Assembly: GCA_902557775.1 (NCBI GenBank)
Contig: CACEBD010000003.1
Span: forward strand, 1 to 64,000
Source of the DNA: an uncultured Pelagibacteraceae bacterium
Lineage (GTDB): Bacteria; Pseudomonadota; Alphaproteobacteria; Pelagibacterales; Pelagibacteraceae
Reading direction: 5' to 3'
DNA length: 64,000 bases
Shown: piece by piece, positions 1-64,000 of the stretch
How the letters are laid out: every line of letters starts with the position of its first letter
Position numbering within the stretch: position 1 is the first letter of the stretch
Notes under the pieces: generated by a model
Seen by the model: the letters and a program-made list of their open reading frames with translations, nothing else
Databases searched by the model: none
What the model was told of the DNA's origin: nothing
Position numbers and translations under genes: made by a program

Positions 1-544
1 ATCACTTGAATTAAACGTTGAATTTTTAACAGATGAAAATAAAAATTTACAAAAAATTTTAGAAACTGAATATTTTAATAAAAATTTAAGCAATATTATC
101 CTAGCAAAAGTCTTAGTCGATAAGAATAGTCCTTTTTTAAAATCTATAATTATTAACAAAGGAACACGTGCAGGCATTTTAAAAGGGATGCCAGTAACTA
201 AAGATAATTATTTAGTCGGAAGAGTGGTTGAAACAAACTATTTGTCTTCAAGAGTTTTACTTTTAAATGATCTGAATAGTAGAATTCCAGTAACTTTAAA
301 TCAGGGCGCGCAAGCTATATTATCTGGTAGCGGTACAAAAAATCCGATTTTGGAATATTTACCGGAGGATTACGAAACCATTGAAGGTATAAATGTTTTT
401 GCATCCGGTAAAGACGGTATATTTACTTCTGGCACACCTGTTGGAATTACAAACACTGATGGCACAGTTGATCTTTTCATTGATCCAAATCAGCTCTCTT
501 TTGTAACAGTTAATTTAAATGTTCAAAATAAAGAAAAATTATAA
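1..544 (+). CDS. mreC: Rod shape-determining protein MreC (C-terminal part)
   Basis: This is the 3' end of mreC; the reading frame is open from base 2 and the start lies outside the window. About 180 codons are visible and cover the C-terminal beta-barrel region that is periplasmic in MreC, including the stretch around KGMPVTKDNYLVGRV typical of the family. MreC links the MreB cytoskeleton to the elongation machinery in rod-shaped cells. The stop codon overlaps the mreD start (TAATG), and mrdA and mrdB follow, which is the classical shape operon and supports the call. The internal ATG at 188 should not be taken as the start. Confidence 0.9.
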   Translation, partial: SLELNVEFLTDENKNLQKILETEYFNKNLSNIILAKVLVDKNSPFLKSIIINKGTRAGILKGMPVTKDNYLVGRVVETNYLSSRVLLLNDLNSRIPVTLNQGAQAILSGSGTKNPILEYLPEDYETIEGINVFASGKDGIFTSGTPVGITNTDGTVDLFIDPNQLSFVTVNLNVQNKEKL

Positions 545-1056
545 TGGCTAAGAGTTCTTTTATAAATAAAATATTTAATGCTGGCCCATTAATTCTTTTA
601 TATTATTTATGTATCAGCGAAGTTGACACAAATCTTGAAAAAATATTTGAAATCTTTACGCTAAACTTTCAGATTATCCTAATTTATTTTTGGGTACTTA
701 AAAGACCAGATATTATGGCCAACGGACATGTATTTTTGGCTGGATTAATTAATGATGTGGTAATGGGATTTCCTTTAGGTATAAGCTCATTGTCATATTT
801 AATCATAATTTTTGTTGGAACGTATGTAAGAAATAAGAGTGTTAACACCACAATAGCTTCAGATTGGTTCACATTCTTTATGGCTATGATTTTTTCGAAT
901 ATACTTTTCTTTTCATTATTAAATAATTTTTCTGATCTTTCTTTCACCTACTCCAAAATTGGATATAACATGTTTTTCACTCTTTTTATGTTTCCTATAT
1001 TTTGGCTGTTGTTTAATATTTACCAAATGACTTTTATAGGCAATCGAGATGCTTAG
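544..1056 (+). CDS. mreD: Rod shape-determining protein MreD
   Basis: A 170-residue integral membrane protein with about five hydrophobic segments and very few charged residues. Its size, hydrophobicity and place between mreC and the PBP2 gene identify it as MreD, the poorly conserved membrane partner of MreC in the elongasome. The start overlaps the mreC stop by one base and the end overlaps mrdA by 8 nt, so the three are translationally coupled. Sequence conservation in MreD is low, so the call rests largely on context. Confidence 0.85.
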   Translation: MAKSSFINKIFNAGPLILLYYLCISEVDTNLEKIFEIFTLNFQIILIYFWVLKRPDIMANGHVFLAGLINDVVMGFPLGISSLSYLIIIFVGTYVRNKSVNTTIASDWFTFFMAMIFSNILFFSLLNNFSDLSFTYSKIGYNMFFTLFMFPIFWLLFNIYQMTFIGNRDA

Positions 1057-2983
1057 TCCTAGTTCTGGAAATACTGTTATTAAGTCAAAACTAATTGGCA
1101 GAAGAATGTTTTTACTTACTGCTGCAAAAGCAATTGTAACTTTTGGTATTATAGGTAGATTAGTATCGTTACAAATTAATGAGAGAACAAAATATAAAAC
1201 TTTATCCGACAAAAATAGATTTAGGGAATGGAAATTAGCACCTGAGAGAGGCGTTATAAGAGATTTTTATGATAAAGAAATAGCATCAAATCAACAGGTT
1301 TATCAAGTTCATTTAATTCCAGAAAACTCAAAAGATATTGAAAAACTATTTGTTAGACTAAAAACAATTTTAAATATCACAGAAAAAAAATTATTTTATC
1401 TTAGAAGAGTTATTGCAAAGCAAAAACCATGGGAACCAATTATAGTTTCAGACAACATAACTTGGTCAGAATTTTCAAGATTAAACCTATTTTTACACGA
1501 ACTCGAGGGAGTAAAACCTATTGTATCAGTAGCAAGAATGTATCCTGACAATTCATCTGCTCATATTTTAGGTTATGTTTCTCAGGTTAGCGCTAAAGAT
1601 CTTCAAACAAAGGAATATTTAAAAGATTTACATGTTCCAGGAATGAGTATTGGTAAAACTGGCCTTGAGAGAAAATTAGATGAGGAAATTATAGGTAAAA
1701 TTGGTTTTCAAAGATATGAGGTAAATGCCTATGGAAAAAGAATCAAGCAAATTTTGATTAATGAGGGCCAGGCAGGAAAAAGTTTCAAAACAACTCTAGA
1801 TTTTGAAGTTCAAAAATTCACAAGTGAACTTATAAAAGACAAAGCTGCCGCTGTTTGTGTTATGGATGTGTATAATGGAGATATTGTATCGATTGTTTCT
1901 TCTCCAACTTTTGAACCTAATGAGTTCGTTCACGGCCTGGATAAAAATTACTGGAACAGTTTAATAAAAAATGAAATGAAACCACTGACAAATAAAGCTA
2001 TTGCTGGTCTATATCCGCCTGGGTCTACAATAAAAACTCTTGTTGCTTTAAGTGCTTTAGAGAATGGAGTTATAAAACCACTAGACACTTTTAAATGTGA
2101 AGGAAAAATTGAACTTTATGGAGAAAAATTTCACTGTTGGGAAAAAGATGGCCACGGGATTGTAAATTTGAGAAAAGGCATTCAAAGATCTTGCGATGTA
2201 TACTTTTATGAAGTTGCAAGAAAATTAGGAGTAGATAGATTATCTGAAACAGCCAAAAAATTTGGCCTTGGAAAAAAAGTTCTCAATGGCTTTATCGAAG
2301 AGAGGGCAGGCGTAGTACCTAACACAAAGTGGAAGAAAAAATTTATAGGTCAAAATTGGTATTTAGGTGAAACTTTGCACTCTGGTATCGGTCAAGGATA
2401 TTTTCAAAGCACTCCTTTACAACTCTGTTTAATGACAGCGCAAATTGCTAACGGTGGATTTGAAATAAAACCAAGAATAATCTTTGATAAAAAGAATAAC
2501 AATTTAAGAGAGTACATCAAATATAAAAATGAAAATCCTAATGATCCTCTTCCAACGGATTTATTAGTATCGAATTTTGAACTTAAACCTCTTTTTAAAA
2601 ATCAAGAACATATTAATTTAATTAAAGATGCTATGTTTTCTTCATCTAATGAACCAGGGGGCACCTCTTACAGGCATCGATGGGAAAATAAAAAATTTAC
2701 TTTTGCTGGAAAAACAGGATCATCACAAATAAAAAGATTTACTGAAGCTCAACGTGAGGCTGAAGTAAAGCAAGAAAGTTTACCTTATAAAGATAGAGAT
2801 CATGCGTTATTTGTAGCTTATGCACCTTACAATGATCCTAAATATGCAATAAGTGTTTTAGTGGAGCATGGAGGCTCAGGAGGAAAGGCAGCTGCCCCTA
2901 TTGCTAAAAAAGTAATTAAAAAAGTTCTAGAGCGACACGAGTTAAGAAAAAGAATTGATAGTTTACTAGGAGAGCAAGTATAA
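1049..2983 (+). CDS. mrdA: Penicillin-binding protein 2 (peptidoglycan transpeptidase)
   Basis: A 644-residue class B penicillin-binding protein that cross-links peptidoglycan during lateral elongation in the periplasm. It has an N-terminal membrane anchor (about residues 20-45), a pedestal/dimerisation domain with the R-G-x-I-x-D motif (RGVIRD, about residue 67), and a transpeptidase domain. The catalytic tetrad is GSTIK with Ser326, followed by SCD and KTG at 555-557. Length and motifs match MrdA. It overlaps mreD by 8 nt and the mrdB start by 1 nt. RodA is its glycosyltransferase partner and is encoded next. Confidence 0.96.
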   Translation: MLSPSSGNTVIKSKLIGRRMFLLTAAKAIVTFGIIGRLVSLQINERTKYKTLSDKNRFREWKLAPERGVIRDFYDKEIASNQQVYQVHLIPENSKDIEKLFVRLKTILNITEKKLFYLRRVIAKQKPWEPIIVSDNITWSEFSRLNLFLHELEGVKPIVSVARMYPDNSSAHILGYVSQVSAKDLQTKEYLKDLHVPGMSIGKTGLERKLDEEIIGKIGFQRYEVNAYGKRIKQILINEGQAGKSFKTTLDFEVQKFTSELIKDKAAAVCVMDVYNGDIVSIVSSPTFEPNEFVHGLDKNYWNSLIKNEMKPLTNKAIAGLYPPGSTIKTLVALSALENGVIKPLDTFKCEGKIELYGEKFHCWEKDGHGIVNLRKGIQRSCDVYFYEVARKLGVDRLSETAKKFGLGKKVLNGFIEERAGVVPNTKWKKKFIGQNWYLGETLHSGIGQGYFQSTPLQLCLMTAQIANGGFEIKPRIIFDKKNNNLREYIKYKNENPNDPLPTDLLVSNFELKPLFKNQEHINLIKDAMFSSSNEPGGTSYRHRWENKKFTFAGKTGSSQIKRFTEAQREAEVKQESLPYKDRDHALFVAYAPYNDPKYAISVLVEHGGSGGKAAAPIAKKVIKKVLERHELRKRIDSLLGEQV

Positions 2984-4107
2984 TGTTTAGAGCTAGATCC
3001 ATTCAATCATCACTGAGTATAAAAGATAAAATTCTTTCAATAGATTATATTTTAGTAATTTCGATATTCATACTTGGACTTACTAGTATAATAGCTATGT
3101 ACTCTACAGATGGCGGGGAATTAAAATACCATACAAAAAGTCATATACTTCGTTTTTTTGTTTTTTTTATAATGTTTTTAACTCTATCATTTATTCAAAT
3201 TAGATTTTGGCATAGTCAAAGCTATTTAATTTATTTTTTATTTTTTATTTTATTATTGGGTGTTAAATATTTCGGATTAACATCATCTGGATCTAAAAGG
3301 TGGCTTGATTTGTACTTTATGAATTTGCAACCTTCTGAATTAATGAAAATAGGTCTTATTTTATTTTTGGCAAAATATTACCATCGTACTTCAATTGATA
3401 ATTTAAATCGTATTAGATATTTATTTTTACCCGTTGTTGTTCTAATTGCGCCAATAATATTAGTCGCTACTCAACCAGATTTAGGAACTGCACTATTAAT
3501 AGCTGCGGGTGGTCTTACCGTTGCGTGGCTTGCTGGTGTTAGAGTAAAATTTTTTGCTATTTCAGGGTTTGCATTTTTAGCATTATTACCAGTTGCTATT
3601 TCTTTTTTGAAACCATATCAAAAATCAAGAATTTTAACTTTTTTAAATCCTGAAAGAGATCCTTTAGGCGCTGGCTACCAAATTATTCAATCCAAAATAG
3701 CAATTGGTTCAGGCGGATTGTTTGGAAAAGGTTTTTTACAAGGCTCCCAAAGTTATTTGGATTATTTACCAGAAAAACATACAGATTTTATATTCACCTT
3801 GTTTTCCGAGGAATTCGGTTTTTTTGGCTCACTATTTATTCTTTTTTTATACGCAATCATTGTTTGGAGGATCATAAAAATCGGAAATGTTACAAGAAGT
3901 AATTTTGGCAAACTTTTCTGTTATGGATTTGGAACTGCTTTTTTTATGTATGTAGTAGTAAACATGATGATGGTGCTTGGGCTTTTGCCGATAGTTGGAT
4001 CTCCTTTACCGATCATGTCTTATGGAGGTTCATCTATGATGGCAATAATGCTGGGATTGGGCATAGTTATGTCATGTAAGGTCTATAAAGACACACCCGT
4101 TAACTAG
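2983..4107 (+). CDS. mrdB: RodA peptidoglycan polymerase (SEDS family)
   Basis: A 374-residue polytopic protein of the SEDS family. It contains the family stretches around RWLDL, LQPSELMK, TQPDLGTAL (the Asp is the conserved functional residue in SEDS glycosyltransferases) and PEKHTDFIF. It polymerises lipid II glycan chains and works with PBP2, encoded just upstream with a TAATG overlap. About ten transmembrane segments are apparent. It is the last gene of the shape operon; a 74-bp AT-rich gap precedes the bactofilin gene. Confidence 0.96.
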   Translation: MFRARSIQSSLSIKDKILSIDYILVISIFILGLTSIIAMYSTDGGELKYHTKSHILRFFVFFIMFLTLSFIQIRFWHSQSYLIYFLFFILLLGVKYFGLTSSGSKRWLDLYFMNLQPSELMKIGLILFLAKYYHRTSIDNLNRIRYLFLPVVVLIAPIILVATQPDLGTALLIAAGGLTVAWLAGVRVKFFAISGFAFLALLPVAISFLKPYQKSRILTFLNPERDPLGAGYQIIQSKIAIGSGGLFGKGFLQGSQSYLDYLPEKHTDFIFTLFSEEFGFFGSLFILFLYAIIVWRIIKIGNVTRSNFGKLFCYGFGTAFFMYVVVNMMMVLGLLPIVGSPLPIMSYGGSSMMAIMLGLGIVMSCKVYKDTPVN

Positions 4108-4181
4108 AGAATTTTAAACCTAAATTGGTCAAATTTGATTTTAATAAGTACTTGTATATTATATTAATAGGTGGTTAATTT

Positions 4182-4646
4182 ATGAAAAATATTATGTTTG
4201 GCGATAAGAAAAAAAAACTTACTGACTCAGAAAGATCGTTAATTAGCGAAACCGTAAGTATAGAAGGAACAATCAATAGCTCAGGAGCAATAGATGTTGC
4301 TGGATTAATAAAAGGACCTGTCTTTTCAAAAGAGATAATTATAAGAGAAACAGGATCAATTACAGGATCTATTGAGGGAGATCACGTTGAAATTCATGGT
4401 CACTTAGATGGTAAGGTTTCCGGTCAAGATGTAGTGATCGGTTCAACTGGTACAGTTAAAGGTGATATAGAATTTGGCAACAATTTAAAAACAGAAAATG
4501 GTGCTGATATTGACGGTTACATTAAAAAAACAAATAAATCTAAAACTACATTAACAGGCGATTTCTTGTTTAAGAAAAAAGATAAAAAAGAAACTTTAGA
4601 AACTGAGGAAAGACCTGAAGTTGTAAACAAAGAAGCTTTAGTCTAA
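4182..4646 (+). CDS. Bactofilin family cytoskeletal protein
   Basis: A 154-residue protein with the right-handed beta-helix repeat pattern of bactofilins (DUF583): short G/D-rich turns such as SIEGDHVEIHGHLDGKVSG and GTVKGDIE across about residues 25-115. The flanking tails are disordered; the C-terminal tail is rich in Lys and Glu. Bactofilins polymerise without nucleotide and often scaffold cell-wall enzymes, which fits its place just after the mre/mrd operon. The start follows an AGGTGG-like ribosome-binding site. The specific role in this organism is not known from the sequence. Confidence 0.9.
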   Translation: MKNIMFGDKKKKLTDSERSLISETVSIEGTINSSGAIDVAGLIKGPVFSKEIIIRETGSITGSIEGDHVEIHGHLDGKVSGQDVVIGSTGTVKGDIEFGNNLKTENGADIDGYIKKTNKSKTTLTGDFLFKKKDKKETLETEERPEVVNKEALV

Positions 4647-4690
4647 TCTAACGCATTTTAATTTCTAGTAGATTTAATTATAATTTTGGA

Positions 4691-5950
4691 ATGGAAAGTT
4701 ATAAATGTAAATCTGTTGGTATAGTAGGTTCAGGCATTCAAGGAGTGTGCACTGGCCTTCAACTTATAAAAAAAGGTATACCTGTAACAATTTTTGACAG
4801 ACAAGATCCTTTATCATCAGAATATAAACCAGCATCTTATGGTAATGCTGGTCATTTTTCACCTTACGCGGTATTACAATTTAATCGCCCAGATATTTTA
4901 TATGATGTTCCGAAAATGCTTTTCAGTTCTTATGGTCCTTTAGCTCTAAAATGGAATTACATTCCAAAAATGTTTAATTGGTTTCTATATTATTTAAAAA
5001 ACTGTAATAAGAAATCTATGTTACATACTGCCAAGTACATGCACCAAATTTTAAGTTTGTCAAATGATGCATACGAAGAAATATTTCGAGAAATAAACGT
5101 GGATGGACTGGTTGAAAAAAAAGGAATTATTTATGTTTGGACGAATAAAAACTTAAAAAGCAGGAAACTAGAAATAAAAGTCAGAGATGACCTAGGTGTG
5201 AAACAAAAATTATTAACTCGAGAAGAGATACTAGAATTAGAACCTAATTTAAACCCAGTATTTGATGCTGGAGTTATATATGAAAATGCTATGCATGCCA
5301 GAGACCCTCATGGAATTCTTAAAGAAATTTTTAGATTATACATAAAAAGAGGCGGTAAATTTATTCAATCAGATATTAAAAGTATAGAACAGAAAACGTC
5401 AAACGAAACAATAATAAGGTCGGCAAATGATGAATATAAGTTTGAAAAGTCAGTAATTGCATCAGGAGCATTCTCAAAAAAATTGACTGATCAACTTGGT
5501 GAAAATATTCCCCTTGATACTGAAAGAGGGTATCATGTTCATTTCAAAGACAAAGATAAATTAATCTCCAGACCTGTAATTTTTCTAGACAGAGGATTTG
5601 GTATGACACCAATGAACCAAGGTTTGCGAGCCGTCGGAACAGTTGAATTAGGAGGATTAAAAAACCCTCCTTCAAAAAAAAGGATTAGGTATATTATAAA
5701 TTGCGCAAAAGAATTATTACCGCAACTCGGCAACCATGATGATGAATGGCTTGGATTTAGACCTACTTTACCAGATTTTTTACCCATTCTTGGCCCTTCA
5801 CTAAAAAATAAAAATATAATTTACGCATTTGGTCATCAGCATTTAGGCTGGACTTTAGGGGCAGTAACAGGCAAAATTATCTCTGGTGTAGTTGCAGGAG
5901 AAAAAACTAATTTAGATTTATCTCCTTACAGCTCTAAAAGATTTAATTAG
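4691..5950 (+). CDS. FAD-dependent D-amino acid dehydrogenase-like oxidoreductase (DadA type)
   Basis: A 419-residue flavoprotein of the DAO family. The N-terminal dinucleotide-binding motif is GIVGSGIQG followed by a beta-strand ending in FDRQ. The C-terminal substrate/FAD part has GFRPTLPDFLPILGP and GHQHLGWTLGAVTG, as in DadA-type D-amino acid dehydrogenases. It would oxidise a D-amino acid or related secondary amine to the imino or oxo acid and pass electrons to the respiratory chain; the substrate cannot be read from sequence. It is followed after 7 bp by a transporter and a hydroxyacid dehydrogenase, suggesting one catabolic unit. Confidence 0.8.
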   Translation: MESYKCKSVGIVGSGIQGVCTGLQLIKKGIPVTIFDRQDPLSSEYKPASYGNAGHFSPYAVLQFNRPDILYDVPKMLFSSYGPLALKWNYIPKMFNWFLYYLKNCNKKSMLHTAKYMHQILSLSNDAYEEIFREINVDGLVEKKGIIYVWTNKNLKSRKLEIKVRDDLGVKQKLLTREEILELEPNLNPVFDAGVIYENAMHARDPHGILKEIFRLYIKRGGKFIQSDIKSIEQKTSNETIIRSANDEYKFEKSVIASGAFSKKLTDQLGENIPLDTERGYHVHFKDKDKLISRPVIFLDRGFGMTPMNQGLRAVGTVELGGLKNPPSKKRIRYIINCAKELLPQLGNHDDEWLGFRPTLPDFLPILGPSLKNKNIIYAFGHQHLGWTLGAVTGKIISGVVAGEKTNLDLSPYSSKRFN

Positions 5951-5957
5951 GATTTTT

Positions 5958-6848
5958 TTGTCAAAAAATTATATAGCTTATACTTTTCTCACATTCGCAG
6001 CTTTGTTCTGGTCAGGAAATTTTATAATTGGTAAATTTGCAACTTTATTTGAAGTTCCACCACTAACTCTAAACTTTTTGAGATGGGTTATGGTATGGTT
6101 TATTTTAATTCCTTTCACTATAAAAGAAATTTTAGCAAAGAAAAACCATATTAAAGAAAACTTTTTTGCAATTGGAATAATGGGAATATTATCAATTAGC
6201 ACTTTTAATTCTGTAGTGTACTTTGCTTTAAATTTTACTCAAGTAATCAATGCAGTTTTAATGTTAGCTGCTATTCCACCAATGATAATAATTTTTTCTT
6301 CACTTATGAAAATTGAAAAAACGAATATATTTCAATTATCTGGATTATTCTTATCAATATTTGGAGTAGCAACAATTATTTCAAATGCAAATATTCAAAA
6401 AATAGTATCTTTAAGTTTTAATAAAGGAGATATATGGATGCTTGTTTGTGTTTTGAGTTGGTCATTGTATTCAACTTTACTAAAAAAAAATAGGTTTCAA
6501 TTATCTCAATTTTCTCTAATCCAAATTATGGTAACCGTAGGGTTAATTTTTTTAGTTCCACAATTTTTGTATGAACAATCAATCGGATTAGATTTAAAAA
6601 TTAATAAAGCTTCTATATTAATTTTAGCTTACGTAGTTATCTTTCCTGCGATCGCAGCTTATTATTGTTGGCAAAAAGCTATAGAATTAATAGGGCCCAA
6701 CAGGTCGTCTATGTTTATCCAATTAATGCCACTTTTCAGTGCATTAATGGCAATTATAATTTTCAAAGAAAAATTTCAATTATTCCATTTTATCGGGGCA
6801 TCTTTTATTATATCTGGTATTTATCTATCAAATAGAAAAAAACAATGA
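5958..6848 (+). CDS. EamA/DMT family transporter
   Basis: A 296-residue membrane protein with ten predicted hydrophobic segments in two EamA repeats, as in the drug/metabolite transporter superfamily. The start is TTG, chosen because an AGGA ribosome-binding site lies 5 nt upstream and the first transmembrane helix begins at once with no later suitable ATG. Its 3' end overlaps the following dehydrogenase by 4 nt. Substrate unknown; the neighbours make an amino acid or hydroxy/keto acid plausible. Confidence 0.85.
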   Translation: MSKNYIAYTFLTFAALFWSGNFIIGKFATLFEVPPLTLNFLRWVMVWFILIPFTIKEILAKKNHIKENFFAIGIMGILSISTFNSVVYFALNFTQVINAVLMLAAIPPMIIIFSSLMKIEKTNIFQLSGLFLSIFGVATIISNANIQKIVSLSFNKGDIWMLVCVLSWSLYSTLLKKNRFQLSQFSLIQIMVTVGLIFLVPQFLYEQSIGLDLKINKASILILAYVVIFPAIAAYYCWQKAIELIGPNRSSMFIQLMPLFSALMAIIIFKEKFQLFHFIGASFIISGIYLSNRKKQ

Positions 6849-7795
6849 TTAAAGTTGCAGTACTCGATGATTATCAAAATGCTTTTAAAGAGATTGTTGA
6901 TATAGAAAAATTAAAAAATAAATTTAATTTTAAAATTTTTAATGAGGCCTTCAATAATGAAGATGAAACTATCGAGGCTTTAGAGGAATTTGGAGCATTG
7001 TTTATAATGAGGGAAAGAACCCCTATCACAAAAAATTTATTAGAAAATTTACCAAATCTTAAATACATAATGACCTCAGGTATGCGAAATAATTCCATTA
7101 ATTTAGAAGCGACCAAAAAAAAAGGCATTATAGTGTGTGGAACTGAAATAAATTCAAATCCTGCAGCTGAGATCACTTGGGCTTTGATCTTAGGTCTTAT
7201 AAGAAATGTAAAACAAGAAATTGACAATATGTTTCAAGGATATTGGCAAACGACTATTGGTTCAGAATTAAAAGGTAAAATGTTAGGAGTAATAGGCTTA
7301 GGAAAAATTGGAACACAAGTCGCAAAGGTTGGCAAAGCTTTTGGAATGGAAGTTTGTGCTTGGAGTGAAAATCTAAATTTATCACATGCGAATGAACTTG
7401 GAGTATTACCTATGAGTAAAGAAGATTTACTTAAAAATTCAGATATAATTTCTATTCATTTAGTTTTAGGTGAAAGATATAAAAACTTAATTACAAAAAA
7501 AGAGATAGAAATGATGAAAAAAACAAGTTTTCTAATCAATACTTCTAGAGGTCCAATTATTCATGAAAACGATTTAGTTGAAGCTTTAAAAGATGAAAAA
7601 ATTGCCGGTGTTGGCTTAGATGTTTATGATAAAGAACCTCTTCCACAAGATCATAAACTTCGCTTTCTTCCTAATGCTTTATTATTACCTCATATCGGTT
7701 ACGTTACTGCTGAAAATTACTCAAAATTTTATTTGCAAATGATTGAAAATTTAGAGAGTTGCCTAGAAAATAAGCCTTTACGGATAATTTCATAG
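6845..7795 (+). CDS. D-isomer specific 2-hydroxyacid dehydrogenase
   Basis: A 316-residue NAD-dependent enzyme of the D-2-hydroxyacid dehydrogenase/SerA fold. The NAD-binding motif GVIGLGKIG lies near residue 148. The catalytic Arg is in NTSRGPI, the Glu in YDKEPLP and the His in LPHIGY. There is no C-terminal ACT domain, so it is not a typical biosynthetic phosphoglycerate dehydrogenase. It probably interconverts a 2-oxo and a D-2-hydroxy acid. Overlap with the transporter upstream suggests joint expression with that gene and the DadA-like enzyme. Confidence 0.85.
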   Translation: MIKVAVLDDYQNAFKEIVDIEKLKNKFNFKIFNEAFNNEDETIEALEEFGALFIMRERTPITKNLLENLPNLKYIMTSGMRNNSINLEATKKKGIIVCGTEINSNPAAEITWALILGLIRNVKQEIDNMFQGYWQTTIGSELKGKMLGVIGLGKIGTQVAKVGKAFGMEVCAWSENLNLSHANELGVLPMSKEDLLKNSDIISIHLVLGERYKNLITKKEIEMMKKTSFLINTSRGPIIHENDLVEALKDEKIAGVGLDVYDKEPLPQDHKLRFLPNALLLPHIGYVTAENYSKFYLQMIENLESCLENKPLRIIS

Positions 7796-7843
7796 TTAAG
7801 CACTTCCATTCCAGGTTGTATTATATATAAACTCATTTTGAGT

Positions 7844-7871
7844 GATTCGTTTGTATTATAACAAACAAATC
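7844..7871. promoter_or_regulatory. 28-bp inverted repeat upstream of small lipoprotein gene
   Basis: Arms GATTCGTTTGT (7844-7854) and ACAAACAAATC (7861-7871) are complementary at 10 of 11 positions around a 6-base AT spacer. It lies 35 bp upstream of the lipoprotein start at 7906 in a 110-bp intergenic region. It could be an operator for a dimeric regulator or a transcript hairpin; no T-run follows. Confidence 0.4.
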
Positions 7872-7905
7872 TCTGCTTAAGTTAGTGGAAATATAAAAAG
7901 GGAGT

Positions 7906-8307
7906 ATGAAAAAAATTTTAGGTTTTTTGCTTGGATTCGCTTTATTAACTGGTTGCGCTGAGTCTTTAGCTCTATTAGGACCTACCTCTACCGCAGTAAC
8001 CGGTGGAAATATCGCTCAGTCAGCTTTTTCTTCAGCAGTAAATTTTGGTGTAAAAAAACAAACTGGAAAAAGCCCAATGGAACATGTAGTGACATATGCA
8101 GAGGAAACGAATTCGCAGAAAAAAAAAGGTCCTTGTTTATCATTTGCTGAAAAAACTAATTCAGAAATTTGCGCTCTTGTGAAAAAACAATTGAAAATAA
8201 CTAAATCGAAGATATTAAAGAAATCAAAGGAAAGTTCTATAAAAGACCTTACTTCATCTCTTCAGCCTAATATAAATAAAATATCTAAAATTAACTATTT
8301 AGATTGA
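7906..8307 (+). CDS. Small lipoprotein, paralogue 1 (unknown function)
   Basis: A 133-residue protein not recognised as a named family. It has a lipoprotein signal peptide (MKKILGFLLGFALLTGC, lipobox LTGC with Cys17), so the mature protein is probably membrane-anchored in the periplasm. After the Cys it shares AESLALLGP, then GVKKQTGKxPxEH and YAEExN, with the gene at 8448. Two further Cys residues (about 86 and 97) could form a disulfide. The C-terminus is Lys/Ser rich. An AGGGAG ribosome-binding site precedes the ATG. Function unknown; tandem duplication with divergence is clear. Confidence 0.75.
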   Translation: MKKILGFLLGFALLTGCAESLALLGPTSTAVTGGNIAQSAFSSAVNFGVKKQTGKSPMEHVVTYAEETNSQKKKGPCLSFAEKTNSEICALVKKQLKITKSKILKKSKESSIKDLTSSLQPNINKISKINYLD

Positions 8308-8361
8308 ATAATTTTAAAACAAATCAGCATTTAAATTTTTAGATCTTAACCACCTTGAGTT

Positions 8362-8381
8362 GTGTTAATAAGAATTAACAC
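8362..8381. promoter_or_regulatory. Perfect 8+8 inverted repeat upstream of lipoprotein paralogue 2
   Basis: GTGTTAAT (8362-8369) and ATTAACAC (8374-8381) are perfect complements around a 4-base spacer. The site lies 66 bp upstream of the start at 8448. Its compact symmetry suits a dimeric regulator. It differs in sequence from the repeat before the first paralogue. Confidence 0.4.
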
Positions 8382-8447
8382 ATTCATAATTAACTTTTAT
8401 TTAAAAATGAAGCAGATATATGGGACCGGTTAAAACAAGTTTTAATC

Positions 8448-8855
8448 ATGAAAAAGATATTGCTTTTATTACCAACTATTTTCTTACTGAATGGCTGCGC
8501 TGAGTCGTTAGCATTGCTCGGCCCAGGTGCCTCTAACGGAAGATTTGTTCAATCCAGTTTGAATTCAGCGATAAGTTATGGAGTTAAAAAACAAACAGGT
8601 AAAACTCCTTTAGAACATGCTATTGCGTACGCAGAAGAAAAAAACCCAGAGAGAAAAAATGAAACCTGTATTTCTTCTTATGAAATAACAAGGTCTGAAT
8701 TTTGTACAATTGTTAAAAAACAAATTAAAATTAAAAGCTCCGCTATGATAGAAAAGACTACAGATATTGTAAATGAATTTTCGAAAAATAAGATAAAAGA
8801 AATATCTAAAATTGAAAAGATAGCAAAAAAATCAATTATTTATAATAGAAGGTAA
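8448..8855 (+). CDS. Small lipoprotein, paralogue 2 (unknown function)
   Basis: A 135-residue protein with a lipoprotein signal (MKKILLLLPTIFLLNGC, Cys17) and the same conserved core as the gene at 7906: AESLALLGP after the Cys, GVKKQTGKTPLEH, YAEEKNP and a Cys pair. Outside the core the two have diverged. The C-terminal half is a Lys/Ile-rich, probably helical, segment. No good ribosome-binding site is visible; a 9-bp inverted repeat (8428-8447, arms GGTTAAAAC and GTTTTAATC) abuts the ATG. Function unknown. Confidence 0.75.
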   Translation: MKKILLLLPTIFLLNGCAESLALLGPGASNGRFVQSSLNSAISYGVKKQTGKTPLEHAIAYAEEKNPERKNETCISSYEITRSEFCTIVKKQIKIKSSAMIEKTTDIVNEFSKNKIKEISKIEKIAKKSIIYNRR

Positions 8856-8880
8856 TTCTAATACTTTCTTTAATGATGAC

Positions 8881-8895
8881 CCCAATAAAATTGGG
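8881..8895. terminator. Hairpin between convergent genes
   Basis: CCCAAT (8881-8886) and ATTGGG (8890-8895) form a perfect 6-bp stem with a 3-base loop in the 56-bp gap between the convergent lipoprotein gene and metY. There is no long T-run on either side, so it is at best a weak bidirectional terminator. Confidence 0.4.
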
Positions 8896-8911
8896 ACCAC
8901 CTATTTAATAT

Positions 8912-10204
8912 TTAAGCAGCTAAAGCTTGCTTGATATCTGCAACAATATCGTCCGGGTGTTCAATACCAATCGATAATCTGACATAACCTGGTGTAACAC
9001 CAGCAGCTAACATTTCTTTCTCTGTAAGCTGACTATGCGTTGTTGTTGCTGGGTGAATTGCTAAACTTCTAGCATCACCAATATTTGCTACGTGGTAAAG
9101 CATTTTTAAGTTGTCAATGAACTTAGCACCTGCTTCTTTTGTTCCTAGATCCATACCTATTAAAGATCCATAACCACCTTGCATATATTTTTTAGCTCTA
9201 TCTCTAATTTCACCTTGATAATTAGTTGGATAGATAACCTTTTTAACTTTTTTGTGACTATCTAAGAAATTCACAACTTTCTCTGCATTGCTACAATGTT
9301 GTTTCATTCTTAAAGCTACAGTTTCCAAACCTTGAATGATTTGAAAAGCATTGAATGGACTTAATGGAGCTCCTAAGTCTCTCAATAAAACCACTCTTGC
9401 TCTGATGACAAATGGGATATTAGCACCAGTTAATTGTGGAACTGCATCCGCCCAAACTGCACCATGATAACTTTGATCTGGCTCATTTAATAGAGGTTGT
9501 CTTTTTCTATCTTTAATCCAATCAAAATTTCCTCCATCTACAATTATTCCTCCAATTGAAGTACCATGACCACCAATATATTTCGTCAAAGAGTGCATTA
9601 CGATTGCAGCTCCATGAGCTAAAGGTTTACATATAACCGGTGAAGCTGTGTTATCGATAATTAAAGGAATACCTTTTTTTCTACCGATATCAGAAACTTC
9701 TTTAATTGGAAAAACACGAAGATATGGATTTGGAAGAGTCTCACCATAGTAAGCTCTTGTCTTATCATCAGTCACTTTTTCAAAGTTTTTTGGATCTGCA
9801 GGATCTGCAAATCTAACTTCAATACCTTGTTGTCTTAAGGTATTTTTAAATAAGTTAACTGTACCTCCGTACAAATCAGTCGAAGCAACAATGTTATCTC
9901 CAGCTTGTGCCAAGTTTTGTATGCACATTGCTGAAGCTGCTTGACCTGATCCCACCGCGCATGCTGCTACACCGCCTTCAAGCGCTGCAACTCTTTTTTC
10001 TAGCACATCAACCGTTGGGTTCATTATACGTGTGTAAATGTTACCAAACTCTTTTAGACCAAATAAATTTGCAGCATGTTCTGCATTTTTAAATTGGTAA
10101 GAAGTTGTTTGATAAATAGGAACTGCTACGGCTGTTGTAGTAGGATCAGATCTATAATCACTACCATGTAAGCCAATAGTTTCTGGATGTTTAAAATCAG
10201 TCAT
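8912..10204 (-). CDS. metY: O-acetylhomoserine (thiol)-lyase / homocysteine synthase
   Basis: A 430-residue PLP enzyme of the Cys/Met metabolism family. The PLP lysine is Lys208 in HSLTKYIGG. MetY makes homocysteine from O-acetylhomoserine and sulfide or methanethiol-type donors in the cytoplasm, feeding methionine and SAM synthesis. The start at 10204 has an AGGGGG ribosome-binding site (10212-10217) 7 nt upstream. The 300-bp leader carries two SAM aptamers, a terminator and two tiny overlapping ORFs, the last of which overlaps this start by 8 nt (ATGACTGA). Expression should therefore fall when SAM is plentiful. Confidence 0.95.
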   Translation of the reverse strand: MTDFKHPETIGLHGSDYRSDPTTTAVAVPIYQTTSYQFKNAEHAANLFGLKEFGNIYTRIMNPTVDVLEKRVAALEGGVAACAVGSGQAASAMCIQNLAQAGDNIVASTDLYGGTVNLFKNTLRQQGIEVRFADPADPKNFEKVTDDKTRAYYGETLPNPYLRVFPIKEVSDIGRKKGIPLIIDNTASPVICKPLAHGAAIVMHSLTKYIGGHGTSIGGIIVDGGNFDWIKDRKRQPLLNEPDQSYHGAVWADAVPQLTGANIPFVIRARVVLLRDLGAPLSPFNAFQIIQGLETVALRMKQHCSNAEKVVNFLDSHKKVKKVIYPTNYQGEIRDRAKKYMQGGYGSLIGMDLGTKEAGAKFIDNLKMLYHVANIGDARSLAIHPATTTHSQLTEKEMLAAGVTPGYVRLSIGIEHPDDIVADIKQALAA

Positions 10205-10244
10205 TGATTTTCCCCCTTACTGTTTCTCTTATCGTTTCGTTCAT
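10197..10244 (-). CDS. Candidate leader ORF 2 upstream of metY (15 codons)
   Basis: An ATG-initiated frame of 15 codons (MNETIRETVRGKIND) whose stop codon overlaps the metY start as ATGACTGA. Its own ATG overlaps the stop of leader ORF 1 (ATGA, 10241-10244). The start lies inside the 3' arm of a 14-bp hairpin (10238-10276), so it would open only when that hairpin is disrupted. This looks like a translational relay rather than a functional peptide. No homology can be checked here. Confidence 0.45.
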   Translation of the reverse strand: MNETIRETVRGKIND

Positions 10245-10276
10245 TTTTTCTCCATCTTTCTGGAGAAGAATGAACG
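10238..10276 (-). promoter_or_regulatory. Hairpin sequestering the leader ORF 2 start
   Basis: On the minus strand, CGTTCATT (10276-10269) pairs with AATGAACG (10245-10238) and TTCTCC (10267-10262) pairs with GGAGAA (10253-10248), with a small 1x2 internal loop and an 8-nt terminal loop. The 3' arm contains the ATG of leader ORF 2. The same 5' arm can alternatively pair with the ribosome-binding site and start of leader ORF 1 (10301-10289). Confidence 0.55.
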
Positions 10277-10294
10277 AAAATTAATTCTGTTCAT
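10241..10294 (-). CDS. Candidate leader ORF 1 under the SAM-V ribosome-binding site (17 codons)
   Basis: A 17-codon frame, MNRINFRSFFSRKMEKK, begins 3 nt after the AAGGAGAAG element that ends the SAM-V aptamer. This is therefore the start codon the SAM-V switch would control directly; metY itself starts 90 nt further on. The stop overlaps the next small ORF (ATGA). The peptide is basic with no Met/Cys bias that would suggest a classical attenuator, so coupling of translation to metY seems more likely than a sensing peptide. Confidence 0.5.
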   Translation of the reverse strand: MNRINFRSFFSRKMEKK

Positions 10295-10297
10295 CTT

Positions 10298-10362
10298 CTC
10301 CTTTTTAGTACTTCGGCATATGCCAGGTGTACAATATGGTTCAAATACCCGGTTTAATTTCA
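10298..10362 (-). ncRNA. SAM-V riboswitch (metY leader, second aptamer)
   Basis: Reading the minus strand downstream of the terminator, the core runs from about TGAAATTAAACCGGG, through GTATTTGAACC, TGTAC and a GGCATATGCC hairpin, to GAAGTACTAAAAAGGAG. The GTAC/GTAC pairing, the GGC/GCC hairpin, and the A-rich strand merging into a Shine-Dalgarno sequence match what I recall of SAM-V. SAM-V is a variant class described in SAR11 and marine metagenomes that hides the ribosome-binding site when SAM is bound. Identification is by eye without a covariance model. Confidence 0.75.
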
Positions 10363-10371
10363 GATTTTTCC

Positions 10372-10400
10372 AAAAAAAAACCACCGGCTAAAGCGGTGGT
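10372..10400 (-). terminator. Intrinsic terminator controlled by the SAM-II aptamer
   Basis: A 7-bp perfect stem, ACCACCG (10400-10394) with CGGTGGT (10386-10380), is followed by a run of nine T (10380-10372), counting the last stem base. Its left arm and loop contain CGCTTTAGC (10395-10387), the exact complement of GCTAAAGCG (10423-10415) at the end of the SAM-II aptamer. Aptamer and antiterminator are thus mutually exclusive: bound SAM should free the terminator to form. Confidence 0.88.
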
Positions 10401-10413
10401 CTAAATGACTTGT

Positions 10414-10466
10414 GCGCTTTAGCAGGATTTATAAAGCGCCCGCAAGTTGCCTTAACTCAGCGCTAA
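10414..10466 (-). ncRNA. SAM-II riboswitch (metY leader, first aptamer)
   Basis: The minus strand shows the compact SAM-II pseudoknot signature: AGCGCTGAGTTAA, then TTGCGGGCGCT, TATAAAT and TGCTAAAGCGC. The helix AGCGC/GCGCT and the conserved ATAAAT and GCTAAA segments match alphaproteobacterial SAM-II RNAs found upstream of methionine genes. It begins within a few bases of the predicted transcription start and is followed directly by an intrinsic terminator, so it probably acts on transcription. Confidence 0.92.
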
Positions 10467-10470
10467 AAGG

Positions 10471-10507
10471 TTTATAGCAAGAAATTCAGGAATTTGTCAA
10501 CTGTCAA
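10471..10507 (-). promoter_or_regulatory. metY promoter with doubled -35 box
   Basis: On the minus strand the sequence TTGACAGTTGACA (10507-10495) gives two consensus -35 hexamers one base apart. The second is 18 bp from TATAAA (10476-10471). The first hexamer begins immediately after the gshB stop codon. The predicted start is near 10464, at the 5' edge of the SAM-II aptamer. Confidence 0.75.
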
Positions 10508-11425
10508 TTAAATATTGTTCCAAAACAATTTTGCAAGGTTTATTCCAGATAAATCTTTGTATGCAGCCAGCCCAGTAGGGCTAGTAACATTAATATCACC
10601 TATTAATTTTTCTTGAACAAAATCAATTCCAGCAAAATATATCTTGTTTTTAAAGAGTAATTTACCAATTACTTTACTTGCTTTAACCTCTTTTTTTGTA
10701 AGTTTAGTTAACTTAGCCAGAGCTCCCTTGCTCATGTTCGATAAAATACTCCCTTTTTTAGGCACTCTAGATATTGCGCCTACAATCTTTCCTTTAATAA
10801 TGAATACTCTTTTATCTCCTTTAGAAACTCCAGGTAAAAATTTTTGAAAAAATACATGATTATGCGTTTTAATTAATTTTTTTATTTTATTAGCATTAAA
10901 AGTTTTTAATAGAATAACGTTATTTCCACTAAAACCATTAATAGGTTTGGCTACAACAGCTTTATATCTTTTAAAAAAATTCCTAATCTCATTAAGATTT
11001 TCACTGATTAGAGTAGGAGGCATATACCTCATAAAATTAATAGAAAAAAGCTTTTCAGAAACATTTCTTACTGCTGATGGATTATTGATTATTTTTACTT
11101 TTTTGGAAATATGGTTAAGCAAAAACGTTGAATATAAATAACGATTATCAAAAGGGGGATCATTTCTGATTAATATAACTTTAGATTTTTCTAAATTAAA
11201 ATTTACAGTTCCTAGCAATGAGTAGAATTTCTTTTTATTTTCATTGATTTTTATATATTTACAAGAAGCTAAAACTTTTCCATTTAAAAAACTCAAATTT
11301 TCTGGTTCAAAATAATATATTTTGTAGCCTCTTTTTTGTGCTTCAGATGCTAAAAGAATAGTTGTATCAGTTTTGATATTTACTTTTTTAAGATCAGAAC
11401 CCTGAATAGCTAAAATTTTCGTCAT
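10508..11425 (-). CDS. gshB: Glutathione synthetase (ATP-grasp)
   Basis: A 305-residue ATP-grasp enzyme joining gamma-glutamylcysteine and glycine, the second step of glutathione synthesis. It has the GshB order: N-terminal domain with LAIQGSD and RNDPPFD, then the ATP-grasp region with VAKPINGFSGNNV, and C-terminal GDINVTSPTG, the metal/ATP motif typical of bacterial GshB. Its start lies inside the 3' end of gshA (32-nt overlap). The stop is directly followed by the metY promoter. It would use glycine, linking it to the glycine economy seen elsewhere in the window. Confidence 0.92.
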   Translation of the reverse strand: MTKILAIQGSDLKKVNIKTDTTILLASEAQKRGYKIYYFEPENLSFLNGKVLASCKYIKINENKKKFYSLLGTVNFNLEKSKVILIRNDPPFDNRYLYSTFLLNHISKKVKIINNPSAVRNVSEKLFSINFMRYMPPTLISENLNEIRNFFKRYKAVVAKPINGFSGNNVILLKTFNANKIKKLIKTHNHVFFQKFLPGVSKGDKRVFIIKGKIVGAISRVPKKGSILSNMSKGALAKLTKLTKKEVKASKVIGKLLFKNKIYFAGIDFVQEKLIGDINVTSPTGLAAYKDLSGINLAKLFWNNI

Positions 11426-12737
11426 GATTAATTAAAAAATCTAATTTTTTTGTTTTATTATATTGTTCAATTAGCATTTCTGCTCTAGTTTTTTTATTAC
11501 TAATAATTTCCTCTATATGTTTTAAATAAATTGTCTCGTTTTTCCCACTTTTATTCAGCTCATTTCTTTTTTCTAAGCCTTTTTTTGACAAGTTTAAAAA
11601 TATTTTTGCCCAATCAATTAATTTTTTATTTTTTAGCAAAGTGTTTAATCCTTGTTTAGGGGCGTTTAAGTATGCTTCCATAACTTCCTCTTTTTTCCAA
11701 TTTTTTATAATTTCATAAGTCTCCTCCAAAGATCCATAAATTAAACCTGTAAAGAAAGCGGGACCGTTACAAATACAACCGAAATTACATGTATCTAAAG
11801 ATCTAAACTCTATAACCTGTTTTAATCTTATCTCAGTAAAAATAGTACTTAAGTGATTTTCAAAATCTTCTAAAGTTGGTTTTTCTCCTTTTAAAAAAAT
11901 TAAATTGCCATTTAAAAAATCCCTAAAAGTTTGACCGTTTGGCGAGTAATATTTTCCATTTTTTTTAAGAAATAAAATTGGGTAATTGATTGCATGATCA
12001 ATATATTTTTCAAAATTAACATTCTCAAAAGTAATTGGCATTATTCCACCTCTATTAGTTTCTTGCCAAACTTTTCCTCTATAAGATAAAAAACCTGAGA
12101 GCTTATTCTCATTAAAAGGAGAGTTTGCAAAAAGAGCAATAGTTAAGGGAGCTAAATAGTTACCGATTTTAAATTTTTTTTCAAAATCCTCTTCAGAAAT
12201 ATAATCATAATTAATCTGAATACCTGCAGTTTTGTACATCATATCTAAACTTAATTTGCCACCTTTTGGCATTTCAGATGTCATAATTGTGTAACGCTCT
12301 TTTGGACTTTTAGGGATATCAGTTAATTTATTAAATGGATCATATGCAATAGAAGAAGTAGTTATAGAAGTAGAGCTAAAAATTTCTTTCAGTTCATTGA
12401 AATGAGAGCTATTTTCTGAACAAACTAAATGTATGTTTTTAAAAGGTGCACCTGACAATTCATATTGAAAACCAGGTTCAGTGGTAATTTTTTGATTTTC
12501 TCTTTTTAAACCAATTATTCTATCTTTCTCATACTCAGGCTCCCATCCATTATTTTTAAGATTTTCAAATACTTTTTTTATTTGATTGTAATCTACTCTT
12601 TTTAAATCACTCTTATAGAATAGAAATTTTTCGTGCTCGACGCCAATTCTTAGTTCATTATCTTTTTTTATTCCTTTTCGGAAATATTGAATCAACTTAT
12701 CTTTAGAGTCGACTGTATCAACTAAAAATTTATTCAA
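11394..12737 (-). CDS. gshA: Glutamate-cysteine ligase (plant/alphaproteobacterial type)
   Basis: A 447-residue enzyme of the GCS2 family, the class shared by plants and alphaproteobacteria. Recognisable stretches are RIGVEHEKF near the N-terminus (metal/ATP binding), FQYELSGAP, the TSSIAYDPF region and EFRSLDTCNFG. It makes gamma-glutamylcysteine, the committed step of glutathione synthesis. It overlaps gshB by 32 nt and the upstream ATP-grasp gene by 8 nt, so these form one operon. The N-terminus is shorter than in plant enzymes, as expected without a transit peptide. Confidence 0.93.
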   Translation of the reverse strand: MNKFLVDTVDSKDKLIQYFRKGIKKDNELRIGVEHEKFLFYKSDLKRVDYNQIKKVFENLKNNGWEPEYEKDRIIGLKRENQKITTEPGFQYELSGAPFKNIHLVCSENSSHFNELKEIFSSTSITTSSIAYDPFNKLTDIPKSPKERYTIMTSEMPKGGKLSLDMMYKTAGIQINYDYISEEDFEKKFKIGNYLAPLTIALFANSPFNENKLSGFLSYRGKVWQETNRGGIMPITFENVNFEKYIDHAINYPILFLKKNGKYYSPNGQTFRDFLNGNLIFLKGEKPTLEDFENHLSTIFTEIRLKQVIEFRSLDTCNFGCICNGPAFFTGLIYGSLEETYEIIKNWKKEEVMEAYLNAPKQGLNTLLKNKKLIDWAKIFLNLSKKGLEKRNELNKSGKNETIYLKHIEEIISNKKTRAEMLIEQYNKTKKLDFLINHDENFSYSGF

Positions 12738-13653
12738 AGGCTTTTAACTCATTTTTTAAAAATTTTGCTATCTCTAACATTCCATCTTGCCCAACTTTTT
12801 TCTCAGCGATTGAATTATAATTTGTATTTGTATTGACATCATAAGTGTATCTAGTTCCTGATTTATCAGTAATATATTCAATACCAGCTATTTCAATATT
12901 ATTTTTTTTCAAAAAACTTTCATATTTATTTATGTCAGGATTTTTATAATTATTTAAGATCATAAACTTGTTTCCATCTGGGTTGTTTGATTTATCGCTT
13001 AAAGAATTATTTTTACTGTCGCAAGGACACAGCTCAAACGAGTCACCCGCATCAACTTGGACTGCGTATAAAAATTTGGAATTAACAAATTCTAGACGAT
13101 GGATCACTTTTGGGTCTGCTTCAATATACTCTTGCAAAATTGTAATGCCATCAATTGAATTTTCAAAATCTGGTCCTTTAACATACTGTTCTAATTCGTT
13201 TTGATTATTAAAAAGCTTTACTCCAAGACCTCTACCAGCTCTGTTATGTTTTGTAATAAACGGTTTTTTAAAATCTCGCGCCGACTGAATTATCTGTTCT
13301 TTACTTGAGCAAAAAATAGATCTAGGAGTTTTAATTCCACTTTCACTCAATTTTAAATATTGAAGAGACTTACTTATTTCTAATGCTAAAGCATTACCAT
13401 CATTTATTATTCGTCTTTTATGACTTCTTAACCAATTAATAATTACAGATGTATATTCTGGAGCAAATCTATGTCCTCTGACATGTGAGCTCGCACTCAT
13501 TCGGTTATAAAAAATACCTTCAGGAGGGCTTTGACTTAGATCAATTTTAGCCTTTTCAACATGCCAGTCTTCATAACCAACTTCAAGTTTATTTAGATGA
13601 GATTCAAGGGGTTTAGTCCATGCTTCGTTTTCGTGAATTATATATGCTTTCAT
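12730..13653 (-). CDS. ATP-grasp ligase of unknown substrate (RimK/GshB-like)
   Basis: A 307-residue ATP-grasp protein. Visible elements are the central KPFITKHNRAGRGLGVKLF (ATP-binding loop), ILQEYIEAD, and the late DVNTNTNYN metal-binding stretch. Such proteins join a carboxylate to an amine or thiol and are often annotated as alpha-L-glutamate ligases. It overlaps gshA by 8 nt and the VOC gene by 1 nt, so it may modify or use glutathione or gamma-glutamylcysteine, or make a related peptide. That role is inference from position only. Confidence 0.75.
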   Translation of the reverse strand: MKAYIIHENEAWTKPLESHLNKLEVGYEDWHVEKAKIDLSQSPPEGIFYNRMSASSHVRGHRFAPEYTSVIINWLRSHKRRIINDGNALALEISKSLQYLKLSESGIKTPRSIFCSSKEQIIQSARDFKKPFITKHNRAGRGLGVKLFNNQNELEQYVKGPDFENSIDGITILQEYIEADPKVIHRLEFVNSKFLYAVQVDAGDSFELCPCDSKNNSLSDKSNNPDGNKFMILNNYKNPDINKYESFLKKNNIEIAGIEYITDKSGTRYTYDVNTNTNYNSIAEKKVGQDGMLEIAKFLKNELKAFE

Positions 13654-14045
13654 TAGCCAAATGTTTTTAGCTCTAAAACATTCCCGTGTGGGTCCTTAAT
13701 AAAAAAAGTTTCTTGTTGTTCTTTTTTATCTTTGAAACGAGTATAGGGCTGATCTAAGTATTCAATATTATTTTTTTTTAAATTTTCTTTTATTTTTTCA
13801 AATATTTTTGGCTCTAAGTGTACTCCAAAGTGAGGAACAGGCACTGATCCCATATCCACTTCGTGTCTTTCAGAGGGTAATTTCATATTGGTTTTGTGTA
13901 AGGTTAGTTCGTTTCCCCAAAAATCGACATCAATCCATTTACCTTCTTCTCTATTACCTAGTTTACACTCTAGTATTTTCTCGTAAAAATGAACTGAATC
14001 CTTTAAGTCTCCTGCTGGCACAGCTAAATGAAAAGGTCTACTCAT
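13653..14045 (-). CDS. VOC family (glyoxalase-like) protein
   Basis: A 130-residue vicinal-oxygen-chelate fold protein. [21 protein letters not shown] begins the first beta-alpha-beta-beta-beta module and [16 protein letters not shown] ends the second; the candidate metal ligands are His5, His66 or His75, and Glu125. It may be a glyoxalase, dioxygenase or thiol-transfer enzyme. It is the first gene of the minus-strand run leading to gshA and gshB, which makes a glutathione-linked role attractive but unproved. Confidence 0.8.
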
Positions 14046-14099
14046 GGCGTTTTTATATATTCTTCTTTAAATTTATCAAGTAGTCATTATATACGTCTT

Positions 14100-14675
14100 A
14101 TGAGTGATTATTTAGAATCTATAAAAAAAAGAGATCCTGCGGCAAAATCTATAATCAGTATCATTCTCACATACCCTGGTGTAAAGGCAGTTTTCTTTCA
14201 TCAAATATCAAACTTTTTTTACAAAGCTGGATTTGACTTAATAGCTAGAATTATTTCACAAACAATTAGATTTTTTACAGGTATTGAAATTCATCCCGGG
14301 GCCAAGATAGGTAAAAATTTATTTATTGATCATGGTATGGGTGTAGTAGTTGGCGAAACTTCTGAAATTGGAGATAATGTTACTATTTATCACAACGTCA
14401 CTTTAGGTGGGAGTTCTCCCAGTATAGATAGCGAGAGACAACGACATGAAAAAAGACATCCTACCATTGGTAATGATGTTGTGATCGGGTCTGGCGCACA
14501 AATAATTGGGCCAATTAAAGTTGGTAACAATGCAAGAATTGCAGCTAACGCAGTTGTGGTAAAAGATGTTCCAGAAAACGCAACTATGGTTGGCATCCCA
14601 GCTAAAGCAGTCAAGTTGGAAAATAAAGGTAGTTTCAGACCTTATGGTGTAGACGATAAAGTAAAAGATGAGTAA
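14100..14675 (+). CDS. cysE: Serine O-acetyltransferase
   Basis: An about 191-residue hexapeptide-repeat acyltransferase making O-acetylserine from serine and acetyl-CoA. The left-handed beta-helix contains [26 protein letters not shown] and HNVTLGG, with the catalytic His in this region. I choose ATG 14100 ([10 protein letters not shown]), since an upstream ATG at 14028 would add an unconserved tail and overlap the divergent VOC gene. The stop region overlaps msrB by 8 nt. The N-terminal domain is short compared with E. coli CysE, as in many alphaproteobacterial forms. Confidence 0.92.
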
Positions 14676-15045
14676 AGATTGGGATCCAAATTTAACTCCA
14701 GAACAAAATTATGTTTTAAAACAAGAGGGAACAGAGTCTCCAGGTAGTAGTCCTTTAAATCATGAAAAAAGAGAAGGTTCTTATCACTGTGTTGGGTGTG
14801 GAACAAAATTGTTTGAGTCTACAACTAAATATGAGAGTGGTTCAGGCTGGCCTTCTTTTTTCGAATCTATTCCAGGAGTATTCGAAGAAAAAAAAGATAT
14901 GCACATTGGTTATCCAAGAACTGAGTATCATTGTAAAAAATGTGGAGGTCATCATGGTCATGTTTTTGATGACGGTCCAAAACCTACTGGAAAACGATAT
15001 TGTAACAACGGTATCTGTTTAGTCTTTAAACCAAAAGGCGAGTAG
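14668..15045 (+). CDS. msrB: Peptide-methionine (R)-S-oxide reductase, cytosolic
   Basis: A 125-residue MsrB without signal peptide. The zinc-binding pairs are Cys41/Cys44 and Cys89/Cys92. The catalytic Cys112 lies in RYCNNG, with an extra Cys117 close by (GICLVF) that could take part in resolving the sulfenate. SGWPSF and HHGHVF are family motifs. It repairs oxidised methionine using thioredoxin or glutaredoxin. It overlaps cysE, so sulfur acquisition and repair are co-expressed. A second, exported MsrB lies at 23429-23881. Confidence 0.94.
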
Positions 15046-15092
15046 TTATACACAAACCAATTAAGTGTTTTAATACAACTTATCAAAAAATT

Positions 15093-15147
15093 ATAATCTT
15101 CATTGTCATGTCCTCTAGACCAAGGCGACACAAGTTTGTAAGATTAT
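15093..15147. repeat. Long-range inverted repeat in the phosphatase leader
   Basis: ATAATCTT (15093-15100) is perfectly complementary to AAGATTAT (15140-15147), and TGTC (15104-15107) to GACA (15127-15130) inside it, with a CCTCTAGACCAAGG core. It occupies most of the 115-bp gap before the gene at 15161. It may be a structured 5' leader or a terminator-like structure for msrB; no T-run follows. Confidence 0.4.
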
Positions 15148-15160
15148 CATTCCATCCACC

Positions 15161-15718
15161 ATGAAGAAGCAAATTATTTCCCTACTGATAATTATATTCT
15201 CTTTAACTTCATTTCAAACTCTAGCATCAGAACAAAATTGGAAACCAGCTCAGGTTGGAGATAAAATTATTTTAATTAGACATGCTAAAGCTCCTGGGGG
15301 CGGAGACCCAGAAGGATTTAAAATTGATGATTGTAAAACCCAAAGAAATCTCGACATGATGGGCATTAATCAAGCAAAAAAAATTGGTAAACTCTTTAGA
15401 GAAAAAAAAGTAAAAATTGATCAAGTTTTATCAAGCCAGTGGTGTAGATGCAAAGATACAGCAAAATATGCTTTTGGCAATTTCAAAGAATTTTCTGCAT
15501 TAAATTCTACTTATACTCCACCATATGACCAAAATGAAAAACAGCAGATTAAGGACTTGAAAAGATATGTAAATAATTGGAATGGTAAAGGGGGAAACCT
15601 AGTTTTAGTTACACATTATGTAATTATCTTGGCAATAACTGGAGAAACAGCAAGATCTGGCGAAGTAGTCATCACCGATAAGAATTTTAAAGTTTTATCT
15701 TCAATTAATACTTTTTAA
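15161..15718 (+). CDS. Exported histidine phosphatase family protein
   Basis: A 185-residue protein with a cleavable signal peptide (MKKQIISLLIIIFSLTSFQTLAS) followed by a phosphoglycerate-mutase-like domain. It has the catalytic LIRHAKAPGGGDPEGF motif, an Arg in SSQWCRC and the second His in LVTHYV. It is probably a periplasmic phosphatase of unknown substrate; SAR11 lives under phosphate stress, but no link is shown here. It converges on the next gene with a 4-nt overlap. Confidence 0.82.
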   Translation: MKKQIISLLIIIFSLTSFQTLASEQNWKPAQVGDKIILIRHAKAPGGGDPEGFKIDDCKTQRNLDMMGINQAKKIGKLFREKKVKIDQVLSSQWCRCKDTAKYAFGNFKEFSALNSTYTPPYDQNEKQQIKDLKRYVNNWNGKGGNLVLVTHYVIILAITGETARSGEVVITDKNFKVLSSINTF

Positions 15719-16059
15719 AAAAATATTAAATATCCAACAGTTATTAAAATTAAGTACTCAATAAATGTTTTAATTTTTAAAAGGGTGCTTTTATCCCGAA
15801 ATTTGTTATTGATAGATAAAGATAATCGAGCAAAAGCCAAGTGGACTAAAACCACACTAAAAGCTATTCCAAGAAGTACATGGTAAAAACTAAAATTTTT
15901 AAGCCCATAAAAGCAAGCTGCGATAAATGTGAACCATGATATATTGGTTACAAATAAAGTAATTAAAATACCTGATCCTTTTTTAAAAATACTTTGTGAC
16001 TTAATGAAAGTATATGACCACAAAAGAGTGAATAAAAAACCTGCGTATTTAATTATCAT
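15715..16059 (-). CDS. Small membrane protein of unknown function
   Basis: A 114-residue protein with three to four hydrophobic segments and no motif I recognise. The third segment contains VHLAFARLSLS, and a short basic loop (NNKFRDKS) separates it from the last helix. It is the only plausible coding frame in this 390-bp stretch and starts 50 bp from the divergent ccdA gene. Function unknown. Confidence 0.65.
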   Translation of the reverse strand: MIIKYAGFLFTLLWSYTFIKSQSIFKKGSGILITLFVTNISWFTFIAACFYGLKNFSFYHVLLGIAFSVVLVHLAFARLSLSINNKFRDKSTLLKIKTFIEYLILITVGYLIFF

Positions 16060-16109
16060 GAGCCAATATTGTAATTGCGGTAAAGTTCAAAGGCAAATAT
16101 AAACGTAAT

Positions 16110-16826
16110 ATGATCATTAAACTTGCGTTTGCTTTTGGGGCTGGATTTATAAGTTTTCTCACCCCTTGCGTACTTCCAATTATCCCTGGTTATATTTCTT
16201 ATATTACTGGAAAAGATCTAGGGGAAATAGATAAAGACAAATCAATAGTTTTGACTAAAACTATTCTTTTTTCACTAGGTTTCTCCTTTGTTTTTATAAC
16301 ACTTGGAGCGGCCGCTTCTGCAATAGGGAACGTGCTTCTTTTCTTTTCTAATGAATTACGAATTGTTGCAGGATTAATAATTATTATTTTTTCATTACAA
16401 ATGTTAGGTTTTTTAAATTTTTCTTTTTTAAACACTGAAAAAAGAATTCAAACTAATTCAAATTATAAAGATAATTATGCATTTCCTTTTATAGTTGGCG
16501 CGGCTTTTGCTTTTGGTTGGACACCTTGCATTGGTCCGGTTTTAGGATCTATAATTGCTCTATCTGCAACCGAGGCTACGATTAGTAAAGGAATTTTATT
16601 ATTATCATTTTACTCCTTAGGATTAGCTATTCCATTTATATTATCAGGATACTATATGAGTAGATTTTTAAATTCTAAAAAAGGTTTTGGAAAATATTAT
16701 GGAACTATAACAAAATCTGGCGGAGCCATTCTATTAATTACTGGCATCTTGATTACTACAAATTATATCCAAGTAATAAGTTATTATATTTTGACGACCT
16801 TCCCAATTCTCGCTAAAGTTGGTTAA
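16110..16826 (+). CDS. ccdA: Cytochrome c biogenesis protein CcdA
   Basis: A 238-residue, six-helix protein of the DsbD transmembrane family. The two redox cysteines are in FLTPCVLPIIPGY (Cys20) and FGWTPCIGPVLG. CcdA moves reducing equivalents from cytosolic thioredoxin to the periplasm for cytochrome c maturation and for periplasmic thiol enzymes. An exported MsrB and a class II cytochrome c are encoded elsewhere in the window as possible clients. The stop overlaps the next start (TAATG). Confidence 0.9.
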   Translation: MIIKLAFAFGAGFISFLTPCVLPIIPGYISYITGKDLGEIDKDKSIVLTKTILFSLGFSFVFITLGAAASAIGNVLLFFSNELRIVAGLIIIIFSLQMLGFLNFSFLNTEKRIQTNSNYKDNYAFPFIVGAAFAFGWTPCIGPVLGSIIALSATEATISKGILLLSFYSLGLAIPFILSGYYMSRFLNSKKGFGKYYGTITKSGGAILLITGILITTNYIQVISYYILTTFPILAKVG

Positions 16827-17728
16827 TGAGTGAAATAACAGTCCTAGGTATTTTTGTTGCTGACATAAGTTTTTCTGGACATAAAATCCCATCAATAGGC
16901 GAAACTATTTTAGGAAAAAAATATAATGTAGGCCCAGGAGGAAAAGGCTGCAATCAAGCCATAGCAATATCAAGACTAGGTGGAAAAACAAATTTCATTA
17001 GTAAAATTGGGAAAGACTCTTACGGAGAATTGGCTTTAAAAACACTTGAAAAAAATAAAATCTCTACAAAAAATGTAATTCAAGACAGCAATCAACAAAC
17101 TGGTGTTGCAGGTATTTTAGTTGACCAAAATACTGGCAAAAATGCAATCAACGTAATTGTAGGCGCACCAAGCTCTTTAAAGGTAAATGAAATTGAAAAA
17201 CAAATTGACTTAATAAAAAGTTCTAAAATTTTCTTAACCCAATTAGAAGTGCCAAAAGACGTAACATTACATTGTTTGAAAACTGCCAAAGAGAGCGGAT
17301 GTATTACTATTTTAAATCCTGCACCAGCATCAGAAATTTCAAAAGATTACTATAGTAATATCGATTATTTTACTCCTAATGAAACTGAAGCTGAATTTTA
17401 TACTGGAGTAAAAATAAGCAATCAGCGAGACGCAAAAAAAGCAGCAGATAAACTGATAAATCTAGGAATTAAAAAAGTAGTAATTACACTTGGAGAAAAA
17501 GGACTATTTTATTTTGACGGTAAAGAAGAAATTTACTTAAAAGCGAGCAATGTGAAAGCTGTTGATACCACTGGAGCAGGAGATGCATTTAATGGAGCTT
17601 TAGCATTTAGTTTATCCAAAGAAAAACCTATAAAAGAGTGTCTAAAACTTGCCAATAAAGTTGCTGGATTATCTACTTTAAAACTTGGTGCAGGCGATGC
17701 AATGCCTTTTATAGGAGATTTAGATTAA
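16826..17728 (+). CDS. rbsK: PfkB-family sugar kinase, probably ribokinase
   Basis: A 300-residue PfkB-family kinase. The N-terminal GPGGKGCNQAIAISRLGG and the C-terminal DTTGAGDAFNGAL (catalytic Asp, anion hole) are diagnostic. The overall pattern is closest to ribokinase, which phosphorylates ribose at O5, but related kinases of other furanoses cannot be excluded. It overlaps ccdA by one base; a functional link to CcdA is not evident and the arrangement may simply reflect genome compaction. Confidence 0.85.
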   Translation: MSEITVLGIFVADISFSGHKIPSIGETILGKKYNVGPGGKGCNQAIAISRLGGKTNFISKIGKDSYGELALKTLEKNKISTKNVIQDSNQQTGVAGILVDQNTGKNAINVIVGAPSSLKVNEIEKQIDLIKSSKIFLTQLEVPKDVTLHCLKTAKESGCITILNPAPASEISKDYYSNIDYFTPNETEAEFYTGVKISNQRDAKKAADKLINLGIKKVVITLGEKGLFYFDGKEEIYLKASNVKAVDTTGAGDAFNGALAFSLSKEKPIKECLKLANKVAGLSTLKLGAGDAMPFIGDLD

Positions 17729-17770
17729 GTTGCAGAATAGATAAAAAAATATAGATTAATAAATTGAATA

Positions 17771-19528
17771 GTGACTCAAATTTTTATTATAAGCCTTATT
17801 CTTTTATCAGCTGTCACTTCAGCCGGCTACATTTTTAATAAATATTTTTTAAAATTTAAAACAGAGGGAACATTTTCCGAATACGGAATTTTAGGAGTAA
17901 TGTTTTTAAGTATAATAGCATTTTTACTAAACTTTTTTTTTGCGTTAAGCCCAATAATAAGTAATTTAATATTTTTATTTCCTTTATTATTCGTCTTTAC
18001 TGAAAAATTTGGAACAGAGCAAATTTTTCAATTTTTAAAATTTAGTATCGTATTTTCCTTACTAGTAATAATTTATTTATCTTATTCGAACTATTATAGG
18101 CCTGATGGTGGCTGGTATCATTTACCATTTTCAAGATTAATAACAGATTTTAAGATAATATTTGGATCTGCTTCTCTACATCCAATGTTTGGCACATCTT
18201 CGATTCTTCAGTATTTAAGTTCTTTTTTTCACACATCATTAACTGGAGTAAACGGAGTACTATTTGTTAATCCATTGATCTTAATTTTATTTTTACTATT
18301 TTTTTTAGAAATTTTTATTAAATACAAGGAAACAATTTTAAAATTTTTCAGTTTGTTAATTTTGTTTACTATCTTTATTGAAATGAATAGAAACAGCGAA
18401 TTAGGTAATGATGGGCCTGGACATTTGTTTTATTTTTATCTAATTTTTGTATTCTTAAGAGGAAAATTAAATAAAGTTTTTGATAAAAAAATTTTTGAGT
18501 ACACTTCTTTAATCGCAGTATTTTGTTTATTTATAAAATCTTTGTACGTTTTTGCTTTATCTTTTCCAATTTTTATATTCTTTAAAAAAAAACTACACAC
18601 AAAAATAAAAAATTATTTTAATTTAGCAGGGATATTTTTAATACTCTGGATATTTAAGAATATTATAATTTCAGGGTGTATGATTTATCCTGTTCAAATT
18701 ACTTGTTTTGAAAATTTGAAATGGTACTCGTCTGAAGCTAAATTTGAAATATCAGCAATCAATACATCCCAATTTTCAGAATTACATTCTAAAGGCTGGC
18801 CAGACTTTCAAGAGAATAAACAATATTATTTAAATTACAAACATGATCAAAAGAAAAAAGAAATATTTCTTCAAAACTTCAATTGGTTAACTGAGTACTT
18901 AAAGCAAGGCAGATATTATAATCTAACAAAAAAAATTGATTTTTTAATACCTGTAATATTTTTATTTTTGATATTAAGTATGTTATTCGCTTTAAAAAAT
19001 AATAAAATAATTTTCCAAAAATCAAACAATACAAAAAAAATTGATATTAACTTTTTGCTTTTTTCGTCTTTATTATTTTCTATTATAGTATGTTTAAAGT
19101 TACCAGATGGCAGATATTTATTTGCTTATTTAATTTCTATGATATTTTTCATAATCATTTATTATGTGGATACAAGTATTTTTTTTCACAAGCAAAAAAA
19201 ATTATTTGGAAGTATATCCTCGATATTTTTAGTAATTCTTTTTTCGGTTTTCTTAGTAAAGAATATTGATAAAACAATTAACAAATCTGAAAGTAGTTAT
19301 TTGTTTCCTGAAATAAATTATAATAAACAGATCTTTAAATCTCTGAGTAAAAAAACAAATAGTGGTGAAAATTTTGAAATTTTTTTTACCAATAAAAAAT
19401 ATACAAAATTTGCATCTAAGGATCTATGCGGTTATCACAAAAGCCCGTGTGTACAAAATGAGAGTATTTTAAACCAATTTAATGTAGATTTAACTAATAA
19501 CTATATAGTTTTGAAATTAAAAAAATAA
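17771..19528 (+). CDS. Large polytopic membrane protein (possible GT-C-like)
   Basis: A 585-residue protein with about a dozen hydrophobic segments and a soluble Lys-rich C-terminal tail. The start is GTG. I do not recognise a defined family; the layout (an early exposed loop containing YRPDGGWYHLPFSR, then many helices) resembles GT-C glycosyltransferases or polysaccharide polymerases, but the usual DD/DE motif is not certain. It overlaps the methyltransferase gene by one base and heads the glycan cluster. A role in surface glycan assembly is inference. Confidence 0.6.
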   Translation: MTQIFIISLILLSAVTSAGYIFNKYFLKFKTEGTFSEYGILGVMFLSIIAFLLNFFFALSPIISNLIFLFPLLFVFTEKFGTEQIFQFLKFSIVFSLLVIIYLSYSNYYRPDGGWYHLPFSRLITDFKIIFGSASLHPMFGTSSILQYLSSFFHTSLTGVNGVLFVNPLILILFLLFFLEIFIKYKETILKFFSLLILFTIFIEMNRNSELGNDGPGHLFYFYLIFVFLRGKLNKVFDKKIFEYTSLIAVFCLFIKSLYVFALSFPIFIFFKKKLHTKIKNYFNLAGIFLILWIFKNIIISGCMIYPVQITCFENLKWYSSEAKFEISAINTSQFSELHSKGWPDFQENKQYYLNYKHDQKKKEIFLQNFNWLTEYLKQGRYYNLTKKIDFLIPVIFLFLILSMLFALKNNKIIFQKSNNTKKIDINFLLFSSLLFSIIVCLKLPDGRYLFAYLISMIFFIIIYYVDTSIFFHKQKKLFGSISSIFLVILFSVFLVKNIDKTINKSESSYLFPEINYNKQIFKSLSKKTNSGENFEIFFTNKKYTKFASKDLCGYHKSPCVQNESILNQFNVDLTNNYIVLKLKK

Positions 19529-20742
19529 TGAAATGTTTAGCTTGCAAAAAAAACCAATTATCAAAATTTTTAGATTTTAAAAGTATTCCACTTGTTAATG
19601 GGTTTTCTTCATCTTTAAAGAAAAGCAACAAAACATTTAAATTACAAGTAATGATTTGTAAAAGCTGCTTTGTTTGTCAATTAAAAGATACACCTAGTGA
19701 AAAAAAAATATTTGAAAAATACTCACACTTTAGCAGCGGTTCCAAAGATAACATCAATCATCTTAAAAAATTAAGCAGACTAATTAAAAAAAAATATGGA
19801 AATAAAAAAAATATTTTAGAGGTTGGTTGTAATGATGGGACTTTATTAAATGATCTCAATAAAAATTTTAATGTTATTGGTGTTGATCCAGCAAAAAATT
19901 TTAGATTTATACATAGAAAAAGAAAACTTAAAGTAATCTACGACCATTTTGGTAAAAATTTTTTGAATAAAAAAAATGAGGAATATTTTGATATCATAAT
20001 TGGAATTAATGTTTTTGCTCACTTTAAAAAAGTTTCTGAGTCTTTTAAAACAATAAATAAATTGCTTAACGATGAGGGTAAATTTTTGTTTGAAGTTGCT
20101 TATGCCGTACCCACTTTATTTTCTGGAAATTTTGATACTGTTTACCATGAACATGTATTTAACCATACAATAACTGGTTTAAAATCAATGTTGTCGAATG
20201 CAGGATTCGAAATTGAAAGCGTTAAATTAATAAATACTCAAGGTGGGAGTATTAGAGTGATTGCAAAAAAAAACAAGAATAAGACAAAATTGCGGAAAAC
20301 AGTTGGTCTTCTACTTAAAGAAAAAAAGAGAGGTTTAAATAAATATTACTTTTATAAAAAATTCTCCGAAAAATTAAATAATAAAATCGATAAAATAAAG
20401 TCTTCAATTCATTATTTAATTTCTAAAACTGAAAAAAAATGTTTATTGGTTGGAGCGCCTGCCAGGGGTGTTATTTTTGCGAATGTTTGTAACTTAAAAT
20501 TATATTCAAAGCTATTAAATTGCGTCGATGATACAAAAGTAAAAAATGGAAAGTTTTTTCCTGGATTGAATATCAAAGTAAATAATTGGGATTATGTTAA
20601 AAAAAATATTTCAAGTTATGACACAGCTATTTTATTAAGCTGGAATTATAAAAAGACCATGATTAATAAGTTGAAGAAAGTAAAATTTAAAGGAAGGATG
20701 TTAACTTTATTTCCTTCATTGCGCTATAATCTTTTTAAATAA
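19528..20742 (+). CDS. Sugar C-methyltransferase-type SAM methyltransferase
   Basis: A 404-residue protein with the three-part layout of sugar C-methyltransferases. The N-terminal zinc-binding region has two CxxC-like pairs (CLAC, CKSC). A class I SAM domain follows with EVGCNDGTLL (motif I, about residue 98). The C-terminal domain contains LVGAPARGV. Relatives methylate NDP-4-keto-deoxysugars or act in nucleotide-sugar tailoring. It overlaps the convergent epimerase gene by 19 nt. The exact sugar cannot be inferred. Confidence 0.8.
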   Translation: MKCLACKKNQLSKFLDFKSIPLVNGFSSSLKKSNKTFKLQVMICKSCFVCQLKDTPSEKKIFEKYSHFSSGSKDNINHLKKLSRLIKKKYGNKKNILEVGCNDGTLLNDLNKNFNVIGVDPAKNFRFIHRKRKLKVIYDHFGKNFLNKKNEEYFDIIIGINVFAHFKKVSESFKTINKLLNDEGKFLFEVAYAVPTLFSGNFDTVYHEHVFNHTITGLKSMLSNAGFEIESVKLINTQGGSIRVIAKKNKNKTKLRKTVGLLLKEKKRGLNKYYFYKKFSEKLNNKIDKIKSSIHYLISKTEKKCLLVGAPARGVIFANVCNLKLYSKLLNCVDDTKVKNGKFFPGLNIKVNNWDYVKKNISSYDTAILLSWNYKKTMINKLKKVKFKGRMLTLFPSLRYNLFK

Positions 20743-21584
20743 AAGTTTTCAAGATTATCTATAATTTTATTAATATTCTTAGTAAATTTAAAACTAAACT
20801 CTTCACAAAATCTTCTGTTGCTCATTTTGAAATTATATGTTTTTGTATTTTTAAGTTTTACAATTTTACAATTAAACTTTTTAGAAACTACTCTCGCATA
20901 ATCAATCATCCTTAAATTTGTAGAGCAAAGATTATAAATGATTTGTTTACTGTTTCGTTTACTGACAATCTTTTCTACAGCATTCACTAAATCATCAATA
21001 AATAAAATTGGTCTAAATACATTTGGGTTTGCCAAAAATACTTTTTTCTTTGTCAAAGCATCCAATGTCATATTATTTAACAAAAGTTCAGTTCTTATAT
21101 TATCTGATGCACCAATCACTGTACCAAATCTTAAAGAGACGCAATCTGCCTTGGTCAATTGAAAATATTTATCAATCGTAACTTTCGTAAAGTCATATAT
21201 ATTTGTTGGATCACCAATTGGAGTATCTTCATCGCACATCCCTGTAATCTGGCTATACACGCTTCCAGAACTTGCATAGATAAGTCTCCCTTTAAATATT
21301 TTTTTAAAATTAATCAAACCATTTAAATTATTATCAATAGCGCCAAAAGGATCTGGAACAGACTGTTGAACAGAAGAGTGGCCTGATAGCCATACGCAAG
21401 AAGAAAATTTTCTCAAAAAATTTATTTTTAAGTCCCTATAATCTTTTTTTTTTACAAACTTTTGTTTTTTTGTTTTCCTAAAAAAATTATCAATAGGATA
21501 GATATCAAATTTATGCTTTAGTTTTTTATATAATTGGCTACCAATATAACCATTGGCCCCGACTAATAATATTTTTTGTCTCAT
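20724..21584 (-). CDS. NAD-dependent sugar epimerase/dehydratase
   Basis: A 286-residue extended short-chain dehydrogenase. The NAD motif is LVGANGYIGSQL (GxxGxxG at the N-terminus), an active-site Ser lies in the ASSGSVYS region, and the Tyr/Lys pair is in YDFTK. LRFGTVIG follows as in the family. It probably interconverts a nucleotide sugar. The gene abuts the glycosyltransferase upstream (1-nt overlap) and converges on the methyltransferase, so these share a pathway by position. Confidence 0.82.
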   Translation of the reverse strand: MRQKILLVGANGYIGSQLYKKLKHKFDIYPIDNFFRKTKKQKFVKKKDYRDLKINFLRKFSSCVWLSGHSSVQQSVPDPFGAIDNNLNGLINFKKIFKGRLIYASSGSVYSQITGMCDEDTPIGDPTNIYDFTKVTIDKYFQLTKADCVSLRFGTVIGASDNIRTELLLNNMTLDALTKKKVFLANPNVFRPILFIDDLVNAVEKIVSKRNSKQIIYNLCSTNLRMIDYARVVSKKFNCKIVKLKNTKTYNFKMSNRRFCEEFSFKFTKNINKIIDNLENFYLKRL

Positions 21585-22303
21585 TATAATTTATTTCTAA
21601 AATATTTATAAATTAAATTAAATGTTTCTATCTGATAGGTAAAGGCAGAGTTTTTTCCAAATAATTTATGCGATGTATGATCTGATTTATAATCACAGAT
21701 TACAGGAATTTCACATATTTGAAGCTTATTTTTTTTTGCGTGCAATATAACTTCAAAACTTAACAAATAATTATCAGCTAAGTTGTTCAGATTTATCGTC
21801 TTATAAAAATTTTTACTATAAATTCTAAATCCTTGATGGAAGTCTGTAATATTGATTTTAAGCAATATCCTCTCTATTCTGCTTATAAAAAAGTTGGGTA
21901 TCATTCGTTCTAATGGATAGCCCATTTTCATGTTATTTTTAAAATCTAGAAATCTTGAACCAAGTATTAAATCTGGTTTTGTTATTTGATCATTAATTAT
22001 TTTTAATGCATCATAAGTTGCATCAGGATGAAATTGTGCACCATCACCATGAATTTCAACTGCATAATCAGCATCAAAATTTTCAAAAGCAATCTTAAGA
22101 GCATTTTTAACATTTCCTCCATATCCATTAACTTTTTCGTTTGTAAAAACTTGAACCCCATTTCTCTTGGCAATTTCTTGGGTATTATCATTTGACTTAT
22201 CGTCGCTTATAAATATTTCGTTAATACATTTGGGACATTTCTTTATCGCTTTCTCTATGAGATTTCCATTATTCCTTGATAAAATAAATCCCACAATTTT
22301 CAT
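21584..22303 (-). CDS. Family 2 glycosyltransferase (DPM1/polyprenyl-phosphate type)
   Basis: A 239-residue GT-A fold enzyme: FILSRNNGNLIEKAI at the N-terminus, ISDDKSNDNT (nucleotide binding), GYGGNVKNAL, then EIHGDGAQFHPD in the place of the DxD metal motif, and GSRFLD. This is the pattern of polyprenyl-phosphate sugar transferases, without C-terminal membrane helices. It would load a sugar onto a lipid carrier or acceptor at the inner membrane. It overlaps the SGNH gene by 4 nt and the epimerase by 1 nt. Confidence 0.85.
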   Translation of the reverse strand: MKIVGFILSRNNGNLIEKAIKKCPKCINEIFISDDKSNDNTQEIAKRNGVQVFTNEKVNGYGGNVKNALKIAFENFDADYAVEIHGDGAQFHPDATYDALKIINDQITKPDLILGSRFLDFKNNMKMGYPLERMIPNFFISRIERILLKINITDFHQGFRIYSKNFYKTINLNNLADNYLLSFEVILHAKKNKLQICEIPVICDYKSDHTSHKLFGKNSAFTYQIETFNLIYKYFRNKL

Positions 22304-23421
22304 TTTAAAACCTTTATAAGTTCTTTTGCTATAACTTTATTCCCAGCTTTATTAAAATGAATATCATTCCACCAATAATATTTTTTATATGTATCTAAAT
22401 ATCCAATTTTATTTTTTGACTCAAAAAAATAAGGAAAAAAATTAAAAAAATGCTTACATCTATTCCTGCAAAAATTTTCCCACATTTTTACCTGCTCTGA
22501 ATTTTCTACATCATATTCAAGCTGTTGTGGCCAAGGGTACACTGCTAAACTCATCTCAATACCTTTTTTTTCAAGTAATTTGTAAAGTTCGTCCATAGTA
22601 TTTAACATTTTTTTTTGATTTTCACTTATAGAGCCGAAATAGCCTTTAATAAAATCTTTTTCTGAATATGTCCAAAGGGACTTTAAAATAGCGTCTTTGT
22701 GAAACGTTGGACGATCAAAATTAATTTTTTTCAAGTCAACTTCCTCTTTTTTATTTAAATTTTTTAACACATACATATAGAAATTGGTGAAGGGAAAATT
22801 TGATCTTAAGATTCTCCTTAAAAATAATTTTTTCCCTCTTTTTTGGTTCTCTCCAACTTCAAGCTTATCATTTAAAGAGTAATAAAAACTATCATCATAC
22901 AAATCGCTTATATCTATAAAAATTACTATTTTTTTAAATTTATAACCCTCATTTAGTAAATGATTTATCTTAGATAGATAAATTTTTGGTGAATACGAAA
23001 CCACACCTAGATTAGCCACATCTTTTTTTGTAGAGCTTTTGAAAATTCCAACAAAAGAATCTTCATAAGTTACCGAAGCCCCTTCAGTAAAGGAGTCGCC
23101 TAGAAAACCTATTTCAAATTCTTTATCAACTTTTTGATTACAAGCGTTTTTAAATCCATGATTATCTGTGCAAAAAGTAAATAATCCATCGAAACCTTTA
23201 GCGTTCTCTAATTTAACATTTTTTTTTAAGCTATGGTGATATACTGGATGATCAATTCTTAAAATCCTTCCATAAAATTCAGTTTTTTTCCAAAAATTAT
23301 CAGTAGCCTCTAGAATTTTTTTTCCAAAAAAAAAATCTATAAAAAGCGTAAGCGAAAAAGTTATAAAGATTATAATTAAAAAAAATTTAAATATATTAGT
23401 TATTTTTTTAATTAATAACAT
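22300..23421 (-). CDS. Membrane-anchored SGNH/GDSL hydrolase-like protein
   Basis: A 373-residue protein with one N-terminal transmembrane helix and a periplasmic SGNH domain. The nucleophile motif is GFLGDSFTEGASV, and the late catalytic Asp-x-x-His is in WNDIHFNKAGNKV, as in AlgX/AlgJ-like acetyltransferases and GDSL esterases. It probably adds or removes an acyl group on an extracytoplasmic glycan, which fits the neighbouring glycosyltransferase and epimerase. The substrate is unknown. Confidence 0.78.
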   Translation of the reverse strand: MLLIKKITNIFKFFLIIIFITFSLTLFIDFFFGKKILEATDNFWKKTEFYGRILRIDHPVYHHSLKKNVKLENAKGFDGLFTFCTDNHGFKNACNQKVDKEFEIGFLGDSFTEGASVTYEDSFVGIFKSSTKKDVANLGVVSYSPKIYLSKINHLLNEGYKFKKIVIFIDISDLYDDSFYYSLNDKLEVGENQKRGKKLFLRRILRSNFPFTNFYMYVLKNLNKKEEVDLKKINFDRPTFHKDAILKSLWTYSEKDFIKGYFGSISENQKKMLNTMDELYKLLEKKGIEMSLAVYPWPQQLEYDVENSEQVKMWENFCRNRCKHFFNFFPYFFESKNKIGYLDTYKKYYWWNDIHFNKAGNKVIAKELIKVLK

Positions 23422-23428
23422 TTCGCTT

Positions 23429-23881
23429 CTACTCTGGTTTAAATATTAGACATAGACCATTGTTACAAAATCTTTTTCCATTTGTACCTGGACCGTCATT
23501 AAAAACATGCCCATGATGAGCTCCACATTTAGCACAGTGATATTCGGTTCTAACCATGCCAAACTTGTAATCAATTTTAGTTTTGAAAGCTCCAGGCAAA
23601 GCCTCTGAAAATGATGGCCAACCAGTACCACTGTCAAATTTACTAGTAGAGGCAAAAAGTTTATTCCCACAATTAGCGCAATGATAAAAACCCTTTCTAC
23701 TCTCTCTAAGTAAATCACTAGAAAAAGGTTTTTCAGTTCCCTCGTTAAACATTATTTCTTTTTGTTTTTTTGTGAGGTTTTTATTGATAATTTTTTTTGT
23801 ATTTGCAAATAGCGAGTTTAAAGGAAGAATAAAAAATGTGGAAATTGTTAAGCTTAAATATTTTAAAAAATTTCTCCTCAT
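23429..23881 (-). CDS. msrB: Exported peptide-methionine (R)-S-oxide reductase
   Basis: A 150-residue second MsrB. Residues 1-26 look like a signal peptide with an Arg-Arg pair (MRRNFLKYLSLTISTFF). The enzyme domain has zinc ligands Cys68/Cys71 and Cys116/Cys119, catalytic Cys139 in RFCNNG and an extra Cys144. It would repair methionine oxides in the periplasm and need reducing power carried across the membrane, for example by CcdA. It overlaps the glutaredoxin gene by 4 nt. Confidence 0.9.
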   Translation of the reverse strand: MRRNFLKYLSLTISTFFILPLNSLFANTKKIINKNLTKKQKEIMFNEGTEKPFSSDLLRESRKGFYHCANCGNKLFASTSKFDSGTGWPSFSEALPGAFKTKIDYKFGMVRTEYHCAKCGAHHGHVFNDGPGTNGKRFCNNGLCLIFKPE

Positions 23882-24144
23882 TTTCTATCTATTATTTTAT
23901 CTAATTCACCGTTTCTGTTCGCTTCCTGAAGTTTATCATTACCACCAATGTAATGATCCCCAATAAAAATTTGAGGAATAGTTCTTGCACCATTGGTTCT
24001 TTGTAACATTTCTTTAGCATTAGCTGGGTCAGCCCAAATATCAATTTCTTCTATTTCAACATTTTTGGTTTTTAATAAGGCTTTAGCTGCTGCACAAAAT
24101 GAGCAAGGATTGCCAGTATACATTGTGACTTTTTTCATAATCAA
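23878..24144 (-). CDS. grxC: Glutaredoxin 3
   Basis: An 88-residue dithiol glutaredoxin with the redox site CSFC (Cys14, Cys17), followed by the conserved ARTIPQIFIGDHYIGG containing the cis-Pro and glutathione-binding GG. It reduces disulfides with glutathione made by gshA/gshB, encoded 11 kb away. ATG codons at positions 1 and 3 are both possible starts. It is sandwiched between a TIGR03643-like gene and the exported MsrB with 4-nt overlaps on both sides, so all three are likely one transcript. Confidence 0.93.
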   Translation of the reverse strand: MIMKKVTMYTGNPCSFCAAAKALLKTKNVEIEEIDIWADPANAKEMLQRTNGARTIPQIFIGDHYIGGNDKLQEANRNGELDKIIDRK

Positions 24145-24437
24145 TATATATCAGTTAATTTAATTTTTTCTCTAAGTTTTTTTCTACCTAATTGAAACTT
24201 TTTTCTATGTTTGATGCTTGTATTATGCACTCTCTTTCTCCATAAACGAAATGAACTCGGCTTTAAGTTTTTTCTCATAATTTTAATTACTTGAGACTCA
24301 TTCTTTCCAGTTTTTTCTTTTATTTCTTCAAAAGTAATCCTATCTGCCCAAGCAGCCCAAATAATCCAATTATCATCTTTTTCTTTTGGCTCAGGGTTTT
24401 TAACTTTTGTTTGAGGGATAAAACTTTTTTTTTTCAT
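24141..24437 (-). CDS. TIGR03643/DUF2805-like protein
   Basis: A 98-residue basic protein. The central stretch IWAAWADRITFEEIKEKTG, then VIKIMRKNLKPSSFRLWRKRV, matches what I recall of the TIGR03643 (DUF2805) family, a small protein with a helix-turn-helix-like region. Function is uncharacterised. It starts the minus-strand run with grxC and msrB, and its start is only 25 bp from the divergent LysE exporter gene. Confidence 0.75.
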   Translation of the reverse strand: MKKKSFIPQTKVKNPEPKEKDDNWIIWAAWADRITFEEIKEKTGKNESQVIKIMRKNLKPSSFRLWRKRVHNTSIKHRKKFQLGRKKLREKIKLTDIY

Positions 24438-24462
24438 AAATTTATATATAGTAAATAATTAA

Positions 24463-25077
24463 ATGTTTCCGACAGACTATATAATATTTTTACAAATCAT
24501 TTTATTTTTATTTATTTCTCCAGGTCCGCCCAGAGTTGTAATTGTTTCACATACATTAAACTATGGACTTAATAGATCTGTTTGGACTGCTTTAGGAGAT
24601 ATATCTGCAAATACTATCCAGGCTATTTTAGTAGTTTTTTTGATTGGTTCTTTTTTAAGTGATAACCCACAAGTTCTATACTATTTAAAATGGGCTGGGA
24701 TATTTTATATAGTCTATTTAGCTTATGACACTTTTAATTCTAAAATTAGAAGTTTTAATTCTAAAGATCAAAATTTAAAATCACCACTATCGTTTTATAA
24801 AGATGGATTATTAGTTGCTGGACTAAGCCCAAAAGCACTTTTATTCTTTGGAACAATTTTTCCTACATTTATTAATTTCGGATCAAATATCATTTCACAG
24901 TTTTTAATATTATTAATTACATACGTGGTTTTAGATTTTTTAACGTTAATGATTTATGGATTAGCAGCTGAGAAAATTTCACTATGGTTAAGAAGCAAAC
25001 CAAAGCTATTAAATACAATTTCTGCGTGTGTTCTTCTAATTTTAGCAGTTTACATTGCTGCGACACAGAATTTTTAA
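24463..25077 (+). CDS. LysE/RhtB family amino acid exporter
   Basis: A 204-residue membrane protein with about six hydrophobic segments and the family start ISPGPPRVVIVSHTLNYG (usually SPGPN). GLSPKALLFFGTIFP in the middle is typical of RhtB/LysE exporters. It probably exports an amino acid or its analogue, relieving overload from the powerful ABC importers beside it. It has its own divergent start 25 bp from the gene on the other strand. Confidence 0.88.
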   Translation: MFPTDYIIFLQIILFLFISPGPPRVVIVSHTLNYGLNRSVWTALGDISANTIQAILVVFLIGSFLSDNPQVLYYLKWAGIFYIVYLAYDTFNSKIRSFNSKDQNLKSPLSFYKDGLLVAGLSPKALLFFGTIFPTFINFGSNIISQFLILLITYVVLDFLTLMIYGLAAEKISLWLRSKPKLLNTISACVLLILAVYIAATQNF

Positions 25078-25090
25078 TCACTTCTTACTG

Positions 25091-25119
25091 TTGTCAAAAT
25101 CTCTATTTCTTGTTTTAAT
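25091..25119 (+). promoter_or_regulatory. Predicted promoter of the first LIV binding-protein gene
   Basis: TTGTCA (25091-25096), a 17-bp spacer and TTTAAT (25114-25119). An inverted repeat, TTCTTGTT (25107-25114) with AACAAGAA (25140-25147) extended inward by AT-rich pairing, overlaps the -10 box and predicted start and could be an operator. A strong AAGAAGGG ribosome-binding site follows. Confidence 0.5.
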
Positions 25120-25155
25120 TAATCATTAATTAATTAATTAACAAGAAGGGAAATA

Positions 25156-26397
25156 ATGAATAAAATAGCTAAACTATTTGTTACATTTATTTCAGCAATA
25201 ACTTTAGCACTTGTATCTTTTACTTCTTCTTTTGCAAAAGTAGAAGGTGAGTACATTGTGTTAGGTTCTGCAATATCTCTTACAGGTAAATACTCTTCGA
25301 ATGGAGTTCATACTCAAAATGGTTACAACATGGCCGTTGAGAGAATTAACAAAATGGGTGGAGTAGAAGTACAAGGTAAGAAATATAAGTTTGAGATCAT
25401 TTACTATGATGATGAGTCAAACCCAAAAAGAGCCGCTCAGTTAGCTGAAAGACTAATTAAACAAGATGGCGTTCATTACATGCTTGGACCATACAGTTCA
25501 GGTTTAACGAAAGCCATTGCACCAGTAACCGAGAAATATAAAATTCCTATGGTTGAAGCGAATGGTGCATCTAGATCTTTATTTACTAAAGGATACAAAT
25601 ATTTGTTCGCGGTGTTATCACCAGCTAACCAATACCTTGAAGTAGCTATCGATTTAGCGGTAGAGAAAAACGGTGGTAAGGGAGTTAAAATAGCTCAAGC
25701 GTTCGAACAAGACGCTTTCTCACAAGACGTGAGACTTGGTATTTTAGATGCAGCGAAAAGAACTGGATCTGAGATTATCATCGATGATAAACTACCAAAA
25801 GAACTTAACGATATGGCAGCTACATTGGCTAAAGTAAAAGCTACTAAGCCAGATGTACTTGTTGTATCAGGTCACACAAAAGGCGCGTTAACTGCAATCA
25901 GACAAATTTCTGAAATGAAAGTTGATGTTCCTATGTTAGCGATGACACACTGTGATGCAGCTAAACTTTCTAAACAACATGGAAAGAAATCAGAATTCGC
26001 ATTGTGTGCTTCTCAGTGGCACAAAAATTTATCTTACAAAGATAAATTCTTTGGCTCTGGTAAGAAATACGCTAAAGACTTCCAAAAAGAATTTGGATAT
26101 GACCCGCCATATCAATCAGCAGAGTCTTCTGCAGCACTATTAGTATTTAAAGATGCGTTCGAAAGAGCAAATTCTTTTGATAGAGATGCAGTTAGAGATG
26201 CGCTAGTAGATACAGAAATGCAAACTTTCTATGGAAACATTAAATTTGGACCTGGTGGCCAAAACGTTGCTAAGCCAATGATCTTGTTCCAAGTAAGATG
26301 TAAAGGCGATGATTGTGAGAATAGAGTAGTAGCTCCTACAAAATGGGCTTCTGATAAGTTCTATCATCCAATCCCGAAATGGTCTGAAAGAAGCTAA
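25156..26397 (+). CDS. Periplasmic substrate-binding protein, LIV-type ABC importer 1
   Basis: A 413-residue exported binding protein (signal peptide about residues 1-27, ending SSFAK). The mature part begins IVLGSAISLTGKYSSNG, the family I branched-chain amino-acid-binding fold, with YYDDESNPKRAAQLAERLI and MLGPYSSGL. The ligand may be an amino acid, amide or small amine. This gene is separated from its permease genes by a strong terminator-like hairpin, which would give excess binding protein over membrane components. Its leader resembles those of the other two binding-protein genes in the window. Confidence 0.9.
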   Translation: MNKIAKLFVTFISAITLALVSFTSSFAKVEGEYIVLGSAISLTGKYSSNGVHTQNGYNMAVERINKMGGVEVQGKKYKFEIIYYDDESNPKRAAQLAERLIKQDGVHYMLGPYSSGLTKAIAPVTEKYKIPMVEANGASRSLFTKGYKYLFAVLSPANQYLEVAIDLAVEKNGGKGVKIAQAFEQDAFSQDVRLGILDAAKRTGSEIIIDDKLPKELNDMAATLAKVKATKPDVLVVSGHTKGALTAIRQISEMKVDVPMLAMTHCDAAKLSKQHGKKSEFALCASQWHKNLSYKDKFFGSGKKYAKDFQKEFGYDPPYQSAESSAALLVFKDAFERANSFDRDAVRDALVDTEMQTFYGNIKFGPGGQNVAKPMILFQVRCKGDDCENRVVAPTKWASDKFYHPIPKWSERS

Positions 26398-26415
26398 TAA
26401 CTTCTGAATAATTTG

Positions 26416-26443
26416 AAAAGCCCCTAGTTTTCTAGGGGCTTTT
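26416..26443 (+). terminator. Strong hairpin between binding protein and permease genes
   Basis: AAAAGCCCCTAG (26416-26427) and CTAGGGGCTTTT (26432-26443) form a perfect 12-bp stem with a TTTT loop, followed by CTTTTAT. It should act as a partial terminator and/or RNA stabiliser, raising binding protein over permease. Confidence 0.85.
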
Positions 26444-26465
26444 CTTTTATAAGTTTAAAAATTTT

Positions 26466-27359
26466 ATGGACTTTCTTATTTTTAAAGCTCCAATGTTAAT
26501 GGTCCAGGCATCACTGGATGGAATTCTTTTAGGCATATTATTTGCGTTGATCGCATACGGCATGGCTCTTCAATGGGGTGTGATGAATATAATTAATATT
26601 GCACAGGGTGATCTAGTAATTCTAGGAGGTTATATTGCATACACTATCTATCTTTGGGGAATTCATCCTGCTTGGGGAGTTATTATTTCTCCCATAATTA
26701 TGTTTTTTGTTGGATGGATACTCTACAAGTTAGTTATTAATAAAGTTGTGGATCGAGATTTATTTATTTCTATTTTAGCCACTTTTGGTATTGCAATTGT
26801 ATTTCAACAATTAATGAATTTTATTTTCGGCGCAGACGTAGTTGTGGCACAATCTGAATATGGCACAACAATGTTGTTTGATAACTCGGTTACTTTACCT
26901 AATTCAAAAATATTCTCTGCTTTTATAAGTGTTTTATACGCCATCGCTCTAGTTATTTACATGAGGAAATCAAAACTTGGACGAGCAATAAGAGCTACAG
27001 CACAAAATGCTAGAGCTGCAAAAATTTTAGGTGTAGATACAGAAAAAGTTTATGCTGCAACTTTTGGTATCAACGCTGCTTTATGTGGGATTGCGGGAGC
27101 TTTAATTTCAATCACTCTTACACTTCATCCTTATGTGGGACTGCCTTACACAGTTAGATCTTTCATGATAGTTATTGTTGCAGGTCTTGGAAATTTACCT
27201 GCAGTTGCAGTTTCAGGAATGGGATTGGGATTATTTGAAGAGTTTGCAGATTATATTCTAGGAACAGAATTTAGAATTGGAGCAGTATTTATGCTGCTCG
27301 TTTTAATATTAGTTTACAGAAGATTTAAACTTTCAAAGAAAAGGGAGTATTTAAAATAA
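26466..27359 (+). CDS. livH: LIV-type ABC permease LivH (importer 1)
   Basis: A 297-residue polytopic permease. The early ALIAYGMALQWGVMNIINIAQGDLVILGGY is the LivH signature, and GRAIRATAQNARAAKILGVD is the loop that contacts the ATPase. It has about eight membrane segments. It pairs with LivM encoded directly downstream with no gap. Substrate range is set mainly by the binding protein upstream. Confidence 0.93.
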   Translation: MDFLIFKAPMLMVQASLDGILLGILFALIAYGMALQWGVMNIINIAQGDLVILGGYIAYTIYLWGIHPAWGVIISPIIMFFVGWILYKLVINKVVDRDLFISILATFGIAIVFQQLMNFIFGADVVVAQSEYGTTMLFDNSVTLPNSKIFSAFISVLYAIALVIYMRKSKLGRAIRATAQNARAAKILGVDTEKVYAATFGINAALCGIAGALISITLTLHPYVGLPYTVRSFMIVIVAGLGNLPAVAVSGMGLGLFEEFADYILGTEFRIGAVFMLLVLILVYRRFKLSKKREYLK

Positions 27360-28424
27360 ATGAATAAGGTAAAACAAAAAGATTTAATATTATATTCTGG
27401 TCTAATTATCTTAGGTCTAGCTGCACCTTATTTATTCTCGGCTTTCAAAGTTCAGCTTACATATCTTTGCGTCTTGATTGTTCTGGCAATGACTTGGAAT
27501 TTACAAGGTGGAGAAATGGGTTACAATACTTTTGGAAATATTCTTTTTTATGGTCTCGGGATGTATTTAACCGCTTCAGTTCAAGTGGGAATGTTTTTCC
27601 CATTAGCAGAATGGACAGAAAGCGGTGGTGAAAAAACTTTTGTTCATACTACAGCACAATATTTTCAAGGAATATGTGTCGGATTATTAGTTTCAGCAAT
27701 TATTCCTGCCATTATCGCAGGAGCCATAGGTTATGCTATTTTAGGTTTGAGAGGACATTACTTTGCGATTTGTACTTTAGGTTTAGGTATCGCTGCAGGT
27801 GAAATTGCTGGAGGAATAGAAATCATTGGGGCTGGTCAAGGATTTACTACACCACCTTTTCCTGCAGAAATAGTTGATACTGAAGCTAGAGGAAAATTTT
27901 TCTACTTTTTAAGTTTTGCATTACTAGTTGGAACATTTATTTTTGTTAAATATATTTACGGTTCTAGATTTAGATTAATTTTAAATGCAATAAGAGACAA
28001 CGAGGATAAAGCAGAAGCTATGGGTATCCAAACTATGAAATATAAAATTGTTGGTTGGATGTGTTCAGCCTTCTTCTGTGGTCTTGCTGGTGGAATTATG
28101 GGTGGATTAATTGGATATATAGACTCAACCGATGTCGCATTTGATGGAAGAGAGATGGGAGTATTCATGGTCCTTATGGCAATTCTTGGTGGTAAAGGAA
28201 CTTTATGGGGACCAGTAATTGGTGCAACTTTATTCCATTTTTTCAAAGAAGGACTTTGGACGCTAATATTAGGCTGGCAGTATGTAGCGTTAGGAGTTTT
28301 AATTGTAGTAATCGTAGTTTATTTCCCAGAAGGATTAATGGGTTGGTTACGAGAAAAATATCCTGAAAGATTTGGTGAAGTGATAGATGAAAAAGATCGT
28401 AAAGCACAGGTGGAATTAAAATGA
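27360..28424 (+). CDS. livM: LIV-type ABC permease LivM (importer 1)
   Basis: A 354-residue permease of the LivM family. ALRGHYF-like sequence (LGLRGHYFAICTLGLGIA) and the ATPase-contacting FRLILNAIRDNEDKAEAMGI are diagnostic. It starts on the base after livH ends and overlaps livG by 4 nt. It forms the membrane heterodimer with LivH. Confidence 0.93.
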   Translation: MNKVKQKDLILYSGLIILGLAAPYLFSAFKVQLTYLCVLIVLAMTWNLQGGEMGYNTFGNILFYGLGMYLTASVQVGMFFPLAEWTESGGEKTFVHTTAQYFQGICVGLLVSAIIPAIIAGAIGYAILGLRGHYFAICTLGLGIAAGEIAGGIEIIGAGQGFTTPPFPAEIVDTEARGKFFYFLSFALLVGTFIFVKYIYGSRFRLILNAIRDNEDKAEAMGIQTMKYKIVGWMCSAFFCGLAGGIMGGLIGYIDSTDVAFDGREMGVFMVLMAILGGKGTLWGPVIGATLFHFFKEGLWTLILGWQYVALGVLIVVIVVYFPEGLMGWLREKYPERFGEVIDEKDRKAQVELK

Positions 28425-29155
28425 GTATTTTACAAGTTAAAAATGTAAGTAAATCTTTTGGCGGTGTTCAAGCTAACGTAGATATTTCTGTTTCGGTAGA
28501 ACAGGGATCTATAGTTGGTTTAATAGGACCTAATGGTTCAGGTAAAACTACTTTATTCAATTCTATTGTTGGAACTCATCCGATTGATAAAGGATCAATT
28601 GTTTTTGATAATACAGAAGTTTCCGAAATGCCAGTGCCAGCAGTCGCTAAACTTGGTTTATTAAGAACCTTTCAACAAACAAGAATTTACTCAAAACTTA
28701 ATTGTGTAGAGAATATGCTTATAAGTCATAAAGCTAGTGACTCAGGTTTTATTTTTGCAAAAGTACCTGCTGAACTTACTGATAAAGCAGAAAATATTTT
28801 AAACTTTGTAGGTCTTTATCAAAAAAGAAATTTGAGAGCAGGTGATTTATCATTCGGACAGCAAAAATTACTTGAATTAGCGATGGCTTTGATGAATGAG
28901 CCTAAAATGCTTTTATTAGACGAGCCTACAGCCGGAATTAATCCAACTTTAATTAACGGAATTATAGATAGATTAATTAAAATAAATAAAGATTATGGAA
29001 TTACTTTATTAGTAATAGAGCACAATATGAAAGTAATTATGAGTTTAGCCCAAAAAATTTTCTGTTTAGCGCACGGTAAAATGTTAGCAGAGGGTTCTCC
29101 AGATCAAATTAAGAATGATAAGCGAGTTGTTGACGCTTATTTAGGGGCGCAGTAA
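28421..29155 (+). CDS. livG: LIV-type ABC ATPase LivG (importer 1)
   Basis: A 244-residue ABC ATPase. Walker A is GPNGSGKT at 36-43, the signature region is LSFGQQKLLELA, and Walker B with the D-loop is MLLLDEPTAGINP. The switch His is in VIEHNM. The signature LSFGQ is the common LivG variant. It overlaps livM by 4 nt and livF by 1 nt. Confidence 0.93.
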   Translation: MSILQVKNVSKSFGGVQANVDISVSVEQGSIVGLIGPNGSGKTTLFNSIVGTHPIDKGSIVFDNTEVSEMPVPAVAKLGLLRTFQQTRIYSKLNCVENMLISHKASDSGFIFAKVPAELTDKAENILNFVGLYQKRNLRAGDLSFGQQKLLELAMALMNEPKMLLLDEPTAGINPTLINGIIDRLIKINKDYGITLLVIEHNMKVIMSLAQKIFCLAHGKMLAEGSPDQIKNDKRVVDAYLGAQ

Positions 29156-29940
29156 TGGCAAATCAATACGATGTTTTAGGTAAGGCACCTGGTTTAGAAG
29201 ATTTAAATAAATTATCTCCTAATGATGTTCATCTAACCATAAGAGGTTTAAATGCTGGCTATGGAAAAATGGAGATACTACATAATTTTGATTTAACAGT
29301 CAGTAAGGCTCAATCGTTATGTTTAATAGGACCTAATGGTGCGGGAAAATCTACTATTCTCCATTCAATATATGGTTTCACAAATATTTTTGATGGAAAA
29401 ATTGAATTAGAGGGAAATGAAATTACGACATTAACTCCTGCACAGAAGCTTAGCAAAGTGGGCATAGCTTATATCTTACAAGATAACTCAGTATTTCCTG
29501 ATATGACAGTTGAGGAAAATCTTTTAATGGGTGGATACATTAAAGATAAACAGGACGAAGCTTATGAGGAAGCTGAGAGAATTTTCCAAAAATATGAGAG
29601 ATTAAGAAATAGAAGAAATCAACCTGCAAAAGTTTTATCAGGTGGTGAGAGAAGATTATTGGAAATTTCAAGAGCGTTAGTTATGAAACCATCAGTACTA
29701 TTAGTAGATGAACCATCAATTGGTTTGGAACCAAAATATATTAATATGGTTTTTGAAATTTTAGAAGATCTTCAAAAAGCAGAGAAGAAAACAATTATAC
29801 TTGTAGAACAAAATGCAAAAAAAGGTTTAGAGTTCGCAGATATAGGTTACGTTTTAGTATCTGGTCAAACAGCTATTGCAGGCAAAGGGGATGATCTTTT
29901 AAAAAATCCGGACGTAGGAAGATTATTCCTTGGTGGATGA
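29155..29940 (+). CDS. livF: LIV-type ABC ATPase LivF (importer 1)
   Basis: A 261-residue ABC ATPase with Walker A GPNGAGKS, signature LSGGERRLLE and Walker B LLVDEPSIGLEP. The first 28 residues (MANQYDVLGKAPGLEDLNKL) are an extension relative to usual LivF and may be unstructured. It overlaps livG by one base and the azlC gene by 4 nt, so importer and exporter-like genes share a transcript. Confidence 0.92.
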   Translation: MANQYDVLGKAPGLEDLNKLSPNDVHLTIRGLNAGYGKMEILHNFDLTVSKAQSLCLIGPNGAGKSTILHSIYGFTNIFDGKIELEGNEITTLTPAQKLSKVGIAYILQDNSVFPDMTVEENLLMGGYIKDKQDEAYEEAERIFQKYERLRNRRNQPAKVLSGGERRLLEISRALVMKPSVLLVDEPSIGLEPKYINMVFEILEDLQKAEKKTIILVEQNAKKGLEFADIGYVLVSGQTAIAGKGDDLLKNPDVGRLFLGG

Positions 29941-30641
29941 TTAACTCGCAAGCTTTCTTTACAGGTTTAAAATCTTTAAAAGGTGCAAGAAGTCCGGCAT
30001 TACCTTTAGCAGCGTGTTTTGTTGCTTTAGGCGCTTTACTCAAAGATGCTGGATTTAATATTCAACAGAGTGCAGCCTCAAGTTTTTTTACCTATGCATT
30101 ACCTGGACAATTAGTAATGGCGGAGTCATTATTATTAGGTGCATCTATTGTAAATATTTTTTTAGCAGTTTGGTTAGTTAATTTTAGACTCTATCCAATG
30201 ACAGTTTCTTTATTTCCTTTACTTGAGCACAAATCCCAACCTAAATGGAAATATTATTTATCTTGTCATTTTCTTGCAGTTTCATCGTGGTTAATTGCTA
30301 AAGACACTTATAAAAAGATTAATGCAAAATATCGAATAGATTTTTGGATAGGCATTGGTACTGGAACTTGGTTAACAGCTGTACTAATGACAGTTATTGG
30401 ATACCTAGCAGCAGATCTTTTAAATAAAGAAATGTTAATTGGATTAGCGATAGTAAATCCGATTTATTTTTTTTGTATGATGATAGGTGCTATGAGGAAT
30501 ATAGCCATATCTATTTCGATTATTTTAGGAACAACTTTAGGACCGGTAATTTATTTATTTTCTACTGAGTGGTCATTATTATTTGCTGGATTGATAGCAG
30601 GGACAATTGCTTATTTATTTGGAGAAAAAGATGGCAAGTAG
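29937..30641 (+). CDS. azlC: AzlC family branched-chain amino acid exporter subunit
   Basis: A 234-residue polytopic protein of the AzlC family, the large subunit of a two-part exporter for branched-chain amino acids. The N-terminal region around ALPLAACFVALGALLKDAG and FTYALPGQLVMAE fits the family pattern. It overlaps livF by 4 nt and the small subunit gene azlD by 11 nt. An efflux pair inside an importer operon suggests overflow control or exchange. Confidence 0.88.
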   Translation: MINSQAFFTGLKSLKGARSPALPLAACFVALGALLKDAGFNIQQSAASSFFTYALPGQLVMAESLLLGASIVNIFLAVWLVNFRLYPMTVSLFPLLEHKSQPKWKYYLSCHFLAVSSWLIAKDTYKKINAKYRIDFWIGIGTGTWLTAVLMTVIGYLAADLLNKEMLIGLAIVNPIYFFCMMIGAMRNIAISISIILGTTLGPVIYLFSTEWSLLFAGLIAGTIAYLFGEKDGK

Positions 30642-30957
30642 TCAAATTATAATTTTTGCAATTATAGCAACTTCAATTGCTACATATATATCTAGATTTA
30701 TGGGTGCACTTACCTCAGAAAAAGTTAGTGTGAAATCAAAAATTTTTAAATGGTTTAATTGTGTTGCCTATTCAACTTTGGCCGCACTACTTGGAAGAAT
30801 GATTATATTTCCCGCTGGAGTTTTAGCGGATTCAGAGCTTACAGTAAGACTGATAGTATTCTTTACTTGCATTGCAATATTTATAATATCTAAAAAAAAT
30901 TTAGTGATACCTACTATTGCTTCAGCAATTTTATTAAGTTTTTTGACTAACATTTGA
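30631..30957 (+). CDS. azlD: AzlD family exporter subunit
   Basis: A 108-residue hydrophobic protein of the AzlD family, the small partner of AzlC. I choose ATG 30631 (MASSQIIIF) because GGAG sits 6 nt upstream; the longer frame from 30607 would begin inside azlC with no ribosome-binding site. TYISRFMGAL near the N-terminus is typical. It overlaps azlC by 11 nt. Confidence 0.88.
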   Translation: MASSQIIIFAIIATSIATYISRFMGALTSEKVSVKSKIFKWFNCVAYSTLAALLGRMIIFPAGVLADSELTVRLIVFFTCIAIFIISKKNLVIPTIASAILLSFLTNI

Positions 30958-30960
30958 TTT

Positions 30961-31032
30961 ATGGTAAAATTAATAATGGAACCAATATTAGCAATTTTTA
31001 TTATTTTGTGGATCATGGGCACTATTGATTAA
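30961..31032 (+). CDS. Candidate 23-residue membrane peptide
   Basis: A 23-codon ATG frame fills the gap between azlD and the glaH-like gene, with 3 bases before it and none after it (TAAATG). The peptide is one hydrophobic segment (MVKLIMEPILAIFIILWIMG, then a short acidic end), long enough to span a membrane. It could be a small accessory subunit or only a relay for translational coupling. There is no evidence beyond position and composition. Confidence 0.4.
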   Translation: MVKLIMEPILAIFIILWIMGTID

Positions 31033-31929
31033 ATGAGTTTCTCAATATCAGATCATAATAATTCTAAAAGAGTTCGTGTAATTAAGTTAAATGAAAGCGA
31101 CCTAGATAGATTGATTTTTCCTTTTAAAAAACATTCAATTCTTTCTTTAGAATACAAACCATTTTCCAGATTTAGCTTGGCAAAAAGCTTAGATGAGGTG
31201 TTTCAAAATAAATTAAGTAAAACTTTAAGTGAAATTCTTAATGATCGAAAAACCGGGACTGCCATTGTTGAGCCTGATATTAAAAATAAGAAATTTGACA
31301 AAGATTTTTTAGTCAAGCTTTCAACAGGTCTTGCTTATCTAATTGGCAATCCAAACTTTGATTCAATGACTGGCAAATATTACGCAAGATTTTATGTAAA
31401 ACATCAAGACAGTAGCGATTCATATTTGAGAAAGGCGTACACAAATTTAGATCTTCATACGGATGGAACATATGTAAAAGAGAAAACTGATTGGATTATA
31501 ATGACCAAAATGGAGGAACAGAATGTAGGTGGAGGAGAAAGTGTAATTTTACATCTAGATGATTGGGAACACTTGGAAGATTTAAGTAATGATCCTGTGG
31601 GTCAAGAAGATTTCGTATGGGGATCTCCAAAAAGCAAGAATGTTGATTATAAAGTTGAACATCCAGTATTTTCAAAAGATAAAAATGGCAAGCCAGTTAT
31701 TTCCTATATTGATCAATTTCCTGAACCAAAAAATATGAAACAAGGTTTATTTTTGCAAAAATTATCAGATGCTTTAGAACAAAGTAAAAATAAAATAAGC
31801 TTTCCACTACCTGTGGGGTCGACAATTTTTTCTAATAACTATTTTTGGTTGCATGGAAGAAAAGCTTTTAAAGAGCATTCTGGGTTATCAAGAGAATTAT
31901 TGAGAATTCGAGGAACTTTTTTCAATTAA
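31033..31929 (+). CDS. glaH: Glutarate 2-hydroxylase, CsiD/GlaH family
   Basis: A 298-residue Fe(II)/2-oxoglutarate dioxygenase strongly resembling E. coli CsiD (GlaH) as I remember it. Shared stretches are ALEYK-like LEYKPFSRF, NFDSMTGKYYARF, DSYLRKA, LHTDGTYV, ILHLDDWEHL, YIDQF and FWLHGR. The iron triad is probably His142, Asp144 and His274. GlaH converts glutarate to L-2-hydroxyglutarate in lysine breakdown; the partner oxidase LhgO is not in the window. It ends a transcript with LIV importer 1 and azlCD and precedes a TctCBA system. It is slightly shorter than E. coli GlaH at both ends. Confidence 0.88.
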   Translation: MSFSISDHNNSKRVRVIKLNESDLDRLIFPFKKHSILSLEYKPFSRFSLAKSLDEVFQNKLSKTLSEILNDRKTGTAIVEPDIKNKKFDKDFLVKLSTGLAYLIGNPNFDSMTGKYYARFYVKHQDSSDSYLRKAYTNLDLHTDGTYVKEKTDWIIMTKMEEQNVGGGESVILHLDDWEHLEDLSNDPVGQEDFVWGSPKSKNVDYKVEHPVFSKDKNGKPVISYIDQFPEPKNMKQGLFLQKLSDALEQSKNKISFPLPVGSTIFSNNYFWLHGRKAFKEHSGLSRELLRIRGTFFN

Positions 31930-31936
31930 TACATAG

Positions 31937-31965
31937 TTGACTCTAGTTTAGATATTTATTTTAAT
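31937..31965 (+). promoter_or_regulatory. Predicted tctC promoter
   Basis: TTGACT (31937-31942), 17-bp spacer, TTTAAT (31960-31965), placing the start near 31972 and a leader of about 24 nt ending in a GGGGG ribosome-binding site before the tctC ATG at 31996. Confidence 0.5.
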
Positions 31966-31995
31966 ACTTACAATTAATAAACACAGGGGGAAATA

Positions 31996-32988
31996 ATGTT
32001 CAATAAGTTCAAAAAACTTATCAGCCTAGTTTTCGCAACTGTTCTTTTAACTTCAGTTTCAAACACATCTTTCGCTGCTGACAAATTACACTTTGTAATT
32101 GGTGGTGGTGCTGGAGGTGGTTGGGATGGAACTGCTAGAGGAACTGGTGAAGCTTTAACTAAAGCTGGTTTTTTAAAAAGTGCATCATTTGAAAATATGT
32201 CAGGTGGTGGTGGAGGAAAAGCTTTATCATACATGATAAATACTAAACCTTCAGATACGATTTTAGTTCAATCTACTCCATTAGTTCTTAGATCAATAAC
32301 TAGACACTCTGGTTATGTAGATAAAAAGAACGCAGCCAAGGTTACATCTTATAAAGATGTTGTGCCAATAGCTGGTGTGATTGGTGATTACGGCGCAATT
32401 GTTGCAGCTAAAAACTCACCTTACAACTCTTGGAAAGATGTAGTTGCTGCTTACAAAGCAAATCCTAAGTCAGTAAAAATGGCTGGTGGATCCGTTAGAG
32501 GAAGCATGGACCATTTAATTGGTGCCTTAGCATTTAAAGAAGCTGGTGCTAATCCAAATGATGTTGTTTACATTCCTTACGATGCAGGTGGAAAAGCTTT
32601 AGCAGGACTTTTATCAGGTGAAACTCAAATCCTTTCAACTGGTTTAGGTGAAGTAATGGGCGCTAGAGATCAAGTAAAAATTCTTGGTATTACAGCTCCT
32701 AAAAGAGTTGCTGATGCTCCAGATGTTCCAACTTTAAAAGAGCAAGGTACAAACGCAATTTTCGTAAATTGGAGAGGTTTCTTTGGCCCTCCAGGTATGA
32801 GTGATGGTGAGAGAAAGAAAATTGCAAAAATGTTGGGCGATGTTCAAAAAACACCTGAATGGGAAGCAGTCAGAAAAAGAAATGCTTGGGTAAATATTTA
32901 TAACCCAGACAAAAAATTCGTTAAATTTTTAGAAAAACAAACAGTTGAAATGACTGGTTTGTTAAAAAATTTAGGCGTAATTAAATAG
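31996..32988 (+). CDS. tctC: Tripartite tricarboxylate transporter binding protein TctC
   Basis: A 330-residue exported protein (signal peptide 1-27 ending TSFAA) of the TctC/Bug family. The mature N-terminus LHFVIGGGAGGGWDGTARG carries the glycine-rich ligand loop, and APKRVADAPDVPTLKEQG is the conserved family segment late in the protein. It binds a carboxylate in the periplasm and delivers it to TctAB. The unusual Gly-rich stretches may indicate a ligand other than citrate; glaH next door makes glutarate or another C5 diacid a candidate. Confidence 0.92.
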   Translation: MFNKFKKLISLVFATVLLTSVSNTSFAADKLHFVIGGGAGGGWDGTARGTGEALTKAGFLKSASFENMSGGGGGKALSYMINTKPSDTILVQSTPLVLRSITRHSGYVDKKNAAKVTSYKDVVPIAGVIGDYGAIVAAKNSPYNSWKDVVAAYKANPKSVKMAGGSVRGSMDHLIGALAFKEAGANPNDVVYIPYDAGGKALAGLLSGETQILSTGLGEVMGARDQVKILGITAPKRVADAPDVPTLKEQGTNAIFVNWRGFFGPPGMSDGERKKIAKMLGDVQKTPEWEAVRKRNAWVNIYNPDKKFVKFLEKQTVEMTGLLKNLGVIK

Positions 32989-33006
32989 ATACTTAAGGAA
33001 AGAGCG

Positions 33007-33477
33007 GTGAAAATTAGTCCTTCAAAGATTATTTCACTGCTCTTTTTTATTTTTTCAGGTTTTTATCTTTATACAGCATATCAAATTCAAGTTTTTACTT
33101 TTGATGAAAACGCAGCTTTCAATGCAAAAACGTTTCCAATTTACTTAGGCTATACAGGTTTAATATTTTCAGCTCTTTATATTATTTTACCAGAAACAAG
33201 ACCTTCAAAGGTAGATTTAAAAGTTTTAGATTATAAAAAAACAATTACGTTAGTTATTCTTATGGTTTTGTATGGACTAACAATTTTAAGAGTAGGATAT
33301 TTTTTATCAACTTCTATTTTTTTAGTTTTATCTTATATCGTTTTAGGTGAGAGGAAGTGGTTATGGATATTTCTGTTATCATTTCCTTTTGTAGCAATAT
33401 TTATGTATCTCCTTCACGGATTATTAAATATTTATCTTCGTGATCCATTTTTACAATATATTGGAGTTATGGGATGA
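33007..33477 (+). CDS. tctB: Tripartite tricarboxylate transporter small subunit TctB
   Basis: A 156-residue protein with four hydrophobic segments and the typical TctB pattern: NAKTFPIYLG after the first helix, an exposed loop, then three helices. The start is GTG, supported by an AAGGA ribosome-binding site 7 nt upstream. Its stop overlaps tctA by 4 nt. It is the small membrane subunit whose precise role in transport is unclear. Confidence 0.88.
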   Translation: MKISPSKIISLLFFIFSGFYLYTAYQIQVFTFDENAAFNAKTFPIYLGYTGLIFSALYIILPETRPSKVDLKVLDYKKTITLVILMVLYGLTILRVGYFLSTSIFLVLSYIVLGERKWLWIFLLSFPFVAIFMYLLHGLLNIYLRDPFLQYIGVMG

Positions 33478-34979
33478 TCGAAGGAATACTCATTGGTTTA
33501 GAAACAGCTTTTTCATTGAAAAATTTAATGATGGTAATGATTGGTTGTTTTGCTGGAACCATAATTGGAATGTTACCAGGTTTAGGACCAATGACTGCAA
33601 TTGCATTAATGATACCTATTACTTATGGCTTTGAACCGTCAACAGGTTTAATTTTAATGGCAGGCGTTTATTATGGTGCAGTTTTCGGTGGATCTACATC
33701 CTCAATTTTAATCAATGCACCAGGTATACCAGGAACAGTTGCAACTTCATTTGATGGATACCCAATGGCACAACAAGGAAAAGCTGGCAAAGCATTAGCT
33801 ATCGCAGCTTATAGTTCTTTTGCAGGCGGCACCATCGCAGCAATATTTCTTCTGATAGCAGCACCAAGTTTATCAAAAGTTAGTTTAGCTTTTAGGTCTC
33901 CAGATTATTTTGGTTTGATGATTTTAGGTTTAACTGCAGTATCAGCTTTTTCAGCGAAAGGTCATTTTTTAAAAGCTATGATGATGGTAGTCCTCGGACT
34001 AATGTTAGCAAGTGTTGGCCAAGATACTCTCTCAGATATTCCAAGATTTACATTTCAAAATATGAATTTATCAGATGGTATAAGCTTTGTCTTAGTAGTA
34101 ATGGCAACTTTTGCGATGAGCGAGGCTCTAACTATAATCTTTAAAGCAAATGATCCAACAAGAGTGGCAAAACAAATTTCATTATCTCAACTAGGCTCAA
34201 TTAAATTAGATAAAATCGAGACAAAAAAGATGGTGACTACTATTCCTCGTTCGTCAGTCCTAGGTTTTATCATTGGAGTTCTGCCTGGTGCAGGATCAAC
34301 AATAGCTTCTTTTTTAGCATACGGAATGGAGAGAAATTTTGTTAATGATGAAGAAAAGCAAAAATTTGGAAAAGGAAGTGTGAATGGATTGGCTGCACCA
34401 GAAACAGCCAATAATGCAGCATGTTCGGGATCTTTTGTTCCTTTACTTACGTTAGGTATACCTGGAAGCGGAACAACAGCAGTGATGCTTGGAGCGTTAC
34501 TTGGTTTTGGAATTCAACCAGGTCCAAGACTTTATCAAACCAATCCTGAAATTTTTTGGTCAGTTATAATGTCTATGTATATTGGAATGGTAATACTTTT
34601 AATTCTAAATCTTCCTTTAATACCTTATATTGCTAGAGTATTAGCAACACCTAGAACATTTTTAATTCCATTAATTTTATTTTTTTCAGTTACGGGAATT
34701 TATTTAATGTCATTTAATAATTTCGATATTTACATGATGATCGGAATAGCAGTCGTTGCAACCATTCTACGTTTATATGATTTTCCCATGCCACCATTAA
34801 TTCTTGCTTTTGTCTTAGGAGGGTTAATGGAAGAGAATTTAAGGAGATCTCTATTAATTAGTGATGGTTCATGGGCATTTCTTTGGGATAGACCATTAAC
34901 ATTAATAATAATGATGACTATTTTATTTATAATAGGATGGCAAATATATAAAAGTTTTTTTAAAAGAATTACAACCTAA
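33474..34979 (+). CDS. tctA: Tripartite tricarboxylate transporter large subunit TctA
   Basis: A 501-residue protein with about twelve membrane segments. GTIIGMLPGLGPMTAIALMIP near the N-terminus and GVLPGAGSTIASFLAYGMER in the middle are the two signature loops of TctA. It is the secondary transport channel, driven by an ion gradient. It converges on a DoxX-family gene with an 11-nt overlap of the two 3' ends. Confidence 0.95.
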   Translation: MIEGILIGLETAFSLKNLMMVMIGCFAGTIIGMLPGLGPMTAIALMIPITYGFEPSTGLILMAGVYYGAVFGGSTSSILINAPGIPGTVATSFDGYPMAQQGKAGKALAIAAYSSFAGGTIAAIFLLIAAPSLSKVSLAFRSPDYFGLMILGLTAVSAFSAKGHFLKAMMMVVLGLMLASVGQDTLSDIPRFTFQNMNLSDGISFVLVVMATFAMSEALTIIFKANDPTRVAKQISLSQLGSIKLDKIETKKMVTTIPRSSVLGFIIGVLPGAGSTIASFLAYGMERNFVNDEEKQKFGKGSVNGLAAPETANNAACSGSFVPLLTLGIPGSGTTAVMLGALLGFGIQPGPRLYQTNPEIFWSVIMSMYIGMVILLILNLPLIPYIARVLATPRTFLIPLILFFSVTGIYLMSFNNFDIYMMIGIAVVATILRLYDFPMPPLILAFVLGGLMEENLRRSLLISDGSWAFLWDRPLTLIIMMTILFIIGWQIYKSFFKRITT

Positions 34980-35355
34980 CGTATTTTTTTTCTCTATCCA
35001 CTGCCCAGTCTTTTGTTCCATTTGCAACAATAAATAAAAACCCACCCGCTAATCCAATATTTTTTAGAAAAGATATTAATTGTGATTGATCTGCAAAATC
35101 AAAGTGAAAAAGAAAAGCAGTCATTAAGCAGAAAACCGCAAGAATTCCTGCCGCTATTCTTGCTTGATAACCTACTATGACAAGAACAGGTAAAATGATT
35201 TCAACAGCTATTGCAGGGAATATAAAAAAACCAGGTATCCCAAATCCTTCCATCCAACCCATAGACCCTTCTAAATTAAAAACTTTATTGTAGGCCGAGA
35301 TTAAGAACAAAGCCGAAATAAAAATTCTTCCAATTAAATCTACAACATTTGCCAT
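34969..35355 (-). CDS. DoxX family membrane protein
   Basis: A 128-residue four-helix membrane protein of the DoxX/YphA type: IGRIFISALFLISAYNKVFN at the N-terminus and a later FLKNIGLAGGFLFIVANG. Members are linked with redox enzymes in some organisms, but function is generally unknown. It is a single gene between tctA and the AbrB-like gene, 51 bp from the latter. Confidence 0.82.
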   Translation of the reverse strand: MANVVDLIGRIFISALFLISAYNKVFNLEGSMGWMEGFGIPGFFIFPAIAVEIILPVLVIVGYQARIAAGILAVFCLMTAFLFHFDFADQSQLISFLKNIGLAGGFLFIVANGTKDWAVDREKKYVRL

Positions 35356-35406
35356 TTGAAAAAATTAGATCGAAAGGGGATCAATGTCAAAAAAAGATAG
35401 TTTAAT

Positions 35407-36480
35407 TCAGGTTTTTTGTAAAAACTTCAGTATAACAGGCACGATAAATAATATCATTAATAAGCGAATGATATGATGAAATGATACAAATTCTGGATCT
35501 AGATTAAAAAAAATAGCGATTACAGCTACTTCATAAATTCCCCCCGGACAGTAAGAAAGCAGTAGAGTAAAAAAGTTTTTATCAATTATTAAACTTGCTG
35601 CAAAGGCCGCTACAACACCTAACAACACAAGTAAGAAGGTTGCTATAAAACTGTGAAAAGCATTTTTAGCTACTTCATTAAATGACTTATCTGCAAACCT
35701 ACATCCAACTGATGCCCCTAATATTAAAAGACAATAATCAACAATTTTAGGAGATATCTGATATGAGGCGATCTCTGTTATTTGGAGCAAACCACTAGCC
35801 ACTAAAGTACCTGAAAGTAAAGCAGCTGGAACTTTAAACTTGTCAAATATAAAAATTAAAACAATTGAAAAAATAATTAAAACGATAAGATCATTGATAT
35901 TTTGATCTTTAAAAGTTTCTTGTACAAAATTTCCTAAGTTGGCATCGTAATAACTATTTACAAAAAAAGGAAAGACAGTAACAATTATAATAAGTCGAAT
36001 TAAATGTGATGTTGCAACATGGCTTAAATCAGTTTTTTGATCTTCAGCTAAAATCATTAAAGGACCTAAAGCCCCAGGAGCCGCTGAAAAAATAGAAGTT
36101 TTCCTATCATATTTTGAAAATTTTTGTAAATAAATTGAAACAATAAAAATACTTAAAATGATGTAAGCTAACATAATTAATGAGGTAAATATCCACTCAT
36201 GGATTTGGGAAAATAGATCTTTATCAATATAGTTTCCTATGTAGAGCCCTAACAAAATTAATATTGATGATAAAACAATTCTTGGAATGATAATTTTTAA
36301 ACCCATTAGAGCTCCAACCGAAGTAGCCAACATTGGGCCCAAAAACCATGCGAGGGGTAAGTAAAAATAATCAGCTACAATAGCACTAGGTACTGAAATA
36401 GTTATTACCAAAAGAAATTTTACAGAAAAGATTTGTTTAAAATTATCTTTATTAAATGGAATAGCTTGGTTATTCTGCAT
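35407..36480 (-). CDS. AbrB family membrane protein (putative transporter)
   Basis: A 357-residue polytopic protein with the duplicated AbrB (AmoR-type) membrane domain: LPLAWFLGPMLATSVGALMG in the first half and KVPAALLSGTLVASGLLQIT in the second, plus SAAPGALGPLMILAEDQ and LLSYCPGGIYEVAVIA loops. It is often called an ammonia monooxygenase-like protein, a misleading name; it is probably a transporter or regulator. Its ATG is 5 bp from the divergent proC start, with no ribosome-binding site visible. Confidence 0.8.
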   Translation of the reverse strand: MQNNQAIPFNKDNFKQIFSVKFLLVITISVPSAIVADYFYLPLAWFLGPMLATSVGALMGLKIIIPRIVLSSILILLGLYIGNYIDKDLFSQIHEWIFTSLIMLAYIILSIFIVSIYLQKFSKYDRKTSIFSAAPGALGPLMILAEDQKTDLSHVATSHLIRLIIIVTVFPFFVNSYYDANLGNFVQETFKDQNINDLIVLIIFSIVLIFIFDKFKVPAALLSGTLVASGLLQITEIASYQISPKIVDYCLLILGASVGCRFADKSFNEVAKNAFHSFIATFLLVLLGVVAAFAASLIIDKNFFTLLLSYCPGGIYEVAVIAIFFNLDPEFVSFHHIIRLLMILFIVPVILKFLQKT

Positions 36481-36485
36481 AATCT

Positions 36486-37250
36486 ATGATTTTAGGATTC
36501 ATTGGAACTGGAAAAATATCTTCATCAATTATTTATGGTATTTTTAAATCCAAATTAAAAGTTAAAAAGATTTATATATCCTCAAGAAATATAAATATAG
36601 CTAAAAAACTAGCTAAAAAATTTAGATCAATTAAAGTTTTAAAAGATAATCAAGAAATAATCGATAAATCCTCAGTGATTTTTTTAGGAATTACTCCTAA
36701 TGTAGGTAATAAAATTCTTCCAAAATTGAAGTTTTCAAAAAATAAAAAAATAATAAGTCTGATTTCAACTTTGAATTTAGAAAAGTTAAAAAGTTTTACA
36801 AAAGCTAAAAATATTGTTAGAGCAACGCCATTACCTCCAATAGAAATAAAGAGAGGACCAATAATTATTTGCCCTCCTAACAAATTTGCAAAAAATATAT
36901 TTAAATATTTAGGCAAAGTTTTAGAAATTAGAAATGAAAAACTGAGTTATAAGTTTTGGTCTACGGCTTCTTTAATGGCTGCTTTTTATGAAATTCTCAA
37001 TACAAGTTCAAAATGGCTTGTAAAAAAAGGAATAAATAAAAAGTTCGCAGATACTTATATTGCTGAACTATTTTTAGCTTTAAGTCAGGATGCTTTAAAT
37101 AAATCTTCTCAAGGTTATAAAAAGCTTGTAGCGGACTCTCAAACACCAAAAGGCCTTAATATGCAGGTTCTTAATGAATTGAAAAAAGGAAAATTCTTTA
37201 CTAAGTTCACCAAAGCTCTTGAAAACGTAAATAAGAGAGTAAGCAAGTAA
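36486..37250 (+). CDS. Pyrroline-5-carboxylate reductase family protein
   Basis: A 254-residue NAD(P)-dependent reductase of the ProC family. MILGFIGTGKISSSI is the Rossmann start, leaving no room for a later ATG. IVRATPLPPIEIKRGP and the helical C-terminal dimerisation domain follow. The SQTPKGLN segment replaces the usual SPGGTT loop of ProC, so it may be a ProC paralogue acting on another imino acid rather than the housekeeping proline enzyme. It lies 3 bp before a LIV importer operon and 5 bp from the divergent AbrB start. Confidence 0.75.
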   Translation: MILGFIGTGKISSSIIYGIFKSKLKVKKIYISSRNINIAKKLAKKFRSIKVLKDNQEIIDKSSVIFLGITPNVGNKILPKLKFSKNKKIISLISTLNLEKLKSFTKAKNIVRATPLPPIEIKRGPIIICPPNKFAKNIFKYLGKVLEIRNEKLSYKFWSTASLMAAFYEILNTSSKWLVKKGINKKFADTYIAELFLALSQDALNKSSQGYKKLVADSQTPKGLNMQVLNELKKGKFFTKFTKALENVNKRVSK

Positions 37251-37253
37251 TAA

Positions 37254-38165
37254 ATGGAATATTTTATACAACAATTGGTTAATGGGATTACTTTAGGTTC
37301 GATCTACGGGCTTATCGCTATCGGCTATACTATGGTTTATGGAATTATCGGAATGATAAACTTTGCACACGGGGATATTTTCATGATTGGTGCTTTTGTT
37401 GCATTAATTTCATTTATTATTTTTGGTTTAACTGGGGTAGCGTTACCTATAATTTTATTACTAGTTCTATTAATAGCGATGATTTTTACCGCTTGCTATG
37501 GATGGACAGTAGAAAAACTTGCTTATAAGCCTCTGCGAGGTTCTTTCAGATTAGCACCGCTAATTTCAGCTTTAGGTATGTCAATTGTTCTACAAAACTA
37601 TGTGCAGGTTGCTCAAGGAGCTAGAGTAAAACCAATGCAACCTTTGTTTTCTGGAGGACTTGAATTTTTTAAAAACTCGGAATTTATCGTTACTGTAAGT
37701 TATCTTCAAATTTTTATTGTGGTTTTAACAATTATTTTAATGGGAATATTTACTTATTTAATTACAAAAACTGATTTAGGAAGAGCACAGAGAGCATGTG
37801 AACAAGATAGAACAATGACAGCTTTACTAGGTATTAATGTCGATAGAACTATTTCAATTACTTTTATAATTGGATCTTCATTGGCATCAGTAGCAGGAAT
37901 GATGTTTGTACTTTACTATGGTGTTATTGATTTTTACATTGGATTTTTAGCTGGAATTAAAGCTTTCACTGCAGCAGTATTAGGAGGAATTGGATCTTTA
38001 CCAGGAGCCATGTTGGGTGGATTACTGATTGGACTAATTGAGACTATGTGGTCTGGATATGTTTCTATTGAGTATAAAGATGTTGCGGCATTCAGCGTCT
38101 TAATTGTCGTTTTAATATTTTTTCCTACAGGTTTTCTTGGAAAGCCAGATATCGAGAAAGTTTAA
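37254..38165 (+). CDS. livH: LIV-type ABC permease LivH (importer 2)
   Basis: A 303-residue LivH permease: ITLGSIYGLIAIGYTMVYGI and MINFAHGDIFMIGAFV near the N-terminus, and GRAQRACEQDRTMTALLGIN as the ATPase-contact loop. It is more typical of the classical LivH family than the permease at 26466. It follows the ProC-like gene by 3 bp and overlaps livM by one base. Confidence 0.95.
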   Translation: MEYFIQQLVNGITLGSIYGLIAIGYTMVYGIIGMINFAHGDIFMIGAFVALISFIIFGLTGVALPIILLLVLLIAMIFTACYGWTVEKLAYKPLRGSFRLAPLISALGMSIVLQNYVQVAQGARVKPMQPLFSGGLEFFKNSEFIVTVSYLQIFIVVLTIILMGIFTYLITKTDLGRAQRACEQDRTMTALLGINVDRTISITFIIGSSLASVAGMMFVLYYGVIDFYIGFLAGIKAFTAAVLGGIGSLPGAMLGGLLIGLIETMWSGYVSIEYKDVAAFSVLIVVLIFFPTGFLGKPDIEKV

Positions 38166-39433
38166 TGGAAAAGCAGGATATAATTAAATCTTTTAAAGAT
38201 AGTTTATTTACTGGTTTGATAGCTTTAGCTTTATTTGGTCCTATAGTTGGCCTTCGTACTGCTTCAAAAGGGGAAGGGCTTTTCATAACTCCACAATGGG
38301 GAGTAGTTTTTTTACTTGTTGGATTATGTATTTTAGGAAGGTTTTTAATTAATATTAATTCTGCGAGAAGAAAAGAATTTAAAATTTTTTCTACACTGTC
38401 ATCTAAATTTTCAAGTATTACCGAAGATAAAGCTAAACATTTTGCAATTACAGGAATTTTGTTTGCATTAGTATTTCCATTTCTACCGTTTACTGACAGG
38501 TACTTTATGGATGTAGCAATAATGATTTTAACGTACATCATGTTAGGATGGGGCCTGAATATTGTAGTCGGTTTAGCAGGTCTTCTTGATTTAGGTTATG
38601 TAGCCTTTTATGCTGTTGGAGCTTATTCATATGCACTTATCGCAACGACTTTTGGTTGGTCGTTTTGGATATGTTTACCATTAGCAGGTTTGTTCGCTGC
38701 TTTTTTTGGGATTTTGTTAGGATTTCCAGTTTTAAGATTAAGAGGAGATTATCTTGCAATTGTTACATTAGGATTTGGAGAAATAATAAGAATAATTTTA
38801 ATTAATTGGTATGAAGTAACAAATGGCCCAGATGGAATTACAGGTATTCCAAGGCCATCATTTTTTGGATTACCATTTAAAAGATCACCAGATGAGGGCG
38901 AGATGAGCTTCCATACTTTTTTCGGACTTGAGTATTCTACAATGCATAGAATAATTTTTTTATATTATTTAATTTTAATATTAGCTCTAATCACTAATTA
39001 CTTTACATTGAAGATCAGAAAGTTACCTGTTGGAAGGGCTTGGGAGGCTTTACGAGAAGACGAAATTGCATGTAAGTCTTTGGGAGTAAATCCTACTAAT
39101 ACTAAACTTACAGCTTTTGCTATTGGAGCCATGTTCGGAGGATTCGCTGGATCTTTTTTTGCTACAAGGCAAGCTTTTATAAGTCCTGAAAGTTTTACAT
39201 TTATTGAGTCAGCAATCATTGTTGCGATTGTAGTCCTTGGAGGAATGGGTTCTCAAACGGGAGTAGTTCTCGCTTCAATTTTTTTAATTGGGATAACAGA
39301 AATTTTTAGAGATCTAGAACAATATCGAATGATCGCTTTTGGAGGAGCCATGGTGCTTATTATGGTCTTTAAGCCAAAAGGGATTCTAGCTAATAGAAAA
39401 CCAACGATTTTAATGCATGGAGATAAAAATTGA
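38165..39433 (+). CDS. livM: LIV-type ABC permease LivM (importer 2)
   Basis: A 422-residue LivM with a long N-terminal extension (residues 1-110 contain two extra hydrophobic segments) as in E. coli LivM. The core LGWGLNIVVGLAGLLDLGYV, FPVLRLRGDYLAIVTLGFGE and the GRAWEALREDEIACKSLGVN contact loop are diagnostic. It is 68 residues longer than the LivM of importer 1. It overlaps livG by 4 nt. Confidence 0.95.
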   Translation: MEKQDIIKSFKDSLFTGLIALALFGPIVGLRTASKGEGLFITPQWGVVFLLVGLCILGRFLININSARRKEFKIFSTLSSKFSSITEDKAKHFAITGILFALVFPFLPFTDRYFMDVAIMILTYIMLGWGLNIVVGLAGLLDLGYVAFYAVGAYSYALIATTFGWSFWICLPLAGLFAAFFGILLGFPVLRLRGDYLAIVTLGFGEIIRIILINWYEVTNGPDGITGIPRPSFFGLPFKRSPDEGEMSFHTFFGLEYSTMHRIIFLYYLILILALITNYFTLKIRKLPVGRAWEALREDEIACKSLGVNPTNTKLTAFAIGAMFGGFAGSFFATRQAFISPESFTFIESAIIVAIVVLGGMGSQTGVVLASIFLIGITEIFRDLEQYRMIAFGGAMVLIMVFKPKGILANRKPTILMHGDKN

Positions 39434-40221
39434 GTAATTTATTATCAGTTGAAAAATTGACAATGAAATTTGGCGGTCTAGTAGCAATAGACGATTTAAG
39501 TTTTGATGCAAAAAACAACCAAATCACTTCTATTATCGGTCCAAATGGAGCTGGAAAAACTACAGTTTTTAATTGCTTAACAGGTTTTTATAAACCGACA
39601 ACTGGCCAGATGTATTTACATCAGGCTGACAATAAAGTTTCCTTAAGAAAGTACACTGATTTTAAGATAGCTCATGTAGCAAAAGTAGCTAGAACTTTTC
39701 AAAATATAAGATTGTTTCCAGCAATGTCCGTATTAGAAAATCTTTTAGTTGCTCAACACAATGAGTTAATGATTGCTTCAGGATACTCACTTTATGGCTT
39801 ACTTAATTTAAAATCTTATAGAGATAAAGAACAACTAGCGGTGGATAAAGCTAAATATTGGTTAGACATTATTGGATTGACACCTAGGGCAGACGACAAT
39901 GCAGGAGATCTTCCTTACGGAGATCAAAGAAAATTAGAAATAGTGAGAGCAATGTGTATTGAACCTAAGCTCTTATGTTTAGATGAACCGGCAGCAGGAC
40001 TAAATCCAAAAGAATCCGCAGAGTTAAATAAACTTTTGAAGTTTATTAAAACTGAAAAAAAAACAGGAATTTTATTAATTGAACATGACATGAGTGTTGT
40101 GATGGGTATTTCTGACCATGTTGTAGTATTGAATTATGGAAAAAAAATATTTGAAGGAACTGCTGAGCAAACAAAAAAAAGCAAAGAAGTAATTGAAGCA
40201 TACTTAGGAGTAGATGAATAA
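39430..40221 (+). CDS. livG: LIV-type ABC ATPase LivG (importer 2)
   Basis: A 263-residue ABC ATPase with Walker A GPNGAGKTT, the LivG-type signature LPYGDQRKLE and Walker B LLCLDEPAAGLNP, followed by LLIEHDMSVVM. The start is TTG, supported by GGAG 8 nt upstream and by overlap with the livM stop; no ATG lies before the first beta strand. It abuts livF with a one-base overlap. Confidence 0.94.
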   Translation: MSNLLSVEKLTMKFGGLVAIDDLSFDAKNNQITSIIGPNGAGKTTVFNCLTGFYKPTTGQMYLHQADNKVSLRKYTDFKIAHVAKVARTFQNIRLFPAMSVLENLLVAQHNELMIASGYSLYGLLNLKSYRDKEQLAVDKAKYWLDIIGLTPRADDNAGDLPYGDQRKLEIVRAMCIEPKLLCLDEPAAGLNPKESAELNKLLKFIKTEKKTGILLIEHDMSVVMGISDHVVVLNYGKKIFEGTAEQTKKSKEVIEAYLGVDE

Positions 40222-40940
40222 TGCTTAAAATTTCAAATGTCGAAACATTCTATGGAAAAATACAGGCCTTGAGAGGAGTTGATATAGACGTAAACGATGG
40301 GGAAATAGTTTCTCTAATAGGTTCAAATGGCGCTGGTAAGTCTACTTTATTGATGACCATAAGCGGTGTTAACAAAGCTAGAAATGGAAATATAACTTTT
40401 AATGGTGAGAAAATTGAAAACAGAGACCCACATAAAATAGTTGATTTGGGGATATGCCAAGTCCCTGAGGGTAGAAGAATATTTTCAAGATTAACTGTTG
40501 AAGAAAATTTAAGATTGGGTGCTTACACAAACGAGCAAGGCAAGCATTTTGAGACAGATATTAAAGAGGTGTATGACTTATTTCCAGTATTAAGTGATAG
40601 AAAAACTCAAAGAGGAGGAACACTATCTGGAGGAGAGCAACAAATGCTAGCAATAGGAAGAGCGTTAATGAGTAAACCAAAAGTATTACTCTTAGATGAA
40701 CCTTCTTTAGGGATAGCCCCAAAACTAGTAAATCAAATATTTGCTTCAATAAAAAATATTAATAAAGAAAAAAATGTTACTATTTTTCTAGTTGAGCAAA
40801 ATGCAAAGAAAGCACTAGAGTTAGCAGATCGCGCGTATGTTTTAGTTAACGGAAAAGTTACCATTATGGGTTCTGGTCAAGAGCTACTTAAAAACAAAGA
40901 TATTCAAGCAGCTTACCTCGAAGGTGGGACAAAAAATTAA
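40221..40940 (+). CDS. livF: LIV-type ABC ATPase LivF (importer 2)
   Basis: A 239-residue ABC ATPase with Walker A GSNGAGKST, signature LSGGEQQMLA and Walker B VLLLDEPSLGIAP. It lacks the N-terminal extension seen in the LivF of importer 1. It is the last membrane-complex gene of this operon; the binding protein gene follows after 78 bp with its own promoter. Confidence 0.95.
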   Translation: MLKISNVETFYGKIQALRGVDIDVNDGEIVSLIGSNGAGKSTLLMTISGVNKARNGNITFNGEKIENRDPHKIVDLGICQVPEGRRIFSRLTVEENLRLGAYTNEQGKHFETDIKEVYDLFPVLSDRKTQRGGTLSGGEQQMLAIGRALMSKPKVLLLDEPSLGIAPKLVNQIFASIKNINKEKNVTIFLVEQNAKKALELADRAYVLVNGKVTIMGSGQELLKNKDIQAAYLEGGTKN

Positions 40941-40952
40941 GTTTTTTTCATA

Positions 40953-40981
40953 TTTACAAGTTCATATTTAAGGTGTTCAAT
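40953..40981 (+). promoter_or_regulatory. Predicted promoter of the second LIV binding-protein gene
   Basis: TTTACA (40953-40958), 17-bp spacer, TTCAAT (40976-40981). The downstream leader is AT-rich (TTAATTAATTAATAACA) and ends in AAAGGGAAATAAT, closely resembling the leader at 25125-25155. Confidence 0.45.
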
Positions 40982-41018
40982 ATCAATAATTAATTAATTA
41001 ATAACAAAGGGAAATAAT

Positions 41019-42122
41019 ATGTTTAGAATGTTAAATAAACTTCTTTCATTAATTGCCGGAACATTAATGCTTGCAACAGTATCAGCTAAAGCTGACGTTG
41101 TTGTTGCCTCTGCTGGACCTATGTCTGGCCAGTACGCTTCATTTGGTTCTCAGTTAAAAGCTGGTGCTGAAATGTGGTTAAAGCACGTTAATAAAAAAGG
41201 TGGAATTAATGGTGAGAAAGTTAAATTAGAAATCGGAGATGATGCTTGCGATCCTAAACAAGCTGTTGCTGTAGCCAACAAATTTGCTGGTCAAGGTGTA
41301 GCTTACGTTGCAGGTCACTTCTGCTCTGGTTCTTCAATTCCAGCTTCTGCGGTTTACAATGAAGAGGGAATTATTCAAGTTTCACCAGCTTCAACAAATC
41401 CAGCGTTAACGGATAAAGGTGGTAAATATACTTTTAGAGTTTGTGGTCGAGATGATCAGCAAGGTGAAGTTGCTGGTAAATTCTTAGCTGATAACTATAA
41501 AGGTAAAAAAGTAGCTATCCTTCATGATAAAACTGCTTACGGAAAAGGTTTAGCAGATGCGACGAGAAAAAATATGAAGAAAGCTGGCCTTAAAGAAGCT
41601 ATGTACGAAGCTTATACAGCAGGTGAAAAAGATTATTCTGCTTTAGTTTCGAAACTAAAATCTAATAACATTGATGCAGTTTATCTTGGCGGTTACCACA
41701 CAGAAGGTGGTTTGATTGTAAGACAAATGAGAGACCAAGGTATGAAAACTAAATTAATCAGTGGTGACGCTTTAGTTACAGCTGAGTATTGGGATATTAC
41801 TGGTGATGCAGGTGAAGGTACGTTAATGACTTTCTCTCCAGATCCAAGAAATAATCCTGCGGCTGCAGATGTTGTAAAAGAATTTAAAGCTGCTGGCATT
41901 GAGCCAGAAGGTTATGTTCTTTACTCATACGCTGCGTTACAAGTATTTGAACAAGCTGCTAACCAAGCTGGATCTAACGACCCTGCTAAGGTTCTTAAAG
42001 TAATGAGAAAAGGTAAGTTTGATACTGTAATTGGTTCACTAAGCTTTGATAAAAAAGGTGACGTGAGCTTGCCAGGTTACGTATTTTACGAGTGGAGCAA
42101 AGGTAATTACAAAGAACTGTAA
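41019..42122 (+). CDS. livJ: Periplasmic substrate-binding protein, LIV-type ABC importer 2
   Basis: A 367-residue exported binding protein (signal peptide about 1-26, ending SAKA). The mature part VVVASAGPMSGQYASFGSQL, with DDACDPKQAVAVANKF and GHFCSGSSIPASAVY (disulfide Cys pair), is typical of LIV/Leu-binding proteins. It is much closer to classical LivJ/LivK than the protein at 25156. Its own promoter and a following strong terminator isolate it from the permease genes and fit high expression. Confidence 0.93.
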   Translation: MFRMLNKLLSLIAGTLMLATVSAKADVVVASAGPMSGQYASFGSQLKAGAEMWLKHVNKKGGINGEKVKLEIGDDACDPKQAVAVANKFAGQGVAYVAGHFCSGSSIPASAVYNEEGIIQVSPASTNPALTDKGGKYTFRVCGRDDQQGEVAGKFLADNYKGKKVAILHDKTAYGKGLADATRKNMKKAGLKEAMYEAYTAGEKDYSALVSKLKSNNIDAVYLGGYHTEGGLIVRQMRDQGMKTKLISGDALVTAEYWDITGDAGEGTLMTFSPDPRNNPAAADVVKEFKAAGIEPEGYVLYSYAALQVFEQAANQAGSNDPAKVLKVMRKGKFDTVIGSLSFDKKGDVSLPGYVFYEWSKGNYKEL

Positions 42123-42142
42123 TTCAATTACTTAACTAATTT

Positions 42143-42168
42143 AAAAGGGGGCTTAGGCCCCCTTTTTT
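42143..42168 (+). terminator. Intrinsic terminator after the LivJ-like gene
   Basis: AAAAGGGGGC (42143-42152), loop TTAG, GCCCCCTTTT (42157-42166) and a T-run to 42168. It ends 18 bp before csaA. Confidence 0.92.
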
Positions 42169-42186
42169 ATTTATAGAAAGGAATTT

Positions 42187-42522
42187 ATGGAAATAACTTA
42201 TGATGATTTTAAAAAAGTACAAATTAAAGTTGGTACTGTCTTAGAGGTAAAAGTAAATGAAAAAGCAAGAAAACCTTCATTAATAGTTAAGGTAGATTTT
42301 GGAAAAGAAATAGGGATTAAGCAATCCTCAGCGCAGATTACTCACTATTACACTCCTGAAAATTTAGTAGGTAAACAAGTTATTGGGGTTTGTAATTTTC
42401 CGACAAAAAATATAGCTGGTGTTGTATCAGAAGTCTTAGTGCTTGGCGCTATTGAAAAGGACGGAAAAGTTGTCCTAGTGCACCCATCTCAGAAAACTGA
42501 TAATGGTTTAAATATTGCATAA
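42187..42522 (+). CDS. csaA: CsaA-type tRNA-binding domain protein
   Basis: A 111-residue stand-alone tRNA-binding OB-fold protein of the CsaA family: FKKVQIKVGTVLEVKVNEKARKPSLIVKVDFG, then KQSSAQITHYY and VGVCNFP-like IGVCNFPTKNIAG. CsaA proteins are secretion-associated chaperones in Bacillus and bind tRNA in vitro. It ends at the DUF4396 start with a one-base overlap. Confidence 0.9.
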   Translation: MEITYDDFKKVQIKVGTVLEVKVNEKARKPSLIVKVDFGKEIGIKQSSAQITHYYTPENLVGKQVIGVCNFPTKNIAGVVSEVLVLGAIEKDGKVVLVHPSQKTDNGLNIA

Positions 42523-42959
42523 TGAGTTCTGAAACATTTAATTGGAGCTGTAAACACACTTGGTCTAGAAGTGCAAAAAATACATTTTGGTGTTTACTTG
42601 GATGTTCTATCGGTGATTTTGGAACTATTTTATTTTTTCAATTAACTAAAATTCCCTTTCCTGTTTTAGCAATTATGGTTTTAGCAATTATCAATGGGAT
42701 AATTACAAGTATTATTTTAGAAACCATTATTTTATTAAGACAAAATTTTTCTCTAAAGTTAGCTTTTAAAACAGCTGTTGGAATGAGTTTAATCTCAATG
42801 GTGAGCATGGAAATTGCAATGAATGCTACTGATTATTTTCTTACAGGAGGAGCTATTTTAACTTGGTGGGTTGTGCCGATAATGTTAGCTGTTGGATTTG
42901 TTACGCCTTGGCCATATAATTATTGGAGATTAAAAAAGTTCAACGAATCTTGCCACTAA
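42522..42959 (+). CDS. DUF4396 membrane protein
   Basis: A 145-residue protein of the DUF4396 type with four hydrophobic segments. The N-terminal WSCKHTWSRSAKNTFWCLLGCSIGDFG and the later MVSMEIAMNATDYFLTGG (Met/His/Asp-rich) recur in this family. Function unknown; family members often sit next to copper or redox genes, and a DUF411 protein is encoded close by here. The 3' end overlaps the convergent cytochrome b561 gene by 4 nt. Confidence 0.8.
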   Translation: MSSETFNWSCKHTWSRSAKNTFWCLLGCSIGDFGTILFFQLTKIPFPVLAIMVLAIINGIITSIILETIILLRQNFSLKLAFKTAVGMSLISMVSMEIAMNATDYFLTGGAILTWWVVPIMLAVGFVTPWPYNYWRLKKFNESCH

Positions 42960-43486
42960 GTAATTTTGTTTAAGATTTTATCCTTAAAAATAAAATGATG
43001 AACAATCACTGCAAGTATATGCAGACTTACAAGTGCTAATAATAAGTAATTAGCGTAAATATGAACTTGGTAATAAGCATCAGCTAAAACGAAATTATCT
43101 TTTTCAAATCCATATTTAAAAATTATAAAATTAAGTGTTTCTCCCATATAAAGTTTTTTAAGAATGCCAGAAACAGTTATAGCAAAAATACTAAAATAAA
43201 GTAAGAAATGATTAGCCTTCCCGATAAATACTTGGCCTTTAAAAAAACTTTTAGTTTCAGATGGACTTGGGTTAAAAAATTTCCAAATTAGTCTAAACAA
43301 AGTAAGATAGAAAACGGTTATTCCAACTAGGATATGTATATTTTCAAGTTCAATTCTTTCATCAGAGAATTCAAGCCCTACTAAATAAAATCCAAAAGGA
43401 ACTTGGGCTATTAAGACAATAAAAGTAACCCAGTGGAACAATTTGGCCAATAGCCCATATTCCTTTTGACTGTTAAAGATTTTCAT
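42956..43486 (-). CDS. Cytochrome b561 family protein
   Basis: A 176-residue four-helix di-heme-type cytochrome. Candidate heme histidines are in LLAKLFHWVTF, ENIHILVGIT, KANHFLLYF and YQVHIYANYLLLALVSLHILAVIVHHF. It probably transfers electrons between the quinone pool and a periplasmic partner. It starts 18 bp from the divergent DUF411 gene and lies next to a class II cytochrome c. Confidence 0.87.
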   Translation of the reverse strand: MKIFNSQKEYGLLAKLFHWVTFIVLIAQVPFGFYLVGLEFSDERIELENIHILVGITVFYLTLFRLIWKFFNPSPSETKSFFKGQVFIGKANHFLLYFSIFAITVSGILKKLYMGETLNFIIFKYGFEKDNFVLADAYYQVHIYANYLLLALVSLHILAVIVHHFIFKDKILNKIT

Positions 43487-43504
43487 TATTAATTATAGTT
43501 AAAC

Positions 43505-43987
43505 ATGTCATTTAAAAACACCATATCTAAATTAATTGTCTTCACAGTAGTATTATTCTCTGTATTTTATATCTTTAATTTTGTCACAGATAAAAAAGAA
43601 GCTTTAGCCAATATTAACAATAAACAAATTGTTGAAGTTTTCAAAACTCCCTCATGCGGATGTTGTTATGGGTATGTTTTATTTTTAGAAGAAGAAAAAT
43701 TCAAAGTAAAACAAACAGATATGAGAAGCCTTCATACAATAAAACAAAAATATAATATCCCAGTAGAAATGCAGTCTTGTCATACCACTATTATGGGCAA
43801 ATACTTTATTGAAGGACATGTCCCGTTTGAGGCAGTTAACAAATTATTAAAAGAGCAACCTGATATTGATGGTATAGCTTTACCTGGAATGCCGATTGGC
43901 ACACCAGGAATGCCAGGTGATAAAGATGAGCCTTATGTTATTTATCAACTTAAAGATGGGAAATCCTCTGTTTTCATGACAATATAA
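43505..43987 (+). CDS. DUF411 metal-binding exported protein
   Basis: A 160-residue exported protein (one N-terminal helix, about residues 7-27) of the DUF411 family. VEVFKTPSCGCCYGYVLFLEE carries a CxCC metal-binding motif in a thioredoxin-like position; MQSCHTTIMGKYFIEGHVP and GIALPGMPIGTPGMPGD complete the family pattern. Relatives are linked to copper handling. It is followed after 5 bp by a cytochrome c gene. Confidence 0.88.
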   Translation: MSFKNTISKLIVFTVVLFSVFYIFNFVTDKKEALANINNKQIVEVFKTPSCGCCYGYVLFLEEEKFKVKQTDMRSLHTIKQKYNIPVEMQSCHTTIMGKYFIEGHVPFEAVNKLLKEQPDIDGIALPGMPIGTPGMPGDKDEPYVIYQLKDGKSSVFMTI

Positions 43988-43992
43988 ATTTT

Positions 43993-44442
43993 ATGATACG
44001 AAAGATAAAAATAATAAAAATACTTATTATTATTTTTTCTTTAAGCCTTTCTTTTTCTGCCAATGCTCAAACTGTAGAGGAAATTATTAAAGGTAGAAAA
44101 GCAATGTTTAGTGAAAACTATCAAAACGCTAAAAAAATATCTATATTACTGAAATCTAAAAGAATTGAGGAGGCTAAACCTTTAATGAAAAAAATTTCAG
44201 ATAATTATATAAAATTATTAGATTATTTTCCTGAAAATGCAAAAGAAGGGTTTAAAACAGGAGCACTACCGAGCATTTGGGAAAATAAAGATGAATTCAA
44301 TGCTTTAATGAAAAAAGCATCAGATGATATGATAAGACTTGCAAAAGCTATTGAAACCGCAGAAGATCTAAGAGCAGCGCAGAAAGAATTAATGTGGAGC
44401 AATTGTTCGGCTTGTCATAGTAAGTTTAGAGCGCCTCATTAA
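43993..44442 (+). CDS. Class II cytochrome c (cytochrome c'/c556-like)
   Basis: A 149-residue exported protein (signal peptide ending SANA) with a helical body and one C-terminal heme-binding CSACH in WSNCSACHSKFRAPH, the placement seen in class II cytochromes c of four-helix-bundle type. The axial Met is likely within the first mature helix (RKAMFSENY). It may accept electrons from the b561 protein. The heme would be attached by the cytochrome c maturation system that CcdA serves. Confidence 0.87.
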   Translation: MIRKIKIIKILIIIFSLSLSFSANAQTVEEIIKGRKAMFSENYQNAKKISILLKSKRIEEAKPLMKKISDNYIKLLDYFPENAKEGFKTGALPSIWENKDEFNALMKKASDDMIRLAKAIETAEDLRAAQKELMWSNCSACHSKFRAPH

Positions 44443-44448
44443 ATTAAA

Positions 44449-45036
44449 ATGCAACTTTTTCCATTAATATTATTCGGTATTGCAACCGCGTTTTCCCCTG
44501 GTCCAAATAATATTATGACATCTTATACAGCTTTTAATTTTGGATTTAGAAAAGCCATTCCCACTATGCTAGGAGTTATAATTGGGTGGACGCTTTTAAT
44601 TATTCTTTTACAACTAACTTCTGGAGCTATTTTTCAAAAGTATGCATTTATTCAAACTACAATAAAAATATTAGGATCAATTTATTTATTATATATGGCA
44701 TACAAATTATCTTTTGCAGGACAAACAAAAGATAAAAAAATTGATCCAAAACCAGTAACTTTTTTAAATACTTTTTGGTTTCAATTCGTAAATCCAAAAA
44801 GCATTATCGTTGGCTTAACTTCAATTTCTTTATTTATTGATACACAAAATAATTACTTAAGAGACTCAATTGTTTTAACATTAGTTTGGTTTTTGATGGC
44901 TGTTGGAAGTCAAACAGCTTGGTGTCTAATGGGTAAATACATGAGAAAATTCGCCACAAGTGATAAATTTATTAAGAATTTTAATTACACAATGTCTTTT
45001 TTGCTTATCGTTTGTGTAATTTTGTTCTATGTATAG
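44449..45036 (+). CDS. LysE/RhtB family amino acid exporter
   Basis: A 195-residue membrane protein with AFSPGPNNIMTSYTAFNFGFRKA at the start and FWFQFVNPKSIIVGLTSISLF in the middle, both LysE/RhtB signatures. It is closer to the family consensus than the copy at 24463. It begins 6 bp after the cytochrome c gene and ends 3 bp before the aconitase gene. Substrate unknown. Confidence 0.88.
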   Translation: MQLFPLILFGIATAFSPGPNNIMTSYTAFNFGFRKAIPTMLGVIIGWTLLIILLQLTSGAIFQKYAFIQTTIKILGSIYLLYMAYKLSFAGQTKDKKIDPKPVTFLNTFWFQFVNPKSIIVGLTSISLFIDTQNNYLRDSIVLTLVWFLMAVGSQTAWCLMGKYMRKFATSDKFIKNFNYTMSFLLIVCVILFYV

Positions 45037-45039
45037 CGC

Positions 45040-47715
45040 ATGAAATTTAATAGTAAAAATTCCTTTAAATCATTAGATAATATTTCATCATCTGGTAAAG
45101 ATTATAAAATCTTCAATTTAAAAAAAGCTGAAAAAAATGGTTTAGACGGAATTTCAAAACTACCAAAATCTCTCAAAGTTTTATTAGAAAATCTACTTAG
45201 ATATGAGGATGATTTAACAGTCAATAAAAAACAAATTTTAGCAATTAAAGAATGGTTAAAAAACAAAAAGTCTAATACTGAAATAGCTTACAGACCTGCA
45301 CGTACTTTATTACAAGATTATACAGGAATTCCTGCAATTGCTGACCTAGCAGCTATGAGAGATGCAGTAAAAGATAAAAATAAAAATCCAGATAAAATTA
45401 ATCCATTATCCACTGTTGATTTAGTTATAGATCATTCTGTGATGGTAGACGAGTATGCATCAGGAAAATCATTTAATCAAAATGTTGAGAGAGAATTTTC
45501 AAGAAATGGGGAACGATACTCTTTTTTAAAATGGGGACAAAAAGCATTTGACAATTTTAGAGTTGTTCCTCCCGGTACAGGAATTTGTCATCAAGTAAAT
45601 TTGGAATATTTGTCTAAAGTTGTTTGGTCATCAAAAAGTGGAAATGATTTATACGCTTATCCAGATACTCTAGTTGGAACTGATAGTCATACAACAATGG
45701 TGAATGGTTTATCAGTATTAGGTTGGGGTGTTGGAGGAATAGAAGCCGAGGCTGCAATGTTAGGCCAGCCTATTTCAATGTTAATTCCAGAAGTCATTGG
45801 CGTAGAGCTCAAAGGAAAATTAAAAGAAGGAACAACTGCAACAGACTTAGTTTTAATCATTGTTGAAATGCTTAGAAAAAAAGGTGTGGTTGGGAAATTT
45901 GTGGAGTTTTATGGTGAGGGTTTAAAAAATTTAACTTTAGCTGATAGAGCCACAATTGCTAACATGGCTCCTGAATATGGAGCTACATGTGGTTTCTTTC
46001 CAATTGATGATGAAACTCTAAAATATTTAAAACTATCTGGAAGAGATCAAGAAACAATAGTTTTAGTTGACAAATATTCAAAAGAACAAGGTCTTTGGGC
46101 AAGCAATGATGTTGTGTTTACGGATACTCTTTCATTAGATGTTGGCAGTGTAGTAACAAGCATTTCTGGACCTAAACGACCTCAAGATAAAGTTTTACTT
46201 ACCGAGGCTTCAACTGCATTTGCAAAAGTTTATAAAGAAAATGCAAAAAGAGATAAGGCTATTGAAGCTAAAGTTGAAGGCACTGAATTCAATATAAAAG
46301 ACGGTGATATTGTTATTGCTGCGATAACATCTTGTACAAACACTTCGAACCCAAGTGTAATGATCGGTGCAGGTCTTTTAGCGAAGAAAGCATATGAAAA
46401 AGGATTAAAAGTTAAACCTTGGGTAAAAACTTCACTTGCGCCAGGATCACAAGTTGTAACTGACTATTTAGAAAAAGCAGGCTTAAATAAATATTTAGAT
46501 GAACTTGGTTTTAATTTAGTTGGTTATGGCTGCACAACTTGTATTGGTAACTCTGGACCTTTAAATCAAAATATATCAGATGCAATAAATAAAAATGATC
46601 TTTATGCTGTCTCAGTTTTATCTGGAAATAGGAACTTTGAAGGAAGAATTAATCCTGATGTAAAAGCTAATTACTTAGCTTCACCTCCACTTGTAGTTGC
46701 TTATGCTCTGGCAGGTAATATGAATTTTGATATGTACAAGTCACCACTCGGTAAAGATAAAAATGGAAAAGATGTTTTCTTAAAAGATATTTGGCCAAGT
46801 AATAAAGAAATTGAAGATTTGATGTTAAGTTCTTTAAACGCAGAAATGTTTAAACAAAGATATTCAAATGTCTCAAAGGGACCTAAAGAATGGCAAGCTA
46901 TCAACACAACAGATAGTGATATTTATAACTGGGAAGCTAATTCTACATATGTAAAAAGACCACCATTTTTTGATGATTTACCTGATCAACCAGAGGGCTT
47001 TAAACCAATTAATGACGCAAGAATTCTTTTATTATTAGCTGACACAGTAACTACCGATCATATTTCACCAGCAGGAAGTATTAAAAAAGAAAGTCCAACT
47101 GGCGATTATTTTATGAAGCATCAAATACAACAAAAAGATTTTAACTCTTATGGTGCGAGAAGAGGAAATCATGAAGTAATGATGAGAGGAACTTTTGGAA
47201 ATATAAAAATTAGAAATGAAATGGCTCCTGGTACTGAAGGTGGATTTACAACGTTGCAGCCAGATGGAAAAGTAATGAGTGTTTATGAAGCTGCAATGGA
47301 ATACAAAAAAAGAAAAAATGATTTAGTTGTAATTGCTGGTAAAGAATATGGAACAGGTTCGTCTAGGGATTGGGCAGCAAAAGGAACTAAACTTTTAGGT
47401 ATTAAAGCTGTTTTAGCAGAAAGTTTTGAGAGAATACATAGATCAAATTTAATTGGAATGGGCGTTTTACCCTTACAGTTTAAAGAGGGTTTTGATCGAA
47501 AAAAATTGAAAATTACAGGAGCAGAGTTAGTTTCAGTTGTAGATCTTGACAAAGGTGTCAAGCCAAGACAAGAGGTGACTTGTGAAATTAAATATCAAGA
47601 CGGAACTAGCAAAAAAATTCCGATGCTTTGTAGAATTGATACTGCTAATGAAGTGGAGTATTACAAAAATGGAGGAATTTTACAGTATGTTTTAAGAAAT
47701 ATGCTTGCTAACTAA
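45040..47715 (+). CDS. acnA: Aconitate hydratase (AcnA/IRP type)
   Basis: An 891-residue aconitase of the AcnA family. The [4Fe-4S] ligands are in TSCTNTSNP and YGCTTCIGNSG. DSHTTMVNGLSVLGWGVGGIEAEA and EYGTGSSRDWAAKGT are catalytic regions. It isomerises citrate and isocitrate in the TCA cycle. The start overlaps nothing, with only 3 bp after the exporter. A PrpD-family gene begins on the next base, raising the possibility that this enzyme also serves the 2-methylcitrate route. Confidence 0.95.
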   Translation: MKFNSKNSFKSLDNISSSGKDYKIFNLKKAEKNGLDGISKLPKSLKVLLENLLRYEDDLTVNKKQILAIKEWLKNKKSNTEIAYRPARTLLQDYTGIPAIADLAAMRDAVKDKNKNPDKINPLSTVDLVIDHSVMVDEYASGKSFNQNVEREFSRNGERYSFLKWGQKAFDNFRVVPPGTGICHQVNLEYLSKVVWSSKSGNDLYAYPDTLVGTDSHTTMVNGLSVLGWGVGGIEAEAAMLGQPISMLIPEVIGVELKGKLKEGTTATDLVLIIVEMLRKKGVVGKFVEFYGEGLKNLTLADRATIANMAPEYGATCGFFPIDDETLKYLKLSGRDQETIVLVDKYSKEQGLWASNDVVFTDTLSLDVGSVVTSISGPKRPQDKVLLTEASTAFAKVYKENAKRDKAIEAKVEGTEFNIKDGDIVIAAITSCTNTSNPSVMIGAGLLAKKAYEKGLKVKPWVKTSLAPGSQVVTDYLEKAGLNKYLDELGFNLVGYGCTTCIGNSGPLNQNISDAINKNDLYAVSVLSGNRNFEGRINPDVKANYLASPPLVVAYALAGNMNFDMYKSPLGKDKNGKDVFLKDIWPSNKEIEDLMLSSLNAEMFKQRYSNVSKGPKEWQAINTTDSDIYNWEANSTYVKRPPFFDDLPDQPEGFKPINDARILLLLADTVTTDHISPAGSIKKESPTGDYFMKHQIQQKDFNSYGARRGNHEVMMRGTFGNIKIRNEMAPGTEGGFTTLQPDGKVMSVYEAAMEYKKRKNDLVVIAGKEYGTGSSRDWAAKGTKLLGIKAVLAESFERIHRSNLIGMGVLPLQFKEGFDRKKLKITGAELVSVVDLDKGVKPRQEVTCEIKYQDGTSKKIPMLCRIDTANEVEYYKNGGILQYVLRNMLAN

Positions 47716-49221
47716 ATGAGAGACATAAAAGTAAAAGTTCATCCTTCAAAATCAAATCTAAAAAAAGAAGATCAATTAGCTTGGAAAATTGCTGAGATTG
47801 CATCAGATAAAGCAAAATTAGATAAAGATGCAGTTGATATGGTAATAAATAGAATTATTGATAATGCAGCAGTAGCTATTGCCTCATTTAATAGAGCACC
47901 AGTTGTATCAGCAAGAGCGATGGCTCTAGCGCATTCTAGAAAAAAAGGTGCTACAGTTTTTGGTTTAAATCCAAAAATTAAAGTAGATTGCGAGTGGGCT
48001 GCATGGGCAAATGGAACAGCTGTGAGAGAATTAGATTATCACGATACTTTTTTAGCAGCGGATTACAGTCATCCAGGTGATAATATTCCTGCAATCTTAG
48101 CAGTTGCACAACAAAAGTCATGTAATGGTAAAGACTTAATAAGAGGAATACTTACCGGTTATGAGGTGCAAGTAAACTTAGTAAAAGGTATTTGCTTACA
48201 TGAACATAAAATTGACCATATAGCTCACTTAGGCCCAAGTGTGGCAGCTGGTCTAGGGAGTTTATTAAATTTAAAAACAGATTTGATTTATCAATCTGTT
48301 CAACAAGCATTACATATTACAGTCTCAACAAGACAATCTCGAAAAGGAGAAATATCTAGTTGGAAAGCCTTTGCACCAGCGCACGCTGGCAAACTCGCAG
48401 TGGAGGCAGTCGATAGATGTATGAGAGGTGAGGGCGCTCCTTCACCAATTTATGAGGGAGAAGATAGCGTCATAGCTTATGTTTTATCTGGACCAGATAA
48501 AGAATACATAGTTCCATTACCAAATGTAAATGAGCCTAAGCGAGCAATACTTGAAACTTACACCAAAGAACATTCAGCAGAATACCAATCCCAAGCTTTG
48601 ATTGATTTAGCTAGAAGCTTAAATAAAAAAATTTCTAATATTGGTGATATTGAAAAAATTTTAATTGAAACAAGTCATCATACCCACTATGTAATCGGTA
48701 CGGGAGCTAACGATCCTCAAAAAATGGATCCAAAAGCAAGTAGGGAAACTTTAGATCATTCAATAATGTATATTTTTGCAGTGGCACTCGAAGATGGTGC
48801 TTGGCACCATGTTAAATCGTACACTCCTAAAAGAGCGCAAAGAAAAAGCACCATTGAACTTTGGCGAAAAATTTCAACTAAAGAGGATCCAAAATGGACT
48901 GAAAAATATCATGATCCTAATCCAAAAAATAAATGCTTTGGAGGAAAAGTGATTATATCAATGAAAGATGGGTCTACAATATCAGATGAAATTAACGTTG
49001 CAGATGCACATCCAGCTGGCAAAAGACCTTTTTTGCGTAAAGAATATATAAATAAATTTTTAAGTTTAACTGGTGGCATTATTTCAAAAAAAGAGTCGGA
49101 TAGATTTTTAAAATGTGTGCAAAATCTTCCAAAATTAAAAGCAAAAGATTTAATGGGTTTAAATGTGGAGATTAAATCATCAATAAAAGATAAATCTAAA
49201 AGTAGTAAGGGTATCTTTTAA
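47716..49221 (+). CDS. MmgE/PrpD family dehydratase
   Basis: A 501-residue MmgE/PrpD-family protein: [30 protein letters not shown] with [16 protein letters not shown], and [21 protein letters not shown] are family regions. Related enzymes include 2-methylcitrate dehydratase (PrpD), cis-aconitate decarboxylase and iminodisuccinate epimerase. Length and adjacency to aconitase favour 2-methylcitrate dehydratase or an aconitase-like activity, but no prpB or prpC gene is in the window, so the symbol is left open. Confidence 0.85.
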
Positions 49222-50184
49222 TTATTTGATTTTCTTTGCTAAATCTTTAGCACTTAACCATGCATTTTCAACTTTAGGACCGATAAACCAATCAGCGCAC
49301 AATCCTAACCTTAACTTTTTATTCCAATAACTCTTTAAAGGTGAACCATTTAAATTATAAGAATATTTCCATCCATGTGTTTTTTTAAAAATAATTTTAT
49401 TTTTTTTGTACCCTGTTAAGTTTAAAAATTTTGATACCAAAATATTTTCTGCTTTATTACTTTTTTTATAATGATTTATGTTTTTTCTAGCCCACCCAAT
49501 TGAGGACTGTAATGTCCAAAGTGAATTTGAAGAGTTAAATCTATTTTTACTATTTTCATTAGCTGCCCAAGTTAAAATGTCATCATTGAATTTTATACTA
49601 CTCACAGGAACAGTTTTTTGATTTTTAAAAGCTAACATTGTCGTAATGTTAGGCTCCATATTAATCTTTAAATTTGATATTTTTTTTTCAAGATATTTAC
49701 CTGCGATTTTTTTTGATTGAGGAAAAGGACAAGTTAAAATTATCGACTTAGCTTGAATATTTTCACCATTATCAAGTCTTATTTCCCAAAAATATTTATT
49801 ATTAAAGATAGTCTTGACTGAAGATTGAAAACTTTTTTTTATTTTTTTGGTGTAGAATTTAGAAATAAAATTGTTACCTTTCATACCAATAAATTTTTCT
49901 GAAATTTCCTTTTTTTCAAATATAAAATCTAAATGATTGCCAGTCCAAATTTTTGCTTCTTTTTTTTTACAAAGAGTTTTTATAAACTTTAAAAATTCTT
50001 TAGATTTTGGAGAAATATATTGAACCCCATGGTCAAAACTTAAATTTTGTTTAAATCTTTTATTTGAAGCGCGTCCGCCCGGACCTCTTGCTTTATCAAG
50101 AATATGTACCGAGTACTTTTTTGAAAGATGGTGAGCTATTGTGGAGCCAGATATACCTGACCCAATAACACAAAAATCTAACAT
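49222..50184 (-). CDS. Renalase-like FAD/NAD(P)-binding oxidoreductase
   Basis: A 320-residue flavoprotein: DFCVIGSGISGSTIAHHL (dinucleotide fold), KARGPGGRAS and LSFDHGVQYI follow as in bacterial renalase-like amine oxidases, and LRLGLCADWFIGPKVENAWLS is the FAD-closing C-terminal motif. Bacterial renalases oxidise aberrant dihydro-NAD(P) isomers; other flavin roles are possible. It overlaps the TerC gene by one base. Confidence 0.83.
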   Translation of the reverse strand: MLDFCVIGSGISGSTIAHHLSKKYSVHILDKARGPGGRASNKRFKQNLSFDHGVQYISPKSKEFLKFIKTLCKKKEAKIWTGNHLDFIFEKKEISEKFIGMKGNNFISKFYTKKIKKSFQSSVKTIFNNKYFWEIRLDNGENIQAKSIILTCPFPQSKKIAGKYLEKKISNLKINMEPNITTMLAFKNQKTVPVSSIKFNDDILTWAANENSKNRFNSSNSLWTLQSSIGWARKNINHYKKSNKAENILVSKFLNLTGYKKNKIIFKKTHGWKYSYNLNGSPLKSYWNKKLRLGLCADWFIGPKVENAWLSAKDLAKKIK

Positions 50185-50801
50185 TATAAGAATAAAAATT
50201 TATATTTTTCATTAATTGATAGAACTTCGTAACTTACAAGTCCACCAATTATTAATTGTATAGAAATAACTAAAATTACAAATAATCCTAAATATCCAAG
50301 CCACATATGTTTTTTGATATAGTCAGCAAAATAACTTGCAAGAGTTGCGATCAAAAATACTGATAATAACAGACCTATTACCATTAAATGAAAATTACCT
50401 TTTGAGGCGGCAACTACTGCAATAGTGTTGTCGAAACTTAGTGTAAGATCAGCAATTAAAACTTGATAAACCCCAACGCTAAAACTTTTAGTTTCAGCTG
50501 ATTTTACTTGTGGAGTTTTAATTTTATTTTTACCAAAGAAGTCTTGTCTTAAATTATTTATCACCCATAAAAGCAAAACCCCGCCTAGAATCTTTATCCA
50601 AGCAAACTCAAACAGATAATTAGCTCCTGATGCAAAAACAATTCTAAACAAGAATGCTGCAGCAACACCCCATGCTATAATTTTTCTTCTATTATCTGTT
50701 GCAAATCCTGCAGCAATTAAGCCTATTATGATCGCGTTATCCGCAGCCATAACTATATCTATAAGGATTATTTGTACTGAGATAATTACTTGCTCTAACA
50801 T
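50184..50801 (-). CDS. TerC family membrane protein
   Basis: A 205-residue protein with about seven hydrophobic segments. The family motifs are IDIVMAADNAIIIGL near the N-terminus and ADLTLSFDNTIAVVAA in the middle, the repeated acidic, D-N containing half-sites of TerC/YjbE-type transporters. Relatives export manganese or metallate exoenzymes. I looked for a yybP-ykoY manganese riboswitch upstream and saw none in the 47-bp gap before the divergent MATE gene. Confidence 0.85.
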   Translation of the reverse strand: MLEQVIISVQIILIDIVMAADNAIIIGLIAAGFATDNRRKIIAWGVAAAFLFRIVFASGANYLFEFAWIKILGGVLLLWVINNLRQDFFGKNKIKTPQVKSAETKSFSVGVYQVLIADLTLSFDNTIAVVAASKGNFHLMVIGLLLSVFLIATLASYFADYIKKHMWLGYLGLFVILVISIQLIIGGLVSYEVLSINEKYKFLFL

Positions 50802-50848
50802 TCGAGAATCAATGTATATAAGGTTATTAAGTTATATTAAAGAATAAA

Positions 50849-52174
50849 ATGGAACTGTTCAAAAGCTCATCAAAATTTTCAAAAAAACAAATAATTTTGT
50901 TGTCCATACCGGTTTTTTTTTCGAACATGGCCATTCCATTAGTAGGAATGGTTGATACAGGCTTGATGGGAAATCTAAGTGAAACCAAGTATTTAGCTGC
51001 AACAAGTATAGCTACATCAGTTATGACAATGATTGTTTGGAGTTTTGGTTTTTTAAGAATGGGTACCGTTGGCATAGTTGCACAGGCTTATGGAAGAAGT
51101 GATTATAGAGAGATAGTAAAAACGATTTTAAGAAATATAGCACTTGCTCTAATTGCAGCATTTATAATAATTATTTTTTTCCCAGCTTTAAAAATTGCGA
51201 TAAGTTATTTTTTCTCACCCTCTGATGAAACAGAGGTATTAATAAAAACTTATTTAAATGTAAGAATTTTTTCAATTCCTGCAGAATTAATTATTTATGT
51301 ACTAATTGGTTTTTATCTAGGCATACAAAAAACAAAAATTTCAAGTTTTTTAATAATTGTTCTATCAAGTTTGAATATTATTTTTAGCTCTCTTCTAGTT
51401 TTAACATATGATTTAAAAGTTTTTGGTGTAGCTTTAGGAACTTTAATTTCGAGTTATATAACCTTAATCATTTTCACGATATTTACTTATAATTATATTA
51501 TTCAAAAATTCAAAGTAATTCCTAAATTTGAAAATTTAGTAGTAAGGTCTAAATTACTCAAACTTTTAAATATAAATTTAGATATTTTTATAAGAACTTT
51601 ATTTCTCACATTTGCTTTTCTATGGGTAACTTATCTTGGTTCAAAAATTGGAGAAGACTATTTAGCAGTTAATACAATATTAATGCAATTTATAATTTTA
51701 TCATCATTCTTCTTAGATGCTTATGCATTTTCGACTGAGGGAATTATAGGTTTTGCTGTTGGGAGAAGAAACCGAAAATCTTTTTTAGAGGTTGTAAAAA
51801 ATTCTATTCAGGTAAGCTTTATCACCGCAATAATTATTTCTTTTATTTATTTAATATTTTTTAAAGAAATAATTTACATAATTACTGATATCGAAATTTT
51901 AAGGTTTATTTCTTTTCAACATATCTTATGGGTAATTATAATTCCACCGATTGCGTGTTTTTGTTATCAATTAGATGGAATATTTATCGGAGCGTCCCAA
52001 ACAAAAGAAATTAGAAATGCAATGATAATATCTGTTTTAGGTTATATTGGAGTATCAATCCTCCTTACAAAATATCTAGACAATCATGGTATTTGGTTAT
52101 CTCTTTTATTATTTATGATATTTAGGTCCCTGACTTTACAATATTATTTTAAAAATATTTTGAAAAAATTCTAA
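50849..52174 (+). CDS. MATE family efflux transporter (DinF-like)
   Basis: A 441-residue protein with twelve membrane segments. IPVFFSNMAIPLVGMVDTGLMG is the MATE N-terminal signature and GTVGIVAQAYGR lies in helix 2-3. The pattern is closest to the DinF subgroup. It would export cationic compounds or metabolites using an ion gradient. The next gene starts on the base after its stop. Confidence 0.9.
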   Translation: MELFKSSSKFSKKQIILLSIPVFFSNMAIPLVGMVDTGLMGNLSETKYLAATSIATSVMTMIVWSFGFLRMGTVGIVAQAYGRSDYREIVKTILRNIALALIAAFIIIIFFPALKIAISYFFSPSDETEVLIKTYLNVRIFSIPAELIIYVLIGFYLGIQKTKISSFLIIVLSSLNIIFSSLLVLTYDLKVFGVALGTLISSYITLIIFTIFTYNYIIQKFKVIPKFENLVVRSKLLKLLNINLDIFIRTLFLTFAFLWVTYLGSKIGEDYLAVNTILMQFIILSSFFLDAYAFSTEGIIGFAVGRRNRKSFLEVVKNSIQVSFITAIIISFIYLIFFKEIIYIITDIEILRFISFQHILWVIIIPPIACFCYQLDGIFIGASQTKEIRNAMIISVLGYIGVSILLTKYLDNHGIWLSLLLFMIFRSLTLQYYFKNILKKF

Positions 52175-53038
52175 ATGCAATTTTTATATAAAATACCAGG
52201 TTATATTCTTCTATTATTTGGTGGATTTTGTTTAAGCTGGGGAGGATTTATAATTAGATCTTTTGAAGAGGCAAGTATCTGGCAAATATTATTTCTTAGA
52301 TCATTTTTTTTCCTTTTAGCTTTAATAGCTTTTCTTTTGGTAACTTATAAAAAAAATACCTTTAATATTATTAAAGAGTCTGGCCTTCCAGGACTATTAG
52401 GTGGTTTTGTTTTATCATTTAGCTTTGTTGCTTTTGTAGTTGCGATGAGCAATACAACAGTAGCAAACGTCGTTTTTATTATAAGCACCCAAACTATGTT
52501 TCTGGCAATATTTGGCTACTTTTATTTAAAAGAAAAAGTTTCTTTAATCGGTTTAATATCAATCTTTCTTGCGATGAGTGGTATTATTATAATGGTTGGT
52601 GACTCTATTTCAGGTGGATCACTATTCGGAAATATAGTGGCATTAGCAATCCCAATAAATTTCGCGATTTTAGTAATGATAATTAGAAAAAATACCAAAG
52701 TTGATATGGTTCCGGCAATTTTTTATTCTGGAATATTTAGTTTGATTTACGGTTTTTTCTTAGCAGAGTCCTTTGAATTCACCCAACATGATCTATGGAT
52801 GGGTTTTCTTCTTGGAGTTCCGCAATTAGCAGTTAGCTTTATTTGTATAACAATCGGATCAAGAACAGTTGAGTCAGCTTCAGTTGGAATTTTGATGTTG
52901 ATGGAAACTTTATGTGCGCCTCTTTGGGTATGGTTATTTTTAAATGAAATTCCTCCAATTAGTGTATTTATAGGTGGCGCAGTCATTATTTCGGCAATAA
53001 TATTGAAGGGTTTTGATAAAAAACATAGCAAGACTTGA
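52175..53038 (+). CDS. EamA/DMT family transporter
   Basis: A 287-residue, ten-helix DMT transporter with two EamA repeats; the region CLSWGGFIIRSFEEASIWQIL resembles S-adenosylmethionine or amino-metabolite exporters of this superfamily but substrate cannot be assigned. Its last codons carry the likely -35 box of the gcv promoter. Confidence 0.85.
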   Translation: MQFLYKIPGYILLLFGGFCLSWGGFIIRSFEEASIWQILFLRSFFFLLALIAFLLVTYKKNTFNIIKESGLPGLLGGFVLSFSFVAFVVAMSNTTVANVVFIISTQTMFLAIFGYFYLKEKVSLIGLISIFLAMSGIIIMVGDSISGGSLFGNIVALAIPINFAILVMIIRKNTKVDMVPAIFYSGIFSLIYGFFLAESFEFTQHDLWMGFLLGVPQLAVSFICITIGSRTVESASVGILMLMETLCAPLWVWLFLNEIPPISVFIGGAVIISAIILKGFDKKHSKT

Positions 53039-53064
53039 ATAATTTGCATTTGACTTTTTACTGT
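53035..53064 (+). promoter_or_regulatory. Predicted gcvTHP promoter
   Basis: TTGAAT (53035-53040), 18-bp spacer, TACTGT (53059-53064). The -35 box overlaps the stop codon of the upstream gene. The predicted start, near 53071, is at the 5' edge of the glycine riboswitch. Confidence 0.45.
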
Positions 53065-53071
53065 ATTTAGA

Positions 53072-53226
53072 GGAGAGTCCTTTGCGTAACGGGAGAGACC
53101 ATTTAGGCGCCGAAGGAGCAACCACCCCGGAAACTCTCAGGCAAAAGGACCGTTACCGTAATAACTCTGGAAAGCAGGCAAAAGCCTCACCGAAGGATTA
53201 AATCTCTCAGGTACATAGACAGATGG
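53072..53226 (+). ncRNA. Tandem glycine riboswitch upstream of gcvT
   Basis: Two glycine aptamers in series. The first has GGAGAGACC, GGCGCCGAAGGAGCAA and AACTCTCAGGCAAAAGGACCG, closed by TAACGG/CCGTTA. The second has ACTCTGGAAAGC, AGCCTCACCGAAGG and ATCTCTCAGGTACATAGACAG. These are the classical gcvT-type motifs. Downstream, AGAGTTATT just before the gcvT ATG is complementary to AATAACTCT at the entry to aptamer 2, suggesting control of translation rather than termination (no terminator is seen). Confidence 0.95.
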
Positions 53227-53244
53227 GGTTAGATAAGAGTTATT

Positions 53245-54339
53245 ATGGAAGTACAAAAAACAGCTTTATACAATTATCATAAAAATTTAGGAGCAAAGTT
53301 TGTTCCGTTTGCTGGCTACGAAATGCCTATTCAATATAAAGATGGTATTGTTAAAGAACATATTTCTACAAGAACACACGCTGGATTTTTTGATGTCTCA
53401 CATATGGGGCAATTTTTTTTAGAAGGGGACGAAACATTAATAGAGTCATTAGAGAAAATTATACCAGCAGATTTAAAAAATTTGAAAATTAATCATTCAA
53501 AATATTCTTTTTTACTTAATTACGAAGGCGGAATAATTGATGATTTAATTATTACGAGAACAGAAAAAGGTTTTTGTATAATCTTAAACGCAGCTTGTAA
53601 GGAAAATGATATAAAACAAATTTCTCAATTTTTAAAAAAACATCATAAACATCTTTTAAACAACGATTTATCTTTAATAGCGTTACAGGGACCTAAATCT
53701 GTAGAGATTTTAGAAAAATTAATTCCGGGCGTTGCTAATTTAAAATTTATGACAGGAAACAATTTTGAGTATGAAGGTGAAAATCTATATGTAACAAGAT
53801 CTGGGTACACAGGTGAAGATGGTTTTGAAATTTCAATTTCAAACACAAAAGTTGAAAAGCTTATTGATTACTTAATTTCAAATGAAGTTAAACCGATAGG
53901 TTTAGGAGCTAGAGATACATTAAGATTAGAAGCAGGTCTGTGTTTATATGGTCATGATTTAAATGAAAAAATAAATCCAGTAGAGGCTAATTTAAAATGG
54001 GCTATAGCAAAAAAAAGGAAAGAAGTAGGTGGCTTTAATGGATGGGAAAAAATAAAAAATTTATTAGCTAACGGAAGTGAAAAAATTAGAGTTGGCATAA
54101 AACCAGATGGAAAAGTTATAGCTAGAGAAAATACGAAAATCTTTTCGTCAGACAATAATGAAATAGGATTCGTTACTAGCGGCACTTTTGGTCCAAGTGT
54201 GAACGCTCCAGTTGCAATGGGATATGTTAAATCAGAATTTTCTGAAGTAGGTACATCTATTCAGCTTGAAGTAAGAGGAAAAAAATATGGGGGTAAGATT
54301 TCTGAACTTCCATTTTATAAAAAAAGTTATGTTAAATAA
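53245..54339 (+). CDS. gcvT: Glycine cleavage system T protein (aminomethyltransferase)
   Basis: A 364-residue GcvT. The N-terminal FVPFAGYEMPIQYKDGIVKEH and FDVSHMGQ, then GYTGEDGFEIS and GLGARDTLRLEAGLCLYGHDL, are family signatures; the catalytic Asp is in the GARDTLR region. It transfers the methylene group of glycine from H protein to tetrahydrofolate, releasing ammonia. Translation begins 5 nt after a weak AAGAG ribosome-binding site that can be masked by the riboswitch. gcvH follows after 12 bp. Confidence 0.96.
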   Translation: MEVQKTALYNYHKNLGAKFVPFAGYEMPIQYKDGIVKEHISTRTHAGFFDVSHMGQFFLEGDETLIESLEKIIPADLKNLKINHSKYSFLLNYEGGIIDDLIITRTEKGFCIILNAACKENDIKQISQFLKKHHKHLLNNDLSLIALQGPKSVEILEKLIPGVANLKFMTGNNFEYEGENLYVTRSGYTGEDGFEISISNTKVEKLIDYLISNEVKPIGLGARDTLRLEAGLCLYGHDLNEKINPVEANLKWAIAKKRKEVGGFNGWEKIKNLLANGSEKIRVGIKPDGKVIARENTKIFSSDNNEIGFVTSGTFGPSVNAPVAMGYVKSEFSEVGTSIQLEVRGKKYGGKISELPFYKKSYVK

Positions 54340-54351
54340 GGGGAAACAAAT

Positions 54352-54732
54352 ATGAGTGAAAAAAAATTTTCTAAAAAACATGAATGGGTTTCACTAGATG
54401 GAGACCTTGCTACAGTAGGAATAACTAAGCATGCAACAGAAATGCTCGGTGACATTGTTTTTGTGGAGGTTCCTGATGCAGGTAAAGCTGTAGAAAAAGA
54501 AGGTCAAGCAGCTGTTGTAGAGTCTACTAAAGCCGCAAGTGATGTTTATTCTCCTATTTCTGGAGAAATTACTGAGGGAAATAAAGCCATTGCAGATGAT
54601 CCCGGGAGCGTAAATACTGACCCTGAAGGTGCTAGCTGGTTTTTTAAATTAAAGATCAAAGATAAAGGTGAGTATGACTCCCTAATGTCAAAAGACGAAT
54701 ATGATAAATTTTGTAAGGAGAATCCAAGCTAA
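54352..54732 (+). CDS. gcvH: Glycine cleavage system H protein
   Basis: A 126-residue lipoyl carrier protein. The lipoylated lysine is Lys60 in [14 protein letters not shown]. The family start [21 protein letters not shown] is intact. It shuttles the aminomethyl group between P, T and L proteins. GGGG precedes the ATG as a ribosome-binding site; gcvP begins on the next base after the stop. Confidence 0.97.
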
Positions 54733-57600
54733 ATGATTGACGATAATTCAAAAGAATTTATTAAAAGACATATTGGTCCTTCTGAGGAAGATCAGTCCAA
54801 AATGTTGCAATATGTTGGGTATAAATCATTAGAGGATCTAATGAGCAATACTGTTCCAGAAAAAATCTTATTAAAAGATGATCTTAAAATCGATCAGCCA
54901 ATGTCTGAGAACGATGCTCTAAAAAAATTAAAATCTATATCTAAAAAAAATAAAATCTTTAAAAATTTTATTGGAATGGGATACTATAATTCTATTACAC
55001 CTAATGTAATTCTTAGAAATATTTTAGAAAATCCAGGATGGTATACATCTTATACACCTTACCAACCTGAAGTGGCGCAAGGTCGTCTTGAAATGCTTTT
55101 AAATTTTCAACAATCAATAATTGATTTAACGGGCATGGATATAGCCAATGCTTCTTTGTTAGATGAAGCTACAGCAACAGCAGAGGCAGTAGGATTAAGC
55201 CAGAGATTAGATAAGACTAATTCAAAAAAAATATTTATTTCAAGCAATTGCAATCCTCAGACAATTGATCTCATAAAGACTAGAACAAATCCTTTTGGTT
55301 TAGAATTGATCATTGGTGATGAAAAAAAAGAACTTTCAAAATTTAATGAGGATATAATTTGCGGTGTTTTATCTTATCCGGGAACTTTAGGTGAAATAAA
55401 CGATCCTAGTGAGAGCATCAGTCAAATTCACAAAAAAAATGGAAAAGCTATTTTGGTTTGTGACTTATTGGCTTTAGCAAGATTGAAAACTCCAGCTGAA
55501 CTTGGAGCTGACATTGCCGTCGGTAGTGCTCAAAGATTTGGTATCCCAATGGGTTACGGCGGGCCTCATGCTGCATTTTTTGCTACAAAAGAGGAATTTA
55601 AAAGATCAATGCCAGGTAGAATAATAGGCGTTTCAAAAGATAGACATGGAAAAAAAGCTTATAGACTTTCTTTACAAACTAGGGAGCAACACATTCGAAG
55701 AGATAAAGCAACAAGCAATATTTGTACTGCTCAAGCTTTATTGGCTATCATTTCTGCTGCTTTTGCAATTTATCATGGACCTGAAGGAATACTTAAAATT
55801 GCGAATAGAACATCTAAATTAGCAAAAATCTTTGCTGACAATATTAAAGCAAGCGGTTATAAAATTTTATCAGATCATTTCTTCGATACAGTTACGATTA
55901 AAACCAATGAAAAAACAAATCCTATTTTTGAGGCTGCACTAAAAGAGAATATAAACCTCAGAAAAGTTGATAAAGAACATTTATCTGTTGCGTTTGATGA
56001 AGCAAAAAAACTTGATGATGTTAACTTATTGTTAAAAATATTTGGAATATCTAAAGTAATTAAACAAGACGTTAAGGTTGAACTAGATAATCTTCCAAAA
56101 AATCTTTTAAGAACTTCAAAATACTTAACTCATCCAGTTTTTAATAAATACCATTCTGAAACTGAGATGCTAAGATATCTAAAGAAACTAGAAGATTGTG
56201 ATATTGCACTTAATAGATCAATGATTGCTTTAGGATCTTGTACAATGAAACTAAATGCAACAGCAGAATTAATTCCAATTACCTGGAAAGAGTTTTCACT
56301 TCCACATCCTTTTGTTCCTACAAATCAAATGGAGGGTTACAAGATTCTTTTTAATGATCTAATAAACGATCTGAAAGAAATTACTGGATATGACGCAGTT
56401 TCTTTACAGCCTAACTCTGGGGCTCAAGGAGAGTATGCTGGTCTAATGACTATAAGAAAATTCCATAGAAATAATAAACAAGAAAATCGTAACGTTTGTC
56501 TAATTCCAGACTCAGCTCATGGAACTAATCCAGCAAGCGCCCAAATGTGCGGGATGAAAGTGGTTGTAGTTAATTGTGACGACGATGGAAACGTGGACAT
56601 AGACGACCTTAAAAATAAAGCTGAAAAACACTCAAAAGATTTAGCTGCTTTAATGGTTACTTACCCCTCTACTCATGGAGTATTTGAAGAAAAAATCATG
56701 GATATTTGTGAAGTAATTCATAAGCACGGCGGACAAGTTTATATGGATGGAGCAAATTTAAACGCACTTGTAGGTGTTGCAAAACCAGGGAAATTTGGAC
56801 CAGATGTTTGTCATATTAATTTACATAAAACATTTTGTATACCGCACGGTGGAGGCGGACCAGGAATGGGCCCAATCGCTTGCGCTAAGCATCTAGCTGA
56901 TTTTTTACCAACACATGAAATTATTAAAGAGGCAGGCCCTAAAAATGGAATGGGAGCTGTATCAGCTGCACCTTGGGGTAGTTCAAGCATACTTCCAATA
57001 TCCTGGATGTATATAAAGATGATGGGTGCTGAAGGATTGAAAAAAGCCTCACAAGTTTCAATTTTAAATGCAAATTACATTTCAAAAAAATTATCCAAAG
57101 ATTACAAAGTTCTTTATACTGGTAAAAATGGAAATGTTGCACATGAATGCATAATTGATATCCGACCAATAAAAGCAAGTTCAGGAATCTCTGAGGAGGA
57201 TTTAGCAAAAAGACTGATTGACTTTGGCTACCATGCTCCAACAATGTCGTGGCCTGTTGCTGGTACAATTATGATTGAGCCAACTGAAAGTGAAAATTTG
57301 GAGGAGATTGATAAATTTTGTAATGCACTTATAAAAATTAAAAAAGAAATTAATTTAGTGGAGTCATCAAAGTTTGACAAAATAGATAATCCGCTGAAAA
57401 ACGCACCTCATACTTATGTCGAATTAGCTGCCAGTGAGTGGAAGCATGCTTACTCAAGAGAAGAAGCAGCTTTTCCCACTGAGTATGTAAAAAATAATAA
57501 ATATTGGGCACCAGTTGCTAGAGTAGATAATGTTTTTGGAGATAGAAATTTAGTATGTTCATGTCCTTCAATGGATGAATATAAAGATGAAGCTGCTTAA
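54733..57600 (+). CDS. gcvP: Glycine dehydrogenase (decarboxylating), P protein
   Basis: A 955-residue single-chain P protein, fused as in E. coli rather than split in two. The PLP lysine is Lys699 in NLHKTFCIPHGGGGPG. It decarboxylates glycine and passes the aminomethyl group to the lipoyl arm of GcvH. The L protein (lipoamide dehydrogenase) is shared and encoded elsewhere. The next gene starts 9 bp later on the same strand, so the riboswitch may also affect the lipid genes downstream. Confidence 0.97.
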   Translation: MIDDNSKEFIKRHIGPSEEDQSKMLQYVGYKSLEDLMSNTVPEKILLKDDLKIDQPMSENDALKKLKSISKKNKIFKNFIGMGYYNSITPNVILRNILENPGWYTSYTPYQPEVAQGRLEMLLNFQQSIIDLTGMDIANASLLDEATATAEAVGLSQRLDKTNSKKIFISSNCNPQTIDLIKTRTNPFGLELIIGDEKKELSKFNEDIICGVLSYPGTLGEINDPSESISQIHKKNGKAILVCDLLALARLKTPAELGADIAVGSAQRFGIPMGYGGPHAAFFATKEEFKRSMPGRIIGVSKDRHGKKAYRLSLQTREQHIRRDKATSNICTAQALLAIISAAFAIYHGPEGILKIANRTSKLAKIFADNIKASGYKILSDHFFDTVTIKTNEKTNPIFEAALKENINLRKVDKEHLSVAFDEAKKLDDVNLLLKIFGISKVIKQDVKVELDNLPKNLLRTSKYLTHPVFNKYHSETEMLRYLKKLEDCDIALNRSMIALGSCTMKLNATAELIPITWKEFSLPHPFVPTNQMEGYKILFNDLINDLKEITGYDAVSLQPNSGAQGEYAGLMTIRKFHRNNKQENRNVCLIPDSAHGTNPASAQMCGMKVVVVNCDDDGNVDIDDLKNKAEKHSKDLAALMVTYPSTHGVFEEKIMDICEVIHKHGGQVYMDGANLNALVGVAKPGKFGPDVCHINLHKTFCIPHGGGGPGMGPIACAKHLADFLPTHEIIKEAGPKNGMGAVSAAPWGSSSILPISWMYIKMMGAEGLKKASQVSILNANYISKKLSKDYKVLYTGKNGNVAHECIIDIRPIKASSGISEEDLAKRLIDFGYHAPTMSWPVAGTIMIEPTESENLEEIDKFCNALIKIKKEINLVESSKFDKIDNPLKNAPHTYVELAASEWKHAYSREEAAFPTEYVKNNKYWAPVARVDNVFGDRNLVCSCPSMDEYKDEAA

Positions 57601-57609
57601 TCTCTTTTA

Positions 57610-58836
57610 ATGAAAATCGCTGTTATCGGCTCAGGTATTTCAGGATTATCTTCCGCATATTTTCTCTCAAAAAAATATAAAGTTGATTTATACGAAAAAG
57701 AAGATCACTTTGGAGGTCATTCTTTTACCTACGAGATAAAAGAAGGCGATAAGATTGTCCCAGTAGATCTAGGCTTTATTGTTTTTAATGAGGTTACTTA
57801 TCCAAATTTAGTAAATTTTTTTAATGAATTAAAAGTTCCTTATGAAAAAAGCGACATGTCATTTTCTGTATCAATTAAGAATAGCAATGTTGAATATAGC
57901 GGAAGTGGTTTAGGAGGTATTTTTGCTAATAAATTAAATCTTCTTAATTTAAAGTTTTTATATATGATTAGTGAAATAATTTCATTTTATAAAACTGCTC
58001 CAAATTTACTTAAAAGTGAAATTAAAGAAGAGACTCTTGGAAATTTTCTTAATAAAAAAAAGTTATCAAAATACTTCATCGAATATCACTTAATTCCCAT
58101 GGTTGCTGCTATCTGGTCAATGCCATTTAATAAAGCAAAGGAAATGCCATTAAAATTTTTTTTAAATTTTTTTACTAATCATGGTTTATTTAAATTTAAA
58201 AATAGACCGCAATGGTACACAGTTTCAAATAGAAGTAGAGCTTATGTAAAAAAAATAACAGATAAAATTAGTGGAGAAATATTTAAAAATTATAAAGTGG
58301 ATAAGTTAATTAGAAGCGATGACAATATCAGGGTAATTATTGGCAATGAATATGTTGACTATGATCAAGTAGTTCTAGCTTCCCATGCAGACCAAAGTTT
58401 AAGAATGATAGAAAAACCAACGGAACAAGAAAAAAATATATTGGAAAAATTTAATTACGTGAAGAATGAGGCTTATTTACATACTGATAAGAGATTAATG
58501 CCTAACAATAAAAGGGCCTGGTCTAGTTGGAATTCTGTTTCAGATGGAGAAAAGACATGTATTACCTATTGGTTAAATAAACTACAAAATTTAGATACAT
58601 CTAAAGACTATTTTTTAACTTTAAACCCTATTTGTAAAATTAACGAAAATTCTGTTATAAAAAAAGTTGATTTTACACACCCATATTTGAATTCAAAGAA
58701 TACCGCACTTCAAAAAGATCTAAGATTAATACAAGGAAAAAAAAGAACTTGGTTTTGTGGAAGTTATTTTGGTTACGGATTTCATGAAGATGGATTAAAA
58801 TCATCTATAGATTTGATAAATAACTTTAAAATTTGA
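57610..58836 (+). CDS. FAD-dependent amine-oxidase-like protein (COG2907 type)
   Basis: A 408-residue flavoprotein: MKIAVIGSGISGLSSAYFLSK (dinucleotide fold), EKEDHFGGHSFTYEI and VDLGFIVFNEVTYPNL follow as in the COG2907 subgroup of amine-oxidase-like proteins. GSYFGYGFHEDGLKSS closes the FAD site. This subgroup regularly occurs beside DUF1365 and cyclopropane synthase genes, as here. The substrate is likely a lipid, but the reaction is not established from sequence. Confidence 0.85.
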   Translation: MKIAVIGSGISGLSSAYFLSKKYKVDLYEKEDHFGGHSFTYEIKEGDKIVPVDLGFIVFNEVTYPNLVNFFNELKVPYEKSDMSFSVSIKNSNVEYSGSGLGGIFANKLNLLNLKFLYMISEIISFYKTAPNLLKSEIKEETLGNFLNKKKLSKYFIEYHLIPMVAAIWSMPFNKAKEMPLKFFLNFFTNHGLFKFKNRPQWYTVSNRSRAYVKKITDKISGEIFKNYKVDKLIRSDDNIRVIIGNEYVDYDQVVLASHADQSLRMIEKPTEQEKNILEKFNYVKNEAYLHTDKRLMPNNKRAWSSWNSVSDGEKTCITYWLNKLQNLDTSKDYFLTLNPICKINENSVIKKVDFTHPYLNSKNTALQKDLRLIQGKKRTWFCGSYFGYGFHEDGLKSSIDLINNFKI

Positions 58837-59594
58837 TGAATTCTTGCATTTACAACGGTGAAGTAACTCATACAAGATTTAAACCTGTAAGACATTTTTT
58901 AAAATATAAAACTTTTTCATTTTTAATTGATCTAGATGAAATCAATCAATTAGACAGTTCAATTAATATCTTCTCTCATAATAAATTTAACATTTTTAGC
59001 TTTTACGATAAAGATCATGGAGAACGTGACGGAAGTGATTTAAAAGAGTGGGTTCTTAAAAATATAAGTAAGTTCAATATAAAAGGTGAAATAAATAAAG
59101 TTAAAATACTTTGTTATCCAAGAATTTTTGGCTATGTGTTCAACCCTTTAAGTATTTTTTACTGCTACGAGGATAATCAATTAAAGGCAATTTTTTATGA
59201 AGTAAAAAATACTTTTAATGAGCAGCACACATATATTTTTAAAATTAAAGATAATGAAGAAATAGCTCAAAAATGCAAAAAAAAGTTTTACGTTTCACCA
59301 TTTATGGACATGGAAACTTACTATAATTTTAAATTACTTAACCCCAGTGATAAACTCTCAGTCTTTATAAAACAAACGGACTCGAAAGGAACAGTTTTAA
59401 CAGCTACCCAAACAGGAGAAAGAAAAGAATTCAGCCCAAAACAACTCATGCTTAACTTTTTTAAGTATCCCTTAATGACAATTAAAATTTTTAGTTCGAT
59501 ACATTTTGAAGCATTACTTTTATGGAAAAAAGGGGCAATATACAGAAAAAGAAATACTAAATTAAAAAATAATTTAAGTTACGAGGAATATTAA
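58833..59594 (+). CDS. DUF1365 family protein
   Basis: A 253-residue protein of the DUF1365 family: NGEVTHTRFKPVRHFLKYKTFSFLIDLDE at the N-terminus, CYPRIFGYVFNPLSIFYCY in the middle and KKFYVSPFMDMETYYNF later are the family blocks. Function is unassigned in general; it co-occurs with the flavoprotein upstream (4-nt overlap) and the CFA synthase downstream (1-nt overlap), implying a lipid-linked pathway. Confidence 0.9.
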   Translation: MMNSCIYNGEVTHTRFKPVRHFLKYKTFSFLIDLDEINQLDSSINIFSHNKFNIFSFYDKDHGERDGSDLKEWVLKNISKFNIKGEINKVKILCYPRIFGYVFNPLSIFYCYEDNQLKAIFYEVKNTFNEQHTYIFKIKDNEEIAQKCKKKFYVSPFMDMETYYNFKLLNPSDKLSVFIKQTDSKGTVLTATQTGERKEFSPKQLMLNFFKYPLMTIKIFSSIHFEALLLWKKGAIYRKRNTKLKNNLSYEEY

Positions 59595-60784
59595 TGAGTT
59601 TAATAAAAATTTCAGAAAGATTCGTCCTAAATAAATTGAAAAAAATCTCACAAGGAAATCTTAAGCTCATAAATTATGATGGAAAAGTTTTTCATTTTGG
59701 TGACTTAGAGAGTAAACTATCTTCAGATATCAAGATTAATAAACCTAATTTTTACCTAAATGTTATTATGGGTGGAAGCTCAGCTTTAGGTGAGGCTCAC
59801 ATGAAAAAAGATTTTTATTCCTCAAATTTAACAAATTTAATTGAACTTACAGCGAGAAATATTAATACAATCTATTCTTTTTCAGGAAGTTTAAAATTAC
59901 AAAAAATCAAAAATTTTTTAAAAAAAATATTTGCATCAAATACAAAATCTAAAAGTAAAAAATATATTTCAAAACACTATGATTTAGGGAATGAATTTTT
60001 TTCGTCATGGCTTGATAAATCTCTTACTTATTCCAGTGCAGTCTATAAAAACGAGAAAGATGATTTAGAAATCGCTCAAAGAAATAAATTTCAAGAGCTT
60101 ATAAATTTAATGAATATTAAAGATGGAAACAAGGTTTTAGAGATAGGGTGTGGTTGGGGCGGATTTGCTGAATTTTTAGCTAAAAATTATGATGTGAGTG
60201 TAGACTGTATCACAATTTCTAAAAATCAATATGAGTTTACTAAAAAGAAGATTTTCAATTCAGGGCTAAACAATAAAGTTAATGTTAAATTTTTAGATTA
60301 CAGAGATCTAAAGGAAAAATATGATCACGTAGCTTCGATAGAAATGATAGAAGCTGTTGGTGAAAAATACATGGATCAATATTTTGGTACAATTAAAAAT
60401 GTTCTTAATTATGGGGGAACTGCTGCAATCCAAGGCATCGTGATAAAAGATGACTTATTTGAAAGATATAGAGCAAATGAGGATTTTATTCAAAAATATA
60501 TATTTCCAGGTGGGTTTTTACCCTCAATTAAATTTATGGAGAATATAATTAAAAAAAATGATCTTAAACTGGAAAAAATTAATACATATTCCGACGATTA
60601 TGCCAGAACTTTAGCAACTTGGAGAAAAAATTTTTTAGGTGCTTGGGAAAAAATTAGCCCACTTGGTTTTGATGAATATTTCAAGCGTATGTGGGAATTT
60701 TACTTATCTTATTGTGAAGGCGGTTTTAAATCTAGAAACATTAACTTGATTCAATTCTCCATGTCTAATAGATATTTGTCATGA
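59594..60784 (+). CDS. cfa: Cyclopropane-fatty-acyl-phospholipid synthase family methyltransferase
   Basis: A 396-residue SAM-dependent methyltransferase of the CFA synthase family. Residues 1-110 are the divergent lipid-binding N-domain. KYISKHYDLGNEFFSSWLD, then LEIGCGWGGFAEFLA (SAM motif I), EMIEAVGEKYMDQYF and the bicarbonate-site region are conserved. It may make cyclopropane or other methylated fatty acids. It consumes SAM, whose level is sensed at metY. The context with COG2907 and DUF1365 suggests methyl-branched or furan-type products rather than simple CFA. Confidence 0.88.
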   Translation: MSLIKISERFVLNKLKKISQGNLKLINYDGKVFHFGDLESKLSSDIKINKPNFYLNVIMGGSSALGEAHMKKDFYSSNLTNLIELTARNINTIYSFSGSLKLQKIKNFLKKIFASNTKSKSKKYISKHYDLGNEFFSSWLDKSLTYSSAVYKNEKDDLEIAQRNKFQELINLMNIKDGNKVLEIGCGWGGFAEFLAKNYDVSVDCITISKNQYEFTKKKIFNSGLNNKVNVKFLDYRDLKEKYDHVASIEMIEAVGEKYMDQYFGTIKNVLNYGGTAAIQGIVIKDDLFERYRANEDFIQKYIFPGGFLPSIKFMENIIKKNDLKLEKINTYSDDYARTLATWRKNFLGAWEKISPLGFDEYFKRMWEFYLSYCEGGFKSRNINLIQFSMSNRYLS

Positions 60785-61305
60785 AAAAATTTGTAGGACT
60801 ATTATTACTAATTTTAACAACAGGATGTGCAAACAAAATGAAACCAACTGATTTTAAAGATCAAAAACCAAGACTAGTGATCGAAAATTATTTATCTGGC
60901 AATGTAAAAGCTTGGGGAGTATTACAGAATAGATCTGGAAAAGTTACAAGACAATTTAAAGCTGATTTAAATGGAAAATGGGATGGATCAAATTTAATTT
61001 TAGACGAAGTTTTTGATTGGAGTGATGGTGAAAGACAAACGCGTCAATGGACAATAAAGAAAATAGACGAACATAATTATGAAGGAACAGCCTCAGATGT
61101 AGTTGGGATAGCAAAAGGGTATTCATATGGTCCAGCTTTTAAATTTGAATATGTATTACTTGTGCCAGTTAAAGGCAAAAATATTAAAATTACTTTTGAC
61201 GATTGGATTTTTATGCAAGATGAACGAGTAGCTATTAACAGAGCAACAATGACTAAATTTGGAATTAAAGTTGCAGAATTAACAGTAATGTTTATAAAGG
61301 ACTAA
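60781..61305 (+). CDS. DUF3833 lipoprotein
   Basis: A 174-residue lipoprotein (MKKFVGLLLLILTTGC, lipobox TTGC, Cys16) of the DUF3833 family: YLSGNVKAWGVLQNRSGKVTRQF and EVFDWSDGERQTRQWTI are typical, with a lipocalin-like beta-rich body. It overlaps the CFA synthase by 4 nt. Members are found with the flavoprotein/DUF1365/CFA set and may bind lipids at the envelope; role unproved. Confidence 0.87.
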   Translation: MKKFVGLLLLILTTGCANKMKPTDFKDQKPRLVIENYLSGNVKAWGVLQNRSGKVTRQFKADLNGKWDGSNLILDEVFDWSDGERQTRQWTIKKIDEHNYEGTASDVVGIAKGYSYGPAFKFEYVLLVPVKGKNIKITFDDWIFMQDERVAINRATMTKFGIKVAELTVMFIKD

Positions 61306-61306
61306 T

Positions 61307-61891
61307 ATGTTTGAATTGCCAAAATTAGATTACTCTAACACAGCTCTTTCTCCAATTATGTCAGAGCAAACTTTAGACTTACACCATGGTAAGCATCACC
61401 AAACATATATAACAAATTTAAATAATTTTATTAAAAATACAGAATATGAAAAATTATCTTTAGAAGAAGTAATAACTAAATCTTCTAAAGAAAATAAACC
61501 TGGGATATTTAATAATGCTAGTCAACATTGGAATCACAACCTTTTTTGGAAATGTATGAAACCAAATGGTGGAGGAAAGTTACCATCAAAACTTGAAAAT
61601 AAGATTAATGCTGACTTCGGTAATTTTGAAAAGTTCAGAGAAGAATTTATAAAAGCTGGAACTACTCAATTTGGTTCAGGTTGGTGCTGGTTATCTATAA
61701 AAAGTGATAAATTAGTTGTAACTAAAACTCCTAACGCTGAAAACCCTCTAATCCATGGTATGAAACCAATACTTGGTTGTGATGTTTGGGAGCATTCATA
61801 CTATTTAGACTATAAAAACAAAAGACCAGCTTATTTAGAAAATTTTTTTGATAAATTAATCAATTGGGATTTCGTTGATTCTAATCTTTAA
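61307..61891 (+). CDS. sodB: Iron superoxide dismutase
   Basis: A 194-residue Fe-type superoxide dismutase. The metal ligands are His26, His77, Asp159 and His163, and Gln73 in ASQHWNH marks the Fe rather than Mn class. The N-terminus MFELPKLDYSNTALSPIMSE is intact with no signal peptide, so it is cytosolic. One base separates it from the DUF3833 gene, which ties an oxidative-stress enzyme to the lipid-modification genes. Confidence 0.96.
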   Translation: MFELPKLDYSNTALSPIMSEQTLDLHHGKHHQTYITNLNNFIKNTEYEKLSLEEVITKSSKENKPGIFNNASQHWNHNLFWKCMKPNGGGKLPSKLENKINADFGNFEKFREEFIKAGTTQFGSGWCWLSIKSDKLVVTKTPNAENPLIHGMKPILGCDVWEHSYYLDYKNKRPAYLENFFDKLINWDFVDSNL

Positions 61892-61901
61892 AATATACAT
61901 A

Positions 61902-62021
61902 TTAAAAAAAACTACCTAGTCCTAAAGCAGCCGCACCAATTAGCACAAGCCAAATTAATCCTTTTATTAAAAAAAAATAAAATCCACCCACTAATAAATT
62001 TTTATATATTTTTTTTTTCAT
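61902..62021 (-). CDS. Candidate 39-residue membrane peptide
   Basis: An ATG frame of 39 codons on the minus strand in the 183-bp gap after sodB. It has a basic start (MKKKIYKNLL) and a hydrophobic span ending LVLIGAAALGLGSFF, the layout of a one-helix membrane protein with Gly/Ala small-residue packing. No ribosome-binding site is evident. It is the only frame here with protein-like composition. Small peptides of this kind are easily missed in streamlined genomes. Confidence 0.5.
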   Translation of the reverse strand: MKKKIYKNLLVGGFYFFLIKGLIWLVLIGAAALGLGSFF

Positions 62022-62074
62022 TTTAAACAATACAAAATTTTACCAATCATTATTTAATACTATTTGTCTCAAGA

Positions 62075-62827
62075 TTATCTTTTAACTAATTTATCTACTA
62101 AAAATAAATACAATTTATAAGGCAAAATTCTTAATAATTTTAAAGTTAAAGTTAGTCCTTTTGGAAAGTGAATTTCAAATACATTACTCTTAGTTAAACC
62201 ATTAAAAATTTTTTCCGCTGCGTATTCAGGTGTTTTGAGAAATGGCATAGGAAATTCATTTTTATCTGTCAAAGGAGTTTTTATAAAGCCAGGCGATATA
62301 ATTGAGACTCTGACTCCAAATTTTTTAAAGTCAAAATAAATACTTTCACTAAAGTTGGTCAAAGCGGCTTTTGAAGGTCCGTAACCGCTAGAATTAGGAA
62401 GCCCCCTATAACCTGCAATAGAGGAAACAATAGAAATATGTCCAGATTTTTTATTTTTGAAATAGTTTTCTACAACTTTTACACAATCTATAACACCCAA
62501 AAAATTTACATTTATTACATTTTTTATTTTGTTTGGATCTATACTTTGTTCATCTTTTGGCTCGTACGTTCCACTGGAAAATAAGCAAATATCTAAGTCA
62601 CCAAATTCATTTAAAATATTTTTAAATACATTATTTATCTCAGGCTGATTAGTTACATCTAAAGGAAAAGATACAGTATTTTGGTTTTTAGCTAACTCAT
62701 CTAATAATTCTTTTCTCCTTGCAGAAACAGCAACTTTCCATCCCTCACTAGCAAACTTTTCAGCTACGGCTTTTCCAATACCACTAGATGCACCAGTTAT
62801 CCAAATTTTTTTCTGATTTTCTGACAT
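62075..62827 (-). CDS. Short-chain dehydrogenase/reductase
   Basis: A 250-residue classical SDR: TGASSGIGKAVAEKFA (cofactor motif), NVNFLG, the Ser in SIVSSIAGY and the Tyr-Lys pair in YGPSKAALTNF. The Arg pair after the first strand (SARRKEL) favours NADP. The C-terminal part has a basic/hydrophobic segment. SDRs of this type occur with the COG2907/DUF1365/CFA set in other bacteria, so it may belong to the same lipid pathway despite opposite strand. Its start is 21 bp from divergent tspO. Confidence 0.85.
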   Translation of the reverse strand: MSENQKKIWITGASSGIGKAVAEKFASEGWKVAVSARRKELLDELAKNQNTVSFPLDVTNQPEINNVFKNILNEFGDLDICLFSSGTYEPKDEQSIDPNKIKNVINVNFLGVIDCVKVVENYFKNKKSGHISIVSSIAGYRGLPNSSGYGPSKAALTNFSESIYFDFKKFGVRVSIISPGFIKTPLTDKNEFPMPFLKTPEYAAEKIFNGLTKSNVFEIHFPKGLTLTLKLLRILPYKLYLFLVDKLVKR

Positions 62828-62848
62828 TAATTAGTTATATCTTATATT

Positions 62849-63313
62849 ATGACAAAGAATAAATATTTATCTTTATCCATAATTTTAGTTATTACCTTTC
62901 TGGCGCCAGCTATAGGCAGCTATACAACTTTAACATTTAAAGAACCTTGGTATTCAGAGCTTATATTACCAAATTTTAACCCTCCAAGTTGGGTATTTCC
63001 TCCAGTATGGTCAAGTTTATACTTAATGATGTCTCTATCAATTTGGAAAATATGGATAAATTATTTTGATAACAAAATACTAAAAATATATTTTGTTCAT
63101 ATTATTTTTAATAGCACTTGGACAGTAGTATTTTTTGGATTTCATCAAATTGGTTATGCATTGATTAATTTGTTAATAATCTTATTTTTTATTGTGGTTT
63201 TAATGAAAAAATATTTTAAAAAAGATAAAATTAGTTTTTATTTAATGATACCCTATTTAATATGGTCTTGCTATGCATTCGTATTGAATAGCGCAATATT
63301 AGTATTAAATTAA
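62849..63313 (+). CDS. tspO: TspO/MBR family protein
   Basis: A 154-residue five-helix protein. The family motifs are WYSELILPNFNPPSWVFPPVWSSLY-like (PPSWVFPPVW), followed by FNSTWTVVFFG and a final helix pair. TspO binds porphyrins and modulates tetrapyrrole and photo-oxidative responses in bacteria. It lies beside the SDR and the SOD/lipid genes, which supports a light- or oxidation-related neighbourhood. The 3' end overlaps the HPP gene by 4 nt (convergent). Confidence 0.93.
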   Translation: MTKNKYLSLSIILVITFLAPAIGSYTTLTFKEPWYSELILPNFNPPSWVFPPVWSSLYLMMSLSIWKIWINYFDNKILKIYFVHIIFNSTWTVVFFGFHQIGYALINLLIILFFIVVLMKKYFKKDKISFYLMIPYLIWSCYAFVLNSAILVLN

Positions 63314-63780
63314 TACCATTTTTTCGGATAAGCTCTTTTTAAAAGTAATTTATTAATCAAAACTGACAAAATAATAATTACAACGCTGCCAGTCATAACT
63401 GGGAAAATGATATAATTTAAAGACACATCAGCAAACAAAGCAATTAAAGGATTCGCTGCTGCTGGAGGATGTATTATTTTTAAATACATCATTAATGTAA
63501 CAGTTGTTCCAACCGATAGACCAAGAGTGATAAATGAAATACCAAAAAATTCATTAAATATTATTCCAATTATTATTCCTAATAGGTGTCCAAAAAAAAT
63601 ATTATAAGGTTGCGCAAACTCACTTTCATAAAAGATTAAAACTATAAGTGTTGTAGATCCAAAAGAGAAAATTAACCAAAATCCTGTGGATGTTTCAAAG
63701 CTTAAAAATGATAATACTCCTATAATTATTGAGGCAGCGAAGCCAGCAATTAGAGGTTCAAATTTTTTTTGTATTTTCAT
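63310..63780 (-). CDS. HPP family membrane protein
   Basis: A 156-residue, four-helix protein with the eponymous HPP motif in KIIHPPAAANPLIALFAD, and AQPYNIFFGHLLGIIIG earlier. HPP proteins have been proposed as nitrite or other anion transporters in chloroplasts and cyanobacteria, but bacterial roles vary. It converges on tspO and its start is 35 bp from the divergent gene at the right edge. Confidence 0.87.
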   Translation of the reverse strand: MKIQKKFEPLIAGFAASIIIGVLSFLSFETSTGFWLIFSFGSTTLIVLIFYESEFAQPYNIFFGHLLGIIIGIIFNEFFGISFITLGLSVGTTVTLMMYLKIIHPPAAANPLIALFADVSLNYIIFPVMTGSVVIIILSVLINKLLLKRAYPKKWY

Positions 63781-63815
63781 ATATATTTTTTTTCAAATTA
63801 AGTTATATACACATA

Positions 63816-64000
63816 ATGAATTATAAAAAATCATTCAACTTTTTAAAAAAATTACCCGCAAAATTAAACTTATTTTATAAGAAAAGATCTACATCGGGAA
63901 TAAAAGTGAATAACAAATCAAAAAATAAGAAAGATTTTGATCCGGTAACTAATTTTGATAAATCTTTTGAAAAATATATAAGATCATTAATTTTAAAAAA
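63816..64000 (+). CDS. Partial gene at right edge, unidentified
   Basis: The first 61 codons of a frame beginning MNYKKSFNFLKKLPAKLN and open to the end of the window. The N-terminal stretch is Lys-rich and polar without a clear signal or motif (FDPVTNFDKSFEKYIRSLI near the edge). Probably a cytosolic protein; nothing more can be said without the rest. Confidence 0.55.
   Translation, partial: MNYKKSFNFLKKLPAKLNLFYKKRSTSGIKVNNKSKNKKDFDPVTNFDKSFEKYIRSLILK

Follow-up and report, generated by a model that had tools for sequence, protein, structure and literature searches.

A SAM-V riboswitch of Pelagibacteraceae whose own Shine-Dalgarno strand may act as a decoy upstream of an ORF overlapping metY

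SAR11 bacteria belong to the most abundant cells of the ocean, and the SAM-V riboswitch is a leading known sulfur-response switch in them. Its mechanism has so far been drawn with its own Shine-Dalgarno (SD) sequence as the ribosome site. Poiata et al. (2009) reportedly gave the original description, which is said to remain the main source. The locus described here raises the question of what this SD serves when the regulated gene does not directly follow it. The window, a stretch of 64,000 nt from an uncultured Pelagibacteraceae bacterium (assembly GCA_902557775.1, contig CACEBD010000003.1), carries a SAM-V element whose SD lies 93 nt from the start of metY. A preliminary description of this DNA held that SAM-V does not serve metY directly, which agrees with this distance, and proposed that ribosomes admitted at SAM-V are handed along two tiny overlapping ORFs to metY.

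All features of the locus are on the minus strand. For the SAM-V aptamer (10295-10359), the RF01826 score is 72 bits and the gathering score 41, which places it in the class by sequence and structure; SAM binding is predicted from sequence. It is the sole RF01826 match in the genome (957,653 bases in 23 contigs, ~82% complete). The SAM-V SD, AAGGAG (10303-10298), lies inside the element. Upstream of SAM-V is a candidate SAM-II-like (SAM_alpha) aptamer (10398-10473), the putative first member of a tandem SAM-II/SAM-V pair; its match to RF00521 (23.5 bits, E 0.0029) is under the gathering score of 36. Between the two, a terminator is clear from the sequence (10372-10400).

Downstream of the SAM-V SD, ORF1 (MNRINFRSFFSRKMEKK; 10294-10241) has 17 codons, and its ATG, which starts at 10294, is 3 nt from the AAGGAG. 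The TGA of ORF1 overlaps the ATG of ORF2 (10244) as ATGA. ORF2 (MNETIRETVRGKIND; 10244-10197) has 15 codons and ends in a TGA (10199-10197) that overlaps codons 2-3 of metY, whose ATG is at 10204 (ATGACTGA). The preliminary description gave this arrangement exactly, in coordinates and in letters. The product of metY (8912-10204) is a 430-aa O-acetylhomoserine sulfhydrylase (TIGR01326, 576.1 bits against a cut-off of 495.1). The SD of metY, AAGGGGG (10212-10218), lies within ORF2, and the metY start sits in the loop of a mini-hairpin, AAAATCA-ATGAC-TGATTTT (10193-10211), whose 3' arm contains the ORF2 stop. Three segments of the leader are central to what follows. Segment A (GGAGAAGATGAAC; 10289-10301) contains the SAM-V SD and the ORF1 start and is proposed to be an anti-anti-SD and a mimic of a ribosome-binding site; segment B (CGTTCATTCTTCTCC; 10262-10276) is the anti-SD strand, a partner for either A or C; and segment C (GGAGAAAAAATGAACG; 10238-10253) contains the SD and start of ORF2, which would be hidden when paired with B.

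When the spacer was shuffled 20,000 times with its dinucleotides preserved, a two-ORF chain arose in 4.8% of cases and an ORF2-like frame in 19.9%. The chain is thus not very improbable by itself, and its significance must rest on relatives. Matches of the hairpin to Rfam (MIR5298, 28.4 bits against a gathering score of 70, and others) are weak and were taken as chance. The B-C hairpin was ruled out as an intrinsic terminator because no T-run lies 3' of it.

SAM-V occurs in 131 of the 169 genomes of the genus, at 133 places, all of which were retrieved. These comprise 69 type-b loci (the window's kind, with the window included), 41 direct loci, 18 bhmT loci, 2 metE-like loci, 2 mmuM-like loci (L113 and L140), and L163, a direct locus that was missed by the pattern and enters no count. 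One locus, L144, was added by hand. The type-b loci contain 62 distinct leaders and 47 distinct A-C stretches. In the direct type, the metY start is 6-8 nt past the GGAG of SAM-V. In the bhmT and metE-like types, a further gene stands between SAM-V and metY. Pfam identifies the bhmT-like protein as a homocysteine S-methyltransferase (PF02574, 128.7 bits); the name bhmT is given from place and resemblance, and the NCBIfam scores are under cut-off. For the metE-like protein, a Pfam search returned no match at 0.001, and the best NCBIfam model, B12-independent methionine synthase, scored far below its cut-off (57.2 against 576). The terminator pattern is found 5' of SAM-V at 66/69 type-b, 40/41 direct, 18/18 bhmT-type and 2/2 metE-type loci of the genus, and at 0/30 metY loci of another genus (L002-L031, the best-scoring loci and not a random draw).

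A MetY tree was built by a quick method without bootstrap from 128 rows of the genus and 6 outgroup rows, leaving out L144, whose frame breaks at 141 aa, and L154, where the contig ends. Among the direct rows, a single clade (SH-aLRT 98) gathers all rows of the type-b, bhmT and metE kinds, so the counts given here are not independent events. Inside this clade the b and bhmT labels alternate: starred branches require each label to change at least 10 times, and both labels occur with identical MetY proteins. Aptamer nt 22 was considered as a marker of leader type: it is C in 89/89 loci of the genus with the A/B/C layout and T in 71/71 direct loci (41 of the genus and 30 of the other). This split may be a single event in the genus because those loci are one clade. 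The rule is not general: T goes together with A/B/C in L215, and C is combined with a direct start in many bhmT loci whose aptamer has TTTAACC. Position 22 was dropped as evidence.

ORF1 is not kept among these relatives. The ATGA hand-off to ORF2 is exact in 42 of the 62 distinct leaders and lost in 20, where ORF1 stops within five codons (5), stops inside ORF2 (3), passes the metY start (6) or is fused in frame with ORF2 (6). ORF1 states differ within 7 sets of identical MetY proteins. The stops and indels fall mostly in loops and leave the stems unchanged. Among 23 distinct open copies, taken only from 93-nt spacers, dN/dS is ~0.95 and reaches 3.6 over codons 4-8; these and the other dN/dS values here are pairwise counts on frames that are very short and overlap RNA stems. 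On frame breaks, stops and dN/dS, ORF1 was rejected as a coding frame. The preliminary description had proposed frame conservation and substitution pattern as checks and had named broken frames in close relatives as grounds for abandoning the chain; for ORF1, such stops, frameshifts and fusions do occur among relatives, at times with an identical MetY. None of the 62 distinct leaders lacks the start codon of ORF1 (61 ATG, 1 GTG; 68 and 1 over the 69 loci), and in every one of the 69 loci it follows the SAM-V SD at a gap of 3 nt. Where SAM-V serves a start directly, the gap is 4-8 nt in the 71 counted loci. A gap of 3 nt is seen before the bhmT of L234, outside that count, and before small ORFs in L235 and L255, so the spacing is only a mild argument. 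ORF1 is probably a by-product rather than a functional reading frame.

In 62/62 distinct type-b leaders ORF2 is an open frame whose stop falls at an identical place, 8 nt into metY; L143 and L155 have one codon fewer, with the frame kept. ORF2 is also present in 18/18 bhmT loci, after bhmT and ahead of metY, and in the only metE locus long enough to show it, where it follows the metE-like gene and precedes metY. Frame and stop/start overlap are thus present in 19/19 long-enough loci of these 20, and in L146 and L153 the overlap is made as TAATG. Of the two relays first proposed, the one from ORF2 to metY stood (62/62 and 19/19), whereas the one from ORF1 to ORF2 did not, being lost in 20/62. 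The overlap is also seen in the codons of metY. Codon 3 is GAT in 69/69 type-b loci against 1/41 direct loci; the last letter of codon 2 is T in 69/69 (GCT, ACT, TCT, AGT or GGT) against 28/41, the share of T endings at such codons inside metY being 52%. For ORF2, dN/dS is 0.54, and 0.39 over codons 3-9 (47 distinct 45-nt copies, without L143 and L155, which are one codon shorter); for metY it is 0.06 (40 of 65 distinct metY). The stem pattern AAAATCA-ATGNN-TGATTTT surrounds the metY start in 61 of 64 distinct type-b stretches; this stem is partly a consequence of the coding sequence, and the metY AUG is predicted to be unpaired in the loop. The metY SD is predicted to be about half accessible in every state. 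With its own SD half accessible and its AUG in a loop, metY need not be silenced when C is hidden. ORF2 is probably a coupling upstream ORF for metY, a role suggested by its sequence.

The A-B and B-C hairpins both span B and are mutually exclusive. Across the 47 distinct sequences, A-B is paired in 99.3% and B-C in 96.7% of the cells compared. Some A-B pairing is expected since A and C both contain SDs, and the control was therefore to shuffle A beyond its SD. The A-B gain is -18.7 kcal/mol against -9.1 kcal/mol with the 14-nt extension shuffled, and 9/3060 shuffles were as good; for four other alleles pooled, none of 1080 was. The gain is thus above what the SAM-V SD alone contributes. In the genus, this plan also stands, in other letters, ahead of bhmT (18 loci) and of the metE-like gene (2 loci). 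In the bhmT allele, GAUGAAAUC pairs with GAUUUCAUC, with letters changed on both sides relative to type b, and L038, L146 and L153 use other A-B letter pairs again. In the folded alleles, the SD of the following frame, be it that of ORF2, bhmT or the metE-like gene, is covered by B, which in type b reaches over the AUG as well. Within type b, covariation is slight because B hardly varies: A-B has two two-sided cells, and B-C is not above shuffles (123/500 as high).

The two pairings are nearly balanced, with a median difference of 0.3 kcal/mol. The effect of the pseudoknot was imitated by barring aptamer bases from pairing. With aptamer nt 60-61 barred, the unpaired fraction of the ORF2 SD falls from 0.44 to 0.00 (medians, 52 sequences). 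The barred set was first the AAGG at nt 58-61, and the folding was repeated with 59-60, 60-61, 58-61 and 58-63; the medians for the ORF2 or bhmT SD stay at 0.00-0.01 under all of them. For the leader of the window itself, the prediction favours B-C over A-B by 2.0 kcal/mol, and the openness of the ORF2 SD reaches just 0.04 even when A is left free. An ON state there would therefore have to be kinetic, that is, co-transcriptional; A and B are transcribed first, so A-B can form before C exists. In the bhmT leaders of the genus, the SD is mostly closed at equilibrium (median 0.04, n=15). The SAM-V SD and the ORF1 start are predicted to be buried in the strong A-B hairpin, which points to an anti-anti-SD and not to a ribosome loading site. 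Two features of an anti-anti-SD platform are present: an anti-SD complementary to the SD of the next frame, and an upstream strand, tied to the aptamer, that competes for it.

The same plan is found before bhmT beyond the genus. A contig scan with a bhmT alignment yielded 484 loci, of which the best 80, mostly titled as SAR11, were taken; nhmmer gave matches for 62 of these 80, and at least two (L265 and L274) are not credible. From the best 80 came 35 leaders with spacers of 50-90 nt, and L164, L184 and L186 bring the set to 38. L165, L172 and L173 were left out for a start motif mismatch, and seven loci, six of them in the length range, were excluded by hand, L274 for lack of a credible SAM-V and the rest for a start codon near SAM-V. 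By folding, all 38 leaders have the A/B/C plan in other letters. Their median SD accessibility is 0.76 when free and drops to 0.01 once nt 60-61 are barred; 7 of the 38 leaders have values of at most 0.05 at equilibrium. A-B beats most shuffles of A in each leader (at most 6/100 as good), and the share of foreign B strands that pair as well as the leader's own has a median of 14%. No ATG lies 2-11 nt past the SAM-V GGAG in 27/38 of these leaders, and the ORF1 start is accordingly absent from the general A/B/C plan as read from sequence.

Covariation was scored in 14 of the 38, picked because they could be aligned; a 26-leader alignment was judged misaligned and not counted. Here 8 of 17 A-B pairs are changed on both sides. 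Pairing is 89.4% against 82.8%, and the covariation score is 0.311 against 0.208, each reached in 0/500 shuffles; pair types are no more numerous than in shuffles (206/500). Both pairing and covariation drop when the partner is slid along. In one genome (G011), A/B/C precedes bhmT (L164), and direct starts precede metY (L182) and mmuM (L189). Its three best SAM-V places lie inside the printed intervals of HTCC1062, and a fourth match is weaker.

Comparison establishes the layout, the two exclusive pairings with their conservation, the kept frame and stop of ORF2 and the non-conservation of ORF1. On this basis we consider it likely that SAM controls metY through SAM-V by way of a decoy SD, an exchange of pairing among A, B and C, and coupling of ORF2 to metY. 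With SAM bound, the start of A would be held by the aptamer in helix P2a, leaving B to pair with C and hide the ORF2 start. When SAM is scarce, the aptamer would release A, which would pair with B once B is transcribed, and C would be left open. The free SAM-V SD strand would thus go to B in A/B/C leaders, and not to the ribosome. Ribosomes starting at C would translate ORF2, open the mini-hairpin around the start of metY and, where stop and start overlap, re-initiate on metY beside its AAGGGGG. In the window's leader, the order of folding, or ribosomes on C, would keep C open. We infer that the A-B/B-C exchange is driven by SAM, with A-B as the ON state, and that metY depends on ORF2 translation. 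A must imitate C to compete for B, so A carries an SD and an ATG, and with them the phantom ORF1.

Three other readings can be weighed against this one. The relay originally proposed, in which ribosomes load at the SAM-V SD, translate ORF1, open B-C on the way and are handed to ORF2 and then metY, could draw on the 42/62 exact hand-offs together with the 6 in-frame fusions, on the universally retained start codon, on L234 as a sign that a 3-nt gap may be usable, and on a riboswitch-uORF-AUGA precedent (PMC11260477). It is unlikely, given the 14/62 leaders in which ORF1 stops early, stops inside ORF2 or runs past metY, a dN/dS of 0.95 (3.6 over codons 4-8), the 3-nt gap of all 69 leaders against 4-8 nt in the 71 direct loci, the predicted closure of the ORF1 start through A-B, and the absence of an ATG there in 27/38 SAR11 bhmT leaders of the same plan.

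It is similarly doubtful that metY is made mainly from its own AAGGGGG, with the SAM-II terminator as the main control and the hairpins and ORF2 of minor effect or relics of a bhmT operon. Such a reading suits a metY SD that is kept and predicted half open in either state, a terminator upstream in 66/69 type-b loci, and the repeated swapping of b and bhmT alleles at the locus. It sits poorly with the retention of A-B and B-C at 97-99% in the b allele, where bhmT is gone, and of the ORF2 frame and stop in every long-enough locus. A role for the hairpins in RNA stability or processing rather than ribosome access would be in keeping with two strong hairpins in so short a leader; this is very improbable, as B covers the SD of the next frame in the folded alleles and its AUG too in type b. 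The decoy reading, with ORF2 coupled to metY, is the one carried forward.

In the part of the published SAM-V study consulted (Huang and Lilley 2018, PMC6061858), the SD at the 3' end is drawn into the SAM-bound fold of the same Rfam class: part of it is proposed to lie in P2a when SAM binds and to be free otherwise. For at least 86% of SAM-V, the probable SD is assigned to P2a; SAM no longer binds once 2-3 nt are removed from the 3' end, and the bhmT aptamer measured was 52 nt. As in that account, OFF with SAM is expected here. The difference is that the aptamer SD there is the ribosome site of the downstream gene, whereas the real site here would lie ~45-50 nt downstream and be reached via B. 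An aptamer SD that serves the regulated gene was found in the 41 direct loci of the genus and not at this locus. At bhmT of Pelagibacter ubique (PMC9481103, PMC11508383), SAM-II and a terminator precede SAM-V, as the candidate SAM-II-like aptamer and the terminator do here, and the second switch controls translation; the portions seen of these accounts have SAM-V controlling access to the ribosome-binding site, without an anti-anti-SD, mimicry of that site or ORF2.

The components have precedents elsewhere. In the E. coli btuB riboswitch (PMC11162775), the ligand decides whether an anti-SD pairs with the SD or with an anti-anti-SD, as is proposed here; unlike there, the anti-anti-SD here would consist of the SD of the aptamer itself and an extension copying the target, in type b with the start codon included. 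In the M. tuberculosis ppe2 B12 riboswitch (PMC11260477), excerpts describe a short ORF whose stop likewise overlaps the main gene's start, with termination-reinitiation shown. The ligand and aptamer differ, and the SAR11 upstream ORF, ORF2, is also found after bhmT, its coupling being read from sequence. Judged as ppe2-type upstream ORFs, ORF2 has a conserved frame and overlap and ORF1 does not. Going by these excerpts, anti-anti-SD platforms and riboswitch-uORF-AUGA coupling are both already known, and the ppe2 case gives the leader design of the preliminary description a precedent. The excerpts covered on SAM-V with anti-anti-SD, bhmT or upstream ORFs, a scope outside which Poiata et al. 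(2009) falls, contain no description of the platform. Provisionally, SAM-V with a remote anti-anti-SD platform and ORF2-metY coupling is a new combination.

It seems somewhat likely that SAM-V switches are of two kinds, and that in the second, comprising many SAR11 bhmT switches and the ORF2-metY switches of this genus, the aptamer SD is a decoy anti-anti-SD. If so, the published SAM-V mechanism, also as drawn for the bhmT switch on which part of the measurements were made, would cover the first kind only. If the A/B/C arrangement is true, the bhmT switches and the metY switches of this genus would use a remote ribosome site and would need other constructs than the short aptamers measured. An anti-anti-SD strand can also yield a convincing but meaningless small ORF, a pitfall when small proteins are annotated. 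Between SAM-V and ORF2-metY, bhmT has been exchanged repeatedly, which offers a natural series on how control is kept while the target of the switch changes.

The SAM-V riboswitch aptamer (RF01826) precedes an mmuM-like gene in some relatives. At seven of these loci (L113, L140, L185, L187, L188, L190, and L191), its 3' end reads GTGAGG or GCGAGG in place of AAGGAG. L189 differs among the mmuM-like loci, with a SAM-V ending of GTAAGGA. At all of these loci (L113, L140, L185, and L187-L191), the start is located ~10-13 nt past the G of the A-run. Another riboswitch class is present in the window, a Glycine riboswitch at 53080-53162 on the + strand (RF00504, 63.9 bits). Downstream are two ORFs, 53245-54339 and 54352-54732, which we take from their sequences to be gcvT-like and gcvH-like, respectively.

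At two bhmT loci (L247 and L251), nhmmer did not find SAM-V; only a SAM-II-type terminator lies ahead of the gene, and the SD is straight after the T-run. In G000, the window's own genome, bhmT had no match in 957,653 bases, an assembly that is ~82% complete and too partial to establish absence. At L235 and L255, SAM-V upstream of bhmT is followed by an ORF of 45 or 48 codons (MSKMKYQVNNCS... / MSNTKYQVNNCS...), which runs into the probable start of bhmT. This ORF is a better candidate for a genuine small ORF served by SAM-V. Complementarity resembling the proposed pairing of the SAM-V SD segment with its anti-SD strand (A-B) was also seen by eye at both loci, and folding of the L255 leader predicted an A-B type pairing.

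Some strains of g1, the window's genus, carry a further gene between SAM-V and ORF2-metY (the 15-codon frame and the gene whose start it overlaps). This gene is bhmT at 18 loci and metE-like at 2. Examples from g1 include L057/L125, L060/L095, and L094/L097, and some g1 strains with and without bhmT at this position encode identical MetY. The SAM-V/ORF2-metY interval in g1 appears to resemble a cassette exchange site.
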